DNA from: Deroplatys truncata
Taxonomy: Eukaryota; Arthropoda; Insecta; Mantodea; Mantidae
DNA length: 64,000 nucleotides
Direction of reading: 5' to 3'
NCBI GenBank assembly: GCA_030765065.1
Contig: CM060988.1
Location: 199,080,565-199,144,564 of the forward strand
The position numbers and the translations under genes are program-made. The first letter of the stretch is position 1. Each line of letters starts with the position of its first letter. Shown here one piece after another: positions 1 through 64,000 of the stretch. The notes below the pieces were generated by a model, which was not told where the DNA came from, did no database searches, and saw nothing but the letters and a program-made list of their open reading frames with translations.

Positions 1-3000
1 TAGCAACACTAGTAACCTCTAGTAAATGGTATACAGTGCTATGATATACCAGAGCTTATCTGTGTGTCTATCCATCATGATCATGGTCCCCCTTCACTGG
101 GCTGCAACAAAATGTATAACACCACTAGTGACCTCTAGTAAATGGTATACAGTGCTTAGATAGACCAGAGCTTATCTGTGTGTCTATCCTTCATCATGAT
201 CATGGTCGCCCTTCACTGGGCTATAACAAAATGTATAGCACCACTAGTGACCTCTAGTAAATGGTATACAGTGCTATGATAGACCAGAGCTTATCTGTGT
301 GTCTATCCTTCATCATGATCATGGTCCTCCTTCACTGGGCTGCAACATAATGTATAGCAACACTAGTAACCTCTAGTAAATGGTATACAGTGCTATGATA
401 TACCAGAGCTTATCTGTGTGTCTATCCATCATGATCATGGTCCCCCTTCACTGGGCTGCAACAAAATGTATAACACCACTAGTGACCTCTAGTAAATGGT
501 ATACAGTGCTTAGATAGACCAGAGCTTATCTGTGTGTCTATCCTTCATCATGATCATGGTCGCCCTTCACTGGGCTATAACAAAATGTATAGCACCACTA
601 GTGACCTCTAGTAAATGGTATACAGTGCTATGATAGACCAGAGCTTATCTGTGTGTCTATCCTTCATCATGATCATGGTCCCCCCTTCACTGGGCTGCAA
701 TAAAGTGTATAGTACCACTAGTGACCTCTAGTAAATGGTATACAGTGCTATGATAGACCAGAGCTTATCTGTGTGTCTATCCTTCATCATGATCATGGTC
801 GCCCTTCACTGGGCTATAACAAAATGTATAGCATCACTAGTGACCTCTAGTAAATGGTATACAGTGCTATGATAGACCAGAGCTTATCTGTGTGTCTATC
901 CTTCATCATGATCATGGTCGCCCTTCACTGGGCTACAACAAAATGTATAGCATCACTAGTGACCTCCAGTAAATGGTATACAGTGCTATGATAGACCAGA
1001 GCTTATCTGTGTGTCTATCCTTCATTATGATCATGGTCCCCCTTCACTGGGCTGTAACAAAATGTATAGTACCACTAGTGACCTTTAGTAAATGGTATAC
1101 AGTGCTATGATAGACCATAGCTTATCTGTGTGTCTATCCTTCATCATGATCATGGTCGCCCTTCACTGGGCTATAACAAAATGTATAGCATCACTAGTGA
1201 CCTCTAGTAAATGGTATACAGTGCTATGATAGACCAGAGCTTATCTGTGTGTCTATCCTTCATCATGATCATGGTCGCCCTTCACTGGGCTACAACAAAA
1301 TGTATAGCATCACTAGTGACCTCCAGTAAATGGTATACAGTGCTATGATAGACCAGAGCTTATCTGTGTGTCTATCCTTCATCATGATCATGGTCCCCCC
1401 CTTCACTGGGCTGCAATAAAGTGTATAGTACCACTAGTGACCTCTAGTAAATGGTATACAGTGCTATGATAGACCAGAGCTTATCTGTGTGTCTATCCTT
1501 CATCATGATCATGGTCGCCCTTCACTGGGCTATAACAAAATGTATAGCATCACTAGTGACCTCTAGTAAATGGTATACAGTGCTATGATAGACCAGAGCT
1601 TATCTGTGTGTCTATCCTTCATCATGATCATGGTCGCCCTTCACTGGGCTACAACAAAATGTATAGCATCACTAGTGACCTCCAGTAAATGGTATACAGT
1701 GCTATGATAGACCAGAGCTTATCTGTGTGTCTATCCTTCATTATGATCATGGTCCCCCTTCACTGGGCTGTAACAAAATGTATAGTACCACTAGTGACCT
1801 TTAGTAAATGGTATACAGTGCTATGATAGACCATTGCTTATCTGTGTGTCTATCCTTCATCATGATCATGGTCGCCCTTCACTGGGCTATAACAAAATGT
1901 ATAGCATCACTAGTGACCTCTAGTAAATGGTATACAGTGCTATGATAGACCAGAGCTTATCTGTGTGTCTATCCTTCATCATGATCATGGTCGCCCTTCA
2001 CTGGGCTACAACAAAATGTATAGCATCACTAGTGACCTCCAGTAAATGGTATACAGTGCTATGATAGACCAGAGCTTATCTGTGTGTCTATCCTTCATTA
2101 TGATCATGGTCCCCCTTCACTGGGCTGTAACAAAATGTATAGTACCACTAGTGAGCTTTAGTAAATGGTATACAGTGCTATGATAGACCATAGCTTATCT
2201 GTGTGTCTATCCTTCATCATGATCATGGTCGCCCTTCACTGGGCTATAACAAAATGTATAGCATCACTAGTGACCTCTAGTAAATGGTATACAGTGCTAT
2301 GATAGACCAGAGCTTATCTGTGTGTCTATCCTTCATCATGATCATGGTCGCCCTTCACTGGGCTACAACAAAATGTATAGCATCACTAGTGACCTCCAGT
2401 AAATGGTATACAGTGCTATGATAGACCAGAGCTTATCTGTGTGTCTATCCTTCATCATGATCATGGTCGCCCCTCACTGGGCTATAACAAAATGTATAGC
2501 ACCACTAGTGACCTCTAGTAAATGGTATACAGTGCTATGATAGACCATAGCTTATCTGTGTGTCTATCCTTCATTATGATCATGGTCCCCCTTCACTGGA
2601 CTGTAACAAAATGTATAGCACCACTAGTGACCTTTAGTAAATGGTATACAGTGCTATGATAGACCAGAGCTTATCTGTGTGTTTATTCTTCATCATGATC
2701 ATGGTCCCCCCTTCACTGGGCTGTAACAAAATGTATAGCACCACTAGTGACCTCTAGTAAATGGTATACAGTGTTATGATAGACCAGAGCTTATCTGTGT
2801 GTCTATCCTTCATCATGATCATGGTCCCCCTTCACTGGGCTGTAACAAAATGTATAGCACCACTAGTGACCTCTAGTAAATGGTATACAGTGTTATGATA
2901 GACCAGAGCTTATCTGTGTGTCTATCCTTCATCATGATCATGGCCCCCCTTCACTGGGCTGTAACAAAATGTATAGCACCACTAGTGATCTCTTAGTAAA

Positions 3001-3596
3001 TGGTATACAGTGCTATGATAGACCATAGCTTATCTGTGTGTCTATCCTTCATCATGATCATGGCCCCCCTTCACTGGGCTGTAACAAAATGTATAGCACC
3101 ACTAGTGATCTCTAGTAAATGGTATACAGTGCTGTGATAGACCAGAGCTTATCTGTGTGTCTATCCTTCATCATGATCATGGCCCCCCTTCACTGGGCTG
3201 TAACAAAATGTATAGCACCACTAGTGATCTCTAGTAAATGGTATACAGTGTTATGATAGACCAGAGCTTATCTGTGTGTCTATCCTTCATCATGATCATG
3301 GCCCCCCTTCACTGGGCTGTAACAAAATGTATAGCACCACTAGTGACCTCTAGTAAATGGTATACAGTGTTATGATAGACCAGAGCTTATCTGTGTGTCT
3401 ATCCTTCATCATGATCATGGCCCCCCTTCACTGGGCTGTAACAAAATGTATAGCACCACTAGTGACCTCTAGTAAATGGTATACAGTGTTATGATAGACC
3501 AGAGCTTATCTGTGTGTCTATCCTTCATCATGATCATGGCCCCCCTTCACTGGGCTGTAACAAAATGTATAGCACCACTAGTGATCTCTAGTAAAT
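1..3596. repeat. Satellite array, unit about 119 bp, with higher-order structure
   Basis: About 30 tandem units of 116-121 bp fill the window's left edge, so the array continues outside it. Each unit contains the palindrome CACTAGTG, the phrase GTAAATGGTATACAGTG and a TCATGATCATG segment. Diagnostic variants recur at multiples of the unit. The first three units (lengths 116, 119 and 119) repeat about 354 bp later. A CTGCAATAAAG variant at 695 recurs at 1411, six units on. The last 900 bp form a more uniform subfamily with GTGTTATGATAG. The array stops abruptly at 3596. There is no coding potential. Confidence 0.97.
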
Positions 3597-3696
3597 GGGC
3601 ACGAACATTGATTAAGGACGACTTAAATTATAAAGTCAACTCCGTCGCGTAAATTATCTTAGCTTCTGTGTCTGTGGGATATGTCACCCAGTTTTA

Positions 3697-4506
3697 CTTA
3701 CTGTATGTAGAGGACATGGTAGTAGAGTCCACCCAAAAATCCCATCCCAGATTTCGCCAGAAGTACATGTTTTGAGCCCTCTCCCGTGAACAAAAAAGTT
3801 AGTAAAGCCCCGTGTTTTCATCTGTGTTAGTGTCCGCGAACAACATAACTTAAAGTCCGGTAGTTGATATTTAAGTTGATCTTCTAAGGATGGAACGCCA
3901 AGATTTTCAAGGATCTCCCAAGCCAAACTACCCTTTACTTGGAAAATTTTTCAAAAATATTGATATTCTGAAAAATGCCTGTAACGATTAAAATAGCATA
4001 TGTTCAAGATAATTTCGTGACAAATGAAATGTGTATCTTGAATTTTCTGGAAATAGTCTCTTAAGTCCTCTTCATTCTGAATAGCTATTGCATAACTGGT
4101 AAAGCGTAAGAAATGGACATTATACACGAAATGTCGGTCTCGTTAGAACACACATTTTTTTTTTTTTACTTTAATCTTCCCAAGATATAGCTCATTATTA
4201 GTTTGCATTTTTAAATACGTTATACTTTTGTCAGATGGGAATTAATTGTTTTCTCTCCTGGTCATGTAAAAAGAACGGATTTTAAAGCCATTATGTAGCG
4301 ACCAGCTCCTAAAAGATCTGACTATCGCTTATACTTACTGTCTTCCACTATTCCCATTGCATCCACAAGGAAATATGTAATAAGACCATTTCTACAAGTG
4401 TTCATCTAGATAAACGTGAAGTAGACAAAAGAATAAGCTTTTGTAAGAACAGTTTGTTGAAAAATGCGTACAGAAGGTCACATGAATGTAACACAAGAAA
4501 TTTTGT
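3697..4506 (+). repeat. Family H dispersed element, diverged copy
   Basis: One of more than 30 segments of a non-coding dispersed family in this window. The full consensus is about 0.75-1 kb. I define + as the strand carrying AACAGCATAACTC. Landmarks in order are CATTCCACCCAAAAATTC, ATTTCACCGGAAATAC, AACAGCATAACTC, GATGCGACACGAAG, TATCTTGAATTTTCTG, AACTGGTAAACG, GGCCAGCATATAGC, ACGAAATGTGTAATG, and a terminal GTCATGTGAATGTAACAC. This copy is old but keeps the order up to the terminal CACATGAATGTAACAC. Confidence 0.8.
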
Positions 4507-4866
4507 GACAGGTTCTGACTGTGGTTGAAGTTATGAAGCGTAAAGCATGGAGTACAAATCTGCGTATAGCCTAGGGAGTGGTGTTCTTTGCTTTAATACG
4601 TGTTTATTGTGGTACCAGGATGAATTTCTGCAAGTGTGACAGAAAGAAGCGTTAATCGCAGATCTTAAAGAATTCTAATAAAACGGAATTCCTATTTATT
4701 TTGCATGTAATTATTGTGCATTTACTGTACTGAACATTTCATGTTGCTGGACGAGATTTCAGTTTCAGGGAGTTGGCAAGTCGAATTCCTCTTCACAAGC
4801 AATTCACATACAATTAATTTAAGTGCATTTTTTGTGGTATTACCCGTTCTATGTTTTCTTTCTCTA

Positions 4867-5060
4867 CCACATGCTAATGGTAGGTAAGGGGAAGTATTGT
4901 ATTCCATCCAAACATTTCATATAGCTGTCAAAACACAAAATTTGTGTCATTCATTGTGACATTAACAATTTCGAGATATTTGTTATTGGTTTGAGTTTTC
5001 AAATATTTATACTCCTTCTTGAAGTGCTAAGTCGCTATTCAGCTGTTTTGTTTACCTCTT
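4867..5060 (+). repeat. Family H, internally deleted fragment
   Basis: The start (GGGGAAGTATTGTATTCCATCC) is joined directly to late-internal family H sequence (TTCGAGATATTTGTTATTGG), so the middle is missing. Confidence 0.6.
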
Positions 5061-5263
5061 GGAACTTTTTCGGTATCTAATTTAAATGAGGACAAATAAG
5101 CAGGAGTTTGAAAGCTTAATTAAATTACCTAAGAAAAATTATAAGCAAGAGGGGGGTTTAGTAAGATAATATAATGCGAGAACAATGACATTTTTACTTT
5201 CTCTTCTACGTACATTGTAGGTAATGTATTGCATTCCACCTAAACTTTCGATATCGGACCCCT

Positions 5264-5265
<2 letters not shown>

Positions 5266-5308
<43 letters not shown>
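5266..5308. repeat. (AAT)n microsatellite
   Basis: About 14 AAT repeats inside the family H copy. They sit where other copies carry (CA)n or (GA)n. Confidence 0.98.
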
Positions 5309-5504
5309 TGCCTGCGAACAGCATAACTCAAAAACGAAAAATTGGATATATACCAAACTTGGTGTTTAGGTTAAGTACCTTCCAAAGATGCGACACAAAG
5401 ATTTTCAAGAAAATCCTCATACCGCAAACTATCCTTTACACGGAACATTTTTCGAAATTTATTTTCTAAAAACAATGGCTAACGATTTTGATTAAAATAC
5501 TATA

Positions 5505-5946
5505 TTTTAATAGTATATTATGCAACGAGACTATAATGGTAGTAATTAAAAAGCGAGTATTATTATTATTAACCGAGCGAGCGAAGCGAGGTTAATAATT
5601 ATCATACGAGCGTTTTAATCACCATTATAGTCAAGTTTCATACGACTGTTTATGCTCGACCATGTATCTAAATTAAAGGTTTCATAAGTATTCTTTTCTG
5701 GCTTGAGTGATGTGTTACAATCGTTATTCCTTTATCTATGGTTACAATACAATGACCTTGTAGCACCTGTGTCGAACAAAGTTGCTAGCGTTGTGAGACG
5801 TACTACGCAGAACAATCGATACTTGCGCTTTCACAATGTTACGTGGCCACTTCTGATTGGTCGAACACCAATACTTTAATGAACAGGTGTACTTTAATGA
5901 GGCCCAGTCGTATAAATTCTACATTTTGGCATGGTCGAGCATAAAG
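5505..5946. mobile_element. Foldback-type insertion with nested inverted repeats
   Basis: This segment interrupts a family H copy and has no match to it. It holds an imperfect hairpin: arms at 5529-5574 and 5590-5632 start and end with GACTATAATGGT and its complement, around a GAGCGAGCGAAGCGA loop. Outside that, a perfect 16-bp inverted pair (TTTATGCTCGACCATG at 5649-5664 and its complement at 5930-5945) encloses 265 bp. A shorter pair, TACGACTG and CAGTCGTA, lies alongside. There is no open reading frame. The boundaries are inferred from the family H break and no target duplication is evident. Confidence 0.6.
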
Positions 5947-6060
5947 CTATTTATATGACAAATGTATATCATGAATTTTCTGGGAATAATCTGTGAAGTT
6001 CCCTTCATTCGGAAGGAATTTTGTGTAATGTTGTATAACTGGTAAACGTTATGCGATAAC

Positions 6061-6362
6061 GGATGTCATAATCGTTAGCCATATTTGAGAAAATAAGGAA
6101 AATCGAAAAATGTGCCATGCAAACGGTAGCTTGGGATGGGGGATTTCCTTGAAAATCTTCATGGCGCATTTTTGGAAAATATGAACTTAAATGCCTAATC
6201 CGACTTTTCGTTTTTTAGTTATGCTGTTCACATACACGCACGCGCGGGCGGACATTTTCCTAAAAAAAATGTTTTGCTTCAAGGGGCCTCAAAGCATGTA
6301 TTTCCGGTGAAATCTCGTATCGAATTGAGTACCTTCTCTACTGGTAGAGGAAGTAAAGCAAA
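6061..6362 (-). repeat. Family H, inverted 5'-end fragment
   Basis: Reverse-oriented family H from AAATCGAAAAATGTGCCATG to the terminal CTCTACTGGTAGAGGAAGT. It abuts the preceding + copy, forming an inverted junction. Confidence 0.75.
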
Positions 6363-7182
6363 ACCTCAAGTTATTAAATTGGATTGTGATTGGTAGATTG
6401 TTTGAAAGGCGCTCGCGTGTACGTACAAGTAATGAAGTCCAAGTGAACCCTCTTCATCCCCAACACCGACAGAAGGTCAGGCAGTGATCGAGTGACTGGG
6501 CACTGCTATATATTGTGAAGGCTACCAGCTAGCGGCACCAGAACTAGCCACTTAAATATAGGACAATATATTTTTGGCAAGGGGACGGTAACCTGTTAGA
6601 ATCAGGTGTCGGATTGTAAGTGCCTTTCCCTCCAAATTTTGTATTAAGGATACCTATGTGCCGAATCAGGTCGATTTATTTCAGATTTTAGTACAGCAAT
6701 GAAGTTTGTGTATAACATGCGTATTTTTGTATTAGTTCAAAAGAGATTACTATATATTTCGTTTTCTTTTACTGTTTTGAAAAATCCCTCCACATGGTTC
6801 AATCATTTGTTGAAAAAATTAATCTTATAAGTAAGCTCTTTAATAATATATTAATAAATTTAGAGATGAATTTTTAATTATCGTGCTACTTTAGCAGAAA
6901 ATAAATCTTAAACATGAGACTTTAATTTTTTGGTTAAAAGTTTATAGAGTATAGCGCTTTCAGAGAGCTGGAATTAAAACTAGAACTTTTAATACAAGAT
7001 ACAGGAATTAAAAGTTGTACTTTATCGCAGTAGTGTGATAAAATTGTTATGCCACTCCATTGTTACCAACTTTGGTTTCTCTTTTTTCGTGATTTATTTC
7101 TCATGGCGGTCGCATTATCCGTTCACAATTTAAATCGCCACAATTCAATTTATCGCAATGCATTGTCCACTTAACCTGTTGC
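6363..7182. other. Unclassified non-coding sequence
   Basis: No coding, tandem or recognised dispersed sequence was seen. A GC-richer patch near 6405-6600 stands out slightly from AT-rich surroundings. Confidence 0.5.
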
Positions 7183-7446
7183 TTGTCGTCCTTCGAGGTC
7201 GCGAGTTCAAACCCTGCGAGGGCAATGGATTTTTTCGGGCGTGAAAATCCTTAGCATGGCTTCCTTCGGAAGGGAAGGGAAGCAAAGCCGGTGGTCCCGC
7301 GTCGTAGATTTACGGCAAGTAAAATAACCTCAAGCCCCATAAAGAGGCCTCTGAGCAAAATTTCCAGTCTGTTTCTCGCCCAACATAGAATGGGACGCAA
7401 AGAACCGTAGTAGTCAAAGAGCGTCCATAAATAAAACTCAATTTTT
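7183..7446 (+). mobile_element. tRNA-derived SINE (type 1), 5'-deleted
   Basis: It contains a box-B-like GAGTTCAAACCCTGC, then the body shared with copies at 24.6, 36.9 and 60.6 kb: CTTAGCATGGCTTCCTTCGG, CGTCGTAGATTTACGGC, AGAATGGGACGC and a 3' AATAAAACTCAATTT. About 35 bp covering the box A region are missing relative to the 36.9-kb copy. No target duplication was found. Confidence 0.85.
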
Positions 7447-7572
7447 ACACACACTTTTTACAAAAATGCTTTGTTTGGATTGAGGAGCCTCAAGACCTGT
7501 ATTTGGGGTGAAATCTCGACATGGAATTGTGGGTGGAACACAACACTACCTCTTGGTGTCAGAGGAAATAAA
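7447..7572 (-). repeat. Family H, inverted fragment
   Basis: A short reverse-oriented piece with CAAAAATGCTT, GGTGAAATCTCGACATGG and GGGTGGAACACAACACTACC. It directly follows the SINE 3' end. Confidence 0.7.
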
Positions 7573-7596
7573 CACACCTTTTATGTCACACATTTT

Positions 7597-8603
7597 TTTA
7601 CTTTCAGGTAGGTACAGAAGGCATTGCATTCCACCCAAAAATTCGACACCAATTAGCCGGAAATACATGTTTTGAGGCCCCCTGAGTCCAAACAAAGCAT
7701 TTTTAGAGAAAGGTCGGTGTGTGTGAACAGCTTAACTCAAAAACGAAATGTTAGATAAATACCAAACTTGATATTTAGATTCAATATCTTCCCCCATCCC
7801 AAACTACCTTATACCTACACGTAAAATGTTTCGAAATTGTTTATTTTCTAAAAAAAATGGCTATAACGATTTTGATTAAAGTACGGCATATTAAAGACAT
7901 TTGCCTGACAAAATGTATATTTTGAATTTTCTGAGAATAGCCTGTGAAGTTCTCTTCATTCGGAAGGAATTTTGTATAATGTTGTATAACTGGTAAATGT
8001 TAAGCAATAGACGAAAACGTACCACACAAAAAATAGTAGATCTCTTTAAAACACACATATTATTTCAAATAACTTTTTTTGTGTGGCGTAAGCCATTTCC
8101 GTGTCGTTCTGAGTTGGTTAGGCGCGGGTTCAAACCTGGCCCAAACCGATGGTTTTTAACTGTGCGACAGCTCCATGTCAGTAGATTTACTAGCATTTAA
8201 AAGAACTCCGGCACACTGGCGGCGCTGATATCATCTTGGCAAATCACAGCGTCGTTAACAAACAAAATATTTCATTTAAGCCATTTCCGAGAAATTAGTT
8301 ATTCATGGTTAAAATTGTTCAATGCTCAGCCATTCTTTTAAAGTTCTGTTGATTTTCAGTTGTTTCTCGCGATTTCATGGAAACAGTATGGAATTTTGAG
8401 GTCAGCATATAGCATCCAGTTGTTAAACATTTGACTATCGCTGTTCCCTTTGTATCTATAACGAAATGTGTAATGTAGCTGTTTATGTAAAGGTTTTCTC
8501 GAGGAAAATGAAATAGGTAAATAAACTTCCGTAAGAAAATTTGACATACACTAATAGCTTACAGAGGGTAGAGAAAGTCATGTGAATGTAACATCAGAAT
8601 TTT
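7597..8603 (+). repeat. Family H, near-full copy with SINE inside
   Basis: All landmarks occur in order from CATTGCATTCCACCC to the terminal GTCATGTGAATGTAACATC. A 177-bp SINE at 8101-8277 interrupts it and can be removed to restore the consensus. Confidence 0.88.
8101..8277 (+). mobile_element. tRNA-derived SINE (type 2) with 11-bp target duplication
   Basis: A 177-bp insertion with box B GCGGGTTCAAACC, flanked by perfect direct repeats AAGCCATTTCC at 8090-8100 and 8278-8288. The uninterrupted sequence matches family H, so the insertion boundaries are exact. The body differs from type 1 (GGCGGCGCTGATATC near the 3' end). The 5' tRNA half appears shortened. Confidence 0.85.
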
Positions 8604-8649
8604 TGGTCATTAATCATTTTCGAATGTATTCTTAGAACTGTTGCGGCAT

Positions 8650-8800
8650 CATTCTTTTGTTTCTGTGATTTCATACAGAGAGTATGGAGTTTGAAGGCCA
8701 GCATATATTTACCCGCTTCAGTCTCCATATCCTGCTTATACGTTGAACAAAATGTGTAATAAAACTGCTATCTCGATTAAAGCGAAATGGAGCGAAACTG
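8650..8800 (+). repeat. Family H, 3' fragment
   Basis: Late landmarks GGCCAGCATATA and AAATGTGTAATAAAAC are present. Both ends are truncated. Confidence 0.6.
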
Positions 8801-8925
8801 CACTCATTTGGACGACTAAATGGAAATTCCTATATCTCACTCGCAACCCCTCGTGACATTACACACGGGTCCTTCTGGAACTGTATTTCTTAGTATTGCA
8901 TTAACCCCTCAAATTGATCGTCCTT

Positions 8926-9650
8926 ACTCAACGAGACATCATGCTTATATTGCATTCCAACCAGAAATTCTATTTCACCGGAAATACACATTTTGAGACT
9001 TCCTGAATAGAGGAAGTTCCATATGTGCGTCTGAACAGCATAACCCAAAAACGAAAAATCGGTTAAATAGCAAACTTTGCAATTTAAGTTGATATTCCAA
9101 GGAAAGTTAAAAAAGAAAGAAAGAAAATCCCCCACATGGACTTGTGTTCGTTATTTTTGATTTTGATTAAAAGACTATACCTTTTAAGATGTTTGCATGG
9201 CAAATAAAATGTATACATGTCTTAAACCTTCTGAGAATAGGTGCGGAATCTTCATTCAGGGGGAATTTTTTTTTTTTTTTTATAATTTTGTTTTAACTGG
9301 TGAACGATAAGAAGTAGACAAAAACGTCTAAATGTAGAACACACAATTTATTTCAAATATCCGTTATTATCGGTTTGAATTTGTCAGCACTTTGTTTTTA
9401 AGTGCTGTCGCTATTCAGGTTTTTCGCGCGATGTGGCAAGAGTATGGAATTTCAAGGCCAGTATGTAGCATCCCGCTGTTAAACATCTGACATGCATTCG
9501 GTTACCTCAATCTCCCTTGCACCTAAACGAAATGTGTAACGAATGGAACTATTTCTGCAGACATCTCAACAAGAAATAGATAGGAAGAAAGCTACATAAA
9601 AATATATGATAGTCGGTAGAAAAATCATGTGAATTTAACATGAGATTTTT
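8926..9650 (+). repeat. Family H copy
   Basis: It runs from CATTCCAACCAGAAATTC through AACAGCATAACCC and GGCCAGTATGTAGC to ATCATGTGAATTTAACATG. The internal microsatellite is absent. Confidence 0.8.
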
Positions 9651-11092
9651 ATTTATTTATTATTTATAAAAGAGGTAATTGCTTTGAAACAATGCAGAAA
9701 AGATTTGCTAAGCTACGGAAACAAAATGACGATTAATGAACACTCATATTTTGCTTTTTTAACTTACTGTGTTGTCCAGCATTCTGTAAGGAAATTCGTG
9801 TGTGGCCTACAGTTTTCACTCGTGCCTAAAGCGTAAGTGTCCAGATTGGTCAAATGGTGGTTTTGAAAAGAGGTGTATATGAGCAAATTTGTAATTGATT
9901 GAGGGGAGCAACCTGTAAAAATTTCGAATTCCGTGTTTAGCAAGTAACTTCATTTTTTTTACCACCTAATTTTACTATTAGATGTAATTAATTCCCAAAT
10001 TTTTAGACAAATGTATGAAAAAGGCTTCTTGCGGTGCAGTTTTTAAAATTGTGCAACAGAGCTTCGGAATTACATCCCAGGTATATAACTTATTAAGAAG
10101 TTAATTTGTAATTTTCAAATGGAGTATTAGTGTAGAAAAGATGATAAATTGCTTATTCATAGCTTTTATTTTAGAGGTAAAAGCATTGTTATTATGTGAT
10201 GGATCTCTGGTGCAAAAATCTGATTGGTTGAAATGCTCACCTCAGGCGTTGGAAAAATGCATTATGAGATAAACTATTTTTAATGTTTAAAATATGACTT
10301 TTTACCTTTAAATCTAGCATTTAAATGGTCACGTGTCACCTTGAAAGCGCCACTGGCTGAAAACAACTTCGGCATATTAATGTACAAAACTCGTAAAGTG
10401 GATATTTTCACAGACAGATCCCCTTAGCAAAGCAGTATAGTTCTGTGTGTAAGTCGGGTTTTGGGAGATGTAAGCTGACGTATTTTGGTTTGTTTGCTTT
10501 TTTTTTGCCGGATCATATAGTATAATTGAAGATTACTTTTACCATATGGATTACATGGTGTGTATTTATACATAGGGGTTAATAATACGGTAGGGATAGC
10601 TTTTGAAAAGTTGTAAGATAGTCCAACATTTTCGTTGGGCCGTGTGGTATTACGTGTAGAAAGTTTCGTTTAAATAGTCCAAGAAGAACTGATTTGTATT
10701 TTAGGGGTTGAAAATAATAGTAAACACTTTATGAGTTTTGGATAGGTTATTATCTTCTTTAGATTCTAAAACCCAAGTGTGCCATTCTTTGTCAAAACCA
10801 CAAAAAATACTACTTGGCCAAAAAACAAAAGTCTCATCATTGGTATTAAACGAAACTGGATTAAAATTGGGTGACGTGGATGTCAAAATCCTCAAACCAT
10901 CCGCACACATTTCAAAACTTCTTAGAAGTATTTTATAGTTCCATTCCAGCCGGAAGACAGTGCTTTTCAATGGTGAAAAAATTATCATTTCTGTCTTTAA
11001 TCAGTCCCTAGATTATAGCAAACTTTTTCATCCACGAAGTTACAGTAAACGTGAATTTGATTTTTAAAGTAGCATTACCACAAATTCTCATA

Positions 11093-11130
<38 letters not shown>

Positions 11131-11764
11131 CAGTAATAATAATAAAACTAATAAATAATTTAGTACCATTATTTGTGACCTATAATGGTTCTTAAATAAA
11201 ACGACTTTGTCACAATCATCCCTTGCTCAACATCGCTGCACGACCTTAACTGCCTTTGTTAAAAGCTGAACTCCCGACCAATCGGAAAGCATGTGGATAT
11301 GGTGGCGACCCTGTGAGTAACGTTCCTTGTATAACCTAACGGCGATGCTCAGTACACAGCTGTACTGTAAGCCATAACTGATTTGTCGTACTGCAAGTTC
11401 TCCGTGCATCCCCAAGTTACAACCGTGTTTACATTGTGCACGTGAAGGAGGTTTCCGGCGTTGACCCGTAATCCTAGCTGATTTGAGTGGGTGGTGTGGG
11501 ATCTTCGACAGGACATGTGGGAGTTCATGCAGAGGCGCTGCCCACAGAAATACTTGTTGCATTTGACATTTGGAAAGATTGCAACGCTATTTGGTATTCA
11601 TCCCGATATTCTGGAAATAAAAATGTTCTCTATATTTTGTGATGGTTAAAATAAACAAGCTTATGCCTACTTATAAAAATTAAATCAGTCATTTGTTTTA
11701 ATTTATCTGCTTACCCCAAGAAGAACAGCTCTGCTTGCGTTTTCCTGTCGTCTATTCTCGAAAT
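9651..11764. other. Unclassified 2.1-kb stretch
   Basis: No family H, SINE or mariner sequence was recognised. It contains an (AAT)n tract near 11094-11128, one intact minus-strand ORF (separate entry) and a GC-richer patch at about 11220-11570. That patch is open on the minus strand for 111 codons but shows no recognisable motif. Confidence 0.5.
10701..10988 (-). other. Isolated 95-codon ORF, unidentified
   Basis: An ATG-to-stop frame on the minus strand encodes 95 residues with normal-looking composition: four Trp, many Phe and Asn, and segments such as FRLEWNYKILLRSFEMC and ETFVFWPSSIFCGFD. I do not recognise it. It overlaps no identified repeat and has no clear splice sites. It could be a chance ORF in AT-rich DNA, a relic exon, or a small gene. 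Confidence 0.15.
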
Positions 11765-11812
11765 ACGAATATATGTTTGGAGGTCCCACGAATAAACATT
11801 TTAGGAAAAGGT

Positions 11813-11851
<39 letters not shown>

Positions 11852-12115
11852 CAGGTTAACTTAAAAAACTGAAATGTCGACAAACACCAAAATAGGTATT
11901 TAAGATGATCGTCTTCCAAGGATGCGACACGGTTATCAATAAAATCCCTCCCCTCCAAACTACTGTTAACGCGGAAAATGTTTGAAGGCTGTAATGATTT
12001 TGATTAAAATATCACATGCTTAGGATATGTGGATGTTAATTTTGTGCGAATAGCTTTATTCTTATTGCATTTTGTATAATTGGTGATCCATAAGAAAACG
12101 TATCACACAAAAAGT
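11765..12115 (+). repeat. Family H, 5' half
   Basis: Diverged family H running to about the AATTGGTGATCC equivalent of AACTGGTAAACG. It is followed immediately by another + copy, giving a head-to-tail pair. Confidence 0.7.
11812..11850. repeat. (GA)n microsatellite
   Basis: A GA run with one AAAG interruption, sitting just before the AACAGGTTAAC landmark in family H. Confidence 0.97.
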
Positions 12116-12118
12116 GTT

Positions 12119-12822
12119 ACGTTGTCTAGAGGAAGTATTGCATTCCACCCAAAAATTCAATATATAGTTTTCACCGGAAATAATACATGTTTTGAGGCCC
12201 CTGAGCCCCCCTAAAATAATTTTTGAAAAGGTCCGGGTGTGTGTGTGAACAGCATAACTCTTCAAGCGGAAATCCCGATGAATACCAAACTTAGTACTAA
12301 ACTCCAGCACCTTCCAGAGATACGATACGAAGATTTTCAAGAAAATTCTTGCACCGCAAACTACACTTTACATTGAAAAACTAGAGATTGGCTCTAACGG
12401 TTTTGATAAAATGCCACGTATTTAAGGCATTTACAGAGAACTAAAGTGTTTATTTTGAATTTTCTGTGGATTGCTCTGAAATTCTTTTCATTTGGAAGGA
12501 ATTTTGTATAACAAGCGCCGTACTGCATAAAATATACATGTCTTTATAACTTATTTCAACGAATTTTTTGTGGTATCAGACATTTTGGAGATATCAGCTT
12601 ATATTGATTTGAATTTGTCAATACTTGTCAGTTTTTAAAGTGCTGTCACCATTCAGTTGTTTCTCGCAAGTAAGAGTATTCAATTTCAAGGCCAGCATAT
12701 AGCTACCCGTTTTTACAAATGTGACTATAGATTCTGTTTCCTCCATCCCTCTTGTATGTAACTATTTTTGTAAACGTTACCTCAATTGAGAGGAAGCAGG
12801 TAGAAGAATAGTTGTATAACGT
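12119..12822 (+). repeat. Family H copy, 3' truncated
   Basis: It opens with GTATTGCATTCCACCC and a well-kept AACAGCATAACTC region. It ends near GAATAGTTGTATAA, without the usual terminus. Confidence 0.82.
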
Positions 12823-13259
12823 ACCCCCACCACCTGATCTGCAAAGGAAGGAATTTAAGGTAGGGCCAAACGTCAGCATGAAGGAGAGGGATAACACTAT
12901 GAAGTGGGCAAATGGTTTTGGACTTGAACCGTGCGAATTTGACGTTGAGAAGATGTTTTGTTGGGGCCGCCATTACAACTGTGACCCCTTGACATTTTGT
13001 GTGTATGAGGAGGGAGAGAGAGAGCAGCAGCATCTCCACCCTGCCGATCGATACTCGCCATGCAAAGCAACCCCTCAACTCAGGCGCGTTGGATGTACCA
13101 TGGGTTCGAGAACTTTCTCTATTACTTACCTATAGTAAATAGAGCAAGTATTGACACGTTTTGATGTCTTGCATTTCGTTGTAGACTAAAGCGATAGTCA
13201 GGTATTTTAATTGGCTTTTAAATCCCATGCTCTTCGTATAACCATGAAAAAAATGCTCT
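12823..13259. other. Unclassified GC-richer segment
   Basis: It is open on + for 107 codons and on - for 98 codons over the same bases, with no known motif in either, so coding is not supported. It interrupts family H on both sides and may be an unidentified insertion. Confidence 0.4.
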
Positions 13260-13757
13260 TACCACTTGAAATAGTGCATTTAAAAATTATAACCTCGGAA
13301 ATAGTTAACGTCGCACAAAAAGAAACTGTATGACACATTCTGTGCTTTAGATTTACATTTTTTATGTAGTGTTTACCAATTATGTATACAGAAGTCATTC
13401 AGAATGAAGAGGACCTAACGGACAACTTACAGAAAATTCAAGATATATGTTAACATACGGCATTGTAATAAAAATCGTTAAAGCCATTTGTTAGGGAATC
13501 AAAAATAACGAAATATTTCCCAAGTAAAAGGTAGTTTGGGGTGGTAGCGCTTTGTGTCACATTCTTGGAAGATACTGAACCTAAATACCACATTTGGTAT
13601 TTAACCGACTTTTCGTTTTTGAGTGCACGCGCACGCACACACACGGACCTTCTTCTAAGTTTTTTTTTTCATTATTTATTCAGGAAGTTTGAAACATTTA
13701 CTTGGTATTTTGTGGTGGAGTGTAATATTAGGTGAGAAGTAGAGAAAGCGAAGAGCG
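13260..13757 (-). repeat. Family H, inverted copy
   Basis: Reverse-oriented landmarks: CGGAAATAGTTAACG, AGATACTGAACCTAAATACC and CGACTTTTCGTTTTTGAG, with a CA-rich patch where the microsatellite lies. It ends at GAGAAGTAGAGAAAGC. Confidence 0.78.
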
Positions 13758-13774
13758 CACGCGCGTATACAGCA

Positions 13775-14040
13775 CAGAAATGACTTTTAAGAATGCCACC
13801 TCACAACTATTCTTTACATGGAACATTTTTCTTATCTTTGATTTCCTTTACAGAAATCGCCCCAACATAAACTACATGACATACAAAAATTATATCTTGG
13901 ATTTTCTTGAATAGCCTGTGAAATTCTCTTCATTGTAAATGCATTTTGTTTAACTGGTAAAACAAGAGATAAGACAAAAGCATACAAGTAAAAAATATAC
14001 ATCTCCGTAAAATACACAATTTATGTCTAATGCATTTTTG
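13775..14040 (+). repeat. Family H, + fragment
   Basis: The middle part of the element (ATATCTTGGATTTTCTTG, TTAACTGGTAAAAC) is opposite in orientation to the copy just before it. Confidence 0.68.
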
Positions 14041-14170
14041 CATTCGCGAGGTCTACGGCTCAAATCCCATGGGCTGACAATCTTGAGTTGTTTTTGTTTG
14101 TTTCCCCTCAGTCAAGCCAAGATAAATACCGCATTGCATATTTAATACCAAGATCCAAAGTTCCATCTTA
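14041..14170 (+). mobile_element. SINE fragment (type 3, as at 30.5 kb)
   Basis: It has GCATTCGCGAGGTC, a decayed box B (GGCTCAAATCCCATGGGC) and a downstream TTTCCCCTCAGTC that match the SINE head at 30499-30613. No target duplication was seen. Confidence 0.55.
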
Positions 14171-14249
14171 GGTCTAAAACAAAGCTAAAATGGAAATACC
14201 GACTGCTCTGCCATCTACCCACAGACAGCTAAAGCAGGTAGACTGGATG

Positions 14250-15060
14250 AACCCCAATGCCATCTGACCACGTATAGAAGCAGAGGTGCAGTTGCCTAGC
14301 ACTAAGGCCCCTCTGCACATTGTCGAAGCTGTCATCTGTCCGTCACGTATAGAAGCAAAGGCACAGTTGCCTAGCACTAAGGCCTCTGTGGACACGTGAC
14401 GAAGCTGTCATACCGTCACTTATAGACGCAGAGGCAGATTTACCTAGCTCTAAGCCCGTCTTGAATACGTGACGATGCTCTCATCTGCCTGTCACGTGTG
14501 GTTGCCTAGTATTAAGTTCTCTTTGGACTTGTGATGAAGCTCTCGTCTACCCGTTACGTATAGAAACGGAACTACAGTTGCCTGGCACTAAGGTCTGTGT
14601 ACACGTGACGAAGCTGCCATCTGCCCGTCAGTATAGAAACACTGGCATTAAGTCTGTGAACACGTGACGAAGCTCTCATTTGCCCATCATGTATAGAAAC
14701 AGAAGTACAGTTGCCTAACACTAAGGCTTTTGTGGACACATGACGAAGCTGCCATCTGCCCGTCACGTGTAGAAGCAAAGGTACAGTTGCCTGGAACTAA
14801 GGCTTTTGTGGACATATGACGAAGCTGCCATCTGACCCGTAACGTATAGAAGCAGATGTACAGTTGTCTATTACTAAGGCCTCTGAGGACATGTGACGAA
14901 GCTGCCATCTGCCCGTCAGTATAGAAACACTGGCACTAAGGTCTGTGGACACCTGACGAAGCTCTCATTTGCCCATCACGTACAGAAGCAGAAGTACAGT
15001 TGCCCGCCACTAGAGTCTGGGCGACGAGGCTGCCATCTGCCCGTCACACATAGAAACAGA
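14250..15060. repeat. Tandem array, period about 75 bp
   Basis: About ten imperfect units, each with GTATAGAAGCAGAGGTACAG, TTGCCTAGCACTAAGGC, GTGGACACGTGACGAAGC and CATCTGCCCGTC. Units vary by substitution and small deletions. Short ORFs across the array are by-products of its periodicity. A lone unit recurs near 16831. Confidence 0.9.
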
Positions 15061-15574
15061 TATACTAGTCCCGGGCATCCTTTCCCCAACCGGCTTCAAA
15101 GCGAACGGAAAGCTTTGAAGCCTGACCATAAACCCATCAGTAAACGATTAGTAGGGTCTTCCCATCCCTTAAACACAACACGTGGTCCTTTCTCCAGCTC
15201 CACCAAAGCAAAGCGTTGTTGCAATGTCATTTCTGCTGTTTCTTCGGTTTTATTTTAGCAGCTGTGACTGTTCGCTCGTGCTTTTCTTCCATGTTCAGCT
15301 AAGCTTCTATATTACTTCTTCAGAGAAGTTATATAGTGTTTTACTTAGTGCAGTTTTGTAAGTTTAGCAGTGTTTAATAGTTATTAGCGTTTAATAGTTT
15401 AATTAAGATGTGGAGACCTTGGGAAACGAACCAAGTTGATGCCCCTCCGGTCGCACCAGCAAGTGACCCTCTGCCGAATATCAGTAATGCCAAGACCACG
15501 AAGAAAAGGGCTACAAAAACTGAATAAGCAAAGCCAGATTTTTATGTGTAATGTTCAAGAACATGTAGAAAAGA
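15061..15574. other. Unclassified stretch with a 39-codon ORF
   Basis: After the 75-bp array comes a T/A-rich leader-like stretch, then an ATG ORF at 15408-15527 (+) encoding 39 residues that begin MWRPWETNQVDAPPVAP and end in a basic KKRATK stretch. I do not recognise it. It could be the decapitated start of a mobile-element gene or chance. Confidence 0.3.
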
Positions 15575-16137
15575 ACCTTTTATGTGGAAAAATGTTTGTT
15601 ATTGTTTTGAATTTCTCAAAAACAGCTTAACGATTTTTAGTAAAATACCGCAAGTTTAAGATATTTGCAGGAAAAATAAAATTTGTATCATGAATTTTAT
15701 ATTCTGGGAATAACTTGTAAAATTTTCCTCGTTCTCAACTTGTTGTATTACTGGTAAATTCTAAGAGAGAGACAAAATCTTACTCTGCGTAAAATGCAAT
15801 CTCGGTAAAGGACAAATTTTAGGTCAAATTGTGTTAACCATTTCCGAGAAATTTTTTGTTGTTGGTTTGAATTTTGAAATACAAGTTGGAAGTCTCTGTT
15901 TGTATTTTCCTCGTGGTCATGCTAAGAGCATGGAATTTCAAAGTCATCATATAGTCATCTGTATTTTAAAAATCTGACTATCGCTTTAGCCTATGTATCC
16001 TTATATTTACAACGATATGTGCAATGAAATTTTATCTTATTATTTAAGAAGTAGATAGAATAAGCTTTTGTGAAAGTAGTTTGTAGAAGAGTGAGTAGAG
16101 ATAATCTTGTGAATATAATACATAAGATTTTTTTTTT
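15575..16137 (+). repeat. Family H, 3' two-thirds
   Basis: Landmarks from TTTAAGATATTTGCAGG to the degenerated terminus ATCTTGTGAATATAATAC, followed by a T-rich run. Confidence 0.78.
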
Positions 16138-16830
16138 ATTTTCTTTCTTTTGCCTTCGTATTTTTACTTATCCTGCATTTTATAATAAAGCTATTTATTT
16201 AAGTAAACAGAAGATGTCATGCTTATAAATCTTACACCTTAAACAATACACAACTTCTTGTATTAGCTTTATATTAATAAAACATTGTTGTGATACAAGT
16301 GATAAAAAACTTTTTACCATAGCTCCGCGCACAGCATAATCAAAAATGATGCTTTGATTTGGGAGTAAGAGTTCCTTTCAAAATAAATTAATATTTATGT
16401 ATTTTAATTATTTAATGATAGTCCAACAATGTATAGTTTATTCGGAACATGTTTCTAAGTTTCTCTCGGATATGTTAACATGCATTTCTATTCTTGTAGC
16501 GCAGTATATTAGTTCAGATCATTCATTAGTTCAGTTATATTTTAAAGCGTTTGCAACTTAAATGTAATTACTATGCGATTCATAGTTATTTACATAGTTA
16601 TTTTGTGTGTAAAGCAAGCAGACAAACTGCATGATTGTATTCTGTACATGTGGAAATCACCTGCAAAGGTTTGCTTTTAAATACTATTTTTAATTTTGGC
16701 AACAACGCGCATATGCACATGGATGTCACTAAGATTTTATGGTGCTTGCGGTTAGGGAGGGTAGGGAACAAGTGTTTGGCTACTGCACAAAGGTCGCCGC
16801 TTGGGGATCCGAAGGCTGCGATGACCATAT
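16138..16830. other. Unclassified AT-rich sequence
   Basis: No repeat or gene was recognised. Overlapping ORFs on both strands at about 16600-16950 show no motifs. Confidence 0.5.
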
Positions 16831-16930
16831 ACAGTTGCCTCGCACTAAGGCTTCTGTGGGCACGTGACGAAGCAAAATGGTATGGTACAGGGATGAGACG
16901 TAGAAGGGTAACTCCGTCACATACCGAGCC
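16831..16930 (+). repeat. Chimeric fragment of two tandem-repeat families
   Basis: GTTGCCTCGCACTAAGGC and GGGCACGTGACGAAGC match the 75-bp array unit at 14.3-15.1 kb. They are joined within about 25 bp to ACAGGGATGAGACGTAGAAG, which matches the 104-bp unit at 30.6 kb. Confidence 0.6.
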
Positions 16931-16972
16931 ACGAGAGATTCCTTAAGATCTATCGCGATATGGCCACGTACA

Positions 16973-17105
16973 AAGAGTGTGGAATTTCAAGGCCAGCATA
17001 TAGCGGACCCGCTTTTCAACATTTGACTGCCACTTCAGTCTCCTGTATCCCCTTAGAACGAAATGTGTAATGAAACCATTTCTGCAAAAGTTTATCCCTT
17101 TTGGG
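16973..17105 (+). repeat. Family H, 3' fragment
   Basis: GGCCAGCATATAGCGGACCC and ACGAAATGTGTAATGAAACC are clear. Both ends are truncated. Confidence 0.7.
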
Positions 17106-17179
17106 AGGAATATATTGTAGATGTATAAAAGTAAACTATAATGGGTAGTTACAGTTTTTTCCCCTGTCTGTTTCATGTT

Positions 17180-17445
17180 TATCCATATAAGCGTTTACAG
17201 AAAAAGTTTCATTACACATTTCGCTGTGGATATAAGAGGGATACGTGAGACTGAAGTGGTCGCTATATGCTGGCTTACTCTTGCATGATAGACTAGAAAC
17301 AACTGGATGGATATAGCAGTTCAAGCAATGTAAAGTAATTAGAAAATTGAAACCAATAACAAGTATCTCGGAAACGGTTAAATCATAACTTGTGTGTTTT
17401 AATGAGATGTATCTATACTTGCTACACAGTAAGTTTTTGCCTATA
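17180..17445 (-). repeat. Family H, inverted fragment
   Basis: A reverse-oriented counterpart of the preceding fragment (CATTACACATTTCGC, CGCTATATGCTGGC, TATCTCGGAAACGG). The two form a small inverted pair about 75 bp apart. Confidence 0.7.
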
Positions 17446-18880
17446 TGTGGTTCGCCAGTGAGCTTGATTTATTGTGAGGAAATATAACAAAAACTATTTT
17501 ATACACAAGGTTATTGAAACGTTTTGACATAGATTTTGCTGTGTAATAGGAGCAAGGTTAATCAGAGGTTTTGTCATTGACCTCACTGTACACATTTGCG
17601 ATATTTGATTACAATGTCACATTTTACCGTTATAAGCAGGAACCGATTGTTGTGTTGTTGCGTAGCTAGTCTGCAGAGTCTCGAATAACAGAAAATTGCG
17701 TTACATATGTGGAAAGCCAAGATACACATTTCGATGTATGTTCATTAACAAGAAATAAACTTTCATTGCCCATTTCATTTCTTTAGGATGCATATGTCCG
17801 TACCTGTAAGGGTTGATTTCTAATTACAAGCATGTTTAATAAGTATTTACGGAAATGCATGGGATTTTAATGGGTATTTTTTAAATGTATAAACCCTTTT
17901 TTATTTCCTAAGCAAAATGCCACACTGCCCATGTGGCCTATGCAGAGTAACACTCGATCAATTTAGAACTGGCCGACGTCTGAGAGACGGAGCATGAATC
18001 GGTTACTTGCGGAGGCTCGGGACAGCCAGACTTTATTCACAAGACTGCATATATTCTTGTAGTAGTTATAATGGGGAACACAACTCTAATCACATAATTC
18101 ATAGACGAGATTTCAAACAGACAGATGTTTCAGTTTGTAACCAAAACACACTTTATTGATGTGTGGTTCTCAAGTGAAGTATGACTAAAGCTAGTTACAA
18201 TGTCACACTTACTGCAGCTCAGTGGTAGTGTCAGCTTACTTTTCCTGAGGTTGCAATTTCAAATCTCCATGGAATCATTCAACTTTTCCCCCCTTTAATT
18301 TTAAATACATGAGGCAAGATATAACAGGTTTTCTTAATTTTTTTATGTATATGGGTTTATTTAGTAGTCCATCATACCGGTAGATGGCAACCATGACATT
18401 AATTTATCGATCGGGAGGAGGTTTCATACTCAGTCAATTTAATTTTATAACCACAGATTTCACAATTATTGTGTAATTATATTTGTAAGTAAACTGAAGC
18501 GATATTATTTAACTATATTGCAGTAAAACGAGTTGTAAAAAGCTAAAGATAGCAATTCACTATCGAACTCGAGCTGCTTGTGTAGAAGTGAAGTAGCCTA
18601 ACCACTGATCCACGCCAAGCATGGTGTGGAGGTGTACCCACATCAGTGTCTTGTATTATAGTGTTAGCGCTCACTCGAAGAGACTTTGGAAAAATTTAAC
18701 TACTCAAGAGACGGGCCACTTTTAGTTTGACCGAGTGTACAATATGCGACATTTATGTTAGTTGCAGTTTGATTCCAATAAGATAAACAAGCATATAATA
18801 AAATACCAGTCTCTTAACGCAGATGTAGACTATAACTACATTTTGCGCATAAATATCACAATGTAATATAGGTTGGGGCA
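17446..18880. other. Unclassified AT-rich stretch
   Basis: No coding or transposon sequence was recognised, apart from the tRNA-like segment at 18205-18350. Confidence 0.45.
18205..18350 (+). mobile_element. tRNA-like SINE fragment or tRNA pseudogene
   Basis: It carries a good box-A-like GCAGCTCAGTGGTAG and, about 35 bp on, a weak box-B-like AATTTCAAATCTC. The stems do not pair well enough for a functional tRNA. Confidence 0.4.
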
Positions 18881-18983
18881 GAGGAATCTGACGATTTTCA
18901 ATTCTCATTTTCGTGTGGAATATGGGAGAAAAGAAAGCAGCGTTTATGTTATTGTTGAAGTAAAATGGTGCCATTTTAGTTGC

Positions 18984-19812
18984 AATGGAGCCTTGGACAG
19001 CACGAGATCGTGGAAGCATATTTCAAAAGTGGAGATTCTGTTATAACTCAACGTCTGTCTCGAAGGGAGTTGAATGTGCAGCTCCTAGGCTCAACACAAA
19101 GTTGTGGATTAGAAACAATACGTGAAACCTCCGGGATCCAAACACTGTGCTGTTGTCAGAAGTCCTCCATCGTGAGGTCACCAACATCTACGCTTCCATC
19201 TTTGCAAAATGCTGATTGTTCATCAATTAAAGGAGCGCGATTTTGCACATAGGCGGAATTTCGCGGAGCAGTTTCTGCTTCTTACGGAAGAGAATCTCAA
19301 TCTTCTCCTGATGACCGACGATTTATCAGGAAGTGTTAATAAGCAAAACTTCAGAAAACCCCAGACTGATTCATCCACAACCTCTGCACCGTGCGGTATG
19401 GAGTGGGATAGCTTGCTTGAAGAGATAGGGCCATACTTTTTTGAGGACGACAATAGTAAAGCTCAGAATTGTTATGGAAATGATGCGGTTGCTTAGTTGC
19501 AGCAGGATAGGGCCAAGGCTCATACAGCGTTAACAACAGTGAATATGCGTGGTACAGTTTTTTTCCAGAACATTTACCCATCGCATTGTCCAGCACCTTC
19601 TCTCGATTTGACAGCTTGTGACTATTTTCTGTAGGGTTTCCTTAAAAGTAAAGCTTATGCCACAAGACATAGAAACATGAATAGCTTAAAGCAAAGAATT
19701 TCAGAAGAGATACCTGGCGTAATTCAGAGAGTAATGAGAAATCTCAGAGTCAGGCTGAATTAGTGTGCGAGAAGTTGAGGAAGGTATTTCAGTGATATAA
19801 TTTTTAAAAATT
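18984..19812 (+). pseudogene. Mariner-family transposase relic
   Basis: A cut-and-paste DDE transposase, now dead. Conceptual pieces in order are HEIVEAYFKSGDSVITQR (N-terminal helix-turn-helix), LKERDFAHRRNFAEQF, LTEENLNLLLMTDDLSGSVN, NKQNFR, GPYFFEDDN, QQDRAKAHTA (second catalytic Asp), LDLTACDYFL (third catalytic Asp), and a C-terminus ending GRYFSDIIF. The block after the first Asp is shortened, the segment between PYFFEDDN and QQD carries a deletion, and frames shift several times. No terminal repeats were identified. Confidence 0.85.
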
Positions 19813-20395
19813 AAAATAGCATGAAATATATGTAGTGTCATGGAGCGTATTTCATTCAATCCAATCTTAACTGAGTTAAAACACCTAAACGTTAATTTAC
19901 CTAAAATTTCTCATATGTTTTCTAACAGTTTTGTTTTTTAAATAGCGAGTAACTGTGTTTCTTTTGGTAAGGAGCTATACAATGTGACAGCTGTGTTTAA
20001 TGTACTCTTAATTCCATATGCTGCATTTATTTGTAGCAGGTATGTGTATATGTATTCTTTGTCCAGCACTACCTATTAAAGTATACCAATAGTATATTGC
20101 CAGCTTGTATATTGATGTCTGGTTGCTAGGAGCAATGACTGGATAAAATCCCCCAACACCAATCATTGATGTGGCAAAGAGACGTTTCAAAAACCTTAAA
20201 AATATTATATCTAGAACGTTACATTCAGAAAAACAAGCTTACAATACCTTGTACATATGCAGATGTCAGAAAGTGAACGTGACAAGGAGTTCAAATTTAC
20301 CAGAATATTAAAACAAACTTTTACGGAGAATTGCTTGCCCTACACTACGCTGTTTGAAACCGGCTCTATTCCCTCTCCGTGTGTCGGCTGATCAG
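19813..20395. other. Unclassified non-coding sequence
   Basis: AT-rich, between two mariner relics, with no features recognised. Confidence 0.5.
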
Positions 20396-20900
20396 TTGAC
20401 TCGAAGTCTGTTATTATGTGAGACACGTGTTTTAGTGCTGTTTAATCTTCACGTATGATTCCTTTGTGACAAACTCTTGTAGAGAGCGAGACATTCCCTG
20501 TTATTCGTGCGCTTCACAGAGAAACGGTTCGTAATCTTGTGAATAGATTTAGGGAAAGAGATCTATTCTTGATAAGAAACCGTGTCCTTACGGAGGAAAA
20601 CCTCGATGATCCCGGAGAAAAGTTAGAAATCTCTGAAGAAGCTTCCAGAGGAATAAGGAATTTCACAAACCTCGGTTTTAAATGCCACTGAAGTTTTAAA
20701 TTAAAGCTCTATAGGATAACTGTAGTTGAGGAATTGCAGCCACGCGATGTGAGTAGAGTTAACTTCTGCAATTTGGGTGTTGGATAGTGTTAATGATTGT
20801 TCTGTGGACCCATGGGCATGTCAATAGAAACATCTTCAATGACAAAGACATGTGATTATTGCAGATTAATTTGCATGCGAAATCGTTGCGCGCGAATTTA
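20396..20900 (+). pseudogene. Mariner-family transposase relic, N-terminal part
   Basis: Readable pieces are ETVRNLVNRFRERDLF and RVLTEENLDDPGEKLE, then, after frameshifts, YRITVVEELQPRD and SRVNFCN. This is the order of the DNA-binding and linker region of insect mariner-type transposases. A decayed counterpart of the first-Asp block follows near 20835. The catalytic core beyond that is absent. The family assignment rests on these phrases alone. Confidence 0.65.
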
Positions 20901-20985
20901 AGGGGCTGTGTGTATCCGACTCCGCCGATAAGCAGCTTGCTTCTCGGTGCCAGCCATACATCCAAACGAACGCTCTGTATGTACG

Positions 20986-21851
20986 TCTTTATGTATTAAA
21001 AATAAGACGCTTTAGCATTCCTGACCACATTAGAGAAGTATGCCAATAAAATATTTTCATTTACACCAACGATATTATTGTCACTTCTCCAATTGTTAAA
21101 CAAATTCATTCTCATGAATATTTTTTTTTCCTCTTGTTTCCTTCTTACACTTCGCAAGTAATAAAGTGTTAGTAGCCGACTTCCAACACAATATCAGGAA
21201 TATGTATAATACAGTTAGTTCTCTCCTAACACAGTAACAATCCCTGTAATCGAGCGAGATGGTTCCGGCCACTCTGACCATGGGGTTTTGTAGGCGAATG
21301 CTGGGGTGGTTCCCCTTGACCCACGAATTTCCTGTCCCCATTATTTGCTTTGGTCTGTATCAGGGTTGTAGGACCTGGCGACGGCGGTTTGTGTGTTGCG
21401 GCAGGACTGCTGTGGCCTCCTTCCTTCCTTGGAGTAGCTCGCTTATTGCCTGCGTCAGGATTGGTATCGTTATGGACCCCGTCCTTGCTACCGCACATCA
21501 TCGTCAGGATCTGGTCTCTCCTTCATCCCAGGGGTCACGTTGGAAGCACAAACTTACTGAAGACCTCCTAGCTAACAAGCCTGTAACTTCAGACGAGTGC
21601 TATGTAATACAATGTCTAATTTAAAATAATGATTATATTTATTTAATACATTAACTAACAAGTGTTGCATAAAATATGTAATGATTTAGACTTGATCCAC
21701 TGGACTGCGTCTTGTGAACTAAGCTTTTCCACTCGTAAATAAGATGTAACGTTAAGGGAAGACTAAATCGCGAAAATTTCTGCCCCCCCCCAAAAAAAAA
21801 TTTCTCATATTGTGCAATCATATTAATTGGAATTTGCTCTTTAATTATATA
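20986..21851. other. Unclassified; GC-rich island at 21240-21570
   Basis: The island is open in three frames (121 and 73 codons on +, 91 on -). The minus-strand reading is rich in Pro, Gly, Lys and Thr, without identifiable domains. It may be a fragment of a retroelement or a host CpG-rich sequence. Nothing decisive was seen. Confidence 0.4.
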
Positions 21852-23236
21852 ACGGGAGAGCCAAGAAACTACGAACCGATTGCGCGGTGTTTTTCCACTG
21901 GGCGTGTGGAAACATGACGCACTGCTGCTATAAACAAGGCCACGCTGTTGACGTAGTTTTGCTCTGCAGTGTGAAGTGCAGTATTGAGTTGATGTGATGT
22001 AGTTCAGTTATTACGAATTATTTATTATTTTGTCCTGTACTTAGTCACAAAGTATATTATGTCTCGGTATATGTTTTCTACTGCACAGCGTGTATTTATT
22101 TATGATCTCAGTCAGCTCGCCAAGTGTAAGTACGATTTGCAGAAAGATTTCCAGGTGTAAAAGTTCCAGGTCGTACAACAATCCATGAACTTTACAATAA
22201 ATTTCAGGCCACAGGAAGTGTTCAGGCTAAGAAATCTAAAAGACGGCGTACGGTTCTTACCGAAGAAACACTAGACGACATCGGTCATCGTTTGGAGAAT
22301 CCCCCCCCAAAATCGTTTAGGCGTCTTTACAACAGGCAGGCATTTCTTGTGGCTCTGCACGAAGAGCTACCAAATTGCTGAAGTTAAAACCATATAAAAC
22401 AACTGTGGCACATGCTCTTCAACCAGGTGACCCTGTAATTAGGCGCACATTTTGTGAGTGGAGTCTCAATAGTGTAAACAATGTCGAAATAGACCCATAT
22501 TAAATATTTCTCACGGACGAGGCTTGGTTCCACCTTCATTGCTATGTGTGTACACAAAATAATCGTTATTGGAGCTCTGACAAACCTAATATTGCTCATG
22601 AAGTACCCCTTCATGACGAAAAAATTGGTATATGGTGCGCCGTGAGCGGAGAAAGTTATAGGGCCATTTTTTTTCGAGTCAAGAGTTGACGCCTGTGCAC
22701 GTCAATGCAATTTTGCCCCCCCCCCTTTTATTTTTAGAGAATTAACAGACAGGGAGCGTGATTTTGCCTTTTTTCAACAAGACTCTGCAACAGCTCATAC
22801 AGCCAATATTTCAATGAGAACAATTGAAAGTGTGTTTGAGGACGGAATTATTAGTAGACATTTGTGGCCCCCTCAGACCCACGATCTAACCCCCTGCAAT
22901 TTCTATTTCCGGGGTAACTTAAAACATAAGTGAACAAGACAAACCCACACACCCTGGAAGAATTAAAACAAAATATCGACCAGGAAATTGCCAGCATTTG
23001 TCAACGTGAACTACGGGAGTGATGGATAGTTTCCTAAAGAGGTGCCAAAAATATATGGACAACAACGGTGGCCAGCTTCAGCATCTCCTTTCATAAAATT
23101 GGTAAAAAAAGTCTTTAAAAGTAGTTTCAAAAATGTATGGGTTACATCCGCGCTTTTCTATGACGGCAACGAGCGCCGAGAACGCGGACAGGAAAAATAC
23201 CGCGCAGCCGGTTCGTAGTTTTTTGTCTGTGTGTGT
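21852..23236 (+). mobile_element. Mariner-type transposon, copy A, with terminal repeats
   Basis: A complete element of about 1.38 kb. The 5' end after a TA reads ACGGGAGAGCC, then AAGAAACTACGAACCG and GCGCGGT. The 3' end carries the complement (ACCGCGCAGCCGGTTCGTAG), giving inverted repeats of about 35 bp. Copy B lies at 26.2 kb with unrelated flanks, so both are separate insertions rather than a local tandem duplication. Confidence 0.9.
22059..23096 (+). pseudogene. Transposase of copy A, frameshifted
   Basis: It starts at an ATG with MSRYMFSTAQRVFIYDLSQ and hits a stop after KDFQV. Later blocks are FLTDEAWFHLHCYV (first catalytic Asp), NNRYWSSDKPNIAHEVPLHD, FFQQDSATAHTAN (second Asp) and HDLTPCNFYF, where the third catalytic Asp is Asn and the following Trp is Arg. 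The C-terminus near 23096 resembles the QHLL ending of this group. It cannot encode an active enzyme. Confidence 0.9.
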
Positions 23237-23340
23237 TTTTTTTTCTCATTGTAGGCAAATAGTTGTATTTTAAATAGATTTCTAAAAATGGTACTGCATC
23301 TGCCATTTTCTACCGTGAATTCCTCACCACTTCATGGGAA

Positions 23341-23866
23341 AAAATCTGTTACATTCGCATGACTTTCTTTACCTTCTATCGTTACATTAGTGGCTATACA
23401 AACTGCTCTTAAGAAAGTTTATTTTCCTATCTACTTCGTTTTAATCCAGATAAAGCTTTCCGGAAATAGCTACATTGCACATTTCGTTAGATACAAAGAG
23501 AACAGCGATAGTCAAATGTTTAACAACTGGACGCTATATGCTGGCCTCGCAATCGCGAGAAAGAACTGAATGTTGACAGGACTTAGAATGACCAAGAAGT
23601 GAACAATTCGAACCTTTAATAACGGATATCTAGGAAATAGCTGATGCCACAAAAAATTTATTTGAAATGAATTTGTGGTTTAGAGATCTACATTTATTTT
23701 TGTGTAGTACGTTTTCGTCTATCGCTTAACGTTTACCAGTTATTCAAGATCACACAGAGTTCCTTCCGAATGAAGGGGACTTCACAGACTATTCCCAGAA
23801 AATTCAATATATGCGTTATGTAAATATCTTTCAGATATATTTTAATCAATGGAATTAATTGTTCTT
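23341..23866 (-). repeat. Family H, inverted copy, truncated
   Basis: It starts with the family terminus (ATCTGTTACATTCGCATGAC) and runs to about the TATTTTAATCAATGG region. The palindromic-end half is missing. Confidence 0.8.
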
Positions 23867-24566
23867 TCACACAAGCCGTGTGTTGGACAAAGTTGGAAAG
23901 GTAGAATCAGATGACTGAAAAATTCAATGCCATAGCCGGGATTGGTAAACTTAGGGGAAGTCGTGATCTACAAATTGGTTCTGTTGTTAAGTATGGCAGC
24001 TTTTTCTGTGAACATTTTCTGGTATAAATGACGCGTTTTCTTAGAAACTATTAAAACAACCTCTAATTTCTGCTGTGCATATACTTTGGTTGGTTATGTT
24101 TTAAAAAGATAATTGCTGATAAATTTCAATGAAAAGATGGATCTTCCTTAATAAACAAATTTATTGTATAAAAGTGTATCAGTGAACTTAGAAGGCATGC
24201 GTCTACATCCTGTGAACATTTCAGTCATACCTTAAATAGTTCGAGGCAGTGGGTCATGAACTGGTGTAGGAGTTTCTAAGTATTAAAGTCAGGACGAAAA
24301 GAAATTAAGTTGAACTTTTTACATCGCAGATAATAAACCACCCCATTCCTCAGCCACTCACCAGACCGTGTTGACCTGCCATCAGTGACCTTGGCCGTTG
24401 TTTACATTCTTTATGGTTTGAATATAGATAACTTGTAGCCAAGGTAACGAACTTGGTCACGAACGTAGCAGATTTAATAATGAAGGATAGGACTTTAAAT
24501 CTCCCCTTTCAATTACCCTTGGCCGCTGTTATCCGCGTTCTTTCTAGTTGTAATAATTTGAGTATT
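23867..24566. other. Unclassified non-coding sequence
   Basis: No repeat or coding signal was recognised. Confidence 0.5.
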
Positions 24567-24574
24567 GATAACTT

Positions 24575-24872
24575 TGAAAAAAAATTTAAATTGAGTTTTT
24601 TTTATGGACGATCTTTAACTACAATGGTCATTTGCGCCCCATTCTATATTGGGCGTGAAAGACCGGAATTTTTGCTCAGAGGTCCCTTTATCGGGCTTGA
24701 GATTCTTTTACGTACCGTAAATCTACGAAACGGGACCACTGGCTTTACTTCCCTTTCGAAGAAAGCCATGCTAAGGATTTTTACGCTCGAAAAACTCCAT
24801 TGCCCTCCGCCGGGTTTGAATCCGCGACTTCGGAAACCAGAGACAGCATGGTACCGCTAGACCCCGGAGGAC
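24575..24872 (-). mobile_element. tRNA-derived SINE (type 1) with 8-bp target duplication
   Basis: On the minus strand it has a tRNA-like head with box A (GGTCTAGCGGTACC), box B (GCGGATTCAAACCCGG) and the type-1 body, ending in A-rich AATAAAAA. Direct repeats GATAACTT flank it at 24567-24574 and 24873-24880. A 135-codon ORF in antisense is an artefact. Confidence 0.9.
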
Positions 24873-24880
24873 GATAACTT

Positions 24881-25426
24881 CAAGTCGACGCTTATGAATT
24901 GCTATGTCTGGTCGTGAGTCATCCTGAGGGACGTGCTTAAGGATACACATAGGTGAAATTGCTAATTTCCATAATTATGTATACATTTGCTTCAAATTTA
25001 TACAAGCGTTATACATGCAGGGGCTAAGAGTTCATACCAAATTTCATTGCAATATCTTTAGTAGTTTTGAAGTTATTACCTGTTTAAAGAATTATTTAAT
25101 CATAAACAAGAAACGCTCTACACGATGAAGTTAGGGATTTTATTAATTTTCATATTTATTCCAAAACAAGTGAACCTATAGAAAAAGTTCGGAAACAAGA
25201 GCTTTTGTTGGTCATTTAGTTTGGTGAAAAACACTTATTAACTTTGTAAATGCAATTTTTTTTGGATAATTTTAGGATACTAATAGAATCTAATAGTTAA
25301 TATGCTGATTAATATCAGCAATTCAGAAAAATCACTTCCAACATTTTTTCATTTGTACTTTTTAGAGTTTACCCTAAAATGTTGAAGTAAATTCAACAAA
25401 ACTTGTATCGTGTAAAACATTTTGAA

Positions 25427-25469
<43 letters not shown>

Positions 25470-26222
25470 AGAAAGCGAGAAAATCGGCTTTTAAGTTTTA
25501 AAAAGGTTGCTTATTCACATACCCAGGACCTTTAAAAAATCACGTGACGCCACTTCTGGGCATCACTGACAGATAAAGATAAGTATAAATTATGAAACTA
25601 CAGGGTTCAAAGATAATTATAAGTACAAAATAAAATCGATTTTTTAATAGATTTTGGACAGTTTTCACATATATGTACCCTTAAACCGAAAGGTCCCCCT
25701 ATTTGTTCATAAGAATTTACTTGCATTAACTACGTTTTACATAATATGTGTAAATGTGAATAAAAATTCACCTGTATATATTAAAATAAATTATCCCGTT
25801 AAATAAATGAACTGGTTTGTATTGCACAACACGACAGCAGCCAATGAGAGGTGATTAGTGCACGTGGCAGTTATATGGAACAGGGTTTAGATATCGATTC
25901 TTTATGGAATCCAAATGAGACATTGGCTTGAAGTTAACGTTATTGTCGACTTTTGCCCCAAGAGATGAACGACATTTACTGTTTCATTGACAATATCCGG
26001 CTAACACCTGCCAAAAATTCTCGTTCGTGTTGCCAAGTAATGTTTCCATGTTGAGCATAACCACGTGGCAGGCAGGGAGCAAGTATTGTCTCTTGGAAAA
26101 ATAAGGACCTGATCACACGATTTCCTCTATTCACTCTTACACAAACTATTCTTCTATCCTTGTTAATCGAGACTTACACAATTGTTTGTAGGCCTAAGAA
26201 GAATACAGTAGCTTAAAGCTAA
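24881..26222. other. Unclassified AT-rich stretch with 39-bp poly(A)
   Basis: An uninterrupted A run at 25430-25468 could be the tail of a retroposed sequence, but nothing recognisable precedes it. No other features were seen. Confidence 0.5.
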
Positions 26223-26401
26223 CGGGACAGCCAAGAAACTACGAACCGATTGCGCGGTGTTTTTCCACTGGGCGTGTGGAAACATGACGCACTGCTGCTA
26301 TAAACAAGGCCACGCTATTGACGTAGTTAAGTTGATGTGATGTAGTTCAGTTATTACGAATTATTTATTATTTTGTCCTGTACTTAGTCACAAAGTATAT
26401 T

Positions 26402-27596
26402 ATGTCTCGGTATATGTTTTCTACTGCACAGCGTGTATTTATTTATGATCTCAGTCAGCTCGCCAAGTGTAAGTACGATTTGCAGAAAGATTTCCAGGTG
26501 TAAAAGTTCCAGGTCGTACAACAATCCATGAACTTTACAATAAATTTCAGGCCACAGGAAGTGTTCAGGCTAAGAAATCTAAAAGACGGCGTACGGTTCT
26601 TACCGAAGAAACACTAGACGACATCGGTCATCGTTTGGAGAATCCCCCCCCCCCAAATCGTTTAGGCGTCTTTACAACAGGCAGGCATTTCTTGTGGCTC
26701 TGCACGAAGAGCTACCAAATTGCTGAAGTTAAAACCATATAAAACAACTGTGGCACACGCTCTTCAACCAGGTGACCCTGTAATTAGGCGCACATTTTGT
26801 GAGAGTCTCAATATTGTATCCAGAGGTGGCGAAAACGTGACTCGCGAGTCATTTTGACTCGCAGGCGCCGTTCCCTCTTTACAACCGTCCCTTTGTTTTT
26901 CACATGCTGTTGAGTGATGCAGTGCGTGTTGCATATTTGGTGAATCGCGGAACGAAGTCGTTTTCGCCACCCTTGGTGTATACAATGTCGAAATAGACCC
27001 ATATTGAATATTTCTCACGGACGAGGCTTGGTTCCACCTTCATTGCTATGTGTGTACACAAAATAATCGTTATTGGAGCTCTGACAAACCTAATATTGCT
27101 CATGAAGTACCCCTTCATGACGAAAAAATTGGGATATGGTGCGCCATGAGCGGAGAAAGTTATAGGGCCATTTTTTTTTCGAGTCAACAGTTGACGCCCG
27201 TACATGTCAATGCAATTTTGCCCCCCTTTTATTTTTAGAGAATTAACAGACAGGGAGCGTGATTTTGCCTTTTTTCAACAAGACTCTGCAACAGCTCATA
27301 CAGCCAATATTTCGACGAGAATAATTGAAAGTGTGTTTGAGGACGGAATTATTAGTAGACATTTGTGGCCCCCTCAGACCCACGATCTAACCCCCTGCAA
27401 TTTCTATCTCCGGGGCAGCTTAAAACATAAGTGAACAAGACAAACCCACACACCCTGGAAGAATTAAAACAAAATATCGGCCAGGAAATTGCCAGCATTT
27501 GTCAACGTGAACTACGGGAGTGATGGATAGTTTCCTAAAGAGGTGCCAAAAATATATGGACAACAACGTGGCCAGCTTCAGCATCTCCTTTCATAA
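26402..27596 (+). pseudogene. Transposase of copy B, interrupted
   Basis: It has the same ATG, the same early stop after KDFQV and the same Asn in place of the third catalytic Asp (HDLTPCNFYL, then Arg for Trp) as copy A. Readable blocks are NNRYWSSDKPNIAHEVPLHD, FFQQDSATAHTANIS and PHTLEELKQNI. The nested MITE further splits the frame ahead of the first Asp. Confidence 0.9.
26820..26976. mobile_element. 157-bp MITE nested in copy B
   Basis: The termini CCAGAGGTGGCGAAAACG and the complement of CGTTTTCGCCACCCTTGG form an inverted repeat of about 18 bp. TGTAT at 26815-26819 and 26977-26981 forms a 5-bp target duplication. Copy A shows the empty site (ATAGTGTAAACAATG). It is too small to code. 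The superfamily is not certain. Confidence 0.88.
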
Positions 27597-27703
27597 AATT
27601 GGTAAAAAAAGTCTTTAAACATGTATGGTTACATCCGCGCCTTTCTATGATAGCGGCAGCCGGTTCGTAGGCTTTTGGCGCCCTCTGTATATTCTGACCA
27701 TGA

Positions 27704-28442
27704 GAAAAAATCTGATGCGTTACACTCACATGACTTTCTCTACTCTTGTACAAACTATTTTTACAAACGCTTATTCTCCATATGCTTCATGTTAATCGAG
27801 ATAAACATTTGCAGAGTCAATCTTATTGCTAATTTTCTTGTAGATGTAAGGGGAATATATATTTACAAGGGCAATTTGGAAATACAGTAGCCTTTAAGCA
27901 CATACATATCTCTTAATAGCTGGTTGCTAGATGCAGCACCATTCCCTTTGCCACAGATTAATACTCTTTGCATATCCAACACAAAAAAATGAATAACGAA
28001 TTCCCATTTGAGAAAGTATTGAAAAATTTAAGGGAATAACAAGTAATATCTCGAAAATGGTTCACTCAACAACAAAAAATGTATAAATTGTGTATTTTAA
28101 CGCGATATACATCTTTTGTGTAGTAAAATTTTGTCTCTCTTATGGTTTACCAGTTATGCAAAAGTCGTTCACAATAAAGAATACTTTTGGAGAAATTCCC
28201 AGGAAATTCAAGATATACATTTTATTTGTCATGAAAATATCTTAAACATATGATATTTTAATCAAAATCGTTAGAGCCATTTTTGAGAAAATTAAAATTT
28301 TCGATAAATCTTCCATGTAAAGGGTACTATGGGGTGGGGGGATTTTCTTGAAAACCTTCGTGTCGCATCCTTGGAAGATACTGAACCTAAATACCAAGTT
28401 TGGTGTTTAACCGACTGTTCGTTTCCGAGTTATGCTGTTCAC

Positions 28443-28476
<34 letters not shown>

Positions 28477-28607
28477 CATGTTTCCAAAAATGCTTTTTAT
28501 GGATTCAGGGGGTCTCAAAACATGCATTTCCGGTGAAATCTCGGTATCGAATTTTTGGGTGGAATACAATACTTCCCCTACTTACTATACGTAGTAGAGA
28601 AAGTAAA
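27704..28607 (-). repeat. Family H, full copy, left arm of inverted repeat
   Basis: A complete reverse-oriented copy from ATCTGATGCGTTACACTCAC to the palindromic end TACGTAGTAGAGAAAGTAAA. It contains (CA)n at 28444-28473 at the standard microsatellite position. It pairs with the copy at 29086-29981. Confidence 0.92.
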
Positions 28608-28639
28608 AATGAATGGCGACTTACAACTTGAAAAAAAAG

Positions 28640-28925
28640 TGTAAGTATTGAAAAATTCAAACTAATAATAAAGAATATGTCGAAAATAGTTAACACACAA
28701 AAAACTTTATTTTGTCATAAATTATATATTTTAACGCATTCTACATGTTTTGTGTACTGCGATTTTGTCTCTCTCTTATCATACGGAATGAAGAGGATTT
28801 TACAAACTATTGCCAGAAAGCTCAAGATATAGATTTGATTTGTCATGTAAAATCTTAGATATGTGACGTTTTAATCAAAACCTTTATAGCCACTTTTGAG
28901 ATAGTTTGGAGAGGGGGATAAATGC
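28640..28925 (-). repeat. Family H, inverted fragment in the spacer
   Basis: A more diverged reverse-oriented piece (GTCGAAAATAGTTAACAC, AAGATATAGATTTGATTTG). It meets a + fragment at about 28925. Confidence 0.65.
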
Positions 28926-29085
28926 CAAACTTGAGTTTTATATAATTGTTTAACCATAAAAACTTCCTGCACAATAAATGTAGATCTTGTTAAAGCACAC
29001 ATTTATACTTCAAATGGTATTTTTGTAATTTTAACCGTTTCTAAGATATTTTTGTTTTGTTTGAATTTTCAGATACCTAATTAAT
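28926..29085 (+). repeat. Family H, + fragment in the spacer
   Basis: The middle region (AATGTAGATCTTG, TTTCTAAGATATTTTTG), opposite to its left neighbour. Confidence 0.6.
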
Positions 29086-29981
29086 ACTTTTTACTTTCTC
29101 TACTACGTAGAGTAAGTAGGGGAAGTATTGTATTCCACCCAAAAATTGGATACCGAGATTTCACCGGAAATACATGTTTTGAGACCCCCTGAATCCATAA
29201 AAAGCATTTTTGGAAACATGTCCGTGTGTGTGTGTGTGTGTCGTGAACAGCATAACTCGGAAACGAACAGTCGGTTAAACACCAAACTTGGTATTTAGGT
29301 TCAGTATCTTCCAAGGATGCGACACGAAGGTTTTCAAGAAAATCCCCCCACCCCATAGTACCCTTTACATGGAAGATTTATCGAAAATTTTAATTTTCTC
29401 AAAAATGGCTCTAACGATTTTGATTAAAATATCATATGTTTAAGATATTTTCATGACAAATAAAACGTATATCTTGAATTTCCTGGGAATTTCTCCAAAA
29501 GTATTCTTTATTGTGAACGACTTTTGCATAACTGGTAAACCATAAGAGATAGACAAAATTTTACTACACAAAAGATGTATATCGCGTTAAAATACACAAT
29601 TTATACATTTTTTGTTGTTGAGTGAACCATTTTCGAGATATTACTTGTTATTCCCTTAAATTTTTCAATACTTTCTCAAATGGGAATTCGTTATTCATTT
29701 TTTTGTGTTGGATATGCAAAGAGTATTAATCTGTGGCAAAGGGAATGGTGCTGCACCTAGCAACCAGCTTTTAAGAGATATGTATGTGCTTAAAGGCTAC
29801 TGTATTTCTATATTGCCCTTGTAAATATATATTCCCCTTACATCTACAAGAAAATTAGCAATAAGATTGACTCTGCAAATGTTTATCTCGATTAACATGA
29901 AGTAGATGGAGAATAAACGTTTGTAAAAATAGTTTGTACAAGAGTAGAGAAAATCATGTGAGTGTAACACATCAGATTTTT
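29086..29981 (+). repeat. Family H, full copy, right arm of inverted repeat
   Basis: It runs from ACTTTCTCTACTACGTAG to ATGTGAGTGTAACACATC. It is nearly collinear with 27704-28607 in reverse complement and shares rare subfamily features such as TAGCAACCAGCT and GCATATCC. A (TG)n tract at 29224-29241 is shorter than its partner's. Confidence 0.92.
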
Positions 29982-29989
29982 TGAAATCC

Positions 29990-30240
29990 TAAGACATGTT
30001 CCTTTTTGTTTCTTTTGATGTTGTGCAGAGTGTAATTTGAAAAGCGGCATACAGCGATCCGCCTTTTAAACATTTGATTACCGCTTCAGCCTCCCGTATC
30101 TCTCTTGTGCCAACAACAAAGTGTGTAATGAAACCATTTATGCAAAACGCTCATCTCGATAAATATGAAGTAGAAAATAAGCTTAAATAAACAAAGATAG
30201 TGACAAGAAAAGGTCGTGTGAATACGAGACATTCTTTTAA
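29990..30240 (+). repeat. Family H, 3' fragment
   Basis: Late landmarks GATCCGCCTTTTAAAC and AAGTGTGTAATGAAACC, ending in GTCGTGTGAATACGAGAC. Confidence 0.65.
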
Positions 30241-30284
30241 AATTGGCACGACAACGTGTATAATATATTACGCATCATGCCTGT

Positions 30285-30340
30285 AAATGAAACTACTATT
30301 ATAGTGGAGTTGCATACGACTGATTTTGGTCGACCGCATT
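30285..30340 (+). repeat. Fragment related to the foldback insertion at 5.5 kb
   Basis: ACTATTATAGTGGAGTTGC followed by ATACGACTGATTTTGGTCGACC parallels the 5622-5661 stretch of the foldback element. Confidence 0.45.
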
Positions 30341-30498
30341 ATAATTCCAAATGCTCGCAGGACCTGGCCATCTGTTGCACTATTGCGAGTGGTGCAACAG
30401 ATGGCAGAACATTGAGTCCATGCCATATTTATTGATTTGTTTTGTAGGTAAAGTGAAAATAAAATAACTAAAGCAAAGGAAGTGAATTCGGTGTTACC

Positions 30499-30613
30499 GA
30501 ACGGGATGACTCAGGCGATAAAGTCCGTGGCCCGCATTCGTGAGGTCCCGGGTTCAAATCCCGTGGGCCGACCAATCTGTCTGAGGTGTTTTCGTGGTTT
30601 TCCTCAGTCGCTA
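30499..30613 (+). mobile_element. tRNA-derived SINE head (type 3)
   Basis: A tRNA-like segment with box-A-like ATGACTCAGGCGATAAAG and box B CGGGTTCAAATCCCGTGGGC, followed by TCGTGGTTTTCCTCAGTCG. It runs directly into a 104-bp tandem repeat. The copy at 14041 shares the same head. Confidence 0.8.
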
Positions 30614-30960
30614 CAGGGGTTACAGGGATGAGACCTAGAAGGCTAACTGTTTGCCTTTCTGTGTGAGGGCGGCGGTTAGACTGGACGGCACCCTAATGCG
30701 ATCTGCACAGCATGAAGCAGGGGTTACAGGTATGAGACCTAGAAGGCTAACTGTTTGCCTTTCTGTGTGAGGGCAGCGGTTAGACTGGACGGCACCCTAA
30801 TGGGATCTGCACAGCATGAAGCAGGGGTTACAGGGATGAGACCTAGAAGGCTAACTGTCCGCCTTTCTGTGTGTGAGGGCGGCGGTTAGACTGGACGGCA
30901 TTCTAATGCGATCTGCACAGCATGAAGCAGGGGCTACAGGAATGAGACCTAGAATGTCCA
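30614..30960 (+). repeat. 104-bp tandem repeat, three and a third units
   Basis: Units begin CAGGGGTTACAGGGATGAG at 30614, 30718, 30822 and 30928 and contain GGCGGCGGTTAGACTGGACG. Period 104-106 bp, highly similar. The last unit is cut short and followed by an A-rich tail to about 31030. Confidence 0.95.
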
Positions 30961-31916
30961 TCACATATCGTTCAAAGAGATATCCACCAATAGATCCGTC
31001 GTTAAAGCGACGTAAAATAAAATAGAATTAAAAAAAACTCGGTGTATATCAGAGTATTAAGATTACAATGAACCGAAGTTATTTTATTTTAAATACACAT
31101 CGTCGCTGAAAAGACGAACAGACGTAAGCGACATAAATGTAATTTTACAGGAGAGCAGTTTAAAGAAAAGTGTGTTTACTTAGGGGCCTACGGCTCAAAA
31201 GCATAAAATGATAGATCAAATATAATACAGTGACTCAAAAGTATAATAGTTGTTCTTAATAAGCACTAATGTTAGACTCTAGAATTTGGATACCATATAG
31301 GCCAAAAAGGCTTAAATTGGAGATACGTCGGTTTGAAAGATTTCACCCATGATAGTAAGGCGCTTACACCATACACATGATCAATACATTAAGCTGATTT
31401 TTGCTATTGTTTTGAGCTGTAGCATTATTTATTTCTTTTTATGTATATTTTTCACGTATATATTTCTGTTCTAAGTACATAGTACGATGTAAAGCGTTGG
31501 AAGTCAATAAAACAAATAGTGGTATCTACTTATTTAACAACGGTAATATCAAGTATTTAAGTGTATTTTATTTGTTTTTAATTATCTGCAGTAATTTAGC
31601 AAATTATATATTTGTGTGTTTACACATCCTTAAAAACACACGACTTCTGAACTTATTTTAACAATAGCAAAATCAAGTGTATAGGTGTGCTATTTTGAAT
31701 GCCAATAGTTTGATGAATAATGTAGAGTAATATGTTTACAAATGGTATTAGGAAACAAACAGATAAGAAATTCTCTTTAACCATAGAAATATCAAGTATT
31801 AATATGTATGCTATTGCTTTTTTTCCCCCAAATTACATAAATAACGTTTTGTTTTGTTTTCAAATGCTTTTAGGAAACGTAAACAAGTATTGAAAATGTC
31901 CATGGGTTAATACAGC

Positions 31917-32123
31917 TTAGAAGTGTAGCAGTTCCTTGTAGAACGTTTTGTAAACATCTCTTATTACTGGTGTTGGCTCTTTGCATAACTCCTGTAGATC
32001 GCTGTACTTCTCAGCCGAAAGCTTTGCAGATGTGGCATTAAGTCGAGACAGAGGAAGCTTCAAAACCCGTGAAGTGTTCCTGGATTTCAGAGATAGCCGC
32101 TCATAATGTTTGGCAAAAGAATG

Positions 32124-32167
<44 letters not shown>

Positions 32168-33200
32168 GATGCAAGCGGCATCGTCTGTGGTCACTTTGAC
32201 TTCTCTGATTGCAGGCCAATCCACTTTGTTTTCAGATTGAAAACTTCGGGAATCGGATCTGTAGGCTCTCTGAAATGCTTTTGTAGTCCAAGAAATCTTC
32301 TACCCTTATAGAATGTGCTTCATACGGAGCAGCACTCGAGGAAGTCTCGCAACAGGTACCAGCTAAGAAGGTATGAAGATGTTCCATGCCTGAGTCAGGG
32401 TTCTTGAAATAGTGCTGTGGGCAGAATCACCTTCGTTTTGACCATGGTTAGGTTCGAAGAAGCACAAGTTGATAGACAGTGAATTCTTTTGAGTTACTTA
32501 GTATGTACAAAAACATGGTCACTACGGTGGTATTCTGACTACTGCCGGCATCAGCAAACAGCCTGACATACTTTACACCGCGGACATCAAGATGTTGAAG
32601 GTAGATTCCCACACAGGTTACAATCTCAGATGATCCCCTTTTGCTGATAGTCTCGCTTCATAGAAAGCAAAGACTCTTTGATTCAAATGTTGTGAAATTA
32701 TGTGCTGAAAAACGCATTCGATAGAATACAGCACTTTCTTTGGAAAGGGGAGGCTGAATCACTTGCTGAAGATCAAGTACCGCAGTGTTATCTTGGGTTT
32801 TCTTTGGCACCTTTTTGAGCATTGTTTTTCTCATTTCTTACATCATTCTTTTCTTCAGTGTGTTTGTCGTACATATCTTGCAACTCCATTTTCTCAGCAT
32901 CACATGAGCTAAGTTGCACACAAACTGCACTAGTCCTCCTTAGGATACTGGGATGATAGACTCATTGATTTGTATACTCTGGTGTAAGTTTTTGATAACT
33001 GGCTTTGGCCTGTGAGATGTTATCTTCATTATGCATAGAATACATTTTAGACAGAGTCAGGACTGGATGTAAATATTCTTAGGAATACTCTTCTGGACGA
33101 TGGTAAGTGCATTCGTTATTGTTATTTGAATTCTTTGTACATAGCGAACATAAACAAACTGGGCAAATCCCAGAACCTTCATTTTTTCAATTGAGAAATT
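31917..33200 (-). pseudogene. DUF7869-type protein, decayed
   Basis: Read on the minus strand across several frames, it gives, in family order: EYLHPVLTLSKMYSM, a linker with Cys-containing TSAVCVQLSSCDAEKMELQ, then YDKHTEEKNDVRNEK, a DLQQVIQPPLSKES block, AVFYRMRFSAHNFTTFES, SSEIVTCVGIYLQHLDVRG, VRLFADAGSSQNTTVVTMF, a GQNEGDSAHSTI motif, DFLDYKSISESLQIRFPK, a KVDWPAIREVKV block, and the C-terminus KYSDLQELCKEPTPVIRDVY ending at a stop at 31917. These match what I know of large arthropod proteins with a DUF7869 domain, whose function is unknown to me. At least five frameshifts or stops break it. A 37-T tract at 32125-32161 sits at a former Lys run. Upstream sequence to about 33600 may belong to it. 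Confidence 0.72.
32125..32161. repeat. 37-bp homopolymer T tract
   Basis: A pure T run, reading as poly-Lys codons on the minus strand, expanded inside the DUF7869 relic. Confidence 0.98.
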
Positions 33201-34197
33201 GATAGTTTTCACCATATAATGGATCATAGTTACTATTATTACAGTCACTAAATGCCTACTCCAGGTGGCGTATTTCCTTTTCTTAATGACAACACTGTTC
33301 CCTTATATTAGTGTTGTCTGCAGATGTAGCATTTACATTTTCAAAACTGTCTTGTATGTGGATCTTTAGAACGCTGAGAGCAACATCTATAGACTCCATT
33401 CCTGATTTTTCGTTCCGATTTTCGTTTGAACGAACCATCTGAATCACCTTCCCATAATAGTACTTCTTGTCTGATAACCACTATACTTAATTTCAGCACC
33501 TACCTTTAACGCATCACCTTCACTGCATTAAATTTCGTTGCATTATACCACATTCGTAGATCCATCTCTCCGCTTTACCAATAAGTCCATGTTCATAACA
33601 GATTGCTGCTTTACTGAGACTGCATTAGTTTGTTGCAGGTGTATTCAGACCAATCAATATTGTTGAAGCAGATTTTTCTTGTCCAAATTTATAAACACAT
33701 GTTCATTGTTGGCATCAGGTGGTAAAAATTGGTCTAGAGTCGCTAGCATTACATGAGTACATAGACGTATCGACCAATTTTAATAATCATAGTATCTAAC
33801 GAAGAGACGTAAGCGACTTGCGAGTCTCATTGCCCTGTTCGTCTGAAAAAGAATGAGTGAGCAATGGCGTTTACGACGATAACATGATGTTTACTGCTAA
33901 GTAACCATTAGAGATGGAGGTACGCCAGTTTGTCAGAATATAGATACGGTCAAATGTAGTGTATAGGCGAGATATCTCAATTTTTTCGATTTTGGCGCTT
34001 ACGCCACTTCGTCAGATGAGCGACGATATTTCAGTGTTTATTTGGGAACGGATCCCAGTGGTCTGCTGCTTTGTTAAAAGGTATGGGAGAGCTGCGCGCG
34101 CCGCCGGGTAAGATGCCATTATACTTGAGTTACGTCCCATGTAATTAGCGTATTATAGTGTGGTTGGTCAAACATTTTATTTCATGTTTACTCTTAT

Positions 34198-34960
34198 AAA
34201 AAATCTGATGTGTTACATTCATGACTTTCTCTACCCTGTATGTCTTACTAGTGGGTATACAAATTATTCTTACAGAAGTTTATCTTCCTATCTACTTCAT
34301 TTCAATCCAGATAAACATTTCCGAAAATAGCTACATTACACATGTCGTTATAGATACAAAGAGAACGCGATAGTCAAATTTTTAAGAACTGGACGCTATA
34401 TGCTGGCCTTGAAACTCTGCATAACATCGTGAGAAACAACTGAAAATCGACAGGACTTGAAAAGAATGGCTAAGTATTTAATAACGGATATCTCGGAAAT
34501 GGCTGATGTCACAAAGAAAGTTATTTGAATTAAATTGTACGTTTTAAAGAGATCTGCATTTTCTGGTGTAGTACGTTTTTGTCTATCGGCTAACGGTTAC
34601 CAGTTGTACAAGATCGTACAAAATTCCCTCCGAATGAATAGCACTTCACAGGCTATTCCCAGAAAAATCAAACATTTCGAAAAATGTTCCATGTAAAGGG
34701 TAATTTGGTATGGGGAGGTTTTCTTGAAAATCTTCGTGTCGCATCTTTGCAAGGCACTGAACCTAAATACCAAGTTTGGGGTTGATCCGACTTTTCGGTT
34801 TTAAGTTGCGCTATTCACACATACACACACACGTACCTTTTTCTAAAGTGTTTTTTTGGGGGGGGTTATGGGGCCTCAAAACATTATTTCCGGTGAAGTC
34901 TCGGTATGGAATTTTGGGGTGGAATGTAATACCTTCTCTACCTACTAGGTGCGTGATAAA
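34198..34960 (-). repeat. Family H, inverted copy, near full
   Basis: From AATCTGATGTGTTACATTC to ACCTTCTCTACCTACTAGG. It carries CACACATACACACACAC at the microsatellite position. Confidence 0.88.
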
Positions 34961-35049
34961 GTTCATTTTGTTGCACAGAAGTATTCATTTTTTTTCTTGT
35001 ACCCATATACATAAGCACCACCATTTTTATTTCTTCTATCACTAACCTT

Positions 35050-35366
35050 AAATAGGTAGAAGAACCATTCTATCCTACCCGTAAATTCAGTGTTGAGATC
35101 TCATTTGAAATATAACCTCCCCCTAAAAAAATTAACTAAGCAATAATGCAAACAAAAACTAAAATGAACTGTATTTGTTATTCAATGATCGGACGCGCCA
35201 AATGTAATATTTTGAAAGGGATAATTCAAGGCCAGCATATGGCTTTCCGCTTTTAATCATCTGACTAACAATTCAATCTCCTCAATCCTTGTACCATTAA
35301 CGAAATGTGCAATGAAACTATTTCTGCAAACGTTTATCTCGATTAACGTAAAGTAAATAGGAAAAA
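35050..35366 (+). repeat. Family H, two + fragments
   Basis: A start fragment (35050-35115) and a 3' fragment (about 35205-35366, GGCCAGCATATGGC) lacking the middle. They abut the inverted copy that follows. Confidence 0.65.
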
Positions 35367-35370
35367 AGGC

Positions 35371-36203
35371 AATCTGTTGTGATACATTCACACGACTTTC
35401 TCTACCCTAGTTTATTAGTGAGTATATAAACTACTCTTACTAAAGTTTATAAATATGTCTACTACATTTTAATCCAGATAAACTACATTATACATTTCGG
35501 TATAGACACAAAGAGAACAGCGATAGTCAAATGTTCAACAACTGAACGCTATATGCTGCCTTAAAATTCATACTGTTTCCATGACATCGCGAGAAACAAC
35601 TGAATGTTGAAAGGACTTCAAAGAATGAACAAGAAATACACAGTTCGAACTATCAACGGATATATCAGAAACGGCTTATGCCACATAAAACTTATTTTAA
35701 ATAAACTATCTTTCAAAGATATCTACATATTTTATGTAGTACGTTTTCCTCTATCGCTTAACGTTTACCAGTTATAGAAGATCATACAAAATTCCTACCG
35801 AATGAACAGGACTTGAAAGAAAATTCAAGATATGCATTTTATTTGTGATGTAAATATCTTTAATATGGGTACTTTAATCAAAGTCGTTAGAGCCATTTTT
35901 TAGAAAATATTCGAAAAACGTTCCATGTAAAGGGTAGTTTGGGTGGGAGGAATTTTTTTAAATTTTCGTGTCGCATCTTTGGAAGATACTAATTTAAATA
36001 CCAATTTTGGTACTTATCAGGCTTTTCGTTTTTGAGTTATGCTGTAGACAGACACACAAACAAACACAGGCCTTTTTCCAAACATGTTTTTTGGATGCAG
36101 GGACCTCAAAACATGTATTTCTAGTGAAATCTCGATATCCAGTTTTTGAGTGGAATGCAATACCTTCTGTCTACTATGTACATGGTAGAGAAAGTAATAA
36201 GCT
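35371..36203 (-). repeat. Family H, inverted copy, full
   Basis: From TGATACATTCACACGACTTT to CATGGTAGAGAAAGTAATAA with all landmarks present. A CA-rich patch occupies the microsatellite position. A short + terminus (GTCGTATGAATGTAACAC) follows near 36250. Confidence 0.9.
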
Positions 36204-36275
36204 TTCATAAGGATACTTTGTAGAAGCTATATAAAATAAACGGCAGTGGGTAGAGAAAGTCGTATGAATGTAACA

Positions 36276-36852
36276 CAGATATTAACTTTCGCAAATGAAA
36301 TATTAGTCCATCAAATGTTACACACTACGAAAGCTTCATGCCGTGTATGTGACCATAGCATACAATAGTTATTAGTATTGCACATTGTTTTGTTTTTTAT
36401 TCCTAGAAAATAATGATAAAATGTATTAACATTTGATTTTTAAAACTATGTTTATTGCTTTAAAAGCAAATGATCCATAAACAGGCCATAGTGCAGAACA
36501 CGTGTAAGGATTTTTAATTGTTTTGACTTTTAGATATGTAACTGAACATTTTGAGAGTAATTGGAAGACATCGCGTAACATTTTGAGTACTGAGAAATTT
36601 GAAAGTTACATCCAGGGCACGGATTTTCATGACTTAAACATGAAAAATAAAGACCCATATAAGGATTACATTTTTAAAAATTACATAATTACAAAAAATG
36701 AGCTAATACTCATGGTTACAGGTAGATAAATTAGGTGTACGAATGAAATAATTTAGAAAAAAAATATTAAAACTATATATTTGTTCCATCTTGTGTTTGA
36801 TGAATCTGAAAATTACATTAAGAAAATTGTTTTTAAAACAACACATATCATT
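36276..36852. other. Unclassified stretch around a candidate exon
   Basis: AT-rich. The only notable item is the possible exon at 36534-36721. Confidence 0.5.
36534..36721 (+). other. Candidate unidentified internal exon
   Basis: A 188-bp open block has a pyrimidine-rich acceptor (TTTTGACTTTTAG) and a consensus donor (TTACAG then GTAGAT). The open frame is the only one spanning it and encodes about 62 residues containing TEHFESNWKTSRNILS and QGTDFHDLNMKNKDPYKD. The stop lies just beyond the donor. Composition looks protein-like but I recognise no domain. It could be an exon of another gene, or chance in AT-rich DNA. Confidence 0.22.
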
Positions 36853-36860
36853 AATTCTTT

Positions 36861-37155
36861 GTCGTCCTCCGTGGACTAGTACCGTGCTAGCCGCTAGTTC
36901 ACAAGGTCGCGGGTTCAAACCCGGCGGAGGGTGATGGATTTTTTCGGGTGTAAAAATCCTTAGCATGGCTTCCTTCGGAAGGAAAGTAAAGCCGGTGGTC
37001 CCGTGTCGTAGATTTACGGCTCGTAAAAGAACCTCAAGCCTGATAAAGATGCCTCTGAGCAAAATTACCAGTCTTTCACTCCCAATATAGAATGGGACGC
37101 TAAGGACCATAGTAGTTAAAGAGCGTCCATAAATAAAACTCAATTTACATTTTTG
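36861..37155 (+). mobile_element. tRNA-derived SINE (type 1), full, with 8-bp target duplication
   Basis: The best copy: a tRNA-like head with pairing ends CCTCCG and CGGAGG, box A region TGGACTAGTACCGTGC and box B CGCGGGTTCAAACCCGG, then the type-1 body to AATAAAACTCAATTT. Direct repeats AATTCTTT flank it at 36853-36860 and 37156-37163. A 146-codon antisense ORF is an artefact. Confidence 0.93.
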
Positions 37156-37163
37156 AATTCTTT

Positions 37164-37515
37164 AGAATTATACAAAATTAATTGCTAATGAAGATGACTT
37201 TTTAGCCTATGACAACTGCAACTTGATTATACGCACCCATCAACGCGAAAGTTGGAAAACTGACCTGTCTCGTCCCTAGTTTGGGACATGAATTGATAAC
37301 TGTAATGATACCTGCTCCCCTACAGTAGCCATCCCTCCACCCACAAGTGAAATTTTCCAGACTAACCATTGAATAGGAATGTAATGTTCCCCAAGAATGC
37401 GAGCAAGTGTTGTACAAAGTTATTCTCATTTCTCAGTTGAATAGTGAAGTTTATGTTCCAAACGTTATTCTTTGGTAAAACAGTTATATAAAACTCGTTA
37501 TGTAGATGCTTTATG
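37164..37515. other. Unclassified non-coding sequence
   Basis: No repeat or coding signal was recognised between the SINE and the mariner. Confidence 0.5.
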
Positions 37516-37517
37516 TA

Positions 37518-38794
37518 ACAAGCGTATTACAAAACTAAGGTCCGGTGTACAACATTTAAGGATGGTAGGGCGGAATGACGTTTCATGCCTGCAGCGCTGT
37601 CTACCGACTCCTGAGGAACCTGCCCCAGTGTTGGTGTGACGCAGTAGGCATTTGCCAGTCGGTGAGAGCAGATCGCAATGGCCGCGATCTGCACCTTGAA
37701 GTGCGCGGTGTGATTAGATTTTGCTGGCAAGAGGATCGTCAGCTGCGGACATCCATCGTGAGTTACGCCTCGTGTATGGACCGGACATAATGGGTGACAA
37801 ACAGGTTCGACACTGGTGTCGAGAATTTCGAAATGACCGCACAAATGTGCACGATGAACAGCGGAGTGGTAGACCCAGTATTCGGACCGATGACATCGTT
37901 GAGCAAGTGAACAAAAAATGTCGAAGTGATAGGCGTTTGACGATTAGTGGTCTGGCTGATGAATTCCCAAATATTGCTCGAACCCCACTTTACAGGATTG
38001 TCACTGAACACCTTGGATATCGGAACCTTTGTGCGAGGTGGGTACAAAAACTGCTCAACGGTCAGCACAAAGAGCAACGAATGCGTAGTGCACGACAGTT
38101 TTTGGAGCGGTATAGATGGTTTGTTTTACCACATTGTTACGGGCGACGAGACATGGATAGCGTATACCAACGCAGAATCGAAACAGTCAATGCAGTGGCA
38201 CCGTTCTGGTTCATCTAAACCAAAAACGTGTAAACATTCGTCGCACACGAATCGCAAAATGATGGTTACCGTGTTTTGGGACGAAAAGGGCGTCCTTTTG
38301 ATTGATTTCATGGACCGTGGGTCAACAATTGCAGCTGACGTGTACTGTGCAACGCTTATCAAATTGAGACTTGCGATCCAAAATTGAAGCCGAGAAACTG
38401 TCGTCTGGCATCATCCTCCTGCACGACAACGCACGCCCGCACACCGCTGCCAAAACCAAAGAGAAGATTCAAGAGTTTCGTTGGGAATTCTTTGACCATC
38501 CGGACCTGGCACCAAGCGACTATTTCCTCCTCTTGCATTTGAAACGGTGGCTGGGTGGACAACAATTTCAAACCGACGATGAACTCAAGACGAGGTTCAA
38601 GTCCCAGGCGGCAGACTTCTATGCTGAGGGGTTAAAGAAGCTGGTGCAGCATTACAGCAAGTGTATAGATGTGAAGGGTGATTATGTGGAAAAGTAAAGT
38701 ATATATGTAGGCACATATTACTGTCAATAAAACCTTGTCTCATGAGCGATGTTGTTATTATGACCAAACGGGCTTAGTTTTGGAATACGCCTTG
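37518..38794 (+). mobile_element. Mariner transposon with TIRs and TA target site
   Basis: A complete element of 1,277 bp, the usual mariner size. The 5' end reads CAAGCGTATTACAAAACTAAG and the 3' complement CAAGGCGTATTCCAAAACTAA. TA lies on both sides at 37516-37517 and 38795-38796. Confidence 0.93.
37690..38697 (+). pseudogene. Mariner transposase, three frames
   Basis: An EVRGVIRF block, then SSAADIHRELRLVYGPDIMG and HWCREFRNDRTNVHDEQRSG (N-terminal DNA-binding region), then in a second frame TGDETWIAY (first Asp), TVFWDEKGVLLIDFMDRG, then in a third frame LLHDNARPHTAAKTK (second Asp), HPDLAPSDYFLLLHLKRW (third Asp), and the ending KGDYVEK with stop at 38697. All three catalytic Asp residues survive. 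The spacing between the second and third is 30 residues, not the usual 34, because the expected PYSP segment is missing. At least three frameshifts are present. Confidence 0.93.
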
Positions 38795-38796
38795 TA

Positions 38797-39149
38797 AATT
38801 CAAGAAAATGACTAAAATAAAGATGCAAATGGCAAGAAAACGACAAAACAATGTCATAAAATCGAAAAAAAAATCTCTAAAATACTGAATGGCATAAAAC
38901 GACCAAAAACTGTCCCAATAAAATTTATTCAATGTGCATTTTCATAATGTGGGATCCATTGTAAGGATTTATGTACATGTTAGTAATGTCTATGGTGCAA
39001 CAATTGAAAGATGACATGTCTTCAGAATCCAGAAACCATTTTAAGTATAGTCTTACCTCGCTGCATACAAAATTTGTTCAACGTATTTGTTTCGATAGTG
39101 TTGAAGAAATATTAATTTATTGCTGATATCTTTCTTAACTTTCTGTAAC
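38797..39149. other. Unclassified AT-rich sequence
   Basis: A-rich with several imperfect repeats of AAAACGACAAAA-like words near 38800-38930. Nothing else was seen. Confidence 0.45.
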
Positions 39150-39597
39150 ATTTACTTAAAGTACAGGAAGTATGACATTCCATCCAAAAATGAGACGAAG
39201 AAGGAGAGAGCGCAGCATAACTAAAAAACGATATATCGGATAAGTACACAACTTCGTATTTAAGTTTAGAATCTTTCAAAATGTGACATGAGTATTTTCA
39301 AGAAACACCCCCCTCCAACGCAACTACCTTTTACATTGAATACCTTTTTTTTTATTTTATTTTCTCAAAAATGGCTCTTAATGATTTCATTAAAATACCA
39401 TGTGCTTAAGATATTTACGTGGCCAATAAAATGTGTTCAGTCCTCTTCAGTTTTTAGGAATTTGGTATAATTTTATATAACTGGTAAACATAAGACACAT
39501 ACTACAAACTAGTACACAAAACATTTAGAGCTCTTTAAGCCACACCATTACTTCAAATAATTTTTGTACTATCAGCCATTGCCGAGATATTTCGGTT
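39150..39597 (+). repeat. Family H, 5' two-thirds
   Basis: From ACAGGAAGTATGACATTCC through GCATAACTAAAAAACG to CATTGCCGAGATATTTCGG, then truncated. Confidence 0.8.
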
Positions 39598-40079
39598 GAC
39601 TTCGGGAAACTTCGGGTAGCTTTGAGTTCTGTTACGGAATAGAAAGAAATGTGAGGATGTTTTCTCTGCGTCTACTACCAGAAGCACATGTGGCAGGAGA
39701 AAATGCGCAAATTTCGACAAGAAGTAAAGATAGGCGCGCAACAATAGATTGTAAATTGTCAGCGTTTGATTAAAACTCACCTCAGTTAATGCTTCTGGTT
39801 ATGATACAATTCTAAAAACATGAGAAGATCGAGTAAGATATTTTCTGATTGTGCAAGAGTATTATGGCAAATTAAAACACCATTTATTTCTTAACAAGCT
39901 TTATTTATTCCGCGAAATCGTTTCAGGCCTTCGTTTGCAGCACTGAATTACAAATCGCTCGCAACTATCATGTAACTGACTTACGTTTATTTTCTGCCGT
40001 CTTTTTATAGTCCCCTGTTGCTAGGGGGAGACAACGCTCCAGAATGCAGATGACAAACTTTCTTGAACAGTAGCCAGTC
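39598..40079. other. Unclassified non-coding sequence
   Basis: No features were recognised before the 66-bp satellite. Confidence 0.5.
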
Positions 40080-42290
40080 AGAGCCTCTTCCAGTGCTTGG
40101 CCAACTGTATCGCGCGGATTTGCTTTCTTGAATCTCCCGCGCTCAGAGCCTCTTCCAGTGCTTGGCCAACTGTATCGCGCGGATTTGCTTTCTTGAATCT
40201 CTCGCGCTCAGAGCCTTCATCGATGGCTTAGCCGACTATATCGCGCGGATTTACTTTCTTGAATCTCCCGCGCTCAGAGCCTTCATCGATGACTTGGCCA
40301 ACTGTATCGCGCGGATTTGCTTTCTTGAATCTCCCGGCTCAGAGCCTTCATCGATGGCTTAGCCGACTATATCGCGCGGATTTGCTTTCTTGAATCTCCC
40401 GCGCCCAGAGCCTTCATCGATGACTTGGCTGACTGTACCATACGGGGTTGCTTTCTTGAATCTCTCGCGCTCAGAGCCTTCATCGATGACTTGGCCAACT
40501 GTATCGCGCGGATTTGCTTTCTTGAATCTCCCGCGCTCAGAGCCTTCATCGATGGCTTAGCCGACTGTATCGCGCGGATTTGCTTTCTTGAATCTCCCGC
40601 GCTCAGAGCCTTCATCGATGGCTTAGCCGACTGTATCGCGCGGATTTGCTTTCTTGAATCTCCCGCGCTCAGAGCCTTCATCGATGGCTTAGCCGACTGT
40701 ATCGCGCGGATTTGCTTTCTTGAATCTCCCGCGCCCAGAGCCTTCATCGATGACTTGGCTGACTGTACCATACGGGGTTGCTTTCTTGAATCTCTCGCGC
40801 TCAGAGCCTTCATCGATGGCTTAGCCGACTGTATCGCGCGGATTTGCTTTCTTGAATCTCCCGCGCCCAGAGCCTTCATCGATGACTTGGCTGACTGTAC
40901 CATACGGGGTTGCTTTCTTGAATCTCTCGCGCTCAGAGCCTTCATCGATGACTTGGCCGACTGTACCATACGGGATTGCTTTCTTCAATCTCCCGCGCTC
41001 AGAGCCTTCATCGATGACTTGGCTGACTGTACCATACGGGATTGCTTTCTTCAATCTCCCGCGCTCAGAGCCTTCATCGATGGCTTGGCCGACTGTACCA
41101 TACGGGGTTGCTTTCTTGAATCTCTCGCGCTCAGAGCCTTCGTCGATGACTTGGCCGACTGTATCGCACGGATTTGCTTTCTTGAATCTCCCGCGCTGAG
41201 ATCCTTCATCGATGGCTTGGCCGACTGTACCATACGGGGTTGCTTTCTTGAATCTCTCGCGCTCAGAGCCTTCGTCGATGACTTGGCCGACTGTATCGCA
41301 CGGATTTGCTTTCTTGAATCTCCCGCGCTGAGATCCTTCATCGATGGCTTGGCCGACTGTATCGCGCGGATTTGCTTTCTTGAATCTCCCGCGCCCAGAG
41401 CCTTCATCGATGACTTGGCTGACTGTACCATACGGGGTTGCTTTCTTGAATCTCTCGCGCTCAGAGCCTTCATCGATGACTTGGCCGACTGTACCATACG
41501 GGATTGCTTTCTTCAATCTCCCGCGCTCAGAGCCTTCATCGATGGCTTGGCCGACTGTACCATACGGGGTTGCTTTCTTGAATCTCTCGCGCTCAGAGCC
41601 TTCGTCGATGACTTGGCCGACTGTATCGCACGGATTTGCTTTCTTGAATCTCCCGCGCTGAGATCCTTCATCGATGGCTTGGCCGACTGTACCATACGGG
41701 GTTGCTTTCTTGAATCTCTCGCGCTCAGAGCCTTCGTCGATGACTTGGCCGACTGTATCGCACGGATTTGCTTTCTTGAATTTCCCGCGCTGAGATCCTT
41801 CATCGATGGCTTGGCCGACTGTACCATACGGGGTTGCTTTCTTGAATCTCTCGCGCTCAGAGCCTTCATCGATGACTTGGCCGACTGTACCATACGGGGT
41901 TGCTTTCTTGAATCTCTCGCGCTCAGAGCCTTCATCGATGGCTTGGCCGACTGTACCATACGGGGTTGCTTTCTTGAATCTCTCGCGCTCAGAGCCTTCA
42001 TCGATGGCTTGGCCGACTGTACCATACGGGGTTGCTTTCTTGAATCTCTCGCGCTCAGAGCCTTCATCGATGACTGTACCATACGGGGTTGCTTTCTTGA
42101 ATCTCTCGCGCTCAGAGCCTTCGTCGATGACTTGGCCGACTGTATCGCACGGATTTGCTTTCTTGAATCTCCCGCGCTGAGATCCTTCATCGATGACTTG
42201 GCCGACTATCACGCGGATTTGCTTTCTTGAATCTCCCGCGCTCAGAGCCTTCATCGATGACTTGGCCGACTATCACGCGGGTTTGCTTCT
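40080..42290. repeat. Satellite array, 66-bp unit, two subfamilies
   Basis: About 33 units of 66 bp. Shared words are TTGCTTTCTTGAATCTC, CGCGCTCAGAGCCTTCATCG and GACTTGGCCGACTGTA. Two unit types alternate: one with TATCGCGCGGATT, one with TACCATACGGGGTT. Mixed dimers and trimers repeat as blocks. Since 66 is a multiple of three and the units lack stops in several frames, long ORFs arise on both strands (601 codons on +, 477 on -). These are not treated as genes. One unit at about 42067 lacks 9 bp. Confidence 0.97.
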
Positions 42291-42805
42291 TGTCCGTATT
42301 ATCTTAATGGATATTTCGCATAACTGTTTTTTATCTTCTCCCAAACAAATTAACATAGGTGTTTGCTCAGTGAAAACCATTGTATTAGTAGCTGGTCACT
42401 AGGAGCGCTGCAATGGAACCACACTTCAAGCTTATGTTACAGTAGACTATGGTTTAACTCAGATTGGTGCGTTGTGTACCACAAAATCCGATATCAGCGT
42501 TAGAAAAGCCAGTAGTGGCTGAGATAGAAAGTAAACGCATTATTTATTGGCTTCTTGCTTCCCTCACTGATTGCAGAAAGTTAGACTTGTGTTGATTTTT
42601 TTATATTAAAACAAACTTTATATGCGCGGATCATTTGTGTATGTAATCAGCAGTGATTAACATGTAATTACTAAGGTACTAGTTTTAATATGGCAGACAG
42701 TAGGCTGTGTTTAATCGATGAATGATGTGTAACTAAAAACCAGCATGCATTAATCTGCACGATGAACTTACAACTTCTGTTCTGGAGTATGCCCTGTGAA
42801 TGAAT
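42291..42805. other. Unclassified spacer between satellites
   Basis: About 500 bp of ordinary AT-rich sequence with no recognised feature. Confidence 0.5.
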
Positions 42806-43023
42806 GACCAGCGAACGGAAGGGACATCTCGCGGATGTTTTGTGCTTACCACCCCCGGGAAGAACGGATGAGGTGAAGGAGCCGCAGGAGGCAAATGCGC
42901 ATGACTATGGACAGGGAACGAAAAGGACACCTCGCACCTCGATCCATCTCGGACCTTTTGTGCTTACTACCCCATAGGAGGAACGGATGAGGTGAAGGAG
43001 CCGTAGGAAGCTATAGGTATGAC
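42806..43023. repeat. Long ancestral-type units at the edge of the 53-bp satellite
   Basis: Two units of about 105-118 bp carry an extra middle block (TTTTGTGCTTACCACCC and TTTTGTGCTTACTACCC) absent from the rest of the array. In the first, GAACGGA occurs at 42813-42819 and 42862-42868. Joining across that repeat yields the 53-bp unit. Confidence 0.8.
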
Positions 43024-46000
43024 TGACCAGGGAACAGATGAGGTAAAGGAACTGCAAGAGACTGTAGGTAGGACTATGACCAGGGAACAGATGAGATGAA
43101 GGAACAGCAGGAAGCTATAGGTATGACTATGACCAGGGAACAGATGAGATGAAGGAGCCGTAGGAAGCTATAGGTATGACAATGACCAGGGAACGGATGA
43201 GGTAAAGGAACTGCAAGAGACTGTAGGTAGGACTATGACCAGGGAACAGATGAGATGAAGGAACAGCAGGAAGCTATAGGTATGACTGACCAGGGAACGG
43301 ATGAGGTAAAGGAACTGCAAGAGACTGTAGGTAGGACTATGACCAGGGAACGGATGAGGTGAAGGAACAGCAGGAGACTATAGGTATGACTATGACCAGG
43401 GAACGGATGAGGTGAAGGAACTGCAAGAGACTGTAGGTAGGACTATGACCAGGGAACGTATGAGGTGAAGGAACCGCAGGAGGCTATAGGTATGACTATG
43501 ACCAGGGAACAGATGAGGTGAGGGAACAGCAGGAGACTATAGGTATGACTATGACCAGGGAACAAATGAGGTGAAGGAACAGCAGGAGACTATAGGTATG
43601 ACTATGACCAGGGAACGGATGAGGTAAAGGAACAGCAGGAGACTATAGGTATGACTATGACCAGGGAACAGATGAGGTGAAGGAACAGCAGGAGACTATA
43701 GGTATGACTATGACCAGGGAACAGATGAGGTGAAGGAACAGCAGGGGACTATAGGTATGACTATGACCAGGGAACAGATGAGGTGAAGGAACAGCAGGAG
43801 GCTATAGGTATGACTATGACCAGGGAACAGACGAGGTGAAGGAACAGCAGGAGACTATAGGTATGACTATGACCAGGGAACAGATGAGGTGAAGGAACAG
43901 CAGAAGACTATACGTATGACTATGACCAGGGAACGGATGAGGTGAAGCAACAGCAGGAGGCTATAGGTATGACTATGACCAGGGAACAGATGAGGTGAGG
44001 GAACAGCAGGAGACTATAGGTATGACTATGCCCAGGGAACAGATGAGGTGAAGGAACAGCAGGAGACTATAGGTATGACTATGACCAGGGAACGGATGAG
44101 GTGAAGGAACAGCAGGAGACTATAGGTATGACTATGACCAGGGAACAGATGAGGTGAAGGAACAGCAGGAGACTATAGGTATGACTATGACCAGGGAACA
44201 GATGAGATGAAGGAACAGCAGGAGACTATAGGTATGACTATGACCAGGGAACGGATGAGGTGAAGGAACAGCAGGAGACTATAGGTATGACTATAACCAG
44301 GGAACGGATGAGGTGAAGTAACAGCAGGAGACTATAGGTATGACTATGACCAGGGAACATATGAGGTGATGGAACAGCAGGGGACTATAGGTATGACTAT
44401 GACCAGGGAACATATGAGGTGAAGGAACAGCAGGGGACTATAGGTATGACTATGACCAGGGAACAAATGAGGTGAAGGAACAGCAGGGGACTATAGGTAG
44501 GACTATGACCAGGGAACATATGAGGTGAAGGAACAGCAGGGGACTATAGGTATGACTATGAGCAGGGAACAAATGAGGTGAGGGAACAGCAGGAGACTAT
44601 AGGTATGACTATGACCAGGGAACAAATGAGGTGAGGGAACAGCAGGAGACTATAGGTATGACTATGACCAGGGAACAGATGAGGTGAGGGAACAGCAGGA
44701 GACTATAGGTATGACTATGACCAGGGAACAGATGAGGTGAAGGAACAGCAGGAGACTATAGGTATGACTATGACCAGGGAACAGATGAGGTGAGGGAACA
44801 GCAGGAGACTATAGGTATGGCTATGACCAGGGAACAGATGAGGTGAAGTAACAGAAGGAGACTATAGTTATGACTATGACCAGGGAACAGATGAGGTGAA
44901 GGAACAGCAGGAGACTATAGGTATGACTATGACCAGGGAAGAGATGAGGTGAAGTAACAGAAGGAGACTATAGTTATGACTATGACCAGGGAAAAAATGA
45001 GGTGAAGTAACAGCAGGAGTCTATAGGTATGACTATGACCAGGGAACAAATGAAGTGAAGGAACAGCAGGAGACTATAGCTATGACTATGACCAGGGAAC
45101 AAATGAGGTGAAGTAACAGCAGGAGACTATAGGTATGACTACGACCAGGGAACAAATGAGGTGAAGGAACAGCAGGAGACTATAGCTATGACTACGACCA
45201 GGGAACAGATGAGGTGAAGGAACAGCAGGAGACTATAGGTATGACTATGACCAGGGAACAGATGAGGTGAGGGAACAGCAGGAGACTATAGGTATGACTA
45301 TGACCAGGGAACGGATGAGGTGAAGGAACAGCAGGAGACTATAGCTATGACTATGACCAGGGAACAGATGAGGTGAGGGAACAGCAGGAGACTATAGGTA
45401 TGACTATGACCAGGGAACAGATGAGGTGAAGTAACAGCAGGAGACTATAGCTATGACTATGAGCAGGGAACGAATGAGGTGCAGGAACAGCAGGAGACTA
45501 TAGCTATGACTATGAGCAGGGAACAGATGAGATGAAGGAACAGCAGGAGACTATAGGTATGACTATGACCAGGGAACATGAGGTGAAGGAACAGCAGGAG
45601 ACTATAGGTATGACTATGACCAGGGAACATGAGGTGAAGGAACAGCAGGAGACTATAGGTATGACTATGACCAGGGAACAGATGAGGTGAAGGAACAGCA
45701 GGAGACTATAGGTATGACTATGACCAGGGAACATGAGGTGAAGGAACAGCAGGAGACTATAGGTATGACTATGACCAGGGAACATGAGGTGAAGGAACAG
45801 CAGGAGACTATAGGTATGACTATGACCAGGGAACAGATGAGGTGAAGGAACAGCAGGAGACTATAGGTATGACTATGACCAGGGAACAGATGAGGTGAAG
45901 GAACAGCAGGAGACTATAGGTATGACTATGACCAGGGAACGAATGAGGTGCAGGAACAGCAGGAGACTATAGGTATGACTATGACCAGGGAACAGATGAG

Positions 46001-48885
46001 GTGAAGTAACAGCAGGAGACTATAGCTATGACTATGAGCAGGGAACGAATGAGGTGCAGGAACAGCAGGAGACTATAGCTATGACTATGAGCAGGGAACA
46101 GATGAGATGAAGGAACAGCAGGAGACTATAGGTATGACTATGACCAGGGAACATGAGGTGAAGGAACAGCAGGAGACTATAGGTATGACTATGACCAGGG
46201 AACATGAGGTGAAGGAACAGCAGGAGACTATAGGTATGACTATGACCAGGGAACAGATGAGGTGAAGGAACAGCAGGAGACTATAGGTATGACTATGACC
46301 AGGGAATGGATGAGGTGAAGGAACAGCAGGAGACTATAGGTATGACTATGACCAGGGAACAGATGAGGTGAAGGAACAGCAGGAGACTATAGGTATGACT
46401 ATGACCAGGGAACAGATAAGGTGAAGGAACTGCAGGAGACTATAGGTATGACTATGACCAGGGAACAGATGAGGTGAAGGAACAGCAGCAGACTATAGGT
46501 ATGACTATGACCAGGGAACGGATGAGGTGAAGGAACAGCAGCAGACTATAGGTATGACTATGACCAGGGAACAGATGAGGTGAAGTAACAGCAGGAGACT
46601 ATAGGTATGACTATGACCAGGGAACAGATGAGATGAAGTAACAGCAGGAGACTATAGGTATGACTATGACCAGGGAACAGATGAGGTGAAGGAACAGCAG
46701 CAGACTATAGGTATGACTATGACCAGGGAACAGATGAGATGAAGTAACAGCAGGAGACTATAGTTATGACTATGACCAGGGAACAGATGAGGTGAAGGAA
46801 CAGCAGCAGACTATAGGTATGACTATGACCAGGGAACGGATGAGGTGAAGGAACAGCAGGAGACTATAGGTATGACATGACCAGGGAACAGATGAGGTGA
46901 AGGAACAGCAGGAGGCTATAGTTATGACTATGACCAGGGAACAGATGAGGTGAAGGAACAGCAGGAGACTATAGGTATGACTATGACCAGGGAACAGATG
47001 AGGTGAAGGAACTGCAGGAGACTATAGGTATGACTATGACCAGGGAACGGATGAGGTGAAGGAACAGCAGCAGACTATAGGTATGACTATGACCAGGGAA
47101 CAGATGAGGTGAAGGAACAGCAGGAGACTATAGGTATGACTATGACCAGGGAACAGATGAGGTGAAGGAACAGCAGCAGACTATAGGTATGACTATGACC
47201 AGGGAACAGATGAGGTGAAGGAACAGCAGGAGACTATAGGTATGACTATGACCAGGGAACAGATGAGGTGAAGGAACTGCAGGAGACTATAGGTATGACT
47301 ATGACCAGGGAACAGATGAGGTGAAGGAACAGCAGCAGACTATAGGTATGACTATGACCAGGGAACAGATGAGGTGAAGGAACAGCAGGAGACTATAGGT
47401 ATGACTATGACCAGGGAACAGATGAGGTGAAGGAACAGCAGGAGACTATAGGTATGACTATGACCAGGGAATGGATGAGGTGAAGGAACAGCAGGAGACT
47501 CTAGGTATGACTATGACCAGGGAACAGATGAGGTGAAGGAACAGCAGGAGACTATAGGTATGACTATGACCAGGGAACGGATGAGGTGAAGGAACAGCAG
47601 GAGACTCTAGGTATGACTATGACCAGGGAACAGATGAGGTGAAGGAACAGCAGGAGACTATAGGTATGACTATGACCAGGGAATGGATGAGGTGAAGGAA
47701 CAGCAGGAGACTCTAGGTATGACTATGACCAGGGAACAGATGAGGTGAAGGAACAGCAGGAGACTATAGGTATGACTATGACCAGGGAACAGATGAGATG
47801 AAGTAACAGCAGGAGACTAAAGGTATGACTATGACCAGGGAACGGATGAGGTGAGGGAACAGCAGGAGACTATAGGTATGACTATGACCAGGGAACAGAT
47901 GAGGTGAAGGAACAGCAGGAGACTATAGGTATGACTATGACCAGGGAACAGATGAGATGAAGGAACAGCAGGAGACTATAGGTATGACTATGACCAGGGA
48001 ACAGATGAGATGAAGTAACAGCAGGAGACTATAGGTATGACTATGACCAGGGAACAGATGAGGTGAAGGAACAGCAGCAGACTATAGGTATGACTATGAC
48101 CAGGGAACAGATGAGGTGAAGGAACAGCAGGAGACTATAGGTATGACTATGACCAGGGAATGGATGAGGTGAAGGAACAGCAGGAGACTCTAGGTATGAC
48201 TATGACCAGGGAACAGATGAGGTGAAGGAACAGCAGGAGACTATAGGTATGACTATGACCAGGGAACGGATGAGGTGAAGGAACAGCAGGAGACTCTAGG
48301 TATGACTATGACCAGGGAACAGATGAGGTGAAGGAACAGCAGGAGACTATAGGTATGACTATGACCAGGGAATGGATGAGGTGAAGGAACAGCAGGAGAC
48401 TCTAGGTATGACTATGACCAGGGAACAGATGAGGTGAAGGAACAGCAGGAGACTATAGGTATGACTATGACCAGGGAACAGATGAGATGAAGTAACAGCA
48501 GGAGACTATAGGTATGACTATGACCAGGGAACAGATGAGGTGAAGGAACAGCAGGAGACTATAGGTATGACTATGACCAGGGAACAGATGAGATGAAGTA
48601 ACAGCAGGAGACTATAGGTATGACTATGACCAGGGAACAGATGAGATGAAGGAACAGCAGGAGACTATAGGTATGACTATGACCAGGGAACATATGAGAT
48701 GAAGGAACAGCAGGAGACTATAGGTATGACTATGACCAGGGAACATATGAGATGAAGGAACAGCAGGAGACTCTAGGTATGACTATGACCAGGGAACATA
48801 TGAGATGAAGGAACAGCAGGAGGCTATAGGTATGACTATGACCAGGGAACAGATGAGGTGAAGGAACAGCAGGAGACCCTAGGCC
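43024..48885. repeat. Satellite array, 53-bp unit, about 110 copies
   Basis: The unit contains TATGACTATGACCAGGGAAC, AGATGAGGTGAAGGAACAGC and AGGAGACTATAGG. Common variants are 50-bp units with GGGAACATGAGG, and units with GACTCTAGG or GAGCAGGGAACGAATG. These recur in blocks; for example, the GAGCAGGGAACG block at 45461 repeats at 46036. Short minus-strand ORFs inside it are periodic artefacts. The array ends at GGAGACCCTAGG. Confidence 0.98.
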
Positions 48886-49677
48886 GGCCGACAGAGTTGC
48901 GCAGTGGTCCCTAACCGCCCGAAGCTCCATGGCCCACTCGCATCGGCGGTGTGCTCAGAGAAGGCATCCCTCTGGCGTAACTGGGGAGAACTTGACCCAC
49001 CTGAAGCAGCCTAGAGAAGGCTGCCATCTGACGGAAGCTGGAAGAACTCGACCCACGTGATGCGGCTTGTGAAGGCTGCCATATGACAGGGTGAGAGAAA
49101 CTTTCCAACCAGCAGGTATCTGCGCCCTTTATCCGACACTTTACAGTCCACGCCTATATGAATCAAGAAAGGGGAAGCGAAATGATAGGAAATAAGGAAA
49201 GGGAAATCCATGATAGAAGAGAAACCAACCACCCCGGAATTTGCCTTGCGAAATCATGAAAGCCTATCATCAGAGTGGCCAGGAATCGAATGCGAGCCTC
49301 GCACGTGACCACGCATCCATCTCGCTCGGTATTGCTCTGGCTAGAATCTCGGATATGCTTTCTGCAATGTGTGCGCAAATACTACTGCTAAGTCTTTATT
49401 GTTTGTCCTTAAAATGAATGCCTTTCCCCAGTAAATGCTATGGAATAGGAGGAGAAGCAATTCAATGAAAATATCAAGTTTTGGCCAAAATGTACACGTT
49501 CTAATCAGTACTTAAGTCATACAGTCGTGGTTACTTTATAATCCTGATTAAGTGTTAAAGGGAACCAAGGCATCATCCCATTTACATATATAAAAAGCTG
49601 TTTTTACCAAGTTTTTGAGCATTTTGGAAACACGTGTAAGCTACTACATAGAAGCTGCTCATTACATTTTTATAATT
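48886..49677. other. Unclassified segment with a tRNA-like element on the minus strand
   Basis: At 48960-49090 a block of about 63 bp is imperfectly duplicated (GAACTTGACCCACCTGAAGC and GAACTCGACCCACGTGATGC, each followed by AAGGCTGCCAT). Near 49275-49330, the minus strand reads GCATTCGATTCCTGGCCAC after GATGGATGCGTGGTCACG, resembling a tRNA-derived SINE head. The rest is featureless. Confidence 0.45.
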
Positions 49678-49775
49678 TTTACTTTCTCTACTCGTACATA
49701 GTAAGTAGAGAAGGTAATGCATTCCACACAAAAATTAGAAATCCGAGATTTGAGACCCCATGAATTAAAAAATCC
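49678..49775 (+). repeat. Family H, 5' end fragment
   Basis: TTTTTACTTTCTCTACTCG followed by CATTCCACACAAAAATTAG, joined within about 15 bp to an inverted copy. Confidence 0.75.
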
Positions 49776-49787
49776 GGTGTTAATCTC

Positions 49788-50743
49788 ACATGACTTTCTC
49801 TACTCTTGTACAAACTATTTTTACAAACTCTTATGCTCCATCTATTTCATATGAATCGATTTTAATTAATTTGCAGAAACGATCTTTTGACATGCAAAGT
49901 GAATTACATTTTACACATAGCGACCAGTTCTTAAAATATTTGACTATCGCTTAAGGCGAACTATGTTCCCCTTGTTTTGTATTTGCAAGGGCAATATAGA
50001 TATAAGTAGGCTTTAAGCACATACATATTTCTTAATAGCTGGTTGCTAGGTGCAGGACCATTCCCTTTGCCACAATTAATACTCTTTGCATATCCAAGAC
50101 AGAAAAATGAATAACGAATTTCCATTTGAGAAAATAAGTATTGAAAAATATAAGGGAATAACAAGCAATATCTCGAAAATGGTTCACTCAACAAAAAAAT
50201 GTATATGACATAAATTGTGTATTTTAACGTGATCTACATTTTTTGTGTAGTAACATTTTATCTATCTCTTATGGTTTATCAGTTATGCAAAAGTCGTTCA
50301 CAATGAAGAATACTTTTGGAGACATTCCCAGAAAATTCAAGATATACATTTTATTTGTCATAAAAATATCTTAAACATATGATATTTTAATCAAAATCGT
50401 TAGAGCCATTTTGAGAAAATTAAAATTTTCAATAATCTTCCATGTAAAGGGTAATCTGGGGTGGGGGGATTTTCTTGAAAACCTTCGTGTCACATCTCTG
50501 GAAGATACTGAACCTAAATACCAATTTTGGTGTTTATCCGACTGTTCGTTTCTGAATTATGCTGTTCACAGACACTCACACACACACACACACACACAGA
50601 CACACACACGGACATGTTTCCAAAAATGCTTTTTTTTTGGATTCAGGGGGTCTCAAAACATGTATTTCCGGTGAAATCTCGGTATAGAATTTTTGGGCGG
50701 AATACAATACTTCCCCTACTTACTATACGTAGTAAAGAAAGTA
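49788..50743 (-). repeat. Family H, inverted full copy
   Basis: The same subfamily as the inverted pair at 27.7-30.0 kb (GCTGGTTGCTAGG, TTCCCTTTGCCAC, GCATATCC). (CA)n lies at 50577-50609 and the palindromic end at about 50740. Confidence 0.92.
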
Positions 50744-51027
50744 AAAAGGCGTTTTTAGAAAAAGGTCCGTGTATGTGTCTGTGAACAGCATAACTCAAAA
50801 ACGAAAAATCGGATAACACCAAACCTGGTATTTAGGTTCACTATCTTCAAAAGATGCGACACGAACATTTTCAAGAAAAGCGCTCCATCCCAAACTACCC
50901 TTTGGATTATTTCGAGATGTTTTATTTTCTATCAAACGGCTCTAATGATTTTTATTCAAATACCACATATTAAAGATATTTACATGGTAAATAACATTAT
51001 ATCTTGAATTTTCTGAGAATAACCTAT
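50744..51027 (+). repeat. Family H, + 5' fragment
   Basis: TTTTTAGAAAAAGGTCCGTG through AACAGCATAACTC to TATCTTGAATTTTCTGAG, abutting an inverted copy at its left and another to its right. Confidence 0.8.
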
Positions 51028-51059
51028 GAACACTCATGGCTCTTTGTACCCACTATGAT

Positions 51060-51712
51060 TTATTTTGATGTAACTTCTACACGATTCTTACGAAAGCACG
51101 TATCTCTATCTACTTCATTATAATCGAGATAAGCATTTGCAGAAATAGTTTATTTGCACAAGGGGTACAAGGAATGCGAATGGATGGTCAAATGTTTTAA
51201 TAATTGGCTCGCTATTTGCTAACCTTAAAACTCTTTCCATGACATCGAAATAACCTACTGAATAGCTACAACCTTTAAAAGTATTGAAAAATTCAAGACA
51301 ATTAGAACGCATACCCCGTAAATGGCTGATTGCCACAAAATAGTTATTTGAAATAAATTGTTTTAAAGAGATCTACTTTCCTGTGTTGAACGTTTTTGTT
51401 TATGGTTTAGCAGAATTATACGTATTCCTTTCGAATGAAGAAGACTCGGCAGACTATTCCTGGAAAATTCAAGATATACATTTTATTTGCCATGCGAATA
51501 TCTTAAACATACATGTTAATGCCATTTTTTTAGAAAATCCAAAATTTTGAAGAATCTTGCATATACAGGACACTTTGGGGTAGAAGAATGTTCTTGAAAA
51601 ACTACGTGTCGCATCTTTGGAAGATGCTGAAAGTAAATATCGAGTTTGGTGTTTACCTTTTTGGGTTATGCTGTTCATAGAGAGCTAGACATTTTTCTGT
51701 AAAAGAAACTAT
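51060..51712 (-). repeat. Family H, inverted copy
   Basis: From ACGATTCTTACGAAAGCACG through GAAGACTCGGCAGACTATTC to GGGTTATGCTGTTC. The extreme palindromic end is lost just before the 47-bp satellite. Confidence 0.78.
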
Positions 51713-51739
51713 TATTCCGGCGGCTTCACAGAGCGGTCC

Positions 51740-54700
51740 CTCAGCCATCTGGCCGGTAGTCGCAATGCGTGTTCCACGCACGATCCCTCAGCCATCTGGC
51801 CGGTAGCCGCGATGCGTGTTCCGCGCGTGATCCTTCAGCTATCTGGCCGGTAGTCGCAATGCGTGTTCCGGGCACGATCCCTCAGCTATCTGGCCGGTAG
51901 CCGCGATGCGTGTTCCGCGCGTGATCCCTCAGCTATCTGGCCGGTAGTCGCAATGCGTGTTCCGGGCACGATCCCTCAGCTATCTGGCCGGTAGCCGCGA
52001 TGCGTGTTCCGCGCGTGATCCCTCAGCTATCTGGCCGGTAGCCGCGATGCGTGTTCCGCGCGTGATCCCTCAGCTATCTGGGCGGTAGTCGCGATGCGTG
52101 TTCCGCGCGTGATCCCTCAGCTATCTGGCCGGTAGCCGCGATGCGTGTTCCGCGCGTGATCCCTCAGCCATCTGGCCGGTAGTCGCAATGCGTGTTCCAC
52201 GCACGATCCCTCAGCCATCTGGCCGGTAGCCGCGATGCGTGTTCCGCGCGTGATCCTTCAGCTATCTGGCCGGTAGTCGCAATGCGTGTTCCGGGCACGA
52301 TCCCTCAGCTATCTGGCCGGTAGCCGCGATGCGTGTTCCGCGCGTGATCCCTCAGCTATCTGGCCGGTAGTCGCAATGCGTGTTCCGGGCACGATCCCTC
52401 AGCTATCTGGCCGGTAGCCGCGATGTGTGTTCCGCGCGTGATCCCTCAGCTATCTGGCCGGTAGTCGCAATGCGTGTTCCGGGCACAATCCCTCAGCTAT
52501 CTGGCCGGTAGCCGCGATGTGTGTTCCGCGCGTGATCCCTCAGCTATCTGGCCGGTAGTCGCAATGCGTGTTCCGGGCACGATCCCTCAGCTATCTGCCC
52601 GGTAGCCGCGATGTGTGTTCCGCGCGTGATCCCTCAGCTATCTGGCCGGTAGTCGCAATGCGTGTTCCGCGCGTGATCCCTCAGCTATCTGGCCGGTAGC
52701 CGCAATGCGTGTTCCGCGCGTGATCCCTCAGCTATCTGGCCGGTAGCCGCGATGTGTGTTCCGCGCGTGATCCCTCAGCTATCTGGCCGGTAGCCGCGAT
52801 GCGTGTTCCGCGCGTGATCCCTCAGCTATCTGGCCGGTAGCCGCGATATGTGTTCCGCGCGTGATCCCTCAGCCATCTGGCCGGTAGCCGCAATGCGTGT
52901 TCCGCGCGTGATCCCTCAGCTATCTGGCCGGTAGCCGCGATGTGTGTTCCGCGCGTGATCCCTCAGCCATCTGGCCGGTAGTCGCAATGCGTGTTCCGCG
53001 CGTGATCCCTCAGCTATCTGGCCGGTAGTCGCAATGCGTGTTCCGCGCGTGATCCCTCAGCTATCTGGCCGGTAGCCGCGATGTGTGTTCCGCGCGTGAT
53101 CCCTCAGCTATCTGGCCGGTAGCCGCGATGTGTGTTCCGCGCGTGATCCCTCAGCTATCTGGCCGGTAGCCGCGATGTGTGTTCCGCGCGTGATCCCTCA
53201 GCTATCTGGCCGGTAGCCGCAATGCGTGTTCCGCGCGTGATCCCTCAGCTATCTGGCCGGTAGTCGCAATGCGTGTTCCGCGCGTGATCCCTCAGCTATC
53301 TGGCCGGTAGTCGCAATGCGTGTTCCGGGCACGATCCCTCAGCTATCTGGCCGGTAGTCGCAATGCGTGTTCCGCGCGTGATCCCTCAGCTATCTGGCCG
53401 GTAGCCGCGATGCGTGTTCCGGGCACGATCCCTCAGCTATCTGGCCGGTAGTCGCAATGCGTGTTCCGCGCGTGATCCCTCAGCTATCTGGCCGGTAGTC
53501 GCAATGCGTGTTCCGGGCACGATCCCTCAGCTATCTGGCCGGTAGCCGCGATGCGTGTTCCGCGCGTGATCCCTCAGCCATCTGGCCGGTAGCCGCAATG
53601 CGTGTTCCGCGCGTGATCCCTCAGCTTTCTGGCCGGTAGTCGCGATGTGTGTTCCGCGCGTGATCCCTCAGCTATCTGGCCGGTAGTCGCAATGCGTGTT
53701 CCGCGCGTGATCCCTCAGCTATCTGGCCGGGAGTCGCAATGCGTGTTCCGGGCACGATCCCTCAGCTATCTGGCCGGTAGCCGCGATGTGTGTTCCGCGC
53801 GTGATCCCTCAGCTATCTGGCCGGTAGTCGCGATGCGTGTTCCGCGCGTGATCCCTCAGCTATCTGGCCGGTAGTCGCGATGTGTGTTCCGCGCGTGATC
53901 CCTCAGCTATCTGGCCGGTAGCCGCGATGTGTGTTCCGCGCGTGATCCCTCAGCTATCTGGCCGGTAGCCGCGATGCGTGTTCCGCGCGTGATCCCTCAG
54001 CTATCTGGCCGGTAGCCGCGATGCGTGTTCCGCGCGTGATCCCTCAGCTATCTGGGCGGTAGTCGCGATGCGTGTTCCGCGCGTGATCCCTCAGCTATCT
54101 GGCCGGTAGCCGCGATGCGTGTTCCGCGCGTGATACCTCAGCTATCTGGCCGGTAGTCGCAATGCGTGTTCCGCGCGTGATCCCTCAGCTATCTGGCCGG
54201 TAGCCGCGATGCGTGTTCCGCGCGTGATCCCTCAGCTATCTGGGCGGTAGTCGCGATGCGTGTTCCGCGCGTGATCCCTCAGCTATCTGGCCGGTAGCCG
54301 CGATGCGTGTTCCGCGCGTGATCCCTCAGCTATCTGGCCGGTAGTCGCGATGTGTGTTCCGCGCGTGATCCCTCAGCTATCTGGCCGGTAGCCGCAATGC
54401 ATGTTCCGGGCACGATCCCTCAGCTATCTGCCCGGTAGCCGCGATGTGTGTTCCGCGCGTGATCCCTCAGCTATCTGGCCGGTAGCCGCGATGCGTGTTC
54501 CGCGCGTGATCCCTCAGCCATCTGGCCGGTAGCCGCAATGCGTGTTCCGCGCGTGATCCCTCAGCTATCTGGCCGGTAGCCGCGATGTGTGTTCCGCGCG
54601 TGATCCCTCAGCTATCTGGCCGGTAGCCGCAATGCGTGTTCCGGGCACGATCCCTCAGCTATCTGGCCGGTAGCCGCGATGTGTGTTCCGCGCGTGATCC

Positions 54701-55023
54701 CTCAGCTATCTGGCCGGTAGCCGCAATGCGTGTTCCGGGCACGATCCCTCAGCTATCTGCCCGGTAGCCGCGATGTGTGTTCCGCGCGTGATCCCTCAGC
54801 TATCTGGCCGGTAGCCGCGATGCGTGTTCCGCGCGTGATCCCTCAGCTATCTGGGCGGTAGTCGCAATGCGTGTTCCACGCACGATCCCTCAGCTATCTG
54901 GCCGGTAGCCGCGATGCGTGTTCCGCGCGTGATCCCTCAGCTATCTGGCCGGTAGTCGCGATGCGTGTTCCGCGCGTGATCCCTCAGCTATCTGGCCGGT
55001 AGTCGCGATGCGTGTTCCGCGCG
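51740..55023. repeat. Satellite array, 47-bp unit, GC- and CpG-rich
   Basis: About 70 units with GATCCCTCAGCTATCTGGCC, GGTAGTCGCAATGCGTG and TTCCGCGCGT. Each unit holds several CpG sites although the flanks are AT-rich. Two polymorphic blocks (GTCGCAATGC or GCCGCGATGT, and GCGCGTG or GGGCACG) alternate in runs, showing higher-order structure. It stops sharply at 55023. Confidence 0.98.
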
Positions 55024-55117
55024 CTATATTCAGTGTATCTGTTTATTATTCTCATTATTGATACTGATACCATATTATTACTGATTTTATGATGATTTTT
55101 ATCAGAGTACTAACCTT

Positions 55118-56150
55118 TTTCACAGTCGGTGTTGAAAGTGGTGTCCTTCGGCAGATAAACATTCTTGGCACCTTCTGACGAAATTACCATTCACACAAGT
55201 TCTTGTTGCGTAATTTCCCTAATTTCTGTTCTGATATTGTTTTAAGATCGTCTATGGTGCGAGGATTATTCCTATAGACTCTATTTTTGAGAGTTCCCCA
55301 CAGATAAAAGTCGCACACAGTAAGATCCGGCGATCGAGCCGGTCATAACCTTTCAGAGTTATTCTATCATCAAAAACATTCTTGATGTCTTCCAAGGAAG
55401 CCTCCGCAGTATGAGCTGTGGCAGAATCTTGTTGAAAATAGCCATATTCCGTCTCATTATCTGTCAACATTACAAAAAATGGCGAGAATATTTCTGCGGT
55501 ACCTATCGGAATTTACGGTATCATTGTAAAATATGGGGCCTATTATGCGTTCTGCTGTTACAGCACTCCATACACCAATTTTTTCATCATGTAAAGGAAC
55601 ATCGTGAATTAAATTTGAATTTTAAGTACACCAATACCTATTGTTTTGTGAAGCAACATGGCCAGTCAAATGAAACCATGCCTCATTTGAAAAAATCATT
55701 AGATGTGGGTCAACGTACCGCCAGCAATATTTTGTAACACCCAGTTACAGAACTTTACGCGGGCTTCATCATCACGTGGTCGTAATTGATGGACAATAGT
55801 CACTCTGTATGGTTTTATTTTCAACAGTTTCGTAGAGCTATGTACTGAGATTTTTGAAACACTGACTTGTTTGCTACACGTCGTAAAGATTTATTCGGAG
55901 ACGTTCAAATGCTTCGCCAATTTCATAAAGTTTTGCTTCTGTTAGAACCCTTCGTTTCTTTTTACAACTTACAACATTAAATGATCCCGTTCTCTTCACT
56001 TTATTCATTAGATATCTGTTTCTCTACTCGGAACTGGAACACCAGGAAATTTATCGTGAAATTGCCTACACACCTGTCTACATGGGTCGGTTTTCACATA
56101 CGTGTCATACATAAAAAGTCTTTGTTCAAGTGAAAATTTGAGTACCATTT
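55118..56150 (-). pseudogene. Mariner-type transposase relic
   Basis: It starts near 56150 with LEQRLFMYDTYVKTDPCRQ and FHDKFPGVPVPSRETD, followed after frameshifts by FSNEAWFHLTGHVASQNNRY (first catalytic Asp replaced by Asn), IHDVPLHDEKIGVW, GYFQQDSATAHTAEAS (second Asp), ARSPDLTVCDFYLWGTLKN (third Asp), and a C-terminus RRCQECLSAEGHHFQH. Length is near the family norm of about 340 residues. Terminal repeats were not delimited. A deletion derivative lies at 61.7 kb. Confidence 0.88.
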
Positions 56151-56859
56151 CTGGGTTGTAATAATCCGATAATTCAATCGCACACAAATACACGCGCGTC
56201 TCGAGTCTATACACAAGAAACAATAACAGCTTGTCACATGTCCGATAAGTGGAAGAGCCCATGGCCTTGATTTCATTCCGACGTGTCGCACAAGACTGCC
56301 GTGTAATTCCCGGCTGGAGAGCTGAGAGACCGCTCTGTATATTCCTGTGAAATCTCGACATCCAAGGATACTATAAGTAGATGACTCAGAAAACAAAAAT
56401 ATGTGTTTGTAAAACACTGATGAGCTTGCGATATAATACATGTTTCTTTAGTAACTGCAAGGCAAGCTTTAGTCATCATCTATTTTCAAAATTTGACGTC
56501 GATAACTTCAAAATTGCATAGTAAGGCTATATTGTAAGTGCTGGAAAATGTCTGAAATTTTACAACATATTTGAAAATCCACACATTTACCTGACATGAA
56601 AGTTTTTCATAAAATAGTAAAATGTTTACTTTATCACGTACACTGGCTTCCCCGCAGTTTTCTGAGGCATTGTACTGGCCTTCACACGTGAGCGTGTATA
56701 GCTAACAGGAGGTGCATGTATCTGTTTACTTTTTCGCGTATACGTGGCGTCCTATTTTACGTGCACAGTTGAATATATGACTTAACTCTTCATCACTTAT
56801 AACAATGTTAAAATAGTATATAACTAAATAAAGCCATGTTTTATATAATATCTCCATGA
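56151..56859. other. Probable 5' end of the mariner relic, then unclassified sequence
   Basis: The first 190 bp probably belong to the minus-strand element's leader (a GACCGCTCTGTATA-like end near 56342). Beyond this, no features were recognised. Confidence 0.4.
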
Positions 56860-56985
56860 AAAGTATTTGTAATGGCAACATAAGTAGATAGGCAAGTAAA
56901 CTTTTGTAAGAATAATTTGTATACCCACTAATAAGAGATAGAAGATAGAGAAAGTCATGTGAATGTAACACATCAGACTTTTACT
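56860..56985 (+). repeat. Family H, 3' terminus
   Basis: GATAGAGAAAGTCATGTGAA and TGTAACACATCAGAC, with about 100 bp of the preceding element. Confidence 0.75.
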
Positions 56986-57044
56986 TAAGAAGTCCATAAC
57001 GCATAAAGTGATTAAAAAACATGCATCAAACTTTGTGGATTTAC

Positions 57045-57898
57045 TTTTTACTTTGTCTACTACGTATAGTAATTAGGGGAAGTATTGTATTCCATCCAAA
57101 AATTCGATATCCAGATTTCACCGGAAAATACACGTTTTGAGGCTCCTGAACCCTTTTTTTTTTTTTTTTTTTTTTTTAGAAAAGCGGTCTGTCTCTGTAT
57201 GTGAACAGCACAACTTAAAAACAAAAAGTCGGATAAATCCAAAGATGCGACACGAAGATTTTCAAGGAAATTCCCCCACCCCAAATACCCTTAACATAGA
57301 ACAATTTACGAAAGTTTAGATTTTTTAAACATGGCTATTTTTATTAAATTACCATATATTAAAATATTTACATGACAAATAAAATGTATATCTTGAATTT
57401 TCTGGGAATAGCCTAGAAAGTCCTCTTCATTCGGAAAGAATTTTGTATAATCTTGTACAACTAGTAAACGTTAAGCGATTGACGAAAACGTACTGCACAA
57501 AAAAATGCAGATCTCTTTAAAAAAAACACAATTTATTCCAAATAACATTTTTTTCCCATAAGCCATTTCTGAGATATCTGTTTATTAATGGTTCGAATTG
57601 TTCATCACGAAGTCATTCTTTTAAAATCCTGTTAACATTCAGTTGTTTCTCGCGATTGCATGGAAACAGTATGGAATTTTAAGGCCAGCATATAGCGTCC
57701 AGTTGTTAAACATTTGACTATCGCTGTTCCCTTTGTGTCTATAACGAAATGTGTAATGTAACTATTTCTGCAAAAGCTTGTTTGGATTAAAATGAAGTAG
57801 ATAGAAAAATAAGCTTTAGAAGAATAGTTTGCATACCCACTAATAAACGATAGAGGATAGGGAATGTCATGGGAATGTATCACATCAGATTTTTATGT
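57045..57898 (+). repeat. Family H, full copy
   Basis: All landmarks are in order from TTACTTTGTCTACTACG to ATGGGAATGTATCACATC. A T tract at about 57153-57178 lies near the microsatellite position. Confidence 0.92.
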
Positions 57899-58516
<618 letters not shown>

Positions 58517-58559
58517 TAAGTGAAAGTTCTCGACCTGAGAAAGAAAACATAGTTACATT

Positions 58560-58965
58560 TAAACTACACATTTGAACCAAAGATACTCGTAACCTCTCTA
58601 TACCTTAAATATTGTCCAAAAATAATAGTTTATCTGACCTTGAATTATATCTCTGTCCAGCGAGGAAAAAGTCACTTTGAGCCAAATCTGGTGATTATGA
58701 TGCACATGGCAGCAAATCAAAGCGTAAGTCATGGTAATATGTAATCGCCGGTGCATTGCCTTGCTGGAAAATAACTTTCTTCTTGTTTTGACTTCATAGC
58801 ATCCTTCAGGTGGCCCAGCAAAGCTGCATGGGTGTGCATTATCCTTTTCCTGCTGAAGGCCTTCTTTGGAGCGATTTCACCCTCATGTACACATTGTTTG
58901 CACTACTACGGCGTCTCTTATGATGGTGAATCCAAGTTCCATCAACAGTGATGTGATTTCATAAA
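58560..58965 (-). pseudogene. Heavily decayed mariner transposase fragment
   Basis: Reading right to left: ITVDGTWIHHH (first Asp region, Glu changed to Gly), a SLQRRPSAGKG block, QQGNAPAITYY (second catalytic Asp replaced by Gly), FDLLPCAS then SPDLAQSDFFLAGQRYNS (third Asp kept). These are the core blocks of a mariner transposase in order, with large deletions. It lies 60 bp downstream of the mnb exon donor, antisense to it. The sequence to about 59240 shows nothing further that I can read. Confidence 0.6.
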
Positions 58966-59273
58966 AAAAGTCGGTCGAGTTGTGTGATTATTTTCAAGCT
59001 CTCCTGTAAAATGTTCGCTCGGATGTGGTTCTGATCGGGCCCTCATCACACTGTGTGCAATGTTCCAGGCACGATCCAGTGAGATGCTGGCACTGTTGGC
59101 AAGCTTCGTCTTTCATTTAACATGGCATACGATGATTTCTTCAGTCGTAGCGATAACTAAAATGAAAGAACAGCCGCTTTTAAAATTCACAGTCAATTTC
59201 CTCACTCAAATGATAATGGATCTTCCAAAGTGGGATCCAGTTCCTTTTTACTTTCTCTTCCACGTACATAATA

Positions 59274-60558
59274 CGAGGGGCATTATTTATATTTTGAGCC
59301 TAATAATTAAAACAAAGCAATTTCTGATTGAAAACTGCTTTATTGTTTTTCAAAATATTCTCCTTTATGATCAATACACTTTTGGATCCATTTGAATAAT
59401 TTGTCAAAGCATTTATTCCAGTCTTCTTGAGACACCTCCAAAACATGGTTTTTGAAGGCATCAACGGCTTATTCTGCCAACAAAATCGTTGTCCACGCAA
59501 TTTATTCTTGATGTTCGGGAACAAAAAGAAGTCATATGATGCCAAATCAGGACTGTATGGCGGATGACCCATCAGTTCGATTTTTTGAGCCTTCAAATAC
59601 TCTGTTGTTAGACGAGATGTGTGTGCGCTCGCATTGTCTTGATGAAGATCCTACGGTTCTTGTTGGTTTTCCTTACTTCACTGAAGACTTCCGGCAAGCA
59701 AATGGTTGTGTACCATTCGTCATTGGCAGTTTTACGTTCCTCTAAAGGCACTGTTGCCACATGGCCAGTTTTGCTGAAAAAGCAGCCGACCAGTTGCTTC
59801 GAAGTGTTTCGAGTGCGAACAACTTTTGTTGGATTTGCTTCATCTTGAAACACCCATACAGTCGACTGCTGTTTACCTTCCGGCTCATACGCATAGATCC
59901 ATGATTCGTGACCTGTTACAATCTTATATACGTCTTTTGAGGCACCGCCATTGTATTTCTTGAGCATCTTTGTACACCAATCGACACGAGCATCTTTTTG
60001 AGATTGCGTCAAATTATGTGGGATCCAACGAGAGCAAACCTTTTTCACGGCTAAATAATCATGCAATATTTTATATATGCTGGTGGAACTAAATGCCTAG
60101 GGTTGCCTCAATCTCACAATATGTCGCCTGACGATCTTTCATAATTAGTTTTTGCACAGCATCAATGTTTTCTGGCACAACTGATTTTGGACTACCTTCA
60201 CGAACTTCATCATTGAGCGAACGGCGGCCAAGATTAAATTCGTTATACCAGCGTTTCACAGTGGCAAAGAACGGAGCTTCGTCGCCAAATGTGGAAGTTA
60301 GTTCATCGATGCACTGTTGTCTTGATAATCCACGTCGAAAGTCGTAATAAATCATTGCACGAACATTTTCACGAGTTAATTCCATGTTTTTGTTGACACT
60401 CAATTTTCAAGTTAGTGTAAACAAAACAAATGACGCTCTATTGACAAAATATTTTAAGTAGATTATGGTCAAAAATGTCAAACTTTCCGTTGGAAACGTC
60501 AGATGGCACCTACAACATTCAGGGTTGCCAAGGCTCAAAATATAAATAGTGCCCCTCG
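59274..60558 (-). mobile_element. Mariner transposon with TIRs, TA target site
   Basis: 1,285 bp. The left end reads CGAGGGGCATTATTTATATT and the right end, complemented, CGAGGGGCACTATTTATATT; the repeats span about 28 bp. TA lies on both sides. The host sequence is the palindromic end of family H. Confidence 0.95.
59340..60385 (-). pseudogene. Mariner transposase, few frameshifts, first Asp lost
   Basis: It starts MELTRENVRAMIYYDFRRGL and continues through the HTH (FFATVKRWYNEFNLGRRSL) to EATLGI, then, after a frameshift near 60090, DYLAVKKVCSRWIPHNLTQ, DVYKIVTGHESWIYAYEP (His in place of the first catalytic Asp), KTGHVATVPLEERKTANDEW. A further frameshift near 59625 precedes LHQDNASAHT (second Asp, other frame) and HPPYSPDLASYDFFLFPNIK (third Asp). 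It ends KGEYFEKQ at 59340. It is the best-preserved transposase in the window but cannot be active as read. Confidence 0.95.
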
Positions 60559-60614
60559 TAGGTAGAGAAGGTATTGCATTCCACCCAAAAATTCGACACC
60601 GAGATTTCACCGGA

Positions 60615-60887
60615 CATACTCGTCCTCCCTGGTCTAGGGGTACCATGGTAACCTAGTTCCCCGTGTCCCTGGTTCAAACCCGACGGAGGGTTGATGGAAA
60701 TCCTTAACATGGCTTCCTTCGGAAAGGAAGTATAGCCCCAGTGGTCCCGTGTCGTAGATATATGGCACGTAAAAGAATCTCAAGTCTGATAAAGAGGCCT
60801 CTGAGCAAACTTTCCGGTCTTTCATGCCCAGTATAGAATGGGACGCTATGGACCACAGAATGCCCATAAATAAAACTTAATTTAATT
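60615..60887 (+). mobile_element. tRNA-derived SINE (type 1) with 10-bp target duplication
   Basis: Box A GGTCTAGGGGTACC, box B CTGGTTCAAACCCG, type-1 body to AATAAAACTTAATTT. Direct repeats TTTCACCGGA at 60605-60614 and 60888-60897 lie within a known family H landmark. Confidence 0.92.
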
Positions 60888-61689
60888 TTTCACCGGAAAT
60901 GCACGTTTTGCGGCACCATGAATGAAAAAACCATTTGCAGAAAAAGGTTTGTCCGCGCGCGCTGTCTGTGATAGCATAACTCAACTGAAAAGTCGCATAA
61001 ATACTAAACTTGGTATTTAGGTTCTGTATCTTCCAAAGATGCGACACGAAGCTTTTCAAGATAATTCCCCCACCCAAACTACCCTTTACAATGTACATTT
61101 TCTGAAATGTTTGATTTTCTAAAAAATGCCTCTTAACGATTTAGATTAAAGTACCATATATTAAAGATATTTACATTACAAATAAAATTTATATCTGGAA
61201 TTTTCTGGGAATAGCCTGTGAAGTCCTTTTCATTCGGAAGGAAATTTATATAATCTGTATAACTGGTAAACGTTAAGCGGTAGACGAAAACGTACTACAC
61301 AAAAAATGTAGATCCTTTTAAAACACACAGTTTATTCCAAATAACGTTTATTGTAGCATCAGCCATTTCTGAGATATCCGATATTAAATCCGCGAAAAGT
61401 CCCGTCGATTTTCAATTGTTTCTCGCAATTGCATGGAAACAGTATAGAAGTTTAAGGCCAGCATAATACAGCATCCAGTTCTTAAACATTCGACTCTCGC
61501 TGTTTCCTTTGTAACCTAACGAAATGTGTAATATAACTATTTCTGCAAAGGTTTGCCTGAATTAAAATGAAGTAGATAGAAAAATAAAGTTTAGCAATAA
61601 TAATAATTTGTATACTCACTAATAAATGATAGGACAAGTTATGTTAATGTAACACATATTACATTTGGCATTAAGCCTTACACAGTTTT

Positions 61690-62190
61690 ATGGTGAGAGC
61701 ACGGATCGCGCTGGGGCTTTTCGTTTCGTAACTCCCGTGTTACGAGCGATAGTAAGATGCAGTGTGAGTGCTAACCTGTCCATCTGCGTGAGGACACTCT
61801 TGGCATCTTGGGATGAAATTTCCATTCACACGCATAAGTTATTTTTGCGTAATGTTTATAATTTGTTTTTATGTTGTCAAGTTCCTCTATGGTGTGGGGA
61901 TTGTCCCATAAACGTTTTTTTAGGGTTCCTCACAAATAGATGCGCTAATTTCGTAAATGTTTTCGTTTTCGCTTCGTAGGTTTAACGTTTGGTGATCCCG
62001 TTGTCCTAAACTTATTAACCAGGCGTCTTAACAGCTTTTCTACTTGGAACTGGAACACGCCTGTCTACATGATTCGGTTTTTACGTAGGTATCGTACATA
62101 AGAATTCGTTGTTCAAGCGTGACTAATAACAAGACATTAACACACAACACAGATGTCTTTCACCTTTGAGATGCACAACTCTTTACAGCA
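61690..62190 (-). pseudogene. Internally deleted derivative of the 55-kb mariner
   Basis: Its left part (CATCTTGGGATGAAATTTCC, CTATGGTGTGGGGATTG, TTAGGGTTCCTCACAAATAG) parallels 55165-55310, the 3' end of the minus-strand relic. Its right part (GATCCCGTTGTCC, GGAACTGGAACACG, CCTGTCTACATGATTCGG) parallels 55984-56130, the N-terminal coding region. About 670 bp of the core are missing between them. Confidence 0.72.
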
Positions 62191-63189
62191 CGATTAACAA
62201 AAGCAGCGACCGAAGGTAACGTCATGCGCCACCAGTCACTGCAGTACGGTCTGTGGCCTCATCTTAAAACGGCCGCAAGGTATTACGAAGTATTTAATCA
62301 CTGCACGACATTTGATTTTATCAATTTTTGGAGGAAAGCTAAGCTTGTTTATTTTGCAGCACTGAAATGGCACTATCTTTGCTATGTGATACTGCCAGCA
62401 CCATCTCGTGTCAGAATGAGAAGTTTCCGAACTGCTCTCTCACTGTAGGATTAGCTCTGCAGCTCGACATAATGTAGCCGCACTTCGATTTTCATATAGG
62501 AGTTTTAACGTCCTTTATGGGACGGTAAATGAATAAAGGGGTTAAGTTAAGATCTACTTTTACTACAAACATAATTACAATAAACCTCCCAGCATTCATT
62601 TGATATTGGGGTAGCAATTACTTTCTCTGCTACTTACCTATAAAATGTATATTATATGTGTAATATTGTGTCAATGAAAAATGGAAATAAATAATTCAAT
62701 TCTACTTGCCAGGGCCGCCCCCTCCATGCCTCCTATTCTCACATAACGTATAAAGTTACATGGCTGATCAATAAATAAAACTCAAGAAGACGTATATTAC
62801 GTGGTTGTTCTCAGCGAAATATAAAAACAGGCAAAGTGACACTAAAATATTCGGGTTTGCCCCTTCATTGGCAGATTAAAAACATCGGTTTATAATCTTT
62901 ATTATAGGGGGACAGTTCACGTGTTGCGGCTGCGGAAGGGACTGATGCTTATTGTTGAACACTGCCGCGTGTATTGACGATAATCATCAATGAGCGCCAT
63001 CCAAACTCTGGCGCTTCATTTGTCACCAGTTTCGTAACAAAAAATCCCCAGAAAGTCGCAAGAATTTAAGAATGATTTGTATAAAATATGTTGTTCATTT
63101 TTTAAGATTTTGTCGCCCCTAAAACCCGCCACCCTCGACCGTGGCACAGCTCGAACTCCCCCCCCCCCCATAAGCTGGCTGTGCTACTT
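62191..63189. other. Unclassified sequence
   Basis: About 1 kb with no repeat or coding signal recognised; includes a C run near 63161. Confidence 0.5.
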
Positions 63190-63262
63190 ACCTTCCACCC
63201 AAAAATTCTATACAAGATTTCACCGGAAATACACGTTTTGAGGCTCCTTGAATAGAAAAGCC
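63190..63262 (+). repeat. Family H, 5' fragment
   Basis: CCTTCCACCCAAAAATTC to TTGAGGCTCCTTGAATAG, immediately followed by the start of a full copy. Confidence 0.75.
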
Positions 63263-64000
63263 ACTTTTACTTTCTCTTCAACGTACATAGTAGGTAGAGA
63301 AGAAATTCGATACCGTGATTTCACCGGAAATGCATGTTTTGAGGTCAGCTGAATCAAAAACATTTTTAGAAAAAGGACCTTATGTGTGTGAACATCATAA
63401 CTCAAAAACGAAAAGTCGAATCAACACCAAACTTGATATTTAGATTCAGCACCTTCCAAAGATGCGACACGAAGATTTTCAAGAAAATCCCCCCCACACC
63501 CAACTACCCGATACATGGAATATTTTTAGAACATTTTGATTTTTTTAAAAAAGGGCTCTTAACGATTATGAGTAAAATACCATATATTAAAGATATTTAC
63601 GTGACAAATAAAATGTATATCTTGAAATTTCTGGGAATAGCCTGTAAAATCCTCTTCATTCGGAAGGAATTTTGTATAATCTTGTATAACTGGTAAACGT
63701 TAAGAGAGAGACGAAAACGTACCAAAAATGTAGATCTCTTTAAAACACGCAATTTACATCAAATAAGTTTTACTGTGCCATAGGCCGGTTTCTGAGATAG
63801 CCGTTATTAAAGTTTCAAAGGACATTTAGTTTCATCGGTTTTCAGCTGTTTCTCGCGATTCATGGAAACAGTATGGAATTTAGTCCGGCATATAGCGTGC
63901 AGTTGTTAAACATTTGACTATGGCTGTTCTCTTTGTATCTATAACGAAGTGTGTAATGTAGCTATTTCTGTAAAGGTTTATTTGGATTAAAATGTACGGA
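63263..64000 (+). repeat. Family H copy running off the window
   Basis: It begins TTTTACTTTCTCTTCAACG with the intact palindromic start, and has all landmarks to AATGTGTAATGTAGC. It gives the uninterrupted version of the site occupied by the mariner at 59274-60558. Confidence 0.92.

Follow-up and report, generated by a model that had tools for sequence, protein, structure and literature searches.

An inverted-repeat DNA transposon with a decayed DUF7869-type gene in a mantis genome, and DUF7869 as its candidate transposase

A stretch of 64,000 nucleotides of Deroplatys truncata DNA (referred to here in full as the window) carries on its minus strand what reads, across frames, as a broken gene for a DUF7869-type protein. 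Is this gene part of a mobile element, and if so, what does the DUF7869 protein do in it? A first-pass annotation, made from the letters of the sequence, had placed the gene in a terminal inverted repeat (TIR) transposon of about 3 kb, bracketed by an inverted motif with a GTAAGCG core that recurs subterminally; its mobility had been put forward as an inference.

We delimited the element proper to positions 31101-34025 (minus strand; 2,925 bp, CGTCGCT...AGCGACG), and 32 other fetched copies could be aligned with it at both ends. The inverted motif extends over two 38-nt arms, at 31099-31136 and 33990-34027 (both given on the plus strand), which are 76% complementary and each take in 2 bp of the target-site duplication. 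This duplication is ACAT on the left (31097-31100) and ATAT on the right (34026-34029), so that one of its four bases is now unlike between the two sides. The GTAAGCG core is found at an outer site and an inner, subterminal site at each end, in opposite orientations: at 31124-31130 (plus) and 31361-31367 (minus) on the left, and at 33996-34002 (minus) and 33809-33815 (plus) on the right. The exact 7-mer was present in 28/33 two-ended copies at either outer site, and in 25/33 and 24/33 at the left and right inner sites, respectively. This amounts to 3.2 occurrences per copy at the four sites, against 0.2 expected from base composition. We regard these sites as candidate transposase binding sites. 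Directly to the left of the element lie three to four tandem units of approximately 104 bp each (30614-30954), adjoined by a stretch at about 30500-30580 that we read as tRNA-like; ARAGORN reported no tRNA there, and no Rfam family reached its gathering score in the window.

The genome from which the window was taken comprises 4.29 Gb. A search with positions 31091-34040 gave at least 48 matches, the window among them, at 87-100% identity, with 40 of 205 candidates scored; 26 of these matches ran from query base 1-11 to base 2930-2950, and the rest were partial. We took 40 copies with their flanks, and 33 were alignable at both ends, with pairwise identities of 0.908-0.980 (mean 0.939). The seven left out (L029, L036, L040, L043, L044, L047 and L048) had an end that was absent or too weak. 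Next to the truncated copy L048, an open segment of 269 aa runs from base 623 of the scanned stretch (plus strand, with the copy oriented); by our reading it resembles the GIY-YIG endonuclease that Penelope-type elements carry.

The termini were also searched for on their own, as 32-mers with up to 3 mismatches. There were 83 left and 117 right ends in the genome, and the reversed controls gave 0. A right end on the same strand lay within 50 kb of 60 of the 83 left ends, among the 100 of 117 right ends that were listed, and the number of left ends without a partner, at most 23, is an upper bound for the same reason. Of these pairs, 48 were 2.4-3.4 kb apart (median 2,898 bp) and the other 12 were longer (3.4-20 kb), while no pair in opposite orientation was seen between the 83 left ends and the 100 listed right ends. 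The co-occurrence of the termini about 3 kb apart, which had been proposed as a check, was thus borne out, as was a shared target duplication. Flanks of 4 bp were identical in 26/33 two-ended copies, whereas permuted pairs agreed in 12.6 on average and 18 at most; the agreement of permuted pairs is high because ATAT is the favourite target. When only the 12 copies with a left 4-mer other than ATAT were considered, the flanks agreed in 9; 20,000 permutations gave 1.25 on average and never more than 7. Duplications of any other width were rejected on comparing widths over the 33 copies: agreement was at chance, with 21/33 against 19.2 for width 2, and 0, 0, 1, 0 and 0 copies for widths 3, 5, 6, 7 and 9. 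Widths 8 and 10 gave one match each, presumably from copy L017, whose surroundings are an AT repeat.

Empty sites provided a further line of evidence. The joined flanks of five copies were used as query, with 40 of 4,888 candidates scored, and empty sites were found for one of the five, that of copy L011. There, 30 of the 40 rows crossed the joint unbroken at 90-94% identity (from query base 241-252 to 359-361, with the joint at 270/271, as seen by coordinates only), and the other 10 rows were the flanks of the five sites themselves. The unbroken rows indicate that L011 inserted into another repeat, other members of which lack the insertion; these are paralogous empty sites. The element in the window is a copy of a repeated, dispersed TIR DNA transposon that has moved.

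We then considered the gene. From 69 segments of 30 further DUF7869 loci in this genome, all without DNA similarity to the window element, we made a profile and compared it with 1,773 six-frame segments covering the whole window. The top three matches all fell inside the element; each is on the minus strand, and their order is that of the domains (E = 0.011, 1.7e-6 and 0.0092). The part with the first aspartate (VLDLQQ...; 32676-32786) corresponds to profile positions 8-44, that with the second (RLFADAGSSQN; 32475-32654) to positions 55-114, and the C-terminal part (31932-32105) to positions 224-277, all on the minus strand. An open segment with the third aspartate (GQNEGDSAHS; 32366-32497, minus strand, aspartate codon at 32426-32428) is in another frame in the window copy and had no match of its own in the profile search. 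Each of the three aspartates, in D-LQQ, FAD and EGD, is kept in 31/33 copies of the family. Over the 40 copies, 141 of 147 profile matches (E<=10) were on the coding strand. Single-frame read-throughs of copies L030 and L037, with X at stops, scored 70.5 and 54.1 bits, and among 2,000 shuffles the highest score was 9.5. Judged by these matches, the minus strand of the window carries the remains of a DUF7869-type protein, much as the first-pass annotation had read it. Pfam's own DUF7869 model gave no match at E<=10 to the pieces or read-throughs of the window family, the gene of which appears to have diverged or decayed too far to be recognised by it (PF25273). The link from the window family to DUF7869 therefore passes through the other loci, which do match Pfam.

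The decay of the gene is largely common to the copies. In 31/33 copies one and the same codon is TGA, and 29/33 have another stop further upstream. The longest open segment on the coding strand among the 40 copies (in the class of at least 150 aa) is of 176 aa, and neither an intact copy nor an autonomous partner of the family was found among them. A long run of T within the decayed gene (32125-32161, poly-lysine on the coding strand) varies in length among copies. Stops common to most copies suggest that the family probably spread after its gene had died, mobilised in trans; the gene of the master copy probably already contained stops, and its descendants would have moved non-autonomously.

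What could have moved them may be seen from the other DUF7869 loci of the genome. The Pfam PF25273.1 model gave 1,253 first-look candidates; all of the 150 that were scored lay over the cut-off, and several had long open frames. We examined 30 DUF7869 loci for ends, with approximately 3.4 kb of DNA each. The setting of such relatives had been a concern from the outset, and 6 of the 30 proved to lie in elements with inverted ends and identical 4-bp A/T flanks. These form family A (L051, L070 and L076; ends GAATCGCT..., flanks ATAT, AATT or ATTT), family B (L053 and L069; ends GAAGACCTGA..., flanks AATT) and family C (L062; ends GAGGCATTG..., flanks AATT). Their termini differ from those of the window family, and the 4-bp duplication is common to all. 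In the remaining 24 loci, no paired ends flanked by identical bases were seen within the approximately 3.4 kb taken for each, which may be too little DNA; in one of them, L064, the flanks are one base short of identity. Six of the 24 (L054-L058 and L061) are near-identical, at 99-100% over 3.4 kb, and lie on contig C7 and four small contigs; they appear to be duplicated or unplaced haplotype sequence. A copy of family B is adjoined by an open segment of 329 aa (L074:2484-3470) that reads like the reverse transcriptase of a non-LTR retrotransposon.

Relatives were also present in bacteria. A pattern-based scan of a prokaryote collection (84,980 species) matched 26 stretches, two of which encode DUF7869 relatives. 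In Desulfocicer vacuolatum (L079), an open gene of 657 aa lies between perfect inverted repeats of 43 bp in an element of about 2.1 kb, the flanks of which (AAAT and ATTT) show no clear duplication. In Thiomargarita nelsonii (L080), an element of about 2.1 kb has 45-nt arms with 91% complementarity and is flanked by ATTT as a 4-bp duplication; its DUF7869 gene is divided between two frames. The DUF7869 model of Pfam scored 66.7-69 bits for L079 and 78.3 bits for L080, with a cut-off of 26 bits. Both resemble the window family in having a DUF7869 gene between inverted repeats, but the sequences of the ends are unlike. They are rare, with 1/395 and 1/369 genomes positive, in each case the query itself, and no relatives were found in viral contigs, plasmids or phages. 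By our own reading, the Desulfocicer element adjoins, and seems to interrupt, broken frames of an IS3-type transposase (L079:3553-4360).

Elements with unlike ends that have in common a DUF7869-type gene and, except for L079, a 4-bp duplication lead us to infer that DUF7869 is the transposase. Elements of this kind are very probably mobilised by it, both in the mantis and in two bacteria at least, and the simplest reading of the sequences is that it is a DDD transposase with presumably RNase H-like catalysis. We aligned nine rows to follow the aspartates. All nine have the second one (SDN/FAD), and 8/9 have the third (CDR/EGD/SPD), where L062 has a glutamate. The first is present in 5/9: both rows of the window family, L065 and both bacteria. 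Elsewhere, L069 has an asparagine, L051 and L062 are unaligned at the site (L062 reads IDMQQ in another frame), and L067 has no coverage there. These rows, those of families A and B and that of L062, come from copies that are partly decayed themselves. Given this decay, the pattern is compatible with a DDD enzyme, but it is no proof of one.

Structure prediction was less informative. A prediction from a single sequence had a pLDDT of 37, and one from two rows a pLDDT of 47.6; in the latter, the order of strands and helices looked RNase H-like by eye, at low confidence, and both predictions were too poor for an RNase H core to be recognised. Foldseek returned no match at E<=0.001, the best weak matches being cytidine deaminases. 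As this preference lacked significance and the predictions were poor, we make no claim as to the fold. Among solved structures no relative was recognised: the best matches to P0001 were cGAS chains (E = 0.0096-0.038) and one ribosome-biogenesis chain, which we took as due to chance. NCBIfam gave no match above a cut-off.

Taken together, we consider it highly likely that the element at 31101-34025 is an inactive cut-and-paste copy, of a family moved in trans by the DUF7869 transposase of intact relatives. Such relatives would supply the enzyme, which would bind the inverted ends and the paired subterminal GTAAGCG sites and excise the element; insertion would follow at A/T-rich sites, preferentially ATAT, through a 4-bp staggered cut that gives rise to the 4-bp duplication. 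The copies in this genome would derive from a master with a probably stop-bearing gene, and would have spread non-autonomously, in trans.

The first-pass annotation had regarded DUF7869 as a protein that travels in a TIR transposon. That it travels in one holds, with the correction that the protein is more plausibly the transposase than a passenger. DUF7869 could instead be a captured passenger or regulatory gene, with the element moved by some other transposase. Within the family, 40/40 copies have a broken gene, so that something else moves or moved the element, and such a role would agree with a first aspartate that only some of the aligned rows conserve, with a structure that was not confidently predicted and with a catalytic role that is read from sequence. 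Against this, when proteins of the three other families and of one bacterial element were scanned, Pfam recognised DUF7869 as their sole domain and gave no further transposase or integrase domain. Moreover, families with unlike ends have the 4-bp duplication in common, and in two bacteria, too, the DUF7869 gene is bracketed by inverted repeats; repeated capture of a passenger would be far less likely than this, and we regard it as an improbable explanation.

Still less probable, and to our minds very unlikely, is that another superfamily with 4-bp duplications has carried a DUF7869 gene along. Ginger elements make 4-bp duplications. Kolobok and piggyBac have TTAA duplications of 4 bases (PMC9587614). 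TTAA was present in 0/33 left and 0/33 right 4-mers, on which ground we rejected Kolobok and piggyBac, and Pfam shows no second transposase or integrase domain in DUF7869 proteins that would point to any of the three. Finally, that inverted motifs came to stand by chance beside the pseudogene of an ordinary host gene, as ends just 76% complementary and a decayed gene might suggest, was rejected as hardly conceivable in view of the dispersed copies with the same ends, the duplications, the paired termini and the empty sites of L011.

The transposase reading leads to the question of which known kind of transposon the family belongs to. Sola elements are described as DDD transposons of bacteria and metazoans with 4-bp duplications, mostly 2-9 kb in size and with inverted ends of at least 11 bp (PMC10741241). 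The 4-bp target duplication is present in the window family, and the likeness to Sola (Sola1, Sola2 and Sola3), compared by description only, extends to size and inverted ends, and may extend to the bacterial relatives and the putative DDD transposase. Curated Sola1 elements of bivalves average 5,445 bp (PMC10294476), and are longer than the 2,925 bp of the window element. Going by the description in the review, we think it likely that the window family belongs to the Sola superfamily, and the label 'undescribed' in the first-pass annotation is unproven for this reason. It is possible, though we rather doubt it, that DUF7869 is instead the catalytic domain of a superfamily distinct from Sola. 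This would span insertion sequences of bacteria as well as transposons of eukaryotes and be marked by 4-bp A/T-rich duplications; the window family would have, in addition, paired outer and inner inverted binding sites at each end. By comparison with Sola at the level of description only, the window family is probably a new family within a known kind of transposon.

The Pfam entry for DUF7869 (PF25273, presumably paired with InterPro number IPR057191) has a short description without a named function; the proteins of families A-C, L065 and both bacteria lie over its curated cut-off. Full-text search, the scope of which lay outside Repbase and subscription journals, retrieved no paper on DUF7869 or PF25273, and the peptide GQNKN led to unrelated papers only. 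With these elements, DUF7869, a domain of 'unknown function', would gain a definite role, that of a transposase, which is open to testing and for which the two bacterial elements may serve as small experimental systems. Such a role would change the annotation of the many predicted DUF7869 'genes'.
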